From a virus: 36,427 nucleotides of DNA. The stretch covers positions 1 to 36,427 of the IMG/VR virus record IMGVR_UViG_3300013099_000048; one strand, given 5' to 3'. How positions within the stretch are numbered: position 1 is the first letter of the stretch; the number at the start of each line of letters is the position of its first letter. Of this stretch, positions 1 to 36,427 are shown in pieces. Both the position numbers and the translations under genes were made by a program. The notes under the pieces are model-generated. The model did no database searches. It saw only the letters and a list, made by a program, of their open reading frames with translations, and was not told the origin of the DNA.

Positions 1-312
1 GCCGAACGTGACTCGTTACAGATAGGGTTTGGACGCTCGCTGTGGTCGTCCGTCAACTACAAGGATCCGGGACGCGACGAAGTGTTTTCCATGGCGTTAC
101 GTACCGGCTGCACCGTCGAGCAGGTACAGGGCGCCCTCGACGCGACGGACCCTCTGGCGGCCGGAGAGATACCGTCCGTGGACACGCCCCGCTACTGGGC
201 CCAGGAGGGCGGCCCGGGCGCCCTGTGGCTCCTGTGGGCCTGGGCGGCATCCCTGCTAGCCCTGGTGATCATGGGCATGTTTTTGCGCGGATTATGGACA
301 TTCTCAACGTGA
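1..312 (+). CDS. Membrane protein, 5' end cut by the window
   Basis: The frame is open from base 1 to a TGA at 310-312, giving at least 103 residues, so the start lies outside the window or at an internal GTG (82) or ATG (91). The first half is soluble and charged. The second half has one strongly hydrophobic segment (roughly residues 77-97, rich in Leu, Trp and Ala), suggesting a single-pass membrane protein with a very short tail. I do not recognise the family. If the window end is joined to the window start with 3n+1 bases missing, the ATG at 36420 leads directly into this frame, so this is probably the rest of that gene. A copy of the 10.5/30.7 kb repeat core lies inside it at 163-187. 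Confidence 0.6.
   Translation, partial: AERDSLQIGFGRSLWSSVNYKDPGRDEVFSMALRTGCTVEQVQGALDATDPLAAGEIPSVDTPRYWAQEGGPGALWLLWAWAASLLALVIMGMFLRGLWTFST
163..187 (+). repeat. Single copy of the GAT...CCGTGGACAC repeat
   Basis: The half-site GGAGAGAT plus ACCGTCCGTGGACACG matches the left arm of the paired elements at 10543, 10661 and 30688. The core at 176-187 is a near palindrome (CCGTG-GA-CACGC). The downstream 25 bases resemble the loop of the 30688 element (GCTA then GGGCC), but I see no right arm. It lies inside an open reading frame, unlike the other copies. Confidence 0.5.
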
Positions 313-567
313 CGGGAAAGTAAACTGTGTTAAACCTAAATGTGTGGTTTAACGAGGTCTAGAAATAGGCCCCAATAGGAGACCACGAAATGACCAGCGC
401 CCGTCTCATCCGCAGTCAAGCCAACCGCGCCCGTAGGCGCGCGCCTGACTGACCAGCTAGCGAGTCTCCCCTACGAACTAGAGGAGGCGAAGCACGAGCT
501 GGAAACCTACATAGCGGAATTCTCGACGACCAGTTGAGGCCGCACCAACAAACACAACGGGGGCACC
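313..567 (+). other. Intergenic leader with no convincing gene
   Basis: About 250 bases lack a clear gene. A 20-codon frame opens at ATG 390 after an AGGAGA-like ribosome site and ends at 452. A second open frame running to a TGA at 535-537 reads like real protein at its end (a Glu/Lys/Ala-rich helix) but has no ATG, GTG or TTG; its only possible start is a CTG at 445. The two overlap in different frames, so either a short coupled pair or a decayed, frameshifted gene is possible. The perfect inverted repeat at 329-353 is also here. Confidence 0.35.
329..353. repeat. Perfect 8-bp inverted repeat, operator-like
   Basis: GTTAAACC (329-336) and GGTTTAAC (346-353) are exact reverse complements separated by 9 bases. 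The site is AT-rich within a GC-rich genome and sits just upstream of the first complete rightward gene, so an operator or an RNA stem in the leader is plausible. No T-run follows, so it is not a standard terminator. Confidence 0.5.
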
Positions 568-1023
568 ATGACGAGTCAACTAGGTACGAGCAGCCTGTCC
601 GATATGCGGACGGGAACTAACTTCTACACCGTGTCAGCCAGCGGTGTAGTTCAACACTGGGAAGTATCAAGCATAAGCAGGAGCGCCATAACCTACTCTA
701 TGCGCCTGAAATATTGCACTGGTGACGACGCCGTGCGTACGATGACTCACAAAAACAAGCCGGCATTCCTCATACTGCACAGCATCGGTGCGAACGTCGG
801 CGGTTACATCCGTTACAGCAAGAACCCCTGCAGCGAACAGAGATACGTACCTCGAACATTCTACTCCGACCGGGCCGAGGCACACGACAAGGGGCGCGAG
901 TTACGCGTATCCACGTTGACCAAACGCATAAATCACCTAACCAGCGAGATTAAACACTACCAGAAGGAACGCCACAACGCCACACGTGACCTTAACGTCC
1001 TCACATCAGGGAAGGTGTTATGA
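568..1023 (+). CDS. Hypothetical protein with C-terminal coiled coil
   Basis: A 151-residue protein starting at ATG 568 after a GGGGG ribosome site. The first two thirds are mixed beta-like sequence with no motif I recognise. From about residue 105 to 145 it becomes charged and helical (heptad-like Leu/Ile spacing with Arg, Lys and Glu), suggesting a coiled coil and oligomerisation. Its stop overlaps the next start as ATGA, so it is translationally coupled to the gene at 1020. Position at the head of the rightward block suggests an early gene. Function unknown. Confidence 0.75.
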   Translation: MTSQLGTSSLSDMRTGTNFYTVSASGVVQHWEVSSISRSAITYSMRLKYCTGDDAVRTMTHKNKPAFLILHSIGANVGGYIRYSKNPCSEQRYVPRTFYSDRAEAHDKGRELRVSTLTKRINHLTSEIKHYQKERHNATRDLNVLTSGKVL

Positions 1024-1436
1024 CTACTATCACCCTCGACCAACTCAAGCTGTACGGCGCCATCAGGGGGCACGACACATCCGTCACCAGGGGAAGTTTG
1101 CGGTACCTCATGCTGCCACGTCTCATCGCTGATCTGTACACCCTGCAGGACGCGAACCTCATCACCCAGGAAACTAACAACGTCGGTGAGATGCATTACC
1201 GACTCACAGGCGATGCCCTGGCGCGTGAGCAGTCAGGCCAGCCGTTGGAAGACACGCAGCCGCTGCCGATCGATCGCTCCCTGGAAATACTGCGCAAGTA
1301 CCTGGAGCGGACTGTGGCCCGCCTGGGTGCGCGATACGATCCCATACCGAACGTAGACGAAGATAACATAGAAGGCTTGGGCCGACTACGCGCCTTCCGT
1401 GCCACCCTGGCCAAGCTCAACGAGATCACATCATGA
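1020..1436 (+). CDS. Hypothetical protein, winged-helix-like N-terminus
   Basis: 138 residues; the ATG at 1020 overlaps the previous TGA. Residues 1-70 have the helix-helix-hairpin rhythm of a small winged-helix domain (an LPRLIADLYTLQDANLIT helix followed by a MHYRLTGDA strand pair), as in DNA-binding or protein-interaction phage proteins. This is a pattern impression, not a family match. The C-terminal half is helical and charged. Its stop overlaps the next ATG (ATGA), so the genes at 568, 1020 and 1433 form one translational unit. Confidence 0.75.
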   Translation: MTTITLDQLKLYGAIRGHDTSVTRGSLRYLMLPRLIADLYTLQDANLITQETNNVGEMHYRLTGDALAREQSGQPLEDTQPLPIDRSLEILRKYLERTVARLGARYDPIPNVDEDNIEGLGRLRAFRATLAKLNEITS

Positions 1437-1783
1437 ATATCACCTACCGAGAGTTCTTCGACGACTTCGAGTTGCGCCGATACGGCGACTTCCACGAGAG
1501 CAGCTTGCACGAGCGGGTGCTGTGGCACCTCGATTGCGTGGCCACGATGAACAGCATCAGTCCCGCACATTCGCCCAGGCGGCGCGACTACGTTTACGTC
1601 GCTATGCGCGACTTTTTCGCCCATCGGTTCGTCTGGGTGTGGTACGTGGTCGAGCTGGTTAGGTACCAGCTTTGCGCGATGAAGGGTCACGTATGGCACA
1701 TTTTGCCATATCCGGACGGCAACGCCGAAAGCGGGCAGTGTAAGCCCCTGGGGTACTGCACCCGTTGTGGCGCGGCGATGTGA
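1433..1783 (+). CDS. Hypothetical protein with C-terminal Cys/His motif
   Basis: 116 residues. An aromatic-rich middle (WVWYVVELVRYQLC) is followed by a C-terminal motif C-x3-G-H-x(~20)-C-x2-C (LCAMKGHVW ... YCTRCG). This resembles the small DUF1660-type phage proteins, whose Cys and His residues likely bind a metal. A related short protein occurs at 31669. Start is the ATG overlapping the previous stop. The gene ends inside the left arm of a strong two-part RNA hairpin (1780-1824). Function unknown; the metal site is inferred from residue spacing only. Confidence 0.7.
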   Translation: MNITYREFFDDFELRRYGDFHESSLHERVLWHLDCVATMNSISPAHSPRRRDYVYVAMRDFFAHRFVWVWYVVELVRYQLCAMKGHVWHILPYPDGNAESGQCKPLGYCTRCGAAM

Positions 1784-1824
1784 CTGTCACTCCGCCCCTG
1801 GTGTACAGGGGTGGTTTCAGTCAC
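1780..1824 (+). terminator. Two-part hairpin across a stop codon
   Basis: The outer stem pairs GTGACTG (1780-1786) with CAGTCAC (1818-1824). The inner stem pairs CCGCCCCTG (1792-1800) with CAGGGGTGG (1806-1814), including one G-T pair, around a 5-base loop. No T-run follows, so a partial terminator, RNase-processing or mRNA-stability stem between coupled genes is more likely than a full terminator. The next ribosome site (AAAGGA) lies just downstream. Confidence 0.5.
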
Positions 1825-1847
1825 ATTTCCCGCCAAAGGATAAACTA

Positions 1848-2063
1848 ATGCCAAAGGACGGCTCAGATCGCCTCCCCGCCCACATACAGCATGTTCTAAC
1901 GGTCGCCCCCGGGCAGGCCACGCTGGAAGAGTACCGCCAGATGATCGCTATGGAATTAATGTCAACCGCTGATGGGGCGTTCTACCACAGCAAATTAATG
2001 CAGCTACGTGGCTGGATCGCCGGTTGCGAGGCTTCGCACCCTACCTACAGGATAGAAGTATAG
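1848..2063 (+). CDS. Small hypothetical protein
   Basis: 71 residues. I chose ATG 1848 because AAAGGA lies 6-7 bases upstream; an upstream in-frame start would run through the hairpin at 1780-1824. The protein is helical and soluble, with a central region (TLEEYRQMIAMELMS) resembling an amphipathic helix. No recognised family. It is separated from the preceding coupled trio by the hairpin, so it may be expressed at a different level. Confidence 0.6.
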   Translation: MPKDGSDRLPAHIQHVLTVAPGQATLEEYRQMIAMELMSTADGAFYHSKLMQLRGWIAGCEASHPTYRIEV

Positions 2064-2121
2064 CGTCGCCTGGAAAGCGCTGTATTGACGACGCACGGTC
2101 CATGTGATTCAATGGGTCCTC

Positions 2122-2715
2122 ATGGCACACACCACATACTGTCTCTGCGGTTGTGAAACCGCTCCTGTGCGCGGCTCTCCGTTTGCCGCCACACACTACG
2201 GCAAGCTGTGGGAGCGGATACTTCACCCGAAGAGGTTTAAGGGTAAGTTGTCCGCAGTGCAAGCAGCGTACGCCATGGCCGAGTGGCCTGAGGCGTATAG
2301 TGACTTCCCGAAGACGCGTCGTCCGACGGATCACACCGTAGCACTCACAAGTACACCCGTTTGGGAGTTAGACATGGCCACTGCCACCAAGAAGACCACC
2401 CGCAAGACCGCCGCCGGCAAGAGCAAGGCCGCGCCCGTGCGCCCCGCCGCCGACAAGGCGAAGGCCGCCCGCAAGGCCGCCCCGAAGAAGGCCGCCCCGA
2501 AGAAGGCCACCAAGGCCGCCAAGGGCCACAAGTGCTGGTGCGGCTGCGGCGGCGTCACGAAGGGGAAGAGCCACTTCCTGCAGGGCCACGACGCCAAGCT
2601 GCACAGTCTCATCAACAAGTTGACGGCCGACGGCAAGAAGTTGCCAAAGTTCGTCCCGCAGGAGGCGCACGCGTACATCCTGGACCGCTGGCCGAACGCC
2701 AAGTCCATCATGTAA
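2122..2715 (+). CDS. Double CxCGC-domain protein with histone-H1-like linker
   Basis: About 197 residues from ATG 2122 (a GTG at 2104 is in frame; ribosome sites are weak for both). Two short Cys motifs appear, CLCGC near the N-terminus and CWCGCGG in the C-terminal third, each followed by a Gly/His/Lys segment and a helix; the C-terminal copy has the GHDAKL sequence common in actinophage CxCGC proteins. Between them lies about 50 residues of Lys/Ala/Pro repeats (KKAAPKKA type) like the tail of histone H1. An internal ATG at 2374 with GGGAG 7 bases upstream would yield a separate 113-residue basic protein. Likely nucleic-acid binding, by inference. Confidence 0.65.
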   Translation: MAHTTYCLCGCETAPVRGSPFAATHYGKLWERILHPKRFKGKLSAVQAAYAMAEWPEAYSDFPKTRRPTDHTVALTSTPVWELDMATATKKTTRKTAAGKSKAAPVRPAADKAKAARKAAPKKAAPKKATKAAKGHKCWCGCGGVTKGKSHFLQGHDAKLHSLINKLTADGKKLPKFVPQEAHAYILDRWPNAKSIM

Positions 2716-2737
2716 TTTTCGCTGTTTAACCACCACA

Positions 2738-2770
2738 CGAGCGCGGCCAACTTTGGGTTGGCTGCGCTCG
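2738..2770 (+). terminator. Strong 14-bp hairpin before the replication operon
   Basis: CGAGCGCGGCCAAC (2738-2751) pairs with GTTGGCTGCGCTCG (2757-2770) around a 5-base loop, with one G-T pair. There is no T-run, and the ribosome site (GAGGT) of the nuclease gene follows within 20 bases. It may be an attenuator, a processing site or a weak terminator separating the small-gene block from the replication operon. Confidence 0.55.
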
Positions 2771-2798
2771 ATGTGTATCCAAGACGAGGTAAATAAAC

Positions 2799-3866
2799 GT
2801 GGATTGTATACCGGTCCCACCACGGAAGGTTGCAGGTGACCTGTCGTGGTCGCAAGTGTCGAAGTGGAATAGGTGCGCGTGGCAGTGGACTCTACGCTAC
2901 GTGTACGGGTTGAAGGTGCGCGAGGTATCGCGACCGCTCATACGCGGCAGATTGGTCGATGTAGGCGTCGAAGCCGCGCTACGCCAGCACCACAAACTAG
3001 GCAAATGGCTGCCGTCCACCGTGACTAAGGCCATACGTGCTGCAGTGACCGAGGCGCTGAAGGATGGGCTCACCCTCACAAACGAGGATGACACGTGGAC
3101 CGGTGAAGCGGAGGCGTGTCGCGAGGTTGCACTGCGTGCTCTCACCGATCTGGACCTCGACAGGTTCGAGACGGTCGAGGACAGTGACGGCAAACCGCTG
3201 ATCCAGTACAAAATGCGCAGCCCGCTCGGTGTAGATGAGCCGTGGTCAGGATTCGTGGGCATCCTGGACTGGGTCGCCAGGGACAAAGAGACAGGCCGCG
3301 TGTTCCTGGTCGACCTCAAAGTCAGCGCCACGTCTAAAGACAGCGTGACGCACACCCTCGGTGCGCAGTGGGCAATCTACCAACGCATGCTATACACAGA
3401 ACTCGGGATCGAGGTCGACGGTAGCGTGGAGTGGTGGGTACGCGGCGTCACGCCGGGCAAGCCTAAGGTCAACAAAAATGGTAACGTGTCCAGGCAGGCC
3501 GTGGTCACGACCTGGGCCATATACCTGGAGACGGTGAAGCAAAACAAGGGAAAGCCCGCTGACTATCTCGACATGAAGGAGAAATTGGAGGCTACTCCCT
3601 GGTCCAGATGGGAGCCGTTCTACCGCAGCATGAGTACGTGTGAGGCGATATGGGACCGCGTAGTCTTTACGACTGCGAAGGAGATCAAGACGGTACTGGG
3701 CACAAATCGCCCAAACTACACGTTGGACGCAGTACCCAGGAATCTGTCCGGTATGTCGTGCCAGTGGTGTGACTTTCGCGGGCTGTGCCACGGGCAGATG
3801 GCTGGAGATGACGTTTCATGGCTAATTGAGGAAGGATACGAACATGGCAACCAAGAAGGCAAGTAA
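2799..3866 (+). CDS. RecB/Cas4-like PD-(D/E)XK nuclease with Fe-S cysteines
   Basis: 355 residues from GTG 2799, with GAGGT upstream. Catalytic core: GILDW with D157, then VDLK (D172, K174), then a QWAIYQ motif near residue 190, the order seen in RecB-family nucleases. One Cys near the N-terminus (C26) and C321-x2-C-x5-C330 at the end match the split four-Cys 4Fe-4S site of AddB and Cas4 proteins. By family knowledge it would be a DNA exonuclease that makes single strands for recombination or replication. It overlaps the Sak4-like gene by 23 bases, which fits a recombination module of nuclease, annealing ATPase and ssDNA-binding protein. Confidence 0.85.
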   Translation: MDCIPVPPRKVAGDLSWSQVSKWNRCAWQWTLRYVYGLKVREVSRPLIRGRLVDVGVEAALRQHHKLGKWLPSTVTKAIRAAVTEALKDGLTLTNEDDTWTGEAEACREVALRALTDLDLDRFETVEDSDGKPLIQYKMRSPLGVDEPWSGFVGILDWVARDKETGRVFLVDLKVSATSKDSVTHTLGAQWAIYQRMLYTELGIEVDGSVEWWVRGVTPGKPKVNKNGNVSRQAVVTTWAIYLETVKQNKGKPADYLDMKEKLEATPWSRWEPFYRSMSTCEAIWDRVVFTTAKEIKTVLGTNRPNYTLDAVPRNLSGMSCQWCDFRGLCHGQMAGDDVSWLIEEGYEHGNQEGK

Positions 3867-4683
3867 GAAGAAGGAAGAGGAACCGGTCGACCCGTTGGCG
3901 CCGTACCGGGTAGACTCGAACATTATCACGCGCGGTATGAACATCCTGCTGTACGGTCCACAGGGTGCAGGTAAGACATACATGGCGGCAACGGCGCAGG
4001 ATCACCCGGACATGGCCAACGTCCTGTTCCTCAACTGTGAGGGCGGGCTTATCTCGATTGCGCACCGTGGTGATATCGACGCCGTGGACATCACCACGAT
4101 CGATCAGCTTGAGGAAGTGTGCCTAACCTTGAAGGAAGGTGGGTATGAAGGTGTTACTACGGTGGTGGTGGACAGTGTGACCGAGCTGCAGTCAATCTCA
4201 CTGACCGGCATCGTCGAAGAGTCTATGGCCAGTAACCCCAAGGACAAGCACACCAACAGGGACGAGCTGTTTTTGGCTGATTATGGTCACAGCACCAAAC
4301 AGCTCAGCCGCATCCTCCGTATGTTCCGGGATCTGCCGCTCAACGTGGTGCTGATCGCTCACCCGAAGGAAGTGTACCCACCAGGGTCGAAGGGGCCGAA
4401 GGAGACAGCGACACCCCTAAGTATCCGACCCATGTTGACGGACAAGCTGTGCGGTGCAGTGATGGGGTACTGGGACTTTGTGTGGTACCTAAGTGATGTC
4501 GATGGCGAAAACCCGCGACACCTGATCACGCACACAGATGGGACCGTAAAGGTCAAGACCCGAGGAGCACCGTTTTCCGAGCACCTGTTGGACGAGTATG
4601 GAGGGATCGTCGAAGATCCCGACTTGCCGACTTTGTACAACATGTTCTGCACGACGCAGGGCGTAACCGGAGAAGATAAGTGA
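3844..4683 (+). CDS. Sak4-like RecA-fold recombination ATPase
   Basis: 279 residues. ATG 3844 is preferred over the in-frame TTG 3826 because AGGAAGG lies 7-8 bases before it. Walker A GPQGAGKT is at residues 38-45, and a Walker B-like TVVVDSVTEL lies near 110. The short RecA-like core and the NILLYGPQGAGKT start match the phage nucleotide-binding/Sak4 family, which helps single-strand annealing. The N-terminal 15 residues are Lys/Glu-rich and probably disordered. It sits between a nuclease and a probable ssDNA-binding protein, and its stop overlaps the next GTG (GTGA). Confidence 0.85.
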   Translation: MATKKASKKKEEEPVDPLAPYRVDSNIITRGMNILLYGPQGAGKTYMAATAQDHPDMANVLFLNCEGGLISIAHRGDIDAVDITTIDQLEEVCLTLKEGGYEGVTTVVVDSVTELQSISLTGIVEESMASNPKDKHTNRDELFLADYGHSTKQLSRILRMFRDLPLNVVLIAHPKEVYPPGSKGPKETATPLSIRPMLTDKLCGAVMGYWDFVWYLSDVDGENPRHLITHTDGTVKVKTRGAPFSEHLLDEYGGIVEDPDLPTLYNMFCTTQGVTGEDK

Positions 4684-5108
4684 GCAACGACGAAGTTTTC
4701 GAGATGGGCGATTTCACTGCCGACCTGATCCCCGTCGGTGATTATACCGTGCGTTGTGTCGACCTGGAGAAGGGAGAAAGTCAGGCAGGCAACGACATGT
4801 GGATTTGGTCAGTCATGGTCGAAGGCGGGGATCATAACGGCGAAGACATGCGTGTCTACACAGCTCTCACATCGAACGCTTTGTGGAAGCTGGCTGAGAC
4901 AGTGCGCGCGTTCGGTCTTGGCGCGACGGAGGGTAAGGGGTGCAAGTTCAAGCGTGACGACGCCATCGGTGCGAAGGCTACGGCCACGGTTGTGCACGAA
5001 GAGTACGATGGTAAGACGCAGGCTAGCATCAAGAAGTTGTCTCCTTTGAAAAAGGATCCAAAGAAGGCAGCTAAGAAGGCTACCCGCAAGCGCAGCAGGG
5101 ACCTCTAA
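4680..5108 (+). CDS. DUF669-like single-strand DNA-binding protein
   Basis: 142 residues from GTG 4680, overlapping the previous stop. The sequence begins with a beta-rich domain containing a PVGDYTVRC strand and an ...NDMWIWSVMVEGGDHNG segment, the pattern of DUF669 proteins that follow Sak4-like ATPases in phages. The last 25 residues are a Lys/Arg tail. Inferred role: coating ssDNA for the neighbouring ATPase and polymerase. The assignment rests on general shape and context rather than on catalytic residues, so it is moderately secure. Confidence 0.65.
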   Translation: MSNDEVFEMGDFTADLIPVGDYTVRCVDLEKGESQAGNDMWIWSVMVEGGDHNGEDMRVYTALTSNALWKLAETVRAFGLGATEGKGCKFKRDDAIGAKATATVVHEEYDGKTQASIKKLSPLKKDPKKAAKKATRKRSRDL

Positions 5109-5111
5109 GAG

Positions 5112-6791
5112 ATGCTCGCGTCCACAGCTTCACTCGCAAAGGTCGCCATCGCCCAGGTAAAGAAGGCCGACAGGCTATTCTTTGATGTTGAGACAACAGG
5201 GTTACACTGGTCACGTGGCGACCGTATCTGCGGTGTTGCTGTGGACGCCGGGCACGGCACGCACTACCTACCCTTCCGACATGGCGAGGGGTACAACCTG
5301 CCAGAGCACTACCTGGGTAAGTTAGCTGAGGCCATGAACGGCAAGCCAGTGTGCGGACACAACACCAAGTTCGACGCTCACTTCATGGCCCTAGAGGGGT
5401 ACGAGATCCCGGACAGTCTGCATTGTACGCTACTCGCCTCGCAGCTGCTTAACGAGAACGTAAAGAGCTTGTCACTCAAGAAGTTGGGCGACCAGTACCT
5501 TGGATCGGACAGCAGCGCCGAAGACAAGCAACTCGGGGAGGAACTGCGCAAGAGGAAGTTGAAGAAGGGCGACATGTGGAAACTGCCATCAGAGGTCGTG
5601 GCGCCGTATGCCATCCAGGACGTCGACCTCACGCGCCGTCTGTACGAGTATGTGGTTCCCAGGCTTAAGGGGTGGGGGCTATACGAGATATGGTTGGAGT
5701 GCTGCCGATACCTGACCATCACGGCGAACATGGAAGAGCGCGGCATGCAGGTTGACAGTAAGGTACTGTCTAAACTAGCGAGTAGGGCGGAGATCGAATC
5801 GGCGGCGTTGCTTGACAAGATCCGCACCGTAGCCGGGTACGACGTCAACCCTGGGTCGCCACCGCAGATGAAGGGCTTGCTGCAAACAGCAGACACGAAG
5901 GCCAGTACGGTGGAGCGATGCAATCACCCAGCCGCATCGTTGCTATTGAAGTGGCGCCAATGGAGCAAGATGTACAGTTCATACTGCAAGCCCTGGGCGG
6001 AGGCAGCCGCGCTAGACGGTGCCATCCACGCGTCGCTGAACCTAGGCGGAACGGTTGCCGGCCGACCCTCCTGTAGTGGGCCTAACCTACAGGCTGTCGC
6101 CAGGAAGACCGAAGTGTACGTCGTCAAGGACGCCATCGTCGCCCGGCCTGGGCGCGTGATCGTGTCTGCCGACTACAGCCAAGCAGAGTTGCGCCTGGGC
6201 GCGCACTACGCCAAAGAACAGCGTATGATCGACGTGTTCATGGCCGACGGCGATATCCACCAGGAGACGGCAGACGAGGCCGGGATTAAGCGTAATGATG
6301 CGAAGCGCATCAACTTCGGTATCGTGTACGGTCTCGGGTCGAAGGGCTTGGCAGAGCAGCTACGAATCCCGCGTAAAGAGGCCGCCGGCATGTTGTCCAA
6401 ATGGCACGCCACCTACCCGGGGTTCAGCAAGTTAGCCGATGCGGCAGAGAACGCTGCTAGGACGGACGGCCTTATCAGAATGTGGACGGGTCGCATTCGC
6501 CGATTCGACGGCTTGGTCAGTCAGTACCGTAACGCGCTGTCGGCCCTGGTCCAGGGCGGCGTGGCCGAGATCATGCGCACCGCAATCATGAAGTTGGACT
6601 ACCACCGCGACATCGCGCCTATGTTGATGCAAGTGCACGATCAGGTGCTGTTCGAGCCGAAACTGGACGACTTGGAAGAAGCGGTGTATTTTATCAGAGA
6701 AGCGATGCAGGATTTTCATTTCACCGTGCCCATGAAGGTTGACATATCGTATGGCCCGTCATGGGGCGACCAAAAGGAGATAGTGGTATGA
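5112..6791 (+). CDS. dpoZ: PolA-type DNA polymerase with 3'-5' exonuclease (DpoZ-like)
   Basis: 559 residues. The N-terminal DEDDy exonuclease is intact: D25-x-E27, D88 (HNTKFD), Y166-x3-D170. The polymerase domain has the TVAGRPSCSGPNLQ motif (314-327), motif A SADYSQAELR (D354), motif B K398...Y406 and motif C QVHDQ (D510). There is no 5' nuclease domain. Motif C has Gln511 where PolA enzymes usually have Glu. The gene overlaps the PurZ gene by four bases (ATGA). Family knowledge: the DpoZ polymerases of 2-aminoadenine phages are PolA-type, encoded next to purZ, and their exonuclease rejects adenine. The DpoZ name is inferred from this neighbour; the sequence alone shows a PolA polymerase. 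Confidence 0.9.
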   Translation: MLASTASLAKVAIAQVKKADRLFFDVETTGLHWSRGDRICGVAVDAGHGTHYLPFRHGEGYNLPEHYLGKLAEAMNGKPVCGHNTKFDAHFMALEGYEIPDSLHCTLLASQLLNENVKSLSLKKLGDQYLGSDSSAEDKQLGEELRKRKLKKGDMWKLPSEVVAPYAIQDVDLTRRLYEYVVPRLKGWGLYEIWLECCRYLTITANMEERGMQVDSKVLSKLASRAEIESAALLDKIRTVAGYDVNPGSPPQMKGLLQTADTKASTVERCNHPAASLLLKWRQWSKMYSSYCKPWAEAAALDGAIHASLNLGGTVAGRPSCSGPNLQAVARKTEVYVVKDAIVARPGRVIVSADYSQAELRLGAHYAKEQRMIDVFMADGDIHQETADEAGIKRNDAKRINFGIVYGLGSKGLAEQLRIPRKEAAGMLSKWHATYPGFSKLADAAENAARTDGLIRMWTGRIRRFDGLVSQYRNALSALVQGGVAEIMRTAIMKLDYHRDIAPMLMQVHDQVLFEPKLDDLEEAVYFIREAMQDFHFTVPMKVDISYGPSWGDQKEIVV

Positions 6792-7843
6792 GTTCCAGAG
6801 TGCTAGCCGTGGTTGGTGGTCAGTACGGAAGTGAAGGTAAGGGAAATATCGTAGCTAAGATCGCGTCTAACTACGACATGCACATCAGGACGGGAGGTCC
6901 CAACGCTGGGCATAGCCTGCGCCACAAAGGTAGAACGTGGAAGATGCGGATGGTGCCGTGTGGCTGGGTGAACCCAGATGCGAAGCTGTTCATTGGCCCA
7001 GGTGCGGTAGTCGACCCAAGACTGCTGCGGCGCGAGATTGATGAAGTCGCAGAAGTGGACCCGACTATCCACAGCCGTATCAGGATCGCGGCATCCGCTG
7101 CAGTAACACTGCCGGAGGACGAGGAAGCGGAGGCGGGTCTCGTCTTTTCCATCGGCTCGACCGGTGAGGGTGTAGGTGAGGCGCGCGCTAGGCGCATGGC
7201 ACGCAAGGACACGGGCCGGGTACTGTTGCGGGACGTGGCCGATGAGGAGGGTTTGAGCAGGTACGTTATCGAAGATACGACCTCGTACACGTCCAACCAC
7301 ATCCGCGCCGGCAAGTCTATCCTGCTGGAGGGTACGCAAGGGTTCGGCCTGTCGCTCATCCACGGACATTGGCCATACGTCACCAGCCACGACACCACGG
7401 CCGCGACCCTGACTGCCGACGCTGGGCTGTCGCCGCTCGACGTCACGAACGTACTACTGGTGGTCCGCACTATGCCGATCCGAGTGGCTGGCACGAGTGG
7501 GCCACTAGAGAATGAAACCGACTGGGACACCGTTGGGAAGCGTCTGGGAAAAGACGTCACCGAGCGTACTACCGTCACGCAGAAGATACGCCGCATCGCG
7601 GATTGGGACGACGGGCTGGTAAAGAGAGCTATCAACGTCAACCGCCCCACATCCATCGCTTTGAATTTCCTCGACTACCTTGACCCGGACATTGAAGGTG
7701 AGCACATGTGGAACGTCATCGCAAAGAGCGACAGAGTGCTCGGCATGGTGTCGTACGTCGAGTCGCGATTCGGTGTGCCAGTCTCCATTGTTGGTACTGG
7801 TGGGCCTGAGTGGTCGATATCGTACCGTAGGCCCGCACTGTGA
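6788..7843 (+). CDS. purZ: PurZ, 2-amino-deoxyadenylosuccinate synthetase
   Basis: 351 residues from ATG 6788, with AAGGAG 8 bases upstream. It is a homologue of adenylosuccinate synthetase PurA: P-loop-like GGQYGSEGKG (10-19), GGPNAGH with H42, GSTGEGVG (123-130), EGTQG (181-185) and a TSHDTTA segment. The catalytic Asp of PurA (GDEGKG) is Ser15 here, the published hallmark of PurZ, which makes room for the 2-amino group of dGMP. PurZ joins dGMP and aspartate using a nucleoside triphosphate; host PurB then releases 2-amino-dAMP (dZMP). The coupled polymerase, dUTPase and MazG-like genes support a base-replacement operon. An ordinary PurA would be about 430 residues with Asp. Confidence 0.93.
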   Translation: MSSRVLAVVGGQYGSEGKGNIVAKIASNYDMHIRTGGPNAGHSLRHKGRTWKMRMVPCGWVNPDAKLFIGPGAVVDPRLLRREIDEVAEVDPTIHSRIRIAASAAVTLPEDEEAEAGLVFSIGSTGEGVGEARARRMARKDTGRVLLRDVADEEGLSRYVIEDTTSYTSNHIRAGKSILLEGTQGFGLSLIHGHWPYVTSHDTTAATLTADAGLSPLDVTNVLLVVRTMPIRVAGTSGPLENETDWDTVGKRLGKDVTERTTVTQKIRRIADWDDGLVKRAINVNRPTSIALNFLDYLDPDIEGEHMWNVIAKSDRVLGMVSYVESRFGVPVSIVGTGGPEWSISYRRPAL

Positions 7844-8265
7844 TCACACTCATGGTTAAGGACATAGGTGCTGGCGAGGTACCCAGGAAAGCCTATGCCA
7901 ACGATGCAGGGCTCGACCTGTACGTGTCGGAAGATTGTATCGTGTGGCCAAAGTCGATGTCGGATGTGCCCCTAGGTATCGCCATCGAGCTAACCGGAGG
8001 GTATGTATGGGCCAGGATCACAGCTAGATCGAGCACGTATCGAAACCACAAGCTACAGGTGCTTGAAGGAGTCATAGACCAGGGCTACAGAGGCCCACTA
8101 TTCGTGGGGCTTATCAACAACGGCTGGCTACCACGTCGCATCAAGGCTGGTGATCGCGTGGCACAGCTCATTGTGCATGAGACCGTACCTACTATCGTCG
8201 TGAAAGTTGGTACACTTTCGGAGTCTATCCGCGGTGAGCGTGGATTTGGGAGCACAGGATCGTGA
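7840..8265 (+). CDS. dut: Trimeric-type dUTPase
   Basis: 141 residues from GTG 7840, overlapping the PurZ stop (GTGA). All five family motifs are present in order: I NDAGLDLY (D22, D26), II ITARSS, III GVIDQGYRGPL, IV RIKAGDRVAQLIV and V RGERGFGSTGS. The enzyme hydrolyses dUTP to dUMP and pyrophosphate, keeping uracil out of DNA and feeding thymidylate synthesis. Its place between PurZ and the MazG-like fusion makes it part of the phage's dNTP-pool control. Length and motifs are normal for an active homotrimeric enzyme. Confidence 0.95.
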   Translation: MITLMVKDIGAGEVPRKAYANDAGLDLYVSEDCIVWPKSMSDVPLGIAIELTGGYVWARITARSSTYRNHKLQVLEGVIDQGYRGPLFVGLINNGWLPRRIKAGDRVAQLIVHETVPTIVVKVGTLSESIRGERGFGSTGS

Positions 8266-8903
8266 ACGACGTACGTGGTATTTTCGAAGAGGCTGCTAAG
8301 ATATTCGCCGTTAAGAGTGCCGCATACAGCAGCGACAACGTAGCTATGGTCGGGCAATCCGGCGTAGCTAGCCGGTGTGTTGACAAGGTTATGCGGTTGC
8401 GAACGTTGCAGAACGACCCAGGTGTCGCTGGCGACGAGGCGATAGCTGATACCTGGATGGACCTTCTTGTCTACGCCGCCATAGGTGTAAGCCTGGATCG
8501 AGGCGAATGGGACAAGTCCACCAGGATGGTGTACCTCGCAGGTCCAATGGACTTGGTCGATACGACGGAGTCGCATGAGTGGCGCGTCAAGGCTCGAGAT
8601 TGGCTTGGAGCTAGGGGTATCGCGTCGTTCAACCCAGCCTTGCCGTACAGGCGAGGCGCCGTAGCGTGGGCCAGCGTATCCAGAATTAACCGCGTAGCTA
8701 TTGACGAATGTGACGTACTGCTGGCAAACGTAGGGGAGGGACAGCGCACCATCGGTACGTGGCGTGAAATTGAGCACGCCAGAGCAGCAGGAACGCGTGT
8801 GGTACTGGTAGCACCCGAGTACACCAAGTGCCTTGAAACGCAGGACTGTGAGCAGTACCCCACGCTGATGGCCGCACTGATGGCGGTATGGCCCGATGTC
8901 TAG
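8262..8903 (+). CDS. MazG-like / 2'-deoxyribosyltransferase-like fusion
   Basis: 213 residues from GTG 8262, overlapping the dUTPase stop. Residues 1-85 resemble the MazG-like Nmad1/DUF1599 domain: a GVASRCVDKVMRLRTL helix (R38, D41, K42, R45) followed by E59-x3-D63-x3-D67, likely Mg-binding acids. Residues 89-185 resemble nucleoside 2-deoxyribosyltransferases/DNPH1: VYLAGPM, SFNPALP, SRINRVAIDECDVLLANV and TIGTWREIEHA, with E169 as the likely catalytic Glu. MazZ in known Z-phages is a MazG-like enzyme that makes dGMP, the PurZ substrate. The second domain could remove or exchange bases on deoxynucleotides. The fusion and its role in Z-DNA synthesis are inferences. Confidence 0.75.
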   Translation: MNDVRGIFEEAAKIFAVKSAAYSSDNVAMVGQSGVASRCVDKVMRLRTLQNDPGVAGDEAIADTWMDLLVYAAIGVSLDRGEWDKSTRMVYLAGPMDLVDTTESHEWRVKARDWLGARGIASFNPALPYRRGAVAWASVSRINRVAIDECDVLLANVGEGQRTIGTWREIEHARAAGTRVVLVAPEYTKCLETQDCEQYPTLMAALMAVWPDV

Positions 8904-9177
8904 GAACGAAAGCTGTGTCGACAATGAGATCATCCGCCGCATCATCACCATGGGCGGATGGGCGCATAAGGTGCACGGCAACCAGTACAACACCGCAGAG
9001 CCCGACATCGACGGCTGCCTTGATGGCGTGTCCATCAAAGTAGAGTCAAAAAAGCTGGGCAGAGACGCCGATCCGCTACAGAGGATGGCATTGGAACGTT
9101 GGCGTCTAGCTGGAGCCGTAACCGGGGTATGCCACTCGGTGGCCGAGTTCGACAATTTGTGGGAGGCTAGAGATTGA
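8896..9177 (+). CDS. VRR-NUC-type endonuclease
   Basis: 93 residues from ATG 8896, overlapping the upstream stop by 8 bases. A GGWAHKVHGNQ segment is followed by EPDIDG (E35, D37), VESKK (E50, K52) and a downstream Gln (Q62), the compact PD-(D/E)XK pattern of stand-alone VRR-NUC proteins. These are thought to cut branched or flap DNA. It sits directly before a SNF2-type helicase with a 4-base overlap, a common phage pair, so it may act with that helicase on replication or recombination intermediates. Confidence 0.85.
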   Translation: MSRNESCVDNEIIRRIITMGGWAHKVHGNQYNTAEPDIDGCLDGVSIKVESKKLGRDADPLQRMALERWRLAGAVTGVCHSVAEFDNLWEARD

Positions 9178-10538
9178 GCAACCTGTGGGCGCACCAGGAG
9201 AAGGCCCTCGCTAGGCTTTACATCAGCGAGCACGGTTTGCTGCTGTCTATGCGGATGGGTTCAGGCAAGACTAGAGTGGCTGCTACGTACCTGGACGGTA
9301 CGAACAACATTCTAGTGGTCTGCCCCAAGACCGTGGCCTGGGATCGTGTGTGGCAAGACGAGATGCCGCACTACCGTGAAGTCAAGCTGTACGGCTGCAC
9401 AGCCAGTCAGCGCGTCGAGCGGTATAAAGAGGCTGTAGCCTCCGAGGATCTTACCCTGTGCGTCTGCACGTATGGCGCCGTGTGGCGGGACAGTTTGAAG
9501 AAGGCTCTTCTTAAGAGCCCGCCAGGGGCACTAGTAGCGGACGAATGCCACCACATCAAGGGTGCCTCGTCCAAAGTGTCTCGCGCCATGCGCCTACTCA
9601 GCAAGAAGTGTGACAAGCGACTGGGCCTGTCAGGAACACTGCTGGCCCAGTCGCCCCTTGATGGTTGGGCGCTAATGCGGTTTATCGATGAGAGCGTCGT
9701 GGACAAGTCATTCGGTCGATTCCGTGACAAGCACGCGGTAATGGGCGGATTCAAGAACCACGAGGTGTTGTCCGGCAGGCATGGGGTCCCGTGGCGCAAC
9801 ATGGACGAGTTTGTCGAAGCAATGGACAAAGTGTGCCACTACGACGACACCACAGTGTGGGACTTGCCTGTGCACGACGTGATACGCAAATTCCCCATGT
9901 CCGCAGCAGCGTTGACTGCACAGCGCGACTTAGTAAGCGTAGCGGTAGCCGACCTGGGCTCTGGCATCATCACGGCAGCCAACGCTGGCGTGCGTTTCAT
10001 GAAGATACAGCAGCTGTCATGTGGCTTTGCCCAGCCGGGACCCATGCCCGGCGAGCTGAATCCCGAGCCCATCATCATCGACACCAACCGGCGCGACACC
10101 CTGGTCGGCGTGCTAGACGAGATCGACCCGGCGGAACCTGTGCCCGTGTTTGCTCGCTTCATAGTCGACCTGGACAACATCAGGCAAGCTGCAAATATTG
10201 CCGGCCGTCCACACTTTGAGATATCCGGCGCCGCCAGCGAGCTCGACGAATGGCGCGAATGCAGAGATGGGGCGGTCCTGGGCGTACAGGTGCAGTCTGG
10301 CGGTGAAGGGATCTCCCTGGTACAAGCAGCTTACTGCATACTCTACAGCTTGGATTTCTCAAACTCCAACCACGAGCAGATCCGGGGGCGTATGGCTCGC
10401 CCCGGACAGGAGCGGTCGCCCACCTTCATCTACCTGGATGGTATCGGGTCGATGGACGGCCGCATTCGCCGTAGCCTGGGCTCGCGCCAGTCCGTCGTCA
10501 TGGACCTGTACGATAGGCTACAGGCCGTCGCCGGGTAG
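9174..10538 (+). CDS. SNF2-family DNA helicase/translocase
   Basis: 454 residues from a TTG at 9174 that overlaps the previous stop (TTGA). Motif I is MGSGKT (28-33), motif II DECH (123-126), motif III LSGT, and motif VI QIRGRMARPGQ near residue 394, followed by the ...FIYLDGIGSMDGRI region. The order and the QxxGRxxRxGQ motif are those of SNF2-type ATPases in phages. It likely remodels or moves along double-stranded DNA during replication or recombination, next to a VRR-NUC nuclease. It is the last gene of the rightward operon; the convergent gap follows. Confidence 0.9.
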   Translation: MSNLWAHQEKALARLYISEHGLLLSMRMGSGKTRVAATYLDGTNNILVVCPKTVAWDRVWQDEMPHYREVKLYGCTASQRVERYKEAVASEDLTLCVCTYGAVWRDSLKKALLKSPPGALVADECHHIKGASSKVSRAMRLLSKKCDKRLGLSGTLLAQSPLDGWALMRFIDESVVDKSFGRFRDKHAVMGGFKNHEVLSGRHGVPWRNMDEFVEAMDKVCHYDDTTVWDLPVHDVIRKFPMSAAALTAQRDLVSVAVADLGSGIITAANAGVRFMKIQQLSCGFAQPGPMPGELNPEPIIIDTNRRDTLVGVLDEIDPAEPVPVFARFIVDLDNIRQAANIAGRPHFEISGAASELDEWRECRDGAVLGVQVQSGGEGISLVQAAYCILYSLDFSNSNHEQIRGRMARPGQERSPTFIYLDGIGSMDGRIRRSLGSRQSVVMDLYDRLQAVAG

Positions 10539-10542
10539 GGCC

Positions 10543-10625
10543 GGGGATGTGCCGTCCGTGGACATGGTCTCCGTGGGGCCCGGACATACCATCTCGGCCC
10601 CCAGGTCCACGGGGTGCATATCCCC
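10543..10625. repeat. Paired inverted element 1
   Basis: The left arm at 10543-10567 (GGGGATGTGCC then GTCCGTGGACATGG) and the reverse complement of 10601-10625 (GGGGATATGCACC then CCGTGGACCTGG) are similar inverted copies. The 12-base cores start 45 bases apart. The loop contains GGGGCCCGGACATA, which resembles the loop of the 30688 element. As RNA or a DNA cruciform it would form a stem of about 22 pairs. Confidence 0.75.
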
Positions 10626-10660
10626 AGCCCCCCGGGTGTACGGGAGTGGGCGGACGGGTA

Positions 10661-10746
10661 CCAGAGATGCCCCGTCCGTGGACACGGGGGCGGGGGCCCC
10701 CATACCCATAGCCTGGACAGGCCGTGTCCACGGGAGATACCCTCCC
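10661..10746. repeat. Paired inverted element 2
   Basis: Cores CCGTGGACACGG (10676-10687) and CCGTGTCCACGG (10722-10733) are exact reverse complements, with starts 46 bases apart, flanked by GAGATG and GAGATA boxes. The right arm shares an exact 18-base string (10722-10739, reverse strand) with 30697-30714. The loop holds a perfect 10-base G/C palindrome. Confidence 0.8.
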
Positions 10747-10825
10747 GGGCCTTGTACAAATGGGCGCCCCCCACCCCATCCGCTCAGGTGGAGAGCGCCC
10801 GACACCCCATGGCCAGGGTGCCTTA

Positions 10826-10942
10826 CTACTTTGGTGGGGACAGCCCGGCGTAGGCAAACCCGGCGAGCACAAAGTGCATCAGCGGCGGTGGATTGCCCGC
10901 TACACACAGGGGGAGTGTGGCCATCGCCCACCCACTAATCAT
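10826..10942 (-). CDS. Very small membrane protein, coupled to the holin-like gene
   Basis: A 38-residue frame whose ATG (10942) overlaps the TGA of the upstream leftward gene as ATGA, the same coupling used throughout this genome. The sequence is hydrophobic, with a PLMHFVLAGFAYAGL segment and a Pro-rich flank, suggesting one short membrane segment. As the last gene of the leftward operon, beside a single-pass membrane protein, it could be a second holin, antiholin or spanin-like partner. This is context only; no family is recognised. The stop is TAG at 10826-10828. Confidence 0.5.
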   Translation of the reverse strand: MISGWAMATLPLCVAGNPPPLMHFVLAGFAYAGLSPPK

Positions 10943-11232
10943 TTGGATCTTCTTGCTCGGAGTTCGATAGTGATCTCCTTAAGCAGTTCGCCCTGCTTGG
11001 CGATAGAGTCTTTGATCTGGCCGTGATCGATATGCTCTCGGGCCAACGCGTCCTGCACAGCGCTAACGAACTCTAAGTGCGACGACACCAGCTGTTGAAT
11101 AGCCGGCAGCACCACACTCCTAGCTACGCGCCACGAAAAGAACAACACGACCATGAGCAGCCCGGTTGGGAGCCCAAAGGTAGTAAACACGTCGATCCAC
11201 GTCTCTATGACACACCCCCTAAAATTGTACAA
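10939..11232 (-). CDS. Holin-like membrane protein with cytoplasmic coiled coil
   Basis: Up to 97 residues if started at the TTG at 11232, which has no good ribosome site. An ATA at 11208 preceded by AGGGGG would give an 89-residue protein and is a credible rare start. The layout is a short N-terminus, one hydrophobic segment (FGLPTGLLMVVLFFSW), then a long charged helix likely to form a coiled coil. This is the layout of BhlA/XhlA-like phage lysis proteins. It follows the tail genes, the usual place for lysis genes, but no endolysin is adjacent. A tail-associated membrane anchor is the alternative. Confidence 0.65.
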   Translation of the reverse strand: MYNFRGCVIETWIDVFTTFGLPTGLLMVVLFFSWRVARSVVLPAIQQLVSSHLEFVSAVQDALAREHIDHGQIKDSIAKQGELLKEITIELRARRSK

Positions 11233-12022
11233 GAACGAAGTGTTCTAGTGAACCGTGTACACCCGTGCTCATCAACATGGTCAGCACGGTACCAGAGTCA
11301 ATGCTTAGAGTTGCGGAGCCACCGTTGATACGCTGCTGGCTCCCGGGGTTAAAGTAGATGTTGGGGTTAGACCCGCCACCGCCCATACCCGCGCTGTTCG
11401 TAGCGAACCACCATCGCACACCAGGGCGGAAGTCACCCGGCAGTGGGGGCGCATACTGGCGGTAGGCATTCGTAGTAGTGTTGTTGGTGCTGTACAGATA
11501 CGGGCCGTCCCAGTCTAGGACGGACGTAGCCCCACTAAACGCGATACCAGTCGACCCGCCCATCATCTCGGGCCAAAAGTACCCAGGCGTGAGTGGCAGT
11601 AACAGATCGTTCGCGATAAAGCCGTCGCCTCCGCGCGTCTTCATCATGACGGCACCATCACCCATAGTGCCCGTCTTCAAGCCGTCCTCTACGCCGTCAT
11701 CGCCAGTGCGGAAGACGAATGAGTGCTCACCAAATGAACCAGAAAGGATACCACCGCTCGCGTCGCGCCCAATCCATCCGAACGGCGGGATGGCTAGCGT
11801 GGAGATCTCACCTAGGTGATCGGTGACTAGGATCTGATTAGACCCAGTGAAGTCGTCCAACAGCGCCTCTATCTGGAAATCCTTTGGGAAGAATTCGGCA
11901 CTGTCGGCCCCATCCCGCCTGTACCCGGGGAGATGCATATCGTCGAGCCTACGTTCAATGTAGCGCAGACGTGCAGTCAGTGAGCCGGTCCCCTCTACGT
12001 AGTGCCTAATAAGGTCAGACAT
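11219..12022 (-). CDS. Tail fibre or baseplate appendage protein
   Basis: 267 residues from ATG 12022, with AAGGAG 8 bases upstream. Residues 1-30 are an amphipathic helix (TARLRYIERRLDDM) suited to trimer formation. The rest is beta-rich, Gly/Ser/Thr/Asn-rich and low in Lys, like phage receptor-binding or appendage domains. It is the last structural gene, after the hub-like gene, where receptor-binding proteins often lie. I see no enzyme motif. It overlaps the upstream gene by 8 bases and the holin-like gene by 14. Confidence 0.65.
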   Translation of the reverse strand: MSDLIRHYVEGTGSLTARLRYIERRLDDMHLPGYRRDGADSAEFFPKDFQIEALLDDFTGSNQILVTDHLGEISTLAIPPFGWIGRDASGGILSGSFGEHSFVFRTGDDGVEDGLKTGTMGDGAVMMKTRGGDGFIANDLLLPLTPGYFWPEMMGGSTGIAFSGATSVLDWDGPYLYSTNNTTTNAYRQYAPPLPGDFRPGVRWWFATNSAGMGGGGSNPNIYFNPGSQQRINGGSATLSIDSGTVLTMLMSTGVHGSLEHFVLVQF

Positions 12023-13109
12023 TAGGTCTCCTTAACAGCTGTACTGCGAGGTGTAGTGCGCCGGCAACCTCGTCGGGCTGGGCGGCAAGGATGCGCACGG
12101 GCCCGTCGAAGCCCGTCACAAAGGTCTCGTTTGAGGATAAGTGGAAGACATCACCAACGCGCAGGGTCGGCCACAGGCTGTAATCCGTCACAGTTACGCG
12201 TAGTGTGCGCTTGGATACGCCACCGTCCCTGGCCAGGATGGCTTCGGCCGCAACACTGGCGGACCCGGCAGCCTTCAATTCCTCACTGACTATGACCCGC
12301 TCTTGCGAGGTGAGTATGTTTGCCGCGATCTCACTGCCGTCGATCAGGTAGCCGTGTGGCGCCTGGATCTTGTTTGCGTCTAGTATGGCCCTGGCGTTAG
12401 ACCGGTCGTTCGCAGGTTGTGTAGCCGACAGCATAGAGCCGACCACTGTGACCATAAACGACGCCGACTCCCCGTCTTCACGCCACTGCTCAACCCGGCC
12501 GCTGACTCCATCGTTCACGCGTACGGAGTTGTAACGGTTGAGCCCGCGCCATGACGGCGCGTGCATCTGGATATCAACCGTCTCTGGTGAGGGATCGAAG
12601 TTTAGGTACCATTCCTGGTTACCGAACTCAGCTGCACGGTCGAACACGACGCGTGCCTTTTGGTTCGGCGCGTTGATCTGGAATTCGACGCCAGAGCCAC
12701 CGCTGCCCCACACCACGCCCGTGTCATTAAAGAGGTTCACCTCACGTAGCGCGTGCGATATCACCGTGGTGGGTGTGCCCACCGATGTGAAGGATGGGCC
12801 GACCAGCCGGTGATCGAAGGTGGACGCGTACCCCTTGGCCTTGCACGACACCATGCGGTCCTTGCCGCCACCAGACACCGACACCAGCTTGCCCACCCAC
12901 GGGTCGGTGTAAGAGCTAGACTCGATGACAATGAGGCGCCCAACAGACGGGCGCATGTCCTGGATAAGCGGGTCATCCAGGCTCACCGTAAACGTGGCTA
13001 CGTCTCTGTTGTCGATGGTGTAGGACCTGTTGACCTTCGACACCATGGACAAGCGGCCTAGGCGCGTAAAGGAGGCCGCGTGCACGTAGACTCTAGGCGC
13101 TTTTATCAT
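12015..13109 (-). CDS. Tail hub / Tal-like baseplate protein
   Basis: 364 residues from ATG 13109, which overlaps the upstream TAA as TAATG; a GTG at 13118 is in frame. The N-terminal part alternates short beta strands with RLIVIESSSYTDPWVGKLVSVSGG-type segments, as in gp27/Tal hub domains that form the tail-tip ring. A later DRAAEFGNQEWYLNF...PSW segment resembles the second hub domain. There is no obvious protease or lysozyme domain. The order Dit-like, hub-like, appendage is the usual siphovirus tail-tip order, which supports the call. Confidence 0.65.
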   Translation of the reverse strand: MIKAPRVYVHAASFTRLGRLSMVSKVNRSYTIDNRDVATFTVSLDDPLIQDMRPSVGRLIVIESSSYTDPWVGKLVSVSGGGKDRMVSCKAKGYASTFDHRLVGPSFTSVGTPTTVISHALREVNLFNDTGVVWGSGGSGVEFQINAPNQKARVVFDRAAEFGNQEWYLNFDPSPETVDIQMHAPSWRGLNRYNSVRVNDGVSGRVEQWREDGESASFMVTVVGSMLSATQPANDRSNARAILDANKIQAPHGYLIDGSEIAANILTSQERVIVSEELKAAGSASVAAEAILARDGGVSKRTLRVTVTDYSLWPTLRVGDVFHLSSNETFVTGFDGPVRILAAQPDEVAGALHLAVQLLRRPNV

Positions 13110-16100
13110 TACTGCCACACGTGGTTATAGGTCACGTTGATCGAGATGGACACAAGCCCAGCTTCGGTGTACGTCATTTCGTTTTTGCCGGGCACCAGGG
13201 TGAGCAGGTCGTCGTTGTCGGAGAAGGTAGCGAGATTGGCGATACCTAGGTCCTGCGTAACATTCATTACCGCGCCCGTGTCCATATTCACCTGCAGCTC
13301 GTCGTCGATGGCCACCAAAGCTTCGAGCCCCACGGTCTGCCCCGTGGTAACGTTCTCGATCACGCCGTCGATGTAGTACGCATCGCTCTGCTCTACGCCA
13401 AGCACCATCACCGGTACGCCGTCCGCGTTCATGTACAGCGTGATCTGGTCGATCGACTCGCCCGTGTCTGATGGCAAGCCGACGATGCCGTCTTGGTCTA
13501 GGTCGTCAGATACGAGATAGAAATCTTGGACTGTGGGCCGGTCGTTGTACGACATGACCGAACCGCCCCACTGTACTTCCACGTCCGTGGTACCCGAGTC
13601 AAGCGATGTGTACTCAATCTGCAGGACCAAGTTGTCACCAGGGATGACCGGCACCTTTGGAGAGAAGAGGAACGGTATCTGCTGGAACTGTGCACCAACA
13701 AACCCCGGGCCAGCTTCACTCCACACAGGCGATACGGCGGACTCGGCCACAGTGAAGTATTGACCAAGGTTGTCAGGGTCCTCCTTCTGGATGCGAGCCG
13801 TAACAGTTACAGTAGTTGACCAGGGCAGGGCCGGTGAAGCCCTACCACTTTGCAGGTACGCGTAGACGTAGAAGATAGACCCCGAGCCGATATCCTTAGA
13901 TGACGGCACCACGAATGCCTGCCTTACGGAGCCTGTCAGCACGATTTCAGCGATGCCGCCGCCTCCGTCGATGCCGGACGACCCTAGCGCGGGTGTACCC
14001 ACCACACGCCCCACCGAACCAACAAATTCGATAGCCACCATGTCATCACCCACCGATGGCAGGGTGATCGTAGAGGGTGCTTCGTAATCGTCGGGTTCGT
14101 ACCCACCAAGAAAGCGTCGGTTGCCGATCGTGTCGATGCCGAAGCAGCGCACACGCGTCGAGAAATCTGTGCCTCCGTCGAATTCCACCACGTCGCCGGA
14201 CCCGTCCTCACCCGTACCTGGGGGCAGGACGATGGCGAAGGTGTTGCCGGCGATCTCACCAGGGACAGCGCCATCCCTGCGGTAGCGCCACGCCATAGGG
14301 TCGTTGCCGCCACCTACCTGATTGTCCGACAGTGCGAACCTGTTTTGCCCAGCTTCGACCTCGCGCAGAACTCTATTCCACTGCATCGAGCGTCGGGTGT
14401 TGTCCGCATCGAACACGCCCGTAGCGTTGTCCCAGTGTAGCAGTTCGTTAGTGCTGACCGCGAGGTCGATCATGGGCTTACGGTCGGCCCGTGCGTCCGG
14501 AGCGGTAGCGGCGCTGTGGCCGTACATGAGCTGCACACGACGCTGGGCCCAGTACGCCACGACGTCCGTACTGTGTGCAGCCGCTGTAGTACCGCGTTCG
14601 CCCCTGGTGCAGCCGCTCGCAGTCGTGTCCGTGCGGCTGGCGTATCGTACGCACTCGGTACCTATCACAAAGAAACCATCATCCGGCCAGCCCGCCAGAC
14701 TTCCTATGTCGAACACGAATGACGTGTCACTGTCGGATGCTGCGGTCAGTAGGACCCCGGTTTTACTGGGTTCCAGGTCGATGTTGACCCAGACCGTAGT
14801 GCCTGTCTGGTCAAAGTCGTTGGTACCCGCATCCTCACCGAACCACCGCGGCACCTCCACGCCGTCAACCAGAACACGGAAGTCGTCACCATCAGCCTGG
14901 GCGTTGCCGGCGGTAACGATCGCAGCTGTATCCATCCCGCCATCCGTGATATCAACAGCGTAGTTCGGGAATGAGCGCGCTACCCGGTTCGCCAGGGCGA
15001 TGTCGCGGCTGTGTGTGGGCCCATCGGCTGCTGCCTTCTGTGTGATAGGCTTCAATGTGAGCACAGCCTGCTCGTAGTCGACGTTCCCGTTTTGGTACAG
15101 GGAGAACTCCGTAATCGAGTCCCCAGCCGTCGCGTCGCTCGCGTCCCAAGTGAAGAACTCATTAGCTGCCGCTGGGTAGGACGACGGCAGCGTGTCACCG
15201 AATCCGTGCAGAGTCAACACGTCTGCGTCGGTCAGGACGCCACTGCCGGCAGCAGCCCACACGATGTCGCCGCACAGCTGGTCGTCTTCTTCGATCGAGC
15301 CAATTTCTACGTACGGATTCGTCACAGCGGGTATACCGTTCGTAACGGTAACCGTCTCATCAAACGCTGTACCCTGGATTGACAACCGGACTAGTCCGTT
15401 CTCCCAGGCTGCGCAGACAGAGCGGAAGTCTGGGTCGCTCTCCAACTGCCCGCGTGTTGCCCCGTTTACGACAGACACTGTGTCGACCACACCGTCATTC
15501 ATACGTTCCAGCACCCACGAGCCTTGACCGCCCGCGCTCTCCTGGTAGTAGCAGTGGATGTAGCTTGTGGCGCTATCCCACCAGCCGAACACAGTGTGCT
15601 TGCGCGTGGTGTCGTTGTTCCAAATGCCCTGCGTCCACATCACACGGACACGGGCCATGAACCACGACTGCGAAGTAGCATACGAGCTCGCATCAGCTGT
15701 GCAGAGTGCGTACGTGTGGTCGTCGACAGCGCCATCTGTGGTGATGTGCGGACCAGCGATGATGGAGGCGCGCTCGTCGAACTCCTCGATCATGAGCCCT
15801 TCGACGTAGTACACCTTAAGGCCGGACGGGTTTACTGGGTTATTCCATCGCACGCCACCATTTGCAGTTACATCCTGGTACCAAAAGCACTGCATGTACT
15901 GCCACGAGTTCTCGTTAGCGACGATACCGTCGATGCGTTCAACAGATGACGTGTCGCTGTCCATCCGGAACGGCTTGATCTGGATGTCGCTACCGCCTGC
16001 GGCTGTCCACCCTGACCCGATGTAGATCCAGCACGACGCGCTGTACCACTTACCAGCGGTAAACTCGCTACCGATGCCTACGCCACCGGACTCGAATGTC

Positions 16101-16783
16101 AGGTGCGTATTGGTGCCTGCCTGTGCTGTCACCCTGACGGAGAACGTGGAGAACAGCACCTCTAGTGTCGACCGACTAGGGGACCCCACCGACGACAGTG
16201 TGCCCCACCCGATGGTGTTCGTGTCCAGCGACGAGTTCGTGCACATGTTTGTCGATGCTGGCCAGATGCCCGTGGACCCCCCGGCCATCACATCCATGCC
16301 GTCACCTTCATCACCGGCGGTGCGGATCGAGTCTGTTATCAGATTCTCGCCGTTGCACGACACGCCACCATTGTCGTACAGGATCGTGCGGTTGGACAGC
16401 CACCGTGGATCGGGCATGCGTAGTACAACGGTGAAGCGGTTAGGCGCCCGGTCTTGCGGAGTTACTGACTCAACGACACCACGCACCTTGCGCAGCACAC
16501 CCTCGAACGACAGCACGAGGTCGGCATCCGTGCCTATGGCGAACCACCCGTTAAGTTCGTCTAGCTTGTCAGACACCGTGGTTTCGGTAGACAGGATGCT
16601 CAGGCGAACAGCTATCTTAGTGCCGACGCGTTCCAGACGCTGGTACACTGGGTGTCGATCGAGACGCTTAGCCAGAATCGGCTTTGATGTGCGCTTGAAG
16701 AATGAGTCACTAAACAGCGCCTGAGCAGAGTACACGCTACCGTCGTTGATGATGTGCCCGTTGTACGTGACAATCTCGATCAA
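13109..16783 (-). CDS. Large tail-tip protein: Dit-like head plus lectin-like domains
   Basis: 1224 residues from a TTG at 16783 (GGAGG 7-8 bases upstream; TTGA overlap with the tape measure stop). Residues 1-150 resemble distal tail proteins: strand-rich with RLDRHPVYQRLERVGTKIAV and a ...NRFTVVLRMPDPRW segment. About residues 150-350 look like a carbohydrate-binding jelly roll, and 350-530 like a LamG/concanavalin-type sandwich (WFMARVRVMW ... LERMNDG). Further beta domains follow. It likely joins the tail tube to the hub and carries sugar-binding modules for host recognition. The domain names come from sequence pattern, not a search. Confidence 0.7.
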   Translation of the reverse strand: MIEIVTYNGHIINDGSVYSAQALFSDSFFKRTSKPILAKRLDRHPVYQRLERVGTKIAVRLSILSTETTVSDKLDELNGWFAIGTDADLVLSFEGVLRKVRGVVESVTPQDRAPNRFTVVLRMPDPRWLSNRTILYDNGGVSCNGENLITDSIRTAGDEGDGMDVMAGGSTGIWPASTNMCTNSSLDTNTIGWGTLSSVGSPSRSTLEVLFSTFSVRVTAQAGTNTHLTFESGGVGIGSEFTAGKWYSASCWIYIGSGWTAAGGSDIQIKPFRMDSDTSSVERIDGIVANENSWQYMQCFWYQDVTANGGVRWNNPVNPSGLKVYYVEGLMIEEFDERASIIAGPHITTDGAVDDHTYALCTADASSYATSQSWFMARVRVMWTQGIWNNDTTRKHTVFGWWDSATSYIHCYYQESAGGQGSWVLERMNDGVVDTVSVVNGATRGQLESDPDFRSVCAAWENGLVRLSIQGTAFDETVTVTNGIPAVTNPYVEIGSIEEDDQLCGDIVWAAAGSGVLTDADVLTLHGFGDTLPSSYPAAANEFFTWDASDATAGDSITEFSLYQNGNVDYEQAVLTLKPITQKAAADGPTHSRDIALANRVARSFPNYAVDITDGGMDTAAIVTAGNAQADGDDFRVLVDGVEVPRWFGEDAGTNDFDQTGTTVWVNIDLEPSKTGVLLTAASDSDTSFVFDIGSLAGWPDDGFFVIGTECVRYASRTDTTASGCTRGERGTTAAAHSTDVVAYWAQRRVQLMYGHSAATAPDARADRKPMIDLAVSTNELLHWDNATGVFDADNTRRSMQWNRVLREVEAGQNRFALSDNQVGGGNDPMAWRYRRDGAVPGEIAGNTFAIVLPPGTGEDGSGDVVEFDGGTDFSTRVRCFGIDTIGNRRFLGGYEPDDYEAPSTITLPSVGDDMVAIEFVGSVGRVVGTPALGSSGIDGGGGIAEIVLTGSVRQAFVVPSSKDIGSGSIFYVYAYLQSGRASPALPWSTTVTVTARIQKEDPDNLGQYFTVAESAVSPVWSEAGPGFVGAQFQQIPFLFSPKVPVIPGDNLVLQIEYTSLDSGTTDVEVQWGGSVMSYNDRPTVQDFYLVSDDLDQDGIVGLPSDTGESIDQITLYMNADGVPVMVLGVEQSDAYYIDGVIENVTTGQTVGLEALVAIDDELQVNMDTGAVMNVTQDLGIANLATFSDNDDLLTLVPGKNEMTYTEAGLVSISINVTYNHVWQ

Positions 16784-18642
16784 AGCGTGTCCTCCAACGC
16801 ATCCAGGAAGGACGCAGGGTCGTCTGATACGACGATCAACTCGCCGTAGTTGTTGAAGCTGCGGTCAGTCTGTGTGCTTGCAGTCTGCCGCATTGATTCG
16901 ATCAGGCGCGTGCTGCTGCCAGCGTCACGTACACCGGCCCCACTGGGCAGAGTGACGATCTCGCCGTACGACTCATTGACCAGGGCATTACCGCCGGGCT
17001 GCGACAGTGTGCCCTTACGGAAGGTGGGTAGCGCCGGCATGGGCGGGAACGCTTGCGGCAGGCTGTCCAGCACACCCACCTGGGTACCGAGCAGACCGTT
17101 CTGGTCCAACGCGTGCATAGTTGCGAGTATGTTGTTCACGTACGGTAGATACACCTCGTTGTACCCGCCTGTCAGGATGACGCTCATCTGGTTTACAGCG
17201 TCACGCAGAGGCAACGACATCCCTTCACCGACAGACGTGAAGGCGTCCTGCATCGCAGTAGCGTGCGCGATGGTGGACGACGCAAGACCCTCGAGCGAGA
17301 GGTCCAGTTCTGTAATGCCGCTCTCAAACGCTGCGCCTGGGCCCTTGTTCCATCCGCTGTGGATAACGTCGAAGGACGCAGCCACCCCATCGCCCAGCTC
17401 CGGGCCCAACACGCGCAGAGCCTCACCCAGCATCGACATGGTGGCGTTGCTGAACGTCTCTTGAAAGACGCCAGACTTCTCACCCATCGTGACGTCTACG
17501 GCGTCGAGCGCTGCCGCCACGTCTTCGCTGATCTCGCCGAACCGCGCTTGAAAGACGGCGCGCAGCTCACCTGTAGCGGAAGTGAACACGCTGAACACTT
17601 CGTGCGTATCCCACAGCGCATCCTGTGTGCTCTCCAGTGCGTCTACCGCAGCGTTCGCCCCTGTGGGCAGGTCTGTCTTGAGTTTGTCAGCCACGATACC
17701 TATGGGGCTGGCAACGGCAACAGCCGCCTCCTCCGTGTCCCACAGCGCGTACACCAGGAGAGCGGCGCCAGCAGCCAACAGCCCGATCGGCCCTGTGGCG
17801 ATCTGCACCGCGACCCCGAATGCGGTCACAGCAGCGGACAACTGCGGGAGGATGAGCAACAGTCCAGACGTGCCGGCAAGCACCACGACGAGCCCAGCCA
17901 CGGAGGCTATGGCAGTGTGCACCCACGGGTCTGCATCGATAAGCGCCTGGGCCCACCCAGCCACGGCATCAGCCACAGCATTAAACGCTGGCATCAACGT
18001 GACACCTATAGCGTCGCTAACGTCTGCCAGGACAGCGCCCATGCGTTTGAACGGGTCGGCAGCCTCACCCGCAGCCCCGCCAACCTTGGCGTACACCGTG
18101 GCTAGTCTCTCGGAGAAGTCCGCATTCTTGTCGAACACGATACCTACGGACTCGGCTTGGTGGACGGTGCCGGCTAGTGCCTTACCCATCGTCTCGGCGA
18201 CGGTCTTTACGTCCTTACCTGAGGCCGACGCTGCATCCAGCACGACAGGTAGCGCTTGCATCGCCTGTTCGACGCTACCAGTCTGGATCACAAGCTTAGA
18301 CAACGTCTCACGCTGCAATTCGTCGCTAACACCAGTGAGCGCCTGCAGCGAACTCATCAGTGCCTCGGCTTTGTCACTCCACTGATCAGCTTTTTCGCCC
18401 GTATTCTCGATCGTCTGCGCGAGTACGGCTTGCGTCTTGATCTGCTCGCGCGCGCCCAGAGTGGCAGCCACCATGGCACCCACCATGATAGCACCCGCCT
18501 GGGACATCCTCTTTAGGGCGTTACGGTGGTGCTCCACCTTCTTACTAAGCTTGTCCAGCGACCCAGCCAGCTTACCCACAGCAGGACTAGCTTTGTCCTT
18601 ACCGTTGAGGATGACATTTACAGCTTGGCTGAGCGTACCCAT
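16780..18642 (-). CDS. Tape measure protein
   Basis: 620 residues from ATG 18642, overlapping the preceding TAA as TAATG. The N-terminus (residues 15-65) is helical and Lys/Ala-rich. Residues 80-230 are long helices, and about residues 243-305 form a strongly hydrophobic stretch, typical of tape measures that insert into the host membrane. It follows the frameshifted chaperone genes and precedes the Dit-like gene, the fixed order in siphoviruses. At about 1.5 angstroms per residue the tail would be near 90-95 nm, fairly short. No peptidase or lysozyme domain was noticed. Confidence 0.88.
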   Translation of the reverse strand: MGTLSQAVNVILNGKDKASPAVGKLAGSLDKLSKKVEHHRNALKRMSQAGAIMVGAMVAATLGAREQIKTQAVLAQTIENTGEKADQWSDKAEALMSSLQALTGVSDELQRETLSKLVIQTGSVEQAMQALPVVLDAASASGKDVKTVAETMGKALAGTVHQAESVGIVFDKNADFSERLATVYAKVGGAAGEAADPFKRMGAVLADVSDAIGVTLMPAFNAVADAVAGWAQALIDADPWVHTAIASVAGLVVVLAGTSGLLLILPQLSAAVTAFGVAVQIATGPIGLLAAGAALLVYALWDTEEAAVAVASPIGIVADKLKTDLPTGANAAVDALESTQDALWDTHEVFSVFTSATGELRAVFQARFGEISEDVAAALDAVDVTMGEKSGVFQETFSNATMSMLGEALRVLGPELGDGVAASFDVIHSGWNKGPGAAFESGITELDLSLEGLASSTIAHATAMQDAFTSVGEGMSLPLRDAVNQMSVILTGGYNEVYLPYVNNILATMHALDQNGLLGTQVGVLDSLPQAFPPMPALPTFRKGTLSQPGGNALVNESYGEIVTLPSGAGVRDAGSSTRLIESMRQTASTQTDRSFNNYGELIVVSDDPASFLDALEDTL

Positions 18643-19219
18643 TACGTTTTACCCTTACAGGATGCCTCGGCCAGCACGTGCAACTGCACAGCTGTAACAA
18701 GGGGTAGGTCGTCGAAGTCCGACAGCGAGAGTGATACGGCGCCGAGATGAGACAGCGTGAAAAGCTGGTTAGCGTGTCTCATCTCGGTTGGTACCTTTCC
18801 TTGTCTAAGGATAGCTCGCCACTGTCGGATCAGGAAGAAGGGACAAGCGTATCCCCCATAATCACGGTAAAGGCCCAGTCCTCCGTAACCTTGTCCAGGC
18901 GCTTAAGGTCGTGACTCTTCTTAAAGCCCTCGTAACAGGGCCCGTCCAGGCTGATAAGTCCGGACTTTAGCACGATTTCCAGATCGAAGTTAGCCTGTGT
19001 AGGCTGCACATCGGTGGGTTTGTCTGGCGTGTCGCTGCTGCCGCTGGACATCAGGCCGTCCAGGCCGATTCCAGCCTTCTTCGCCAGGAGAAAGGCGCCC
19101 TCCACGGTAGCGGATGCAGCGGCTGCTACCTCGCGACCAGACAGCGGGCGGAATCTCATGCTGCACCCCTCCTCGTGGGGGATGCTTACGGAGCGTTCGA
19201 GCTTGTCTACCAGGGCCAT
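18642..19219 (-). CDS. Tail assembly chaperone, -1 frameshift product
   Basis: The -1 frame is open from the slippery site to a TAA at 18642-18644, which overlaps the tape measure ATG. A -1 shift at GGGGGAT (18851-18857) would append about 70 residues (GGYACPFFLIRQWR onward) to the shorter chaperone. This copies the lambda gpG/gpGT arrangement: a short major form and a rare extended form between the tube and tape measure genes. An alternative is independent translation from an internal ATG in the extension, whose ribosome site is weak. The frame and position are seen in the sequence; the shift is inferred. Confidence 0.6.
18742..18787. repeat. Perfect 13-bp inverted repeat inside chaperone extension
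   Basis: CCGAGATGAGACA (18742-18754) and TGTCTCATCTCGG (18775-18787) are exact reverse complements around a 20-base loop. On the leftward mRNA the stem begins about 65 bases after the slippery site, too far for a classical frameshift stimulator. It could be an attenuator or a processing stem before the tape measure gene. Confidence 0.65.
18830..19219 (-). CDS. Tail assembly chaperone, short form
   Basis: 129 residues from ATG 19219 with AAGGAAC 8 bases upstream, ending at TGA 18830-18832. The protein is small, with an Ala-rich helix near residues 30-50 and a flexible Ser/Asp/Pro linker in the middle. It sits between the tail tube and tape measure genes, where gpG-type chaperones lie. It is expected to bind the tape measure during tail assembly and to be absent from mature virions. 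The call rests on location, size and the overlapping -1 frame rather than strong sequence identity. Confidence 0.75.
   Translation of the reverse strand: MALVDKLERSVSIPHEEGCSMRFRPLSGREVAAAASATVEGAFLLAKKAGIGLDGLMSSGSSDTPDKPTDVQPTQANFDLEIVLKSGLISLDGPCYEGFKKSHDLKRLDKVTEDWAFTVIMGDTLVPSS
18851..18857 (-). promoter_or_regulatory. Candidate -1 slippery heptamer GGGGGAT
   Basis: On the leftward strand the chaperone frame reads ATG GGG GAT, so the heptamer is G-GGG-GAT. After a -1 slip the P-site codon still reads GGG; the A-site re-pairing is imperfect. The -1 frame is open from here through the tape measure start. CCCTTCTTCC, 9-18 bases downstream, is a weaker alternative slip region. Confidence 0.5.
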
Positions 19220-19231
19220 GGCTGGTGTTCC

Positions 19232-20296
19232 TTATGCGGGGTCAGTGTCAAGCTGACTAGAGTATGTGACGAACTGATACCAATCAGCCACGTCGAAGTC
19301 AGGGTGAGACTCAAGCTTGAGGGTGATGACCCTCTGGCCTTCGTCTTCCCCATCACAGATGTAGGTGTCCTGCACGTGCCGGCAGGGGAATTCAAACTCG
19401 AGACGACGTGCAGTGGTACCGCCGACAGCCGCAGTACCAATACCGCGCATGCGAACAGCGCGCAGCGCCTGGGCTTCTGCCTTGGTACGCTCTGCGGCGT
19501 ACAGGCCCGAGCCGACTTGCGCGAGGCACACCAGCTCCAGCGTAGCCTTGGGTACGCTGCCGTTTAGCTCGATCGTCGGGTACGTGAGGTCGATGCTGCC
19601 GTTCGCGGGACGCTGCGCGACGAGCCCCGTATCGAAAGTGTGCGTCATGGACAGCACATCAAGCGCGAACTGGGTCGTGCCGTACGACCCGGCATCGTCA
19701 TCGAGCCACATGGTCCAGCCCTGGGCCGGGATGTAGCCAACGTTCGACATCGGGAAGTTAGCAGACAGGTCGGCGAAGCTGGCCTCCGTGGTGCGCCCGT
19801 TGGCGAGACCCGAAGCACCGAACTGCGTAAAGCCGCCCTTAGTGAAGCTCAACTGGAACTGGGTCAGGAACGCGTCGGCGTACTGGTTCGTGATGTGCGC
19901 TGCACCCGTGCTGTCACGATCCTCGATCGTCATCCCCTTAACTGATGGGATCGTGGTACGCGCCCGGTTGAACGTCGCGCTCGACAGCACATCCGTCGCG
20001 TCGACCTCCGCCGTAGCAGGGCCGTCTTCGATGGCCATGTGCAGCGCCATCATGATATCTTCGGTTGTGCACGCAGCAGCGGGGATAGTAAAGGGTACCG
20101 AGCGCTCGATCGCCTGCCGCACACCGCCAGCGTTGGCCATCAGCTGGCCGGTCGCAGCCTGCGGGGTTTCCACCACGCCACCGTCGGATGAAAACTCCAT
20201 CATCAGGCGCGTCTGCCACGTAGCGGCAACGGAGGTACCAACAGCCGACTGCTTGCCGAGCTGTACGGTGTGGAGAGAGTCTAGAATGTTGGACAT
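19232..20296 (-). CDS. Major tail tube protein
   Basis: 354 residues from ATG 20296 with AAGGAG upstream. The sequence is beta-rich, with Gly/Thr/Ala and evenly spaced strands (ATWQTRLMMEFSSDGG ..., VPFTIPAAACTTEDIM ...), and no enzyme motif. It lies directly before the tail chaperone pair and after the tail terminator and completion genes, the standard position of the tail tube subunit. At 354 residues it is long for a tube protein and may be a two-domain or fused type. Confidence comes mainly from gene order. Confidence 0.75.
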   Translation of the reverse strand: MSNILDSLHTVQLGKQSAVGTSVAATWQTRLMMEFSSDGGVVETPQAATGQLMANAGGVRQAIERSVPFTIPAAACTTEDIMMALHMAIEDGPATAEVDATDVLSSATFNRARTTIPSVKGMTIEDRDSTGAAHITNQYADAFLTQFQLSFTKGGFTQFGASGLANGRTTEASFADLSANFPMSNVGYIPAQGWTMWLDDDAGSYGTTQFALDVLSMTHTFDTGLVAQRPANGSIDLTYPTIELNGSVPKATLELVCLAQVGSGLYAAERTKAEAQALRAVRMRGIGTAAVGGTTARRLEFEFPCRHVQDTYICDGEDEGQRVITLKLESHPDFDVADWYQFVTYSSQLDTDPA

Positions 20297-20305
20297 TGTT
20301 TCTCC

Positions 20306-21292
20306 TTATCGCGCTTCTGTGCGCGCAAAAGTCAGTGTGACGGCGGCGTCCGCGACGACCTGACCGTTTCCGATTAGGGCAGTACCGAAGTCTACATCGA
20401 CTGGTGCACCGCCCATACTGTAACAGTCGAAGCCGCCCGCAGCTTCGATGTCCAGGCACCGTTCGTAGATAGCACGTACGTGTCGGTGCAGCTTCATGAA
20501 AAGAGCGTCTGGGTTGCTGGGCTCCGTGGTCTCGATCACGCCGATGGTGACGGCGTACGCGGCAACTGCACCGCCAGCGCCTACACCCGTGACACCAAGG
20601 GCGGTAAGCTGCCCCTTGTCCACCGTAATGAAGCCCGACGGCAGCGACGGCAGCAGCTCCTCGCCCGGGTCGCCCACGGCCCATACCGACGGCGCGTTGA
20701 GGACGATGCCGTCCTCGTACTCTGCGGACACCACGTCGAGCAGCGTCTGCAAGGGCGTGGTGCCGTCCGTGGTCGGCTGGTAGGACGTAGCCCGAGTACC
20801 AACCTCAAACTGCAGATCCTGTATGTCGAACACGGCCGTAAGCGCTGCACCGTCGTCGTTCGACACGATAATTTCAGCCTTGTCCGCGATAGACCCGAAG
20901 GTCACCGTAGCGGACAGGTACTTCCAATCGGTGGACGTTGGTGTGGGGTGCTTCTCCTGGTCCACCGTAGCGCCCGCTTCGTTCCGCACCTCGATACCAA
21001 GGTTCGTGCACCCTGACACGGGCCGTACCCACGCGGAGAACGTTACCGTAGTGTCGGCGTACTCGGCGTTTGCGCCGACCAGCTGGTGTATCTCATACGT
21101 CGTCCTGGCCGACCGGTTGGTGCCCAGGCGATGGCCCGGTCCCAGCGCCACGGACGTGGACCCGTCCGACCCGTCCAGCCACACAACGTTGCTGAGATCG
21201 CGGCTGTACAGCAGCAGATTCCTGCCATCACCGCCCAGGTGCAGGTTCTCTCTGATGCTCCTGGCTAGCGATTCGCCTAGACCCATCGTCAT
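20306..21292 (-). CDS. Tail terminator-like protein with inserted sugar-binding-like domain
   Basis: 328 residues from ATG 21292 (ATGA overlap). Residues 1-19 (LGESLARSIRENL helix) and about 178-328 (TTPLQTLLDVVSAEYEDGI ..., LFMKLHRHVRAIYERC ...) look like a small tail-terminator protein. Between them, residues 24-175 form a jelly-roll-like module beginning NLLLYSRDLSN and ending EVGTRATSYQPT, the end signature typical of carbohydrate-binding modules in phage fibres. Such a module is unusual in a terminator. It would place a lectin-like domain at the head-tail joint. Domain boundaries were judged by eye. Confidence 0.7.
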   Translation of the reverse strand: MTMGLGESLARSIRENLHLGGDGRNLLLYSRDLSNVVWLDGSDGSTSVALGPGHRLGTNRSARTTYEIHQLVGANAEYADTTVTFSAWVRPVSGCTNLGIEVRNEAGATVDQEKHPTPTSTDWKYLSATVTFGSIADKAEIIVSNDDGAALTAVFDIQDLQFEVGTRATSYQPTTDGTTPLQTLLDVVSAEYEDGIVLNAPSVWAVGDPGEELLPSLPSGFITVDKGQLTALGVTGVGAGGAVAAYAVTIGVIETTEPSNPDALFMKLHRHVRAIYERCLDIEAAGGFDCYSMGGAPVDVDFGTALIGNGQVVADAAVTLTFARTEAR

Positions 21293-21834
21293 CAGAACGC
21301 CCTCGACACGCCGGCAAGTCGGCTACCGTCGATAAACCCGGCCGCGCGCGCTGCGCGCACCATCAGGCCCTGCACCACCTTCCCGACCGCTCTAGCGTCG
21401 TCCGGTCCCATGTCCACGACACGGCGCATAGGAAGATTGTTCCTCTTCACGCCGGTCTGGTGGTATACCGGGTACGAGCCCTTGAAGCGCGAGAAGTTGA
21501 TGCCAAGTTCAGCCTTCTTGTCAGAGACCTTACGCAGCGCACCGTGCCCGCCCGTGTCGGTTAGCGCTTCACGTGTCGCACCCGTCACGATCATCAGACG
21601 GTCGCTAGCCTTCTTGTACTTAGCGGTGCTCCTGGCCCATCTCTTCCACTTACCCTTAGGACTGCCCCCACCTTCACGCCCCCAGTGATCACGTACCGCA
21701 TCCTCAAACCAATCAATGACATCGGCGCGGCCGTCCTTAAACGGCTCCTTCATAAACGCACCGAGGCGCACGCTGGCGATACGAAACTGTAGCTTTTCGT
21801 CACCAGGGAAGGCGTATGAGATCTCTACGCTCAT
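21292..21834 (-). CDS. Tail completion protein, Mu gpG / P2 gpS-like
   Basis: 180 residues from ATG 21834, overlapping the connector stop (TAATG). The C-terminal half holds the family signature YHQTGVKRNNLPMRRVVDMGPDD, seen in virion-morphogenesis proteins of Mu (gpG) and P2 (gpS). The middle is basic (GKWKRWARSTAKYKK), fitting contact with DNA or the tail tube. It caps or completes tails before joining to heads. Gene order between the connector and terminator agrees. Confidence 0.85.
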   Translation of the reverse strand: MSVEISYAFPGDEKLQFRIASVRLGAFMKEPFKDGRADVIDWFEDAVRDHWGREGGGSPKGKWKRWARSTAKYKKASDRLMIVTGATREALTDTGGHGALRKVSDKKAELGINFSRFKGSYPVYHQTGVKRNNLPMRRVVDMGPDDARAVGKVVQGLMVRAARAAGFIDGSRLAGVSRAF

Positions 21835-22307
21835 TAGAACGTGTCCGACTTCGACCGATAGAAGGCGTGCTGGTTGGCCGACCCTAGCGAATCGTTAACT
21901 TCGTCGGTGGGGTGGATGGTGTTAATATTACTGGGACCGAGCGAGTCCTCACTCTGTTTGACAGTGTACGGGATGGTCTGCCCAGACTGCAGGCCCTTCT
22001 TACCTTCCTCGTATGCAGTGTGGAAATCTTCCCACATAGCTACATCGTCGCTGCCCCTGGCGATGGACTGCACCACACGCCACGTTACACCAGACCTACA
22101 CAGCAGGCCCAGGTACAAGTAGAATGCATCCCCTTCGTTGCTGGTGTCAGACACGTACGGCACCGACATGCCGCGATTGGCTAGAATCACGTTCAACTCG
22201 GCGTCGATCGACTCGATCTCCTGATCGAGGTCGAACAACGACGGCCACCCAGAGCGTGGCCACTGCGGTACCATGGCTTCTACTTCAGCTTCGGTGCAGT
22301 AGACCAT
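21834..22307 (-). CDS. Head-tail connector / adaptor protein
   Basis: 157 residues from ATG 22307 with AGGAG 8 bases upstream. The N-terminus (CTEAEVEAMVPQWP ... LDQEIESIDAELNVILANRG) is the helical start of gp6/gp36-type adaptors, which dock beneath the portal. The last 45 residues are Ser/Asn/Thr-rich and probably flexible. It follows the capsid genes and precedes the completion protein, as in HK97- and Mu-like head-tail modules. Confidence 0.7.
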   Translation of the reverse strand: MVYCTEAEVEAMVPQWPRSGWPSLFDLDQEIESIDAELNVILANRGMSVPYVSDTSNEGDAFYLYLGLLCRSGVTWRVVQSIARGSDDVAMWEDFHTAYEEGKKGLQSGQTIPYTVKQSEDSLGPSNINTIHPTDEVNDSLGSANQHAFYRSKSDTF

Positions 22308-22319
22308 GATCAGCTCCTG

Positions 22320-22652
22320 TTAGACGAGGGGCGTAACGGTGAACATAAAGTCGATACCTGAGGTGTTAGCGCGGCGCACCCAGATCGGGAGCTTGGTCGT
22401 GACCTTATGCTGCCGGTCCGCACCAGAGACCGTAACAGACGTGAGGATTCCAGGGATCGAGTGGCCGAACACGGTACCTGTCGGCTGATCTACACTCGCC
22501 TGCCAAAGCGCGATAGCGCCCGCCGTGGTACCGACGCCAGTGTGCTCGATCATCACGTTGCGCGGCGCGACGGATGCCTCAAGGCCCATCTCCCAGACCT
22601 CATCTGCCGCGATCTCGTAGAGCTTCGTGCCTTCGGTGTTGTTTGCAGCCAT
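22320..22652 (-). CDS. Small virion-associated protein, unknown
   Basis: 110 residues from ATG 22652 with AGGA 8 bases upstream. A beta-rich, neutral protein without Cys, with a GVGTTAGAIALW segment followed by a SVTVSGADRQHKVTTKLPIWV strand pair. It lies directly after the major capsid gene and its hairpin, ahead of the connector. Likely a head-joining, decoration or stopper-like protein, but I recognise no family. Confidence 0.65.
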   Translation of the reverse strand: MAANNTEGTKLYEIAADEVWEMGLEASVAPRNVMIEHTGVGTTAGAIALWQASVDQPTGTVFGHSIPGILTSVTVSGADRQHKVTTKLPIWVRRANTSGIDFMFTVTPLV

Positions 22653-22676
22653 CGTGTAATCCTGGAGAAGAGGGGC

Positions 22677-22710
22677 GGGGAGCCGACCGGGCGTACCCGG
22701 CCAGCTCCCC
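22677..22710 (-). terminator. Hairpin after the major capsid gene
   Basis: GGGGAGC (22677-22683) pairs with GCTCCCC (22704-22710), with an inner CCGGG/CCCGG stem and a 4-base loop. It lies 10 bases past the capsid stop. No T-run follows, only a pyrimidine stretch. It could partly stop transcription or protect the capsid mRNA, keeping capsid expression higher than that of downstream genes. Confidence 0.6.
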
Positions 22711-22720
22711 TATGCTAAGG

Positions 22721-23671
22721 TCAGCTGATCGTGACCTCGACCGCGTTGCGCGGGTCGCCGTAGCCGACCTCGAAGCGGTCGGTTGCGACGTACGGGATCG
22801 AGCGCTCGATCATCCACTCACGGGACTCGACGTTCGTGATGCCGTCGACCTGCGGCTGCTGACGCTCCTGGAACACGAAGGGCTTCATCGTGCCGCCAGT
22901 GCTGAGCGCGTAGAGCTTGACAGCCGACGACAGCTGATGGTTCAGCAGCAGTCGGTAGCCACCCACCTGCAGCATGCCGGTAGGGTTAGACGGGGGCACA
23001 CCAGGGACGGACCCCTGCTGGTTGTTGGACGCGAGCCCCTGGTAGAACGACGTGTACAAGGACAGCGGCACGACGAACGTGTCAGGCATACGACCCTGGA
23101 TGACACCCTTGTCGTCCTGGAACGCGCCCATCTGCACAATCGTCGCGTTGATGATCGCGTGCACCTCGGCAATAGTCAGTGCCCCAGTGTCAGTCACACT
23201 CTCGGCGATCTTGTTGTCGATGTTCGCCGAGGAACCCTGCACGCGCGTGTTGGCGAAGTACGCCGTCCCGTCGTACGCGAGCCCACCCGATTCGAACAGA
23301 CCCAAGATCTGTCGGCCACGGTTGGCAGCAGCTTCCTCGGCCAGACTGGAGATGATGAGGGACGCGTGTGACATCTTGTCGTCCTCCCACCAGCTACGGT
23401 CGAAGGAGATACCGCTCTGCCACGTCCGGTTGGTGAGGCTGTAGTCGTACGGGCTGACGCCACCCATCTCGACCTTACCCTTGGTGGTGTCCTTCATGGT
23501 AGGCGTACTGCCCATCCACGACTGTTCCTCGGTCGCCGTAGTGCTGGGCACCACGGTGGCAATCTCTCGCCAGGACATGACAGCCTTCTGGCGGTCAAAG
23601 TCAGTGAGGAACTGGCGACGCACGTTCGACTGGGTCGAAGCGAGCTGACCGTTAGTTACGATCTTTCCCAT
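22721..23671 (-). CDS. Major capsid protein, Mu gpT-like
   Basis: 316 residues from ATG 23671 with AAGGAG upstream. The N-terminal third carries the Mu gpT pattern: RRQFLTDFDRQKA ... WREIATVVPST ... QSWMGSTPTM and ISFDRSWWEDDKMSHA, followed by ANRGRQI. The size is normal for the family. It forms the icosahedral shell. Its neighbours (gpI-like protease/scaffold upstream, portal-MuF further up) are the usual Mu-like head set, here serving a non-contractile-tailed phage. Confidence 0.9.
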   Translation of the reverse strand: MGKIVTNGQLASTQSNVRRQFLTDFDRQKAVMSWREIATVVPSTTATEEQSWMGSTPTMKDTTKGKVEMGGVSPYDYSLTNRTWQSGISFDRSWWEDDKMSHASLIISSLAEEAAANRGRQILGLFESGGLAYDGTAYFANTRVQGSSANIDNKIAESVTDTGALTIAEVHAIINATIVQMGAFQDDKGVIQGRMPDTFVVPLSLYTSFYQGLASNNQQGSVPGVPPSNPTGMLQVGGYRLLLNHQLSSAVKLYALSTGGTMKPFVFQERQQPQVDGITNVESREWMIERSIPYVATDRFEVGYGDPRNAVEVTIS

Positions 23672-23699
23672 GTCTTACTTCTCCTTAAATGATCGCCGG

Positions 23700-24125
23700 T
23701 CAGGCGAGGGTGACGGTGGGCGCGAGCTGAATCCAGGCCAGAGTGGCGGATTCACGACGGACGATGTAGCCACAAATGATGTCATTCGTGGTCGCAGCCG
23801 CGAGATCGACGGTGTTGCTGTCTTCGACCATCACCGCCACGTTGAGATCATCGGCGGCAGTGGTACCAGTGATGACCTTGGCGATGGCGACGTACACGTC
23901 GAGCATCAGGTCGCCGTCGGCAGCACCGCCGGTCCCACCTTCCTCAACGTAGCCGACAAACAACGTGGCCGCAGTGTCAGCAGCTGGCACCAGAGCGCCG
24001 GTCGCATCCAGGCTCACAAGCGAGCCGTTGTAGATGACAGAAAGGGCGTTAACAGGGTACGAGCCGACGAAGCGCTTAGTGCCTCCGATCGTCTCACGAA
24101 TTGATTGTGCAGCGAGGGCAGTCAT
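23700..24125 (-). CDS. Capsid decoration / cement protein
   Basis: 141 residues from ATG 24125. Small, Ala/Thr/Gly/Val-rich, beta-rich, with a SLVSLDATGALVPAADTAAT ... FVGYV segment like the DUF2190 head-decoration proteins found between scaffold and capsid genes. Almost no Lys or Cys. It likely binds the outside of the shell to stabilise it. Confidence rests on location and composition. Confidence 0.7.
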   Translation of the reverse strand: MTALAAQSIRETIGGTKRFVGSYPVNALSVIYNGSLVSLDATGALVPAADTAATLFVGYVEEGGTGGAADGDLMLDVYVAIAKVITGTTAADDLNVAVMVEDSNTVDLAAATTNDIICGYIVRRESATLAWIQLAPTVTLA

Positions 24126-24146
24126 ATCTGCTATCCAGGTTCGAGG

Positions 24147-24701
24147 TTACTCGGACTGCGCGGGAAGTCCGCGCAGCAGACGCTCGCCAGTGACGAGATC
24201 AACGGGGTCGATGCCCATGGACAAAGCCATGGCGCTGTCTTCGTCGCTGATCTTTACAGGCCCTGCGTTGTTGCCAGCCGTTCCGATCTCGAACTGCAGG
24301 ACAAGATCCGGCAGGGTGTCGATGGTGGTCTGCAGCTTTTCAATACCGCTGTCCATACCCAGGGAGATGAACGTATCTCGGCTGGCCGGCAGCAGCTTCT
24401 TACCGATGTTACTGTCCACGCAGTGCTCGACCGCGGTGACGATGTCGCGCTTCTCACGGGCGGCATCACGGGCGGACAGCTCCGCAACCTGCGCCTTGGT
24501 CGCTGCCAGCTCCGCGGCGGTGTCATTCTTGACAACGTCGACGGGCGGGCCCTTCGGTGCGGGATCTGCGGGTGCGGGATCTGCGGGTGCGGGATCTGCA
24601 GCCGGATCGACGGGCGCCTGCAGCTTGAGGATGGCCTGGGTGACGTCATCTTCCGACGCGTCATGGGCGAGGCCGAGCGCCTGAGTAATCTCACGCTTCA
24701 T
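24147..24701 (-). CDS. Nested scaffold protein (in-frame start inside protease gene)
   Basis: ATG 24701 is in frame with the protease and has GGAG 9 bases upstream (24711-24714). It would give a 184-residue product: a short helix, a Pro/Ala/Asp repeat (PADPAPADPAPADPAP), a coiled-coil-like Ala/Glu/Lys helix and a small C-terminal part. This mirrors phage Mu, where scaffold Z is translated from within protease gene I. The internal start is visible; its use is inferred. Confidence 0.6.
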   Translation of the reverse strand: MKREITQALGLAHDASEDDVTQAILKLQAPVDPAADPAPADPAPADPAPKGPPVDVVKNDTAAELAATKAQVAELSARDAAREKRDIVTAVEHCVDSNIGKKLLPASRDTFISLGMDSGIEKLQTTIDTLPDLVLQFEIGTAGNNAGPVKISDEDSAMALSMGIDPVDLVTGERLLRGLPAQSE

Positions 24702-25373
24702 AGTAATGCTCTCCGTGTTCAGGTTACGGGCGACGTGCACACGCTTAAGCAGCGCTGCTACCTCGTCCAGAAGGTAAGTAGCCTGCTCGTCTCCCTCGGC
24801 CGCCAGGGCCTCAAGCACTCGCACGGCGTCCAACTGTTCAGCTCCTGCGGACTCCATCAGGATCACCACAGGGTCAATGCCCTGACTTAGTTCAATGTCA
24901 TTCGGTACGTACGTATCGGCAATTTCCGCCATCCCCGACGCCGCGGGCAGCTCTGCGCCCAGCATGGCTAGCCCAATGAGCGCGTGCTTGTACACCTTGC
25001 CACGCCCAGCATCGAACGACGGATGAATCTCGACCGACAACTTACGGTACGCCCTGGACAGGATCAGTTCCGTGATCGTGTCACTCGTTGTCTCGATGTC
25101 GGCCAGAAGGGTTTGCCCACCGTCCTCATCGTCGCGGATCCGGAGGTTCGTCACCCACCCTGCGGCGGGCAACCCCTTCTCCAACAGGTGATCGGCTTCG
25201 CCGTGTCCCAGCTTGAGCGGGATGTCGAAGTCATCGCGCATCAGCTCGTAATTCGCCACTATGGCGGAGAGCTTGTCAGCGGTGATCTCAGCCTTACCGG
25301 TGGAGGCGGGCCATGCGCCCGTTCTCACGATCTCGACTGAAACGAATCTTCCCAACATGGCTGTAGCGGTCAT
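24147..25373 (-). CDS. Prohead protease with C-terminal scaffold, Mu gpI-like
   Basis: 408 residues from ATG 25373, which overlaps the stop of a 19-codon leader frame (ATGA). Residues 1-160 match the Mu gpI protease: LKLGHGEA with H57 and RKLSVEIHP with S113 as the likely catalytic pair. The rest is scaffold-like, with an acidic helix, a Pro/Ala/Asp repeat and a long Ala-rich helix. It trims capsid and scaffold during head maturation. An internal start at 24701 may produce the scaffold alone. An ATG at 25358 is a possible alternative start. Confidence 0.85.
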   Translation of the reverse strand: MTATAMLGRFVSVEIVRTGAWPASTGKAEITADKLSAIVANYELMRDDFDIPLKLGHGEADHLLEKGLPAAGWVTNLRIRDDEDGGQTLLADIETTSDTITELILSRAYRKLSVEIHPSFDAGRGKVYKHALIGLAMLGAELPAASGMAEIADTYVPNDIELSQGIDPVVILMESAGAEQLDAVRVLEALAAEGDEQATYLLDEVAALLKRVHVARNLNTESITMKREITQALGLAHDASEDDVTQAILKLQAPVDPAADPAPADPAPADPAPKGPPVDVVKNDTAAELAATKAQVAELSARDAAREKRDIVTAVEHCVDSNIGKKLLPASRDTFISLGMDSGIEKLQTTIDTLPDLVLQFEIGTAGNNAGPVKISDEDSAMALSMGIDPVDLVTGERLLRGLPAQSE

Positions 25374-25429
25374 GTACGCGATCCCAACACAACGTGGGGC
25401 GGTGCTTCAATGGCCAGACCTCTTGACAT
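25370..25429 (-). CDS. Possible 19-residue leader peptide coupled to protease
   Basis: ATG 25429 follows AAAGG by 5 bases, and its TGA overlaps the protease ATG (ATGA). The frame encodes a short Pro/Val/Ala-rich peptide. The protease has only a weak ribosome site of its own, so translation of this leader may deliver ribosomes to it. The ATG lies inside a perfect palindrome TTGACATGTCAA (25423-25434). The peptide itself may have no function. Confidence 0.4.
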   Translation of the reverse strand: MSRGLAIEAPPHVVLGSRT

Positions 25430-25440
25430 GTCAACCTTTC

Positions 25441-27810
25441 TCACGTCGCGTACACCGCGATGATGTCACAGTTACACCCATCGCCACCTTCGCACGGGCC
25501 GGACGGCCCGTCGCGCAGCGGTGGGTAATACCGCTGGAACTCCTCACTGCCGACCTCGATCCGGGCCCCTTCAAGAGCCGCACACGCCGGGCACGTTTCC
25601 GACTCCGTAGCTGTGGAGTAGAAATAATGGTCGACGTCCCCGTCCCTTTCCAGCTGTTCCTGCTGCGACTTGCGACCCAGGCCCAGGGCCTCACTCACCG
25701 ACAGGCGCGCAGCGGCTGCCACGTCGCGCAACTGCAGGGCCGTCATGCTGGCCCCGAGTTTCACTGGGTCAAACTCGCCACTTAGCGACATAGGCAGTAC
25801 CGAGAGCCTGTACGCACTCATTAACTGGTCGGCCAGCTTCTCCGACACGACGGTCGCCCGGGAGACGAGGTACAGGTCGATGGCCGACTGCTTGCTCACG
25901 TCCACAGCCGAGATGGCCAACATGTCCGTCTTCGACTGCAGACGCGTCTCCTGCTGTACCTGCGCGCGTCCCGTCTTGGACAGCTCGCACAGGTGCTCGG
26001 CTATGGCTGCAGCCAGATCGTCCGTCTTCGGGCGCTTGGGCTTGATCAGTGCCCGCTTGTTGCCAGCTGCCCACTGCTTAGTGGCAAACTCCACCAGCCG
26101 CTTAATCTCCACGGCCTGCGTCTCGCGCGCATCCTGGACGATCGATTCACGTGCGTCTTCCAGTACGGCGTTCACAGCCTCGGCATCAAAGCACTCAACC
26201 GGGGAGAACGTGCTTTTCGGTAGAACGTTCGACTCGACACCGTGTGAACAGTGCGACGCTTCAACTACCACGGGGCCCACCACAGCGGCTGGCGGGCTAA
26301 AGCTCCCTCCGACGTCACCCATCACCAACTCGGCGTCATCCTCCGACATCTGGAAGAATTGGCGCAGCATACCAATGCCGGCGCCCCTTGGCAGGTTGCC
26401 AAGGGCTACGCCCTCAACGATACCTTGTGCAGCCGTCACCTGCGCGCCGTTTAGCGCCGTCTTCTGTACGTCAACCGTACCACGCGCGCCGTCTTCCTTC
26501 TTCTTCTTTTCGTCGATCTCGATTTGCGGCAACTCCATCATCGTGCGGAAGGCGTCCTGCACATCAGGCGTGATCTCGCCCAGCAGGTTAGCGTTCGCCA
26601 GGGTTGCCGTCGCCGTAGCCACCGACTCGATATCGCGGTTGTCCAACCGGCTGTGGTGCAGCGATGGGTACTGGCTGCGCGGCACATCACCGAAGTTGTA
26701 CCGAACGATGTTCGAGATGACCTGCCTGTTCACCGCTGTGCGGATGATGCGCGTGGTCGCCAGGAGCGACTGCATGAACAGACTCGTCTTGTCGCTGTGT
26801 TGCGCAAAGCTGCCGGTCGTACCCGAGCCCATGGTGATGAATTCGGCACCGGCTGCCCTGGCAATAGACACGTCCAGGTATTCGATAAAGCTGGTCGGAT
26901 CGAGCGTCCCACCGCGCAAGCCCTCAAGCCTGTACGACATCCCCGGCACCTCGGTCACGAACTGCGCTTCTTTCACGTGCATCGAACGCAGCACCTTCTC
27001 GGCCTTCGCACGCAGCGCGGGTGTCACGCGTTCCTCGCCCACGTTGGCGAGCGTCATCACGTCGACACCGCATGCGCGCTTCTCGTAGGCGATGCCGGCT
27101 AGCATCTCCAGTTCCTTCTTGATGTACCACGGCTTGTACGCGCCACGCAGCGCGGAGCGGCCGACAAAGTTGCCGCCACGTCTCCTACGCACAAGGTGCA
27201 GCAGCTTCTGTGACGGGATGAACACGTCGCCTGCCTGCTCCATCGTGAGCTGCGAACGGTTCACGTCGGACGGTAGATTCGACGGCAGGGACAGCTGCTG
27301 TAGCGTCTGGGTTACACCGAAGAATCGGCCCCGCGCGTCGGGCAGTACGTCGGTCAGTTGCAAAGGTGGACGAGGTGCGAGGCACGTGAGCTCCGCCTGC
27401 CCGGCGCTGATGTCCCACAGCTGCTCGAAGTCGTAGAATCCGAAGGTCAGGAAGTCCAACATCTCCTCGACCGTCTCCTGCCACTCGATCTCCATGCCGA
27501 ACAGCTGCTTACGCACGAGGTCCGCCATGTCGATTGACTTGGCGTCGTCGTCTGCAGGCTCGACGGTCCAGGTGGCACTAGTGATCGGGCTTGTGTGCGC
27601 ACGGATCACAGCTGCGACGGTGGGGTCACTCGCAGCCATGCGATCCAGCGTCTTAAGGCCGTTGATGCCCTTTAGATCTGGGTTCCACTCCTCCCCGTCC
27701 GCCATGGACGAGAATGTGCCATCGCTCATAGCCGAGCCCATGACAAGTTCATCAGGCCCCCCGGCCTTTTGCTCCGTCACAAACTTGATAGCTCTCGACA
27801 GTAGGTCCAT
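25441..27810 (-). CDS. Portal protein fused to MuF-like C-terminal domain
   Basis: 789 residues from ATG 27810 (GGGAG 8 bases upstream), preferred to the GTG at 27819. Residues 1-450 resemble the Mu gp29/DUF935 portal: ITSATWTVEP, EMLDFLTFGFYDFEQLW, LVRRRRGGNFVGRSALRG, and a C-terminal LLGEITPDVQ region. The last 120 residues resemble the MuF minor head family: a long helix, CPACAALEG, YPPLRDGPSGPC and a terminal CNCDI with Cys that may bind a metal. The portal forms the dodecameric DNA gate; MuF proteins sit inside the head. The two are usually separate genes, so this is a fusion. Confidence 0.85.
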   Translation of the reverse strand: MDLLSRAIKFVTEQKAGGPDELVMGSAMSDGTFSSMADGEEWNPDLKGINGLKTLDRMAASDPTVAAVIRAHTSPITSATWTVEPADDDAKSIDMADLVRKQLFGMEIEWQETVEEMLDFLTFGFYDFEQLWDISAGQAELTCLAPRPPLQLTDVLPDARGRFFGVTQTLQQLSLPSNLPSDVNRSQLTMEQAGDVFIPSQKLLHLVRRRRGGNFVGRSALRGAYKPWYIKKELEMLAGIAYEKRACGVDVMTLANVGEERVTPALRAKAEKVLRSMHVKEAQFVTEVPGMSYRLEGLRGGTLDPTSFIEYLDVSIARAAGAEFITMGSGTTGSFAQHSDKTSLFMQSLLATTRIIRTAVNRQVISNIVRYNFGDVPRSQYPSLHHSRLDNRDIESVATATATLANANLLGEITPDVQDAFRTMMELPQIEIDEKKKKEDGARGTVDVQKTALNGAQVTAAQGIVEGVALGNLPRGAGIGMLRQFFQMSEDDAELVMGDVGGSFSPPAAVVGPVVVEASHCSHGVESNVLPKSTFSPVECFDAEAVNAVLEDARESIVQDARETQAVEIKRLVEFATKQWAAGNKRALIKPKRPKTDDLAAAIAEHLCELSKTGRAQVQQETRLQSKTDMLAISAVDVSKQSAIDLYLVSRATVVSEKLADQLMSAYRLSVLPMSLSGEFDPVKLGASMTALQLRDVAAAARLSVSEALGLGRKSQQEQLERDGDVDHYFYSTATESETCPACAALEGARIEVGSEEFQRYYPPLRDGPSGPCEGGDGCNCDIIAVYAT

Positions 27811-27812
27811 TT

Positions 27813-29300
27813 CTACCACTCCCTCTTGAATCGGCTTTTGCCGGTAAGTGCGCCTTCATTGTCCAGAAGGTCGCCATTGTAAGACCCTATACCGATCGCC
27901 CCACAGCCGAAACTGTACAGCACAGATTCCCAGTCGTCGGGAGACGCGTTCATCTGGTCTTTAGGCTTGATCTGGATCTGGCCTCGCGTGTTAGGTTTCC
28001 ACTCGATCATCGCGGCTTGCGTGCACAGCCGGTCATCAGTGAAACCGAAGATGTCGCCCTTCTCCAACCTATCGCGCATCGCCCAGTGCAGTGCGGACCG
28101 TAGGTTTAGGAAGCGTTCCGTGTCGACACGTTCGGTGCTGCTGCTGTTGATGCCCATGACTCGGCACGTGTCGCTACCCATCGCCTTGCGGAGGCGGATA
28201 CCCCAGTGATAGCCGATGCCGATCTCGTCATAGCGAATAGTACGAATGCGACGGCCCCACTTATTTTGCAGGTACGCCACCACAGCTGGCACCGAGTCCG
28301 AATCGGTGAACCGCACCAGATCGAGCAGGTGTGCACCGCTGCGCACTGCCACCGCCGTGCTGTCCTTGCCTGGGCCCGCAGGGTCGCACCCGACCTCAAC
28401 GTCGGACACGCCGTCGTCCACAGCCATCCGTGTCTCGGCGTCCTCGATCCAGGCGAGCGGGATCAGGGCGAACTCGCTGTACTTCGGGAATCGTGACAGG
28501 ATACGGCTGTCGAAGGATGGGTGGCCGATCCCCCAAGCTGTGATACGATCTTTGACCCACACCGGACTCGTGAGCGATGGGTGCGTGATCCAGCTTTTCA
28601 GCTCGTCATCGCCGCGGCGCGCAATTTCCTCCACTATGTACACCAGGGCCTCGTCCCCGCGCAGCCCAGACGAGTCCACCAGGGCATGCAGCGGCATGAA
28701 GTTTGGCGTATCGAACGCGCTCACACTAAAACACTTGTACGCGCTGCGCGACTTGTGGTGATCCACGAATGGACCCGTCGGGTTAAGCGGGTTGCCAACC
28801 TCCAGCATGCGCGCGTTGCCACTGGACATCGGGCCCTCTAGGCCCGTATCACGCTTCTTGCTGATGCCGCTCATCTCGTCTTTCATGATCAGCACGTTCA
28901 GGCTGTGGTACCCGCCGGCACCTTCCTCATCATTCGGCGAGATGCACTCCAGATAGCGCTTGCTGTCGAGTTCCCAGCGTGTCGCTTGAGGAGCTGGCAT
29001 CGACACCTTTGACCCCGCGATGGCACGACGGATCTCACCCATAAACTGCCGCTCGATCTGCTTCCATCGCGTGGCTGTCACTAGGACGATAGCGTCACTG
29101 TGCAGGCGCAGCCACCACAACGCCAGGGAGGCTAGCAGGTACGTTTTGCCCCAGCCGGTTGCGCCTTTCACAGACGTACGCGAGTTTTCGCGCACGGACT
29201 GTGCAATCTGCCTTTGCATCTCCCACAACGGGCGTCTGTCCAAGCGTGAGCTTGACATGACTGGGTCGCGCGCTATTTCCGCTAGTGACGGCGTCGCCAT
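27813..29300 (-). CDS. terL: Terminase large subunit
   Basis: 495 residues from ATG 29300, preceded by AAAAGGAG. ATPase: Walker A GATGWGKT (46-53), Walker B NVLIMKDE (D141, E142). RNase H-like nuclease: GCDPAG (D306), IRYDEIG (D358) and SPDDW (D455/D456). The order and spacing are standard. It powers DNA packaging and cuts concatemers. It lies in the expected group small subunit, TerL, portal. If the genome contains 2-aminoadenine, this enzyme must cut Z-containing DNA. Confidence 0.93.
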   Translation of the reverse strand: MATPSLAEIARDPVMSSSRLDRRPLWEMQRQIAQSVRENSRTSVKGATGWGKTYLLASLALWWLRLHSDAIVLVTATRWKQIERQFMGEIRRAIAGSKVSMPAPQATRWELDSKRYLECISPNDEEGAGGYHSLNVLIMKDEMSGISKKRDTGLEGPMSSGNARMLEVGNPLNPTGPFVDHHKSRSAYKCFSVSAFDTPNFMPLHALVDSSGLRGDEALVYIVEEIARRGDDELKSWITHPSLTSPVWVKDRITAWGIGHPSFDSRILSRFPKYSEFALIPLAWIEDAETRMAVDDGVSDVEVGCDPAGPGKDSTAVAVRSGAHLLDLVRFTDSDSVPAVVAYLQNKWGRRIRTIRYDEIGIGYHWGIRLRKAMGSDTCRVMGINSSSTERVDTERFLNLRSALHWAMRDRLEKGDIFGFTDDRLCTQAAMIEWKPNTRGQIQIKPKDQMNASPDDWESVLYSFGCGAIGIGSYNGDLLDNEGALTGKSRFKREW

Positions 29301-29303
29301 CGA

Positions 29304-29354
29304 CTACGGCTCCTTTTCAGATACCACCACGCCATAAGGCGCCAGAACAATCAC
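29304..29354 (-). CDS. Possible 16-residue coupled microgene before terL
   Basis: A GTG at 29354 overlaps the TGA of the 47-residue gene (GTGA), and the frame ends in TAG at 29304-29306, immediately before terL. The coding stretch contains terL's AAAAGGAG ribosome site. It may only keep ribosomes moving toward terL. The product is too short to judge. Confidence 0.3.
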   Translation of the reverse strand: MIVLAPYGVVVSEKEP

Positions 29355-29494
29355 CGACCTCTGGGTTTCACTTGACCGGCAGCACCAGATGAAGATGTAG
29401 ATGCCCGCGGTCGCTTAGTAGCCTTGACTGTGGCGACGTTCGTAATGATCGGGGACCGGTCATCGTCACTGGCGCACAACAGCAGCAGGGTCAC
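29351..29494 (-). CDS. Small basic protein, GTG start
   Basis: 47 residues. The GTG at 29494 overlaps the TGA of the upstream gene (GTGA), the coupling style of this genome. The sequence has a Leu-rich N-terminus, an acidic SDDDRSP segment and a basic Ser/Thr/Ala/Lys/Arg tail. The composition reads as natural protein with GC-rich third positions. It lies between the virion-like gene and terL. Function unknown; a terminase accessory factor is a guess from position only. Confidence 0.5.
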   Translation of the reverse strand: MTLLLLCASDDDRSPIITNVATVKATKRPRASTSSSGAAGQVKPRGR

Positions 29495-30111
29495 GGCTCG
29501 ACCTCGAAGTAGCCCTCAGCGAAGAAGGTTTGGCTATCGAGACCGGTCATATTGTCGGACAGTAGCACCGACAGATAGTCGAGATCGCCACCATCCAGGC
29601 GCAGCGAACAGCCGGCATCGGCGAAATCGATCACGATCTTGAACATGTGACCGCCACTCCAGGCGATTGCGCCGGTTAGCGCAGCCTCCAGCGTGCCGAT
29701 CTTCAACAGGTCGGCGTTCGACTTGATCAGCTTACCGCCGAAATAATCAGTGATGGTCGCTGGTGTGGCAGGGTCTTGGCGATGCAGCAGCTGGCACCCC
29801 ACGGTCAGTGACGCTAGGTTACCATACGTGGCGAGGCTGAGGGTCGATGCGTCAAAGATCGACCAGTGAAGTTTGGTGATCACCATGACTTCATCAGCAG
29901 CGGGCGCGATGTAGAACTCATCCGGCGTGGTGTAGTCGGCAATCGCCTTTTCGGTTCCGGTACCGTCGCCTGCCTGGGTCAGGTACTGGCGCACCATCGT
30001 GCGATCAGTTGGCACCGCGTGCACAAGTTGATAGTGTACGTTCTCCTGCACGTCTGTGCCGACGGCCTTGCCACCAGCTGTGGGGTCGCGTGTAACTGAT
30101 CCTGCAGCCAT
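29491..30111 (-). CDS. Virion-type beta protein between terminase genes
   Basis: 206 residues from ATG 30111, overlapping the small terminase stop (ATGA). The middle contains strands such as DEVMVITKLHWSIFDAS and a GGKLIKSNADLLKIG turn; the end is ...LSDNMTGLDSQTFFAEGYFEVEP. The pattern (TPDEFYIAPAADEVM followed by alternating strands) looks like a jelly-roll virion or fibre protein. Its location between the terminase subunits is unusual for a structural gene. I do not recognise the family. Confidence 0.65.
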   Translation of the reverse strand: MAAGSVTRDPTAGGKAVGTDVQENVHYQLVHAVPTDRTMVRQYLTQAGDGTGTEKAIADYTTPDEFYIAPAADEVMVITKLHWSIFDASTLSLATYGNLASLTVGCQLLHRQDPATPATITDYFGGKLIKSNADLLKIGTLEAALTGAIAWSGGHMFKIVIDFADAGCSLRLDGGDLDYLSVLLSDNMTGLDSQTFFAEGYFEVEP

Positions 30112-30644
30112 CAACTGTCCTCCTGTAGGGCTTGGTCGATCATAGAAAACGAGATTGGCTTGCCGTCTTTGCCACTGACCTCGGTTTTGCGCGTTGCGTA
30201 ACGGTCCGGCCGTGTCAGTTTCAAATACGTGGCGCCCGCGTGCCAATCTGTCTTCGCCGAACTGCGCATGTTGTCTAGCACCTCATACTCGACGCCAGCT
30301 TCAACGTGGCGCATCGTGATGAACAGCTCAGACAGTGCGCGCTCTCGTACGGTTAGCTTTTTACCCTCGGCCAGCTTGTCGGTCGCTACCTTCGCAACCC
30401 TGTGCCACCTGTGGTACGTGGTGGTGGAGATGCCGGCAAAATGGCACATCTCGTCAATGAACAGGCCAGCCTTTTTCCCCTCGATCATCCGCACCAGGAC
30501 GCGACCGGTGAGCTTTGTTTGCCATCCGGTGCCCGGCTTACGGGTGCGGTCGATCTGAACTATGTAGGCGATCTCTTTTGCAGAGATTCCACTACACGCC
30601 ATGTCCAGCACGTCAGGGTTACCGAAGATGTACGGTTCTTTCAT
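30111..30644 (-). CDS. terS: Terminase small subunit
   Basis: 177 residues from ATG 30644; no strong ribosome site, but no better start exists downstream. It contains two HTH-like regions: DMACSGISAKEIAYIVQIDR (residues 13-32) and FIDEMCHFAGISTTTYHRWHRVAK (about 62-85). The C-terminal part has a helical region and a TYLKLTRPDRYATRKT segment, common in small terminases that act as phage DNA-recognition rings. First gene of the leftward operon, next to the control region. The cut site is expected nearby, possibly within 30.6-31.2 kb. Confidence 0.75.
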   Translation of the reverse strand: MKEPYIFGNPDVLDMACSGISAKEIAYIVQIDRTRKPGTGWQTKLTGRVLVRMIEGKKAGLFIDEMCHFAGISTTTYHRWHRVAKVATDKLAEGKKLTVRERALSELFITMRHVEAGVEYEVLDNMRSSAKTDWHAGATYLKLTRPDRYATRKTEVSGKDGKPISFSMIDQALQEDS

Positions 30645-30687
30645 GGCTACAGTACACCACGCACGAGACGCTGGGTCCACCCCAGGT

Positions 30688-30775
30688 CCGGAGAGATATC
30701 TCCCGTGGACACGGAGCGCTAGGGGCCTGGATATAGGTACCCCTGCGTGTACGCTCACGGACGGTACATCCCTGG
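30688..30775. repeat. Paired inverted element 3, upstream of terS
   Basis: The left arm ends in CCGTGGACACGG (30703-30714) and shares 18 exact bases with element 2. The right arm, reverse strand of 30749-30775, reads GGGATGTACCGTCCGTG then AGCGTAC, a degenerate copy. Core starts are 46 bases apart, as in elements 1 and 2. The loop holds GGGGCCTGGATATA, like GGGGCCCGGACATA in element 1. Confidence 0.75.
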
Positions 30776-30882
30776 AGCCCTATGCCCCGTCCTTGTACGT
30801 CCGGGGGGCAGGAGGTGTACCGTACGCGGGTCTGGGTTCCCTGGCCGGTATACCGGGCCCCCTCCCCCTCCGGACCTGACAG

Positions 30883-30896
30883 CTGTGCATGCACAG
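30883..30896. repeat. Perfect 14-bp palindrome
   Basis: CTGTGCATGCACAG is an exact palindrome in the TGCA-rich part of the control region; it may be a binding site for a dimeric protein. Confidence 0.6.
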
Positions 30897-30911
30897 TGCA
30901 GGGTTGTGCAC

Positions 30912-30937
30912 GTGTGCACCCCGGGGGGGGTGCACGC
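30912..30937. repeat. GTGCACCCC/GGGGTGCAC stem
   Basis: GTGCACCCC (30914-30922) and GGGGTGCAC (30927-30935) pair perfectly around GGGG, extendable by one G-T and one G-C pair. No T-run follows. A terminator-like or cruciform structure is possible. Confidence 0.55.
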
Positions 30938-30939
30938 AC

Positions 30940-30978
30940 GCACAAATACCGGTCGAGCACGCAAATTGGTATTTGTGC
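30940..30978. repeat. Perfect 11-bp inverted repeat
   Basis: GCACAAATACC (30940-30950) and GGTATTTGTGC (30968-30978) are exact reverse complements with a 17-base spacer. The arms are AT-rich compared with their surroundings. An operator or origin-type site is inferred. Confidence 0.65.
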
Positions 30979-31122
30979 ATATGTCAGTGCACACCTCCGA
31001 TACCGTCCCGTACGAAATGAGAAAAAATATCTCGATCTGACGGTGTGCATGACACGAGCGTGCATGCACAATAGCAATTTAACGAGATATCGTGCACACA
31101 TATGCAAGTATATATCTTCCAC

Positions 31123-31151
31123 TTGACATGACATATTAGCATTTGTACCCT
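31123..31151 (+). promoter_or_regulatory. Candidate rightward promoter 1
   Basis: TTGACA (31123-31128), a 17-base spacer and TACCCT (31146-31151), which fits the loose TANNNT -10 box and has TG directly before it. It drives toward the HTH regulator. The -10 match is weak. Confidence 0.4.
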
Positions 31152-31174
31152 GTCGGGCCTAGTCACCGCACCTG

Positions 31175-31204
31175 TTGACACACCCCACACGTGTGTGGTG
31201 TACT
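31175..31204 (+). promoter_or_regulatory. Candidate promoter of the regulator operon
   Basis: TTGACA (31175-31180), an 18-base spacer and TGTACT (31199-31204, 4 of 6 matches to TATAAT). A start near 31211 would leave a 25-base leader before the ATG at 31237. The spacer is filled by a near-perfect palindrome, so the promoter is probably repressed by a dimer binding there. Confidence 0.55.
31180..31201. promoter_or_regulatory. Operator-like 22-bp palindrome over the promoter
   Basis: ACACCCCACAC and GTGTGTGGTGT pair in 10 of 11 positions with no spacer, lying between the -35 and -10 boxes. A second copy of the left arm, ACACACCCCACA, recurs at 31214-31225, just upstream of the ribosome site. 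Likely bound by the HTH protein encoded next (autoregulation), by inference. Confidence 0.55.
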
Positions 31205-31236
31205 GGACCCGTCACACACCCCACAGGAGTATCCAG

Positions 31237-31476
31237 ATGGCCATGCAGAGTATCAACAGGGTTCGCACCCTGCGCACGGGTGGCGTGAAGCTCACCCAGG
31301 AGGAGTTGGCAAAGTTGGTGGGCATCGATTCGACCACGGTGGCCCGACACGAGGCGGGCTCGCGCGGACTCAGTTCCGAGATGATCGACATGTACGCCCG
31401 CGTCTTCAAGTGCCCGACACACGAACTGTTCATAGACCCAGTCAACCTACCAACGGAGGACGAGGATGGCGACTAA
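31237..31476 (+). CDS. Helix-turn-helix regulator, Cro/CI (XRE) type
   Basis: 79 residues from ATG 31237, with AGGAG 7 bases upstream; an earlier in-frame GTG at 31195 would run through the promoter and operator. The HTH is clear: LTQEELAKLVGIDSTTVARHE followed by AGSRGLSS and a MIDMYARVFKC helix. The C-terminal tail is acidic. There is no peptidase or dimerisation domain, so it is more Cro-like than CI-like. First gene of the right rightward block, preceded by a promoter with an overlapping palindrome, so likely self-regulated and perhaps controlling the divergent leftward genes. No integrase is present, so a lysogeny role is doubtful. Confidence 0.85.
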   Translation: MAMQSINRVRTLRTGGVKLTQEELAKLVGIDSTTVARHEAGSRGLSSEMIDMYARVFKCPTHELFIDPVNLPTEDEDGD

Positions 31477-31672
31477 GGCTACGCCAAATTGCAGGAACCG
31501 TGAGCTGTATCTCGGTTCGGTCATCTACGAGGATCGCCACGAGAAGCCGAACGTTATAGTGTCGGACGAGGACCCAACCGAGGTCATGAAGGAGCGATTT
31601 AACCGTGCCGCGCAGTACCGCATGATCACCGTGCCGATCATCAAGGACAACGCATTCGGAGAGATTGTGTGA
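31466..31672 (+). CDS. Small hypothetical protein
   Basis: 68 residues from ATG 31466, overlapping the regulator gene by 11 bases, with GGAGG upstream. The protein is mixed and charged, with a central DPTEVMKERFNRA helix and a hydrophobic-ended strand (YRMITVPIIKD). No recognised motif. Its stop overlaps the next GTG (GTGTGA), so it is coupled to the small Cys/His protein at 31669. Early expression alongside the regulator is likely. Confidence 0.7.
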   Translation: MATKATPNCRNRELYLGSVIYEDRHEKPNVIVSDEDPTEVMKERFNRAAQYRMITVPIIKDNAFGEIV

Positions 31673-31848
31673 TTGGCAGGTTTCTGTGTTTCATCGGCCA
31701 CCACAAGATGCAGGACACCATCCTCACACAGGACGAAGGCTTCGTCACCGAATGCTCACGCTGTTCGAAGTCGTACAGCGTGGAGAGGGGTTGGCACTAC
31801 AGACGTAGGCGCGTCAACGATCGCAGATTAAACAGTAAAGCGGCATAA
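31669..31848 (+). CDS. Small Cys/His protein, GTG start, DUF1660-like
   Basis: 59 residues from GTG 31669, overlapping the previous TGA. It carries C-x3-H-H near the start (LCFIGHHKM) and C-x2-C (ECSRCSKSY) about 25 residues later, followed by a basic tail (HYRRRRVNDRR). This is the spacing of DUF1660-type phage proteins and resembles the C-terminus of the protein at 1433, suggesting related metal-binding modules used twice. Function unknown; nucleic-acid binding is suggested by the basic tail. Confidence 0.65.
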   Translation: MIGRFLCFIGHHKMQDTILTQDEGFVTECSRCSKSYSVERGWHYRRRRVNDRRLNSKAA

Positions 31849-31868
31849 ACCCACTCACAGGAAACATT

Positions 31869-33395
31869 ATGAAGATCACGTACAACAGCATCACCACCGA
31901 CCTGGACTCCGACGGCGTGTGCACCATCCGGCCCGGACTATCGGTGTACCGCAAAGGCAACGAATGCGGGCTGTGGTTCGGGGGTATGGACGTCAATCTA
32001 CCAACATATTCATCCACCCTACGCATCGAATACAAGGGTAAGGTGAAGTATGAGGATCTGGTGACTATAGAATTCGGCCAGATCTTCCCCGTGTGGGTGG
32101 GCCCTCTGGAATACAACCCGGATATGTATAACACCCCGCTGTTCCTGTACGCGCGCCGGGGGCTGGATAATTTGAACCAGTCCGAGCGCATACAGATGTA
32201 CAGCGCGGATTTCGGGCCGACCCCAGACCCGCACAATCCCGAAGCCACGGGGAGCGGTCGCGTGCACGCGCACCTGTGCCCCGCCGGCCTAACCCTGGCG
32301 GAAGGTGTCGATAGCGCCGCGATGCGCGTTTCGGCGCAGACATGGACCCGCTACCAGGGTCGGCGCGGGTGCAACGTGGACTGGAACACGCTAGAGCAAC
32401 CGGACTACTTTCTGGGCCACGGCTACGGGTCTAGCGCGGGAGGGTTCAGCAACCTGTACAGCAGCAGCATGCCGCCCGGGATGGAAGGCTGGCACGGTAC
32501 AGGCGCACCGCCGCCGAACGCGCAGCACATGACCATTGACGCCCTGGTATGGATCGCGCTCGCATACAAATCCTTCGCCGCCACACACTGTGCAGTGGGC
32601 CAATATCAAGCTGCCGCCAGTGCCATGCGGCGTGGCGAATACTGGGGCAACAGCCGGTCGTTCGGATGGTTCTTCAAGGCGACGGCGTACATGGCGCCAC
32701 TGACCACACACACGCCCGTGCCATACTTCGATCCCCTGCACGTGGTCAACATCGCAGACCAAGCTCTAGAGAAGCTTGAAGCGTCAAACTGGATGGAGGC
32801 GCCCGTATGCGACAGCGGTATCCACTCCGAGGGCGGGCACCTGGACAACCTCGCCGTGAGAATCGCGGCGCGAGACTTCTTCGGCGTGATGATCACAGTC
32901 GATCAGGCCAGGGTCTATGCGAAGTCGTGCAACTCCTGGATGACCGGCATCCTGATCGAGGGTCTCGTCAACTGGATCGAGCTGTGGGACTCGTACGGCT
33001 GGTGGAAGAGCGATATGGAGATGCGCAAGCGGGTCATGAGCCAGATCAAGCTCGCGTCGGCGTGGTTGGTCAGGATGACAAGCGAGGCATACAACGTGAC
33101 GTATGGCACCAAAGTGGAGCCGCCGTACGGCTTCCACGACGACCTCGCACCCTATCACCATCTGTGCCAAGGTGGGCAGTTTGCAAACACCGCAAAGGGT
33201 GTGTACGCTCGCTTCCTGGTGGGGCCGTGCTTCGCAGTGGACCGACTCTTCGGGGACTCGACCCTGTCCGACGCATGCGCGCCCATCATCGACGAATGCC
33301 GGGAAAGCGGTTGGTGGGGCAACGGCACCGACTACCCTGCCTGGGTGGCGGAATGTGGGATGGAGCCCGTGAGAAAGTTGGGGTGGGATCTTTGA
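31869..33395 (+). CDS. Large unknown protein, helical-barrel-like
   Basis: 508 residues from ATG 31869 with AGGAAA upstream. Residues 1-110 are beta-like (TIRPGLSVYRKGNECGLWFGG ..., VTIEFGQIFPVWVG). From about 190 on it is rich in Trp, Tyr and His, with paired helices (TIDALVWIALAYKSF, HLDNLAVRIAARDFFGV, GILIEGLVNWIELWD, MSQIKLASAWLVRM), a rhythm like alpha/alpha-toroid carbohydrate enzymes. I do not recognise the family, and a catalytic role is a guess. It is the largest gene of unknown role here and lies in the early block rather than among the tail genes. Its stop overlaps the next start. Confidence 0.8.
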   Translation: MKITYNSITTDLDSDGVCTIRPGLSVYRKGNECGLWFGGMDVNLPTYSSTLRIEYKGKVKYEDLVTIEFGQIFPVWVGPLEYNPDMYNTPLFLYARRGLDNLNQSERIQMYSADFGPTPDPHNPEATGSGRVHAHLCPAGLTLAEGVDSAAMRVSAQTWTRYQGRRGCNVDWNTLEQPDYFLGHGYGSSAGGFSNLYSSSMPPGMEGWHGTGAPPPNAQHMTIDALVWIALAYKSFAATHCAVGQYQAAASAMRRGEYWGNSRSFGWFFKATAYMAPLTTHTPVPYFDPLHVVNIADQALEKLEASNWMEAPVCDSGIHSEGGHLDNLAVRIAARDFFGVMITVDQARVYAKSCNSWMTGILIEGLVNWIELWDSYGWWKSDMEMRKRVMSQIKLASAWLVRMTSEAYNVTYGTKVEPPYGFHDDLAPYHHLCQGGQFANTAKGVYARFLVGPCFAVDRLFGDSTLSDACAPIIDECRESGWWGNGTDYPAWVAECGMEPVRKLGWDL

Positions 33396-33733
33396 CATAC
33401 GAGGAACATTCGAACGGGGTACCGCTACACTTTATCAAGTTGTACACTTACATACAGAACGTCGTGTATGATTACAACAAAGAATTCGGAACGAAAGTGA
33501 CATGTAATATGTCTCTGGACGGCGTGGCGGACCCGTACTTCACAGCGCGTTTGGCGGATGAAGCAGACGAAACTAGTAGAGTCGTATGTTATTCGACGCT
33601 CATGGTGGCGATGCCCAACGAAGGCGTGGCATCGGGCCACAGCTCCTTCGCCGAAAGTCCTAGTGGCGTACTAAGTTTCACCAACATGATGCTAGGCGAG
33701 TACCTTCCAAAACAATCAGTGGGTCTTTCATGA
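33392..33733 (+). CDS. Hypothetical protein, TTG or GTG start
   Basis: About 113 residues. A TTG at 33392 overlaps the previous stop (TTGA); a GTG at 33383 is also in frame. The C-terminus reads as real protein (YTYIQNVVYDYNKEFG ..., STLMVAMPNEGVASGH) and ends with a TGA that overlaps the primase ATG. No family recognised. Being coupled on both sides places it in the same mRNA as the primase-helicase. Confidence 0.6.
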   Translation: MTYEEHSNGVPLHFIKLYTYIQNVVYDYNKEFGTKVTCNMSLDGVADPYFTARLADEADETSRVVCYSTLMVAMPNEGVASGHSSFAESPSGVLSFTNMMLGEYLPKQSVGLS

Positions 33734-35511
33734 CGGGTTTCCAAGAGCACGCACTCATGTACCGCGACTACGGCTGGTCAGTCATACCGATCAGACGCAG
33801 GGACAAACGACCGGCCATCACCTGGGAACCGTTCACACACGAGCCACCGCCACTCAAGAGGTTGAAGTCCTGGTGGCCCAACGACCACGACGCGCTCAAC
33901 CTCGGAGTCGTGACGGGTGCGGTATCGAACATCGCCGTACTGGACCTGGACCCCGCACATTTCGATGAAGATTCGCGCACAATCGAACAATGGATAGAAG
34001 AATACCCCACCCCGCTAATTCAACGTTCGGGCGGTGGTGGGGCGCACTTGTTTTACTCGATCCCACCAGGGGAGATGATCAAGACACAGGCCGGGATCTT
34101 CCCCGGCGTCGACGTGCGGGGCGAGCACGGGATCATCGTCGCGGCACCCAGTATCCACCAGAACGGTAAGACGTATACCTGGACTAAGGGCGCATTGGAC
34201 TTCATGTGCGGGGACGTGCTGCTGCCACCCTTCCCCATCGACATCGTCAAAGATGACAAGATCGAGGAGGTAGACGGAAGGCAGAAGAACCGCTGGATCG
34301 TCGACGCGCTCGACCACTGCGACAAGGGCTTACGTAATGTCACGGCATCGCGCTTGGTCGGATACTTCATCAGCCAAGGCGTACCCAAAGACATCGTATC
34401 GGCCACGCTGCACGCGTGGAACAAGGGTCTAGCGCACCCACTACCAAGCCGCGAGCTAGACCTCACGGTGCGCAGCATCGAGCACAAGCGTGAGGACGCG
34501 CCGGCAGGCTTTCACCTGGACAGTCTGACCGACTTCATGACCCAGTACGGAGACGAACAGACCCGCTGGACGATCGACGACTGGCTACCATCGGAGACAA
34601 TCTGTTTCGTGGTGTCGCCGCCCGGTACGTACAAGACCTGGATGCTGCTAGACCTCGCCGTGTCCGTGGCGAGCGCTACACCGTTCCTCGGACAGTACCC
34701 CGTGCGCAAAAGTGGGCCCGTGATCTTCATGCAGCAGGAAGACCCGCGATCGGAGATTGCATCGCGTGCGTCCACCATCGTGTGTTCACGCTACGGGTAC
34801 GTGCAGGAGACCTTTACTAACACGGAAAATGGGTCGCACTACATCGGGACGCCACCCGATATCCCGCTGTACTTCTACACCGACAGGCGCTTCCGCTTCG
34901 ACGACGCGCCGGTCATGGAAGAGTTCACGGGCATAGTTCGCAAGATCAAGCCAGCTCTCGTCATTCTGGACCCGCTGTACTCGGCCACCAGCACGGATGA
35001 CTACATGGCCAAGACGGCGGAGCAGATGTTCGTGCTAAAGCGTCTACGTGACGAGACCGGGTGCACCTTTGTGATCGCGCACCACACCACCAAGAAGGGT
35101 GGGGCGGAGCATGGGCGCGAGGGGTTGTGGGGCAGTCAGTTCCTAAACGCGTTCCTGGAGACAGGCTGGCAGTTGCGCCGTCCGGACTCACGCACGGATA
35201 CAGCGATAACCGTGTTGCGACACTTCAAGGCTAGCGCCAACGCACCGCCACTTAATCTCGACTTCGAGATCGACACAAGCAACGCGACGTACATAGTAAA
35301 CACGTCGGATCACGACGTAGCGTTATTGAAAGGAGGTATCCACACTATGATCATCGATACTGTTGTGTCTAGTGAAGTACCGCTAACGAAGTCGCAGATA
35401 TGCGACCGCGTGTCGGCGCACCGTACCTCGGTGGGACGCAACCTCAAGTCGATGGTAGACGATGGCATGCTTATCGAAAAGAACGACAACTACACAATAG
35501 CGGGAGAGTGA
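33730..35511 (+). CDS. PrimPol-RepA-like helicase fusion
   Basis: 593 residues from ATG 33730. The N-terminal Prim-Pol domain has VLDLD (D72, D74), RSGGGGAHLFY (H106) and GVDVRG (D128), the acids and His of archaeo-eukaryotic primases. The middle holds a RecA/DnaB-like ATPase of the RepA/AAA_25 type: Walker A SPPGTYKTW (K302, T303), Walker B ALVILDPLYS (D414) and FVIAHHTTKKG. The last 55 residues form a winged helix (LTKSQICDRVSAHRTSVGRNL). It would prime and unwind DNA at the origin for the PolA-type polymerase. PrimPol is also found in the Z-DNA cyanophage S-2L. Confidence 0.9.
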   Translation: MTGFQEHALMYRDYGWSVIPIRRRDKRPAITWEPFTHEPPPLKRLKSWWPNDHDALNLGVVTGAVSNIAVLDLDPAHFDEDSRTIEQWIEEYPTPLIQRSGGGGAHLFYSIPPGEMIKTQAGIFPGVDVRGEHGIIVAAPSIHQNGKTYTWTKGALDFMCGDVLLPPFPIDIVKDDKIEEVDGRQKNRWIVDALDHCDKGLRNVTASRLVGYFISQGVPKDIVSATLHAWNKGLAHPLPSRELDLTVRSIEHKREDAPAGFHLDSLTDFMTQYGDEQTRWTIDDWLPSETICFVVSPPGTYKTWMLLDLAVSVASATPFLGQYPVRKSGPVIFMQQEDPRSEIASRASTIVCSRYGYVQETFTNTENGSHYIGTPPDIPLYFYTDRRFRFDDAPVMEEFTGIVRKIKPALVILDPLYSATSTDDYMAKTAEQMFVLKRLRDETGCTFVIAHHTTKKGGAEHGREGLWGSQFLNAFLETGWQLRRPDSRTDTAITVLRHFKASANAPPLNLDFEIDTSNATYIVNTSDHDVALLKGGIHTMIIDTVVSSEVPLTKSQICDRVSAHRTSVGRNLKSMVDDGMLIEKNDNYTIAGE

Positions 35512-35512
35512 G

Positions 35513-35815
35513 ATGGACAGAAAAACAAAGTGGCTTAGCAAGACGGCGTTTCGTCTCGAACATTTAGCCTCCGGGCACTGCTCATACGCCGACAGGTTAA
35601 CAGTGATCAAGCGCATCGTAGAGATGGGCGACAACGAGGTATCGAATGTACTGTGTTTCCTGCATGACTTTGTGAAGCACGTGCAGGACGACCGATCAGT
35701 GTCCCTGCGCACTACCGCTGTGGCTATGGCGGCGGCGCACGCCATGAGCCAAACGGAACCGTTGCACATGCCGACAGCCATACGCTCCCCCGACCATGAG
35801 GATCCGGGAAAATGA
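35513..35815 (+). CDS. Small hypothetical protein with LHD motif
   Basis: 100 residues from ATG 35513, one base after the primase stop. Helical throughout, with EHLASGHCSYADRL near the start and LCFLHDFVKHVQDD in the middle, which looks superficially like an HD phosphohydrolase (H17, H51-D52, D59). It is too short, and the later Asp of a full HD domain is missing, so I do not call it DatZ. The end is Pro/His-rich. Coupled to the next gene (ATGA overlap). Confidence 0.6.
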   Translation: MDRKTKWLSKTAFRLEHLASGHCSYADRLTVIKRIVEMGDNEVSNVLCFLHDFVKHVQDDRSVSLRTTAVAMAAAHAMSQTEPLHMPTAIRSPDHEDPGK

Positions 35816-36081
35816 ATAGCCGGCGCGACTGGACCATCAGGAGCAAAGCCATACGTGAGATTGAAGAGTCTGGCCAGCAGGTCGCCAGGGACGCGCTATG
35901 CGAGATGTTGGGCCAGTTAACGCCCGAGTACCGACGCAAATTCGCGCTCACGTACGCTGGTTCCACGGCAGTGCGCATCGTGAGGGTCGTTAGTGACATG
36001 TACCCGTGGGAACTAGACGCAGCTTTATATCAGGCCGAGGTTTCGCTCAAGAAAGTAGCCACAGGGAGACACCATGACTAG
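35812..36081 (+). CDS. Small basic hypothetical protein
   Basis: 89 residues from ATG 35812, overlapping the previous stop. Helical, Arg/Lys-rich at the start, with LTPEYRRKFALTYAGSTAVRIVRVV in the middle. No recognised motif. Its last 8 bases overlap the next gene. It may be a DNA- or protein-interaction factor from the replication block, but that is position only. Confidence 0.6.
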   Translation: MNSRRDWTIRSKAIREIEESGQQVARDALCEMLGQLTPEYRRKFALTYAGSTAVRIVRVVSDMYPWELDAALYQAEVSLKKVATGRHHD

Positions 36082-36427
36082 ACGCATGCAGGACATCGAG
36101 GACGGACGCTTCGTCATGAACGCCATCGTTCAGCGGCTGTTGGACGACGGGCCGTTCAACATGACTCAGATCGCGCGCTGGCACGTGCCCATAGAGGATC
36201 GCGTCCAGTTCGCGCAGCTCATCGGGTACTCGCTGTGCGGGTTCGCGGAGCTGTCCTATGTTGACACGGACACAGCGGACGCCGCTTTCGCGGCCGACGA
36301 TGGTGAGCCGGACCCCATCGCAGCATCATTGCGGGCCAAGCTTGAGGCCATCCTGCGCGAGATCCGCTGCGCGATGCCGCTGCCGCCGCCTTCAACGTCA
36401 ACCCAGAGGACTTGCAGCCATGACTGA
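36074..36427 (+). CDS. Hypothetical protein with probable 3' frameshift
   Basis: From ATG 36074 the frame gives 117 residues and ends in TGA at 36425-36427, but its last 20 residues (PLPPPSTSTQRTC) look out of frame. Shifting by -1 near 36360 instead gives ...DPLRDAAAAAFNVNPEDLQP with a TGA at 36421-36423, which overlaps an ATG at 36420 as ATGA, the pattern of this genome. An indel near the end of the sequence or a true frameshift could explain it. The body is helical and acidic (LDDGPFNMTQIARW, DRVQFAQLIGYSL). Function unknown. Confidence 0.55.
   Translation: MTRRMQDIEDGRFVMNAIVQRLLDDGPFNMTQIARWHVPIEDRVQFAQLIGYSLCGFAELSYVDTDTADAAFAADDGEPDPIAASLRAKLEAILREIRCAMPLPPPSTSTQRTCSHD
36420..36427 (+). 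CDS. Start of a gene cut by the window end
   Basis: ATG 36420 has AGAGGA about 8 bases upstream and overlaps a TGA in the shifted frame of the previous gene (ATGA). Only Met-Thr and two bases are visible. Joining to base 1 with 3n+1 missing bases would continue into the open frame at 1-312, a membrane protein of about 106 residues. Confidence 0.45.

What the first reader, a model, noticed from the sequence alone, without database searches (positions are those of the whole stretch)
5112..8903. Z-genome (2-aminoadenine) cassette with PurZ, PolA-type polymerase, dUTPase and a MazG fusion
Seen: the PurA-like protein has GGQYGSEGKG, with Ser15 in place of the catalytic Asp, and is coupled by 4-base overlaps to a PolA-type polymerase, a complete dUTPase and a MazG-like protein. 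Known: PurZ enzymes carry this Asp-to-Ser/Gly/Thr change and make the precursor of dZTP; Z-phages encode PolA-type DpoZ or PrimPol next to it. Inferred: this phage's DNA has adenine replaced by diaminopurine. It also carries both polymerase types, PolA and PrimPol.
Basis: partly seen in the sequence, partly recalled or inferred. Interest (0 to 1): 0.92.

Follow-up and report, generated by a model that had tools for sequence, protein, structure and literature searches.

The report
Phage cassette for diaminopurine DNA
An uncultivated phage carries a tightly packed gene set that very probably swaps the adenine in its DNA for 2-aminoadenine, as some known phages do, but with a DNA polymerase from a separate, ordinary-looking branch and with a fused enzyme not seen in isolated phages.

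Summary
In detail: polA, purZ, dut and a fusion gene (5112-8903) overlap by 4 bases, and the PurA-like protein has Ser15 for the catalytic Asp. A Z-genome is the best reading, but not because of Ser15 alone: many bacterial and archaeal genomes carry Ser-type PurA paralogs. Better support is Lys266, the TTVT loop, a Dut that groups with those of PurZ phages, and the last gene. That gene is a MazG-like domain fused to a nucleoside-deoxyribosyltransferase domain keeping five key residues of DmtZ, the dAMP hydrolase/transferase of PurZ0 phages. DatZ is absent. The window belongs to an uncultivated lineage with conserved order PrimPol-Cas4-Sak4-PolA-PurZ-(Dut)-(DUF5664 or MazG/NDT)-VRR-SNF2. Its PolA is not a known DpoZ: it keeps the Tyr that DpoZ enzymes change to Phe, and trees reject joining it to either DpoZ clade. 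Yet this PolA branch has PurZ next door in 27 of 27 contigs long enough to show it. Best reading: a further Z-DNA lineage with its own polymerase branch and a new pool-cleaning fusion. PolA plus PrimPol is common in Z-phages. All activities are inferred.

The parts
5112..6791 (+). PolA-type DNA polymerase with 3'-5' exonuclease domain; own branch, not DpoZ-1 or DpoZ-2; keeps Tyr406 (E. coli Tyr766)
   Evidence: Pfam DNA_pol_A and exo1; exo DEDD and pol D/R/K/Tyr/HD residues intact; tree and AU tests
6788..7843 (+). PurZ-like 2-aminoadenylosuccinate synthetase: Ser15, Lys266, TTVT loop, Asp296
   Evidence: overlaps polA by ATGA
7840..8265 (+). dUTPase-fold protein grouping with the Duts of PurZ phages (candidate DutZ: dATP/dGTP/dUTP to monophosphates)
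   Evidence: best phage matches are Duts of PurZ phages; tree 99/98
8262..8525 (+). N-terminal MazG-like (DUF1599/NMAD1-type, phrog_1485) domain of the fusion protein, candidate dNTP pyrophosphohydrolase
   Evidence: all-helical in the model
8520..8903 (+). C-terminal nucleoside-deoxyribosyltransferase (DmtZ-like) domain of the same protein: Tyr91, Asp97, Pro125, Asn143, Glu169
   Evidence: Foldseek best matches NDTs, MilB, DNPH1
8896..9177 (+). VRR-NUC-like nuclease, conserved next gene of the lineage
   Evidence: phrog_93 endonuclease; synteny
9174..10538 (+). SNF2-type helicase, conserved next gene of the lineage
   Evidence: synteny
2799..3866 (+). PD-(D/E)XK (Cas4-like) exonuclease, upstream part of the conserved replication block
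   Evidence: synteny
3844..4683 (+). Sak4-like recombinase, upstream part of the conserved replication block
   Evidence: synteny
4680..5108 (+). DUF669 protein, likely ssDNA-binding (role inferred), directly upstream of polA
33730..35511 (+). PrimPol-helicase, conserved in the lineage
   Evidence: synteny

Best explanation
The cassette makes dZTP and removes dATP so that the phage genome is copied with 2-aminoadenine (Z) instead of adenine. Dut and the MazG-like domain hydrolyse dATP and dGTP to dAMP and dGMP. PurZ joins dGMP to aspartate, giving N6-succino-2-amino-dAMP, which host enzymes turn into dZTP. The NDT domain fused to MazG destroys dAMP (releasing adenine) and may transfer its deoxyribose-phosphate to free Z base, giving dZMP. 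The PolA next door copies the genome in this dATP-poor, dZTP-rich pool. It belongs to a branch separate from both known DpoZ clades, so Z selection may come mainly from the pool, as proposed for S-2L, or from features other than the Tyr-to-Phe change. Shown: sequence, residues, trees, gene linkage. Inferred: every enzyme activity and the base composition of the virion DNA.
For: PurZ-type residues: Ser15, Lys266 (Lys in many PurZ and all PurZ0 compared, Arg in Asp-type PurA) and the TTVT loop, shared with phiVC8 and Ghobes. The protein lies in a clade of phage PurZ (100/99) beside PurZ0 and PurZ. The Dut groups with the Duts of PurZ phages against four ordinary phage dUTPases (99/98); its nearest phage matches lie in PurZ cassettes. 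The NDT domain keeps all of Tyr6, Asp12, Pro57, Asn77 and Glu103 of characterised Ghobes DmtZ (PMC12884076). Dut, NDT or DUF5664 adjoins PurZ in 22 of 24 loci of the lineage; one of the other two (L032) is a contig ending 1.5 kb after PurZ. MazG-like and NDT are fused in the window, L002 and L028 and adjacent in L023. Starting from PolA alone, 27 of 27 close contigs with at least 1 kb of following sequence have PurZ next to it, nine of them not fetched by the PurZ search; the three without end within 0.5 kb of polA. Only 2 of 49 more distant PolA loci have PurZ.
Against: No biochemistry and no cultured member of this lineage. PurZ scores below the NCBIfam PurZ cut-off (249 against 300) and a little higher against an archaeal-type PurA model; Ser-type PurA also occurs in cells. 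DmtZ Trp124 is not kept. The PolA lacks the Tyr-to-Phe mark of both DpoZ clades. An AU test does not reject placing the window PurZ inside PurZ0 (p=0.115), so its separation from PurZ0 is supported by bootstrap only.
Confidence: 0.8

Rival explanations
1. The cassette makes dZTP but adenine is only partly replaced, because the polymerase does not discriminate and no DatZ is present.
For: Tyr406 and standard PolA motifs; no DatZ in the window or, above cut-off, in 18 related records; S-2L's PrimPol takes both A and Z (PMC8065100).
Against: Dut, MazG-like and NDT domains together offer dATP and dAMP removal, shown for the homologous DutZ, DUF5664 and DmtZ (PMC12884076); strict PolA-PurZ linkage.
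Confidence: 0.12
2. The Ser-type protein is a general nucleotide-metabolism enzyme like the cellular Ser-PurA paralogs, and the phage DNA is ordinary.
For: Ser-type PurA occurs in many bacterial and archaeal genomes, mostly beside canonical PurA and without Z-cassette neighbours.
Against: The window protein is in a phage clade apart from the main cellular clades and sits with Dut, DmtZ-like NDT and a PolA branch tied to PurZ.
Confidence: 0.06
3. The polymerase is a true Z-selective DpoZ that reached selectivity by other residues (a third independent origin). This is compatible with the best explanation and concerns only where Z selection lies.
For: Separate branch rejected from DpoZ-1 and DpoZ-2 yet tied to PurZ in 27 of 27 informative contigs; intact exonuclease, the domain proposed to support Z selection through backtracking (PMC8599892).
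Against: No Z-specific residue or insertion could be named; linkage alone does not show selectivity.
Confidence: 0.45

Closest known systems
PurZ0 phages (Gordonia Ghobes, Arthrobacter Glenn/Wayne type, Microbacterium PermaG/Theresita)
   Same: Ser-type PurZ with Lys at E. coli 303 and Asp at 333, Duts grouping together, DmtZ-like NDT in Ghobes and Glenn, PolA plus PrimPol in PermaG and Glenn, no DatZ found
   Different: PurZ only about 36-39% identical; PolA on another branch with Tyr not Phe; NDT fused to a MazG-like domain, not to Dut as in Wayne/Glenn
PurZ phages (Vibrio phiVC8, Alteromonas ZP6, Acinetobacter Barton)
   Same: Ser-type PurZ with TTVT loop and PolA close by
   Different: Those have DatZ and MazZ or DUF5664, DpoZ-2 with Phe, and Asn not Asp at E. 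coli 333
Cyanophage S-2L Z-cluster (PMC8342488, PMC8065100)
   Same: Proposed logic of purging dATP so that a polymerase without Z selectivity builds Z-DNA
   Different: S-2L uses DatZ, MazZ and PrimPol only; the window has PolA, Dut and a MazG-NDT fusion
DmtZ (NDT family, PMC12884076)
   Same: Tyr, Asp, Pro, Asn and Glu of the active site; NDT/MilB/DNPH1 fold
   Different: Trp124 not kept; N-terminal MazG-like fusion
Cellular Ser-PurA paralogs (often kinase-fused) of bacteria and archaea
   Same: GGQYGSEGKG with Ser
   Different: Mostly separate clades; the kinase-fused ones checked have Arg not Lys at E. coli 303; IrrE-like and DUF7002 neighbours, no Z cassette

Membership tests
PurZ / 2-aminoadenylosuccinate synthetase | Ser (or Gly) in place of catalytic Asp13 | tested here: met
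   Ser15
PurZ / 2-aminoadenylosuccinate synthetase | Arg303 of PurA (contact to IMP ribose) replaced or displaced; TTVT loop | tested here: met
   Lys266 and TTVT
PurZ / 2-aminoadenylosuccinate synthetase | Score above the curated NCBIfam PurZ cut-off | tested here: not met
   249 bits against 300; L002 with the same cassette also falls short (264), while isolated PurZ/PurZ0 phages pass
PurZ / 2-aminoadenylosuccinate synthetase | Falls in the PurZ or PurZ0 phage clade | tested here: inconclusive
   Own clade 100/99 beside them; AU does not reject the window inside PurZ0
PurZ / 2-aminoadenylosuccinate synthetase | dGMP as substrate | not testable with these tools
   Needs an enzyme assay
DpoZ (either clade) | Tyr-to-Phe at helix O (phiVC8 F459) | tested here: not met
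   Tyr406 in the window and Tyr in all fetched members of its PolA clade
DpoZ (either clade) | Groups with DpoZ-1 or DpoZ-2 | tested here: not met
   AU p=0.0003 and 2e-64
DpoZ (either clade) | dZTP preferred over dATP | not testable with these tools
   Needs a polymerase assay
DutZ | Groups with Duts of Z-phages, apart from ordinary dUTPases | tested here: met
   99/98, but with only four ordinary phage dUTPases as contrast
DutZ | dATP/dGTP diphosphatase activity | not testable with these tools
   Needs an enzyme assay
DmtZ | NDT fold with Tyr6, Asp12, Pro57, Asn77, Glu103 | tested here: met
   All five present; fold match
DmtZ | Trp124 lid | tested here: not met
   Not kept; also missing in several other PurZ-phage NDTs
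Z-cluster (datZ-mazZ-purZ) | DatZ HD-domain dATPase | tested here: not met
   None in window; five reference phages detected as controls

The most novel reading that the evidence does not exclude
A third, independent origin of Z-DNA replication: a widespread uncultivated phage lineage whose PolA never acquired the Tyr-to-Phe mark of known DpoZ enzymes yet is always encoded beside PurZ, in some members with a MazG-DmtZ fusion that turns dATP into adenine and dZMP in one protein.
Probability: 0.5. Interest if true: 0.72.

Novelty: new variant of a known kind. Interest (0 to 1): 0.6.

Why it matters
Z-DNA phages were described with two PurZ groups that match two polymerase groups (PMC12884076). 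A further lineage with a polymerase lacking the one shared DpoZ mutation makes directly testable whether Z selection lies in the polymerase or in the nucleotide pool. The MazG-NDT fusion would be a compact tool for making Z nucleotides. The result also warns that the Ser motif alone should not be used to call Z-genomes.

Tried and rejected
Searches with single window sequences in viral contigs found one PurZ relative and none for PolA or the fusion; alignments were needed. A tblastn of the fusion against isolated phages found nothing, and no PDB sequence matched it. First HMMs for Dut, NDT and MazG merged through fused proteins and were rebuilt by domain. The idea that PolA plus PrimPol is unusual was dropped. 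The idea that Ser15 is diagnostic was dropped. A DNA megablast of the first 25 kb found no isolated relative. E. coli dut was aimed at wrongly and not used.

Full report
WHAT IS THERE. The window is a 36,427-base virus record with terminase, portal, head protease, major head and tape-measure genes on the minus strand and a replication block on the plus strand. No isolated phage is close at DNA level over the first 25 kb. The families are confirmed by Pfam, PHROGs and NCBIfam. The PolA has intact exonuclease (DEDD) and polymerase residues.

PURZ. Ser15 stands where E. coli PurA has Asp13. This is necessary but not sufficient: a scan of GTDB genomes with the window/L002 alignment kept 80 loci in bacteria and archaea, all Ser-type. 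Twelve of these genomes were searched for PurA, and a canonical Asp-type PurA was verified in nine (for example Pseudomonas, Mycobacterium, Sorangium, Bradyrhizobium). Stronger marks are Lys266 at the place of E. coli Arg303, and the TTVT loop, both as in PurZ of isolated Z-phages (the role of these positions is from PMC8342488). Asp296 corresponds to E. coli Asp333, as in PurZ0, where the phiVC8 type has Asn; this predicts GTP rather than ATP, an inference. PMC12884076 states ATP preference for PurZ0 and GTP for PurZ in its results, which does not fit its own introduction or S-2L PurZ, so the point needs an assay.

PLACE IN THE TREE. In a careful tree of 59 proteins the window sits in a clade of 19 uncultivated phage proteins (100/99), beside PurZ0 (100/100) and the PurZ phages (100/100). 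All lie in a Ser-type clade (100/100) that also holds the cellular paralogs (a 90-row tree agrees). Relations among the three phage groups are not resolved (union with PurZ0 supported only 40/42), and an AU test does not reject placing the window alone inside PurZ0 (p=0.115).

THE FUSION GENE. The 213-residue protein has a MazG-like all-helical N-terminus (DUF1599/phrog_1485 type) and an NDT domain. Its AlphaFold model (mean pLDDT 79, 12 sequences) matches NDTs, MilB and DNPH1 in the PDB, the same families that DmtZ matched in PMC12884076. Tyr91, Asp97, Pro125, Asn143 and Glu169 align with DmtZ Tyr6, Asp12, Pro57, Asn77 and Glu103; Trp124 is not kept. In Wayne-type phages NDT is fused to Dut; here it is fused to MazG, so the two steps dATP to dAMP to adenine would again be held in one chain (activity inferred). 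The same fusion is in L002 and L028, and the two genes are adjacent in L023.

DUT. The window Dut's best isolated-phage matches are Duts of PurZ phages such as Theresita, whose cassette runs PolA, PurA-like, two small genes, Dut. Duts of PurZ phages form one clade (99/98) against four ordinary phage dUTPases; the contrast set is small.

POLYMERASE. PMC8599892 states that the only change shared by both DpoZ clades is Tyr to Phe in helix O. The window and all fetched members of its PolA clade keep Tyr; the isolated DpoZ enzymes compared have Phe, except Streptomyces phage Galactica, which has Tyr. The PolA tree gives the window's clade 100/99, and AU tests reject joining the window to DpoZ-1 (p=0.0003) or DpoZ-2 (p=2e-64). 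A scan of viral contigs starting from this PolA clade returned 30 close loci: PurZ is next in all 27 that have at least 1 kb of following sequence, including nine contigs not fetched before; the three without PurZ end within 0.5 kb of polA. Of 49 more distant PolA loci, two have PurZ. Some of the contigs are near-duplicates, so the count is of contigs, not of independent events.

SYNTENY. Across 24 loci of the lineage the order PrimPol, Cas4-like, Sak4, PolA, PurZ, (Dut), (DUF5664 or MazG-like/NDT), VRR-NUC, SNF2 recurs with some rearrangements; the window has its PrimPol at the other end of the record. DatZ was not found in the window or, above cut-off, in 18 relatives, while five reference phages gave it.

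VERDICT. The Z-genome reading is well supported by context and residues but not proven. What is new is the lineage: its own polymerase branch, without the DpoZ mark, and a MazG-DmtZ-like fusion. The literature held here describes only two PurZ and two DpoZ groups (PMC12884076); no paper found describes this lineage, though the library is not complete.

Noticed in passing
L154:5437-7047, L133:5242-7038, L139:5377-7044 and other loci among L102-L181: Many bacteria and some archaea carry Ser-type PurA paralogs fused to an N-terminal NMP-kinase-like P-loop domain, with an upstream IrrE/Peptidase_M78 gene (found in both genomes tested) and a downstream DUF7002 gene (three of three); function unknown.
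   Followed up: partly
L113:4211-7065: An unfused Ser-type PurA in Bradyrhizobium sits directly after a protein with RNase_H_2, DUF429 and kinase-like domains.
   Followed up: partly
L009 (Streptomyces phage Galactica) 1482-3854: This isolated PurZ0 phage also has Tyr, not Phe, in PolA helix O, so the Phe mark is not universal even among isolated PurZ0 phages.
   Followed up: no
L093:7995-10278: A PurZ contig with a MazG-like gene followed by an NDT-Dut fusion: all three pool enzymes in a row.
   Followed up: no
L030:4787-6904: A contig whose PurZ is in the window's clade but whose PolA lies elsewhere on a long branch and aligns Thr at the helix O Tyr position.
   Followed up: no

Follow-up and report, generated by a model that had tools for sequence, protein, structure and literature searches.

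A fusion of an Nmad1-like and a DmtZ-type domain beside purZ in an uncultured virus as a predicted nucleotide-pool enzyme of the Z-DNA pathway

The replacement of adenine by 2-aminoadenine (Z) in phage DNA demands that dATP is lowered and dGMP supplied, needs that are served by DatZ and MazZ in the PurZ lineage of phages (S-2L, phiVC8 and SH-Ab 15497). The virus considered here, represented by the 36,427-base contig IMGVR_UViG_3300013099_000048 (linear class, no end repeats and possibly incomplete; the entire contig is called the window in the following), is uncultured and probably builds its DNA with Z in place of adenine. How such a virus might lower dATP is the question raised by its purZ locus. 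As a preceding sequence-only reading had stated, no HD-type dATPase is detectable, with the HD_3 (PF13023) and HD (PF01966) profiles both silent across the 36.4 kb record and HD_3 detecting DatZ of phiVC8 as a control. Equally, a DatZ profile gave no match in the window, and none of the three profiles finds a true DatZ elsewhere in this possibly incomplete record. A search for DUF5664 (PF18909) also gave no match in the window record, the same search giving no match to its control either. We consider it fairly probable that a fusion protein encoded in the purZ operon serves the Z-DNA pathway as a bifunctional enzyme of the nucleotide pool, the N-terminal half of which makes dAMP and the DmtZ-type C-terminal half of which processes dAMP, whereby dATP would be lowered without DatZ.

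The fusion gene and its operon

The operon runs on the plus strand, with genes overlapping for the most part, in the order exonuclease, Sak4-like annealing protein, DUF669 protein, family A DNA polymerase, PurZ, dUTPase-fold protein (Dut), Nmad1-DmtZ fusion, nuclease-like protein and helicase (Table 1). Overlaps of 4 bp between the Dut stop and the fusion start and again of 4 bp between purZ and Dut place the fusion inside the purZ operon, as had been claimed. The joining of a MazG/Nmad1-like and an NDT/DNPH1-like domain in one protein of 213 residues is likewise borne out by a single uninterrupted frame with matches to the respective families, and the residues and motifs pointed out in advance (E59, D63, D67, E169, GPM and RINRVAIDECD) are all located in its translation. 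A longer antisense frame of 382 residues (8085-9233, minus strand) spans the entire fusion gene and is probably a by-product of composition; the plus-strand frame is preferred because the family matches and the conservation across contigs belong to it.

Table 1. Coordinates of features in the window and of gp51-family members in other purZ loci
Feature	Position	Strand	Basis or remark
Family A DNA polymerase, candidate Z-selective, third lineage	5112..6791	+	PF00476; clade of 19 matching the PurZ clade, SH-aLRT 99
PurZ (2-aminoadenylosuccinate synthetase)	6761..7843	+	PHROG 1211, E 6e-76; Ser24 replaces PurA Asp13
dUTPase-fold protein of the DutZ clade, predicted to convert dATP/dGTP to dAMP/dGMP + PPi	7840..8265	+	PF00692, E 2e-24
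Nmad1-DmtZ fusion protein, 213 aa, GTG start, TAG stop	8262..8903	+	Further copies beside purZ in L002 and L025
N-half, residues 1-87, all-helical Nmad1/DUF1599 MazG-like domain	8262..8522	+	PHROG 1485, DUF1599, conserved columns, AF2 model
C-half, residues 89-213, DmtZ-type NDT-fold domain	8526..8900	+	PF05014, DmtZ residue columns, fold Z up to 15.5
E169 codon, predicted covalent nucleophile equivalent to DmtZ E103	8766..8768	+	Alignment; mutagenesis of the DmtZ equivalent (PMC12884076)
Endonuclease-like protein, next operon gene	8896..9177	+	PHROG 93; order as in L002
SNF2/DEAD helicase	9174..10538	+	Domain/family matches; order as in L002
gp51-family members	L010:16771-17331, L003:5232-5765, L045:8990-9424, L106:5507-5986

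Recurrence of the gene was evident upon a search anchored on PurZ, which delivered 80 loci and identified the same fusion beside purZ in two further contigs, L002 (40% identity) and L025, making three uncultured phages together with the window. In those contigs, the fusion is an open frame directly 3' of purZ or of a Dut gene, and because of this recurrence it is neither due to chance nor an assembly artefact; nothing was found pointing to an artefact. These relatives surfaced only via the PurZ-anchored search, as tblastn searching of 50,697 phage records with the full-length fusion, like single-protein and genome-contig searches, found nothing. Equally, in a sequence search against solved structures the whole protein had no match, and the C-half had weak matches only.

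A DmtZ-type C-half next to a DutZ relative

DmtZ, an enzyme of the NDT family from PurZ0 phages, hydrolyses dAMP to yield adenine and moves deoxyribose-5-phosphate onto Z to yield dZMP (PMC12884076, 2026). The C-half of the fusion matches the family profile Nuc_deoxyrib_tr (PF05014) above its cut-off (30.3 vs 28.8 bits), and residues 86-213 of the full-length AF2 model (pLDDT 84) match NDT, MilB and DNPH1 at Z 12.6-15.5. In the alignment, Y91, D97, P125, N143, G165 and E169 correspond to Y6, D12, P57, N77, G99 and E103 of Ghobes DmtZ, thus including the catalytic residues Tyr6, Asn77 and Glu103, Asp12 associated with dAMP selectivity and the transferase-type Pro57; the equivalents of these six residues and of Pro10 are invariant among the window, L002 and the DmtZ proteins of Ghobes, Wayne and Galactica. 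The characterised DmtZs share only 20-23% identity with the C-half. In an alignment of 61 NDT domains, the majority from beside purZ, the pair Asp12 and Asn77 is found in most DmtZ-like domains (the exceptions being L078, L098 and L104 at position 77 and L087 at position 12), whereas two control phage NDTs lack the pair with Ser or Asn at position 12 and Asp at position 77. The C-halves of the three fusions group together in a tree with support 81/89, a common grouping that is suggestive only.

Judged by its residues, the C-half would most plausibly remove adenine from dAMP or exchange bases on deoxyribose-5-phosphate, a supported reading which the sequence-only reading had anticipated for the second domain and which agrees with the chemistry of the related DmtZ (PMC12884076). 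Such a half would explain how the phage manages without DatZ. Its predicted chemistry is base removal or exchange, whereas DatZ strips the triphosphate from dATP; the fusion equally has neither the HD fold of DatZ nor a DUF550 domain. With DmtZ of Gordonia phage Ghobes (gp53) and of Arthrobacter phage Wayne (N-half of gp53), the C-half shares the NDT fold, the catalytic residue set and the position beside purZ and dutZ. It differs from these in its N-terminal Nmad1 fusion, whereas they stand alone or carry a C-terminal DutZ, and in that no Trp was found at the position aligned with the lid residue Trp124 of Ghobes DmtZ, a poorly aligning region in which most purZ-side relatives likewise lack it.

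The dUTPase-like gene upstream of the fusion had been missed in the sequence-only reading. In a tree of 40 Duts, a split with 99/94 support divides the 32 from purZ loci (including those of Wayne, Ghobes, Galactica and the window) from eight of ordinary phages, which groups the upstream gene with DutZ, an enzyme that converts dATP to dAMP and dGTP to dGMP (PMC12884076). The upstream product is thus a predicted DutZ relative, and the succession in the window of PurZ and relatives of DutZ and DmtZ corresponds to the known DatZ-free route. Fusion of DmtZ to a dNTP pyrophosphatase has been described for DmtZ-DutZ of Wayne (PMC12884076), in which a single chain couples hydrolysis of dATP to dAMP with the breakdown of dAMP, a logic that the window fusion would share. 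The window, too, has a member of the DutZ clade, but as a separate gene, and the place of the fused partner is taken by a helical MazG-like domain. As an observation aside, motif II reads RSG in 8/8 control Duts and RSS in the Duts of purZ loci (checked by eye for all but the divergent L097), which may mark the change of substrate from dUTP to dATP/dGTP.

The Nmad1-like half and its proposed supply of dAMP

Assignment of the N-half is based on a match to PHROG 1485 (E 1e-7) and on kinship to the DUF1599/Nmad1 family (PF07659), for which the window sequence scores 16.2 bits, below the Pfam cut-off of 25, and the L002 relative 27.0 bits, above it. Shared with this family are the motifs K-x3-Y-x3-N, G-x2-G, R-x2-D-K-x2-R-L and E-x3-D-T-x2-D-x3-Y; in eleven aligned sequences K18, N26, G31, G34, R38, D41, K42, R45, D63, D67 and Y71 are invariant and E59 is nearly so. 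The relatives examined elsewhere differ in that they stand alone in phages or form parts of other proteins. Predicted alone, the N-half is modelled as three helices (AF2, pLDDT 77), with which Foldseek finds no match under E 0.001. MazG-type enzymes come near the top solely upon re-alignment by VIA, with DCTPP1 (Z 7.8), mouse dCTPase (7.4), MazG of Sulfolobus (Sso; 7.2) and RS21-C6 (6.7) among the best rows, a level (Z 6-8 against MazG folds) that helical bundles can reach by chance. The MazG profile PF03819 has no match to the N-half, and a search with a narrower N-half alignment returned only the fusions already known. Since Nmad1 relatives are present in ordinary phages too, once beside a dCMP deaminase, the domain is not Z-specific.

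Building on the observed architecture, conserved catalytic residues, predicted C-half fold, operon context and recurrence, the favoured mechanism would proceed as follows. The N-half, as a dNTP pyrophosphohydrolase of the MazG superfamily acting alongside or in place of the upstream DutZ, would convert dATP to dAMP, which is handed to the C-half, and possibly dGTP to dGMP. Glu169 would then attack the sugar of dAMP and adenine would leave. Transfer of the deoxyribose-5-phosphate to water would destroy dAMP, whereas its transfer to free 2-aminoadenine would yield dZMP. Together, the two halves would dispense with DatZ in bringing down dATP, the sugar-phosphate of which would be recycled into dZTP. 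While every activity of the fusion, above all the substrate of the N-half, is one that we infer, the DmtZ step is predicted with good support from homology. dAMP (and dGMP) would be supplied by DutZ and probably also by the Nmad1 half, the latter as judged from fold, conserved acidic residues, the fusion as such and the L002 record. Weighing against this mechanism are the low identity to DmtZ, the lack of a Trp at the aligned lid position, the modest fold match of the N-half, the occurrence of Nmad1 in ordinary phages and an upstream DutZ relative that could already supply dAMP; furthermore, the records used are fragments or of uncertain completeness.

That the fusion does both jobs, lowering dATP and supplying dGMP, had been part of the sequence-only reading. 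In the window phage it need not do so, because its neighbour groups with DutZ, a maker of both dAMP and dGMP; the idea fits better to L002, a 57 kb record and possibly a fragment, in which no dUTPase, dUTPase_2, MazG or HD match was found, nor any candidate pool enzyme other than the fusion. Because a recognisable Dut, MazG or HD protein is lacking there, the N-half is the best candidate for the dAMP maker in L002. In phages of this type, one polypeptide might even lead from dATP to dZMP, with the Nmad1 half passing dAMP to the DmtZ half for the exchange of adenine for Z, a tentative proposition that we consider possible rather than probable. If true, a single protein would replace DatZ, MazZ and DutZ as a one-chain dATP-to-dZMP base exchanger built on a helical pyrophosphatase, and would serve as an enzyme marker for an uncultured third lineage of Z-DNA viruses.

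Somewhat unlikely, on the other hand, is a division of labour in which dAMP and dGMP come from DutZ, dAMP is then handled by the C-half, and the Nmad1 domain has another task, such as hydrolysis of dUTP, dCTP or another nucleotide or mere oligomerisation of the enzyme. The DutZ-clade gene directly 5' of the fusion and the occurrence of Nmad1 in ordinary phages with its single dCMP deaminase neighbourhood, suggesting a general or pyrimidine role, speak for it, but L002 carries the fusion without recognisable Dut, and E59, D63, D67, D41 and K42 are kept as expected for a working metal-dependent enzyme. Unlikely is equally that the N-half takes the role of MazZ, making dGMP from dGTP for PurZ with the removal of dATP left to DutZ and the C-half, which would split the two jobs between the domains. 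Helical pyrophosphohydrolases of Z-phages such as Wayne DUF5664 and the DUF550-DUF5664 protein of SH-Ab 15497 do act on dGTP and dATP (PMC12884076); however, the sequence of the N-half reveals no specificity, and Wayne DUF5664 favours dATP about tenfold (PMC12884076). A role of the C-half outside the Z pathway, as a common salvage NDT or as a DNPH1-like enzyme that hydrolyses a modified pyrimidine nucleotide, is improbable. NDT, MilB and DNPH1 do have this fold in common, but the residue pattern is that of DmtZ and unlike that of the control NDTs, the fusion adjoins purZ in all three of its loci, and DutZ and PurZ partners are present. The favoured bifunctional enzyme provides Nmad1/DUF1599, a widespread phage domain for which no tested function was found, with a concrete context in which function can be tested.

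Domain combinations and lineage of purZ loci

The view that no Z-pathway enzyme of this build had been described holds in part, as DmtZ and DmtZ-DutZ of Wayne are already described (PMC12884076), but no earlier report of an Nmad1-NDT fusion was found in the open-access literature and the Nmad1-DmtZ build is undescribed in the searchable literature. New are therefore this build, in three uncultured phages, and the third lineage outlined below, while the function of DmtZ is already published. The findings suggest that Z-phages have reached the coupling of a dNTP pyrophosphatase with a dAMP base-remover in more than one way, through the published Dut domain and through the MazG-like helical domain reported here, which might provide a single-chain dZMP catalyst useful for Z-DNA production.

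In other purZ loci, Nmad1 and DmtZ are encoded by adjacent separate genes (L019, L020), by genes close together near Dut (L038), or with Nmad1 preceding a DmtZ-Dut fusion (L090). A second, separate way of joining NDT and MazG-like domains is present in L044 (9436-10203) and L091 (2680-3378), where a MazG-like pyrophosphatase domain follows the NDT domain within one protein beside purZ; these proteins belong with a different purZ clade, have different NDT residues and also lack the pair Asp12 and Asn77. In L098 (9902-10555), a DmtZ-like domain is followed by a domain that matches PHROG 2831 and is MazG-like by eye.

Genes for dATP/dGTP pyrophosphohydrolases of the DUF5664 type adjoin purZ or Dut, 3' of purZ, in L024 and L037 (assigned by Pfam match) and in L031, L034, L023 and L043 (assigned by eye), and no DmtZ was found in these six loci. 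The DUF5664 proteins (PF18909) of Wayne, L024 and L037 are, like the N-half by prediction, pyrophosphohydrolases encoded beside purZ but form a family separate from it by sequence. Equally, helical proteins of the unannotated gp51 family (Ghobes gp51, PermaG gp55 and relatives) are encoded near purZ and dmtZ in dozens of loci, among them many of the PurZ0 type with the gene near dmtZ or 3' of purZ (L045 and kin, L104, L106, L110, Ghobes and PermaG). No relevant Pfam match was obtained among the members scanned, and a weak profile match to the N-half (E 2.6e-4 in one comparison, probability 42%) makes a putative kinship of the two a lead.

All 89 phage PurZ sequences have Ser at the position of Asp13 in PurA, which is Asp in E. 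coli PurA. The clade into which the window PurZ falls comprises 25 environmental sequences (SH-aLRT 98) and is distinct from the PurZ0 group of Wayne and Ghobes and from the PurZ group of phiVC8 and SH-Ab 15497, and the adjacent family A polymerases form a matching clade; both trees are quick searches, and the polymerase was placed by its tree, as its best phage matches were uninformative. From these phylogenies, the window looks like a carrier of a third PurZ/polymerase pair outside PurZ0 and PurZ, and a third lineage is thereby indicated; its PurZ and polymerase clades (window 5112-7843; L002, L019-L043) consist here of environmental contigs only.
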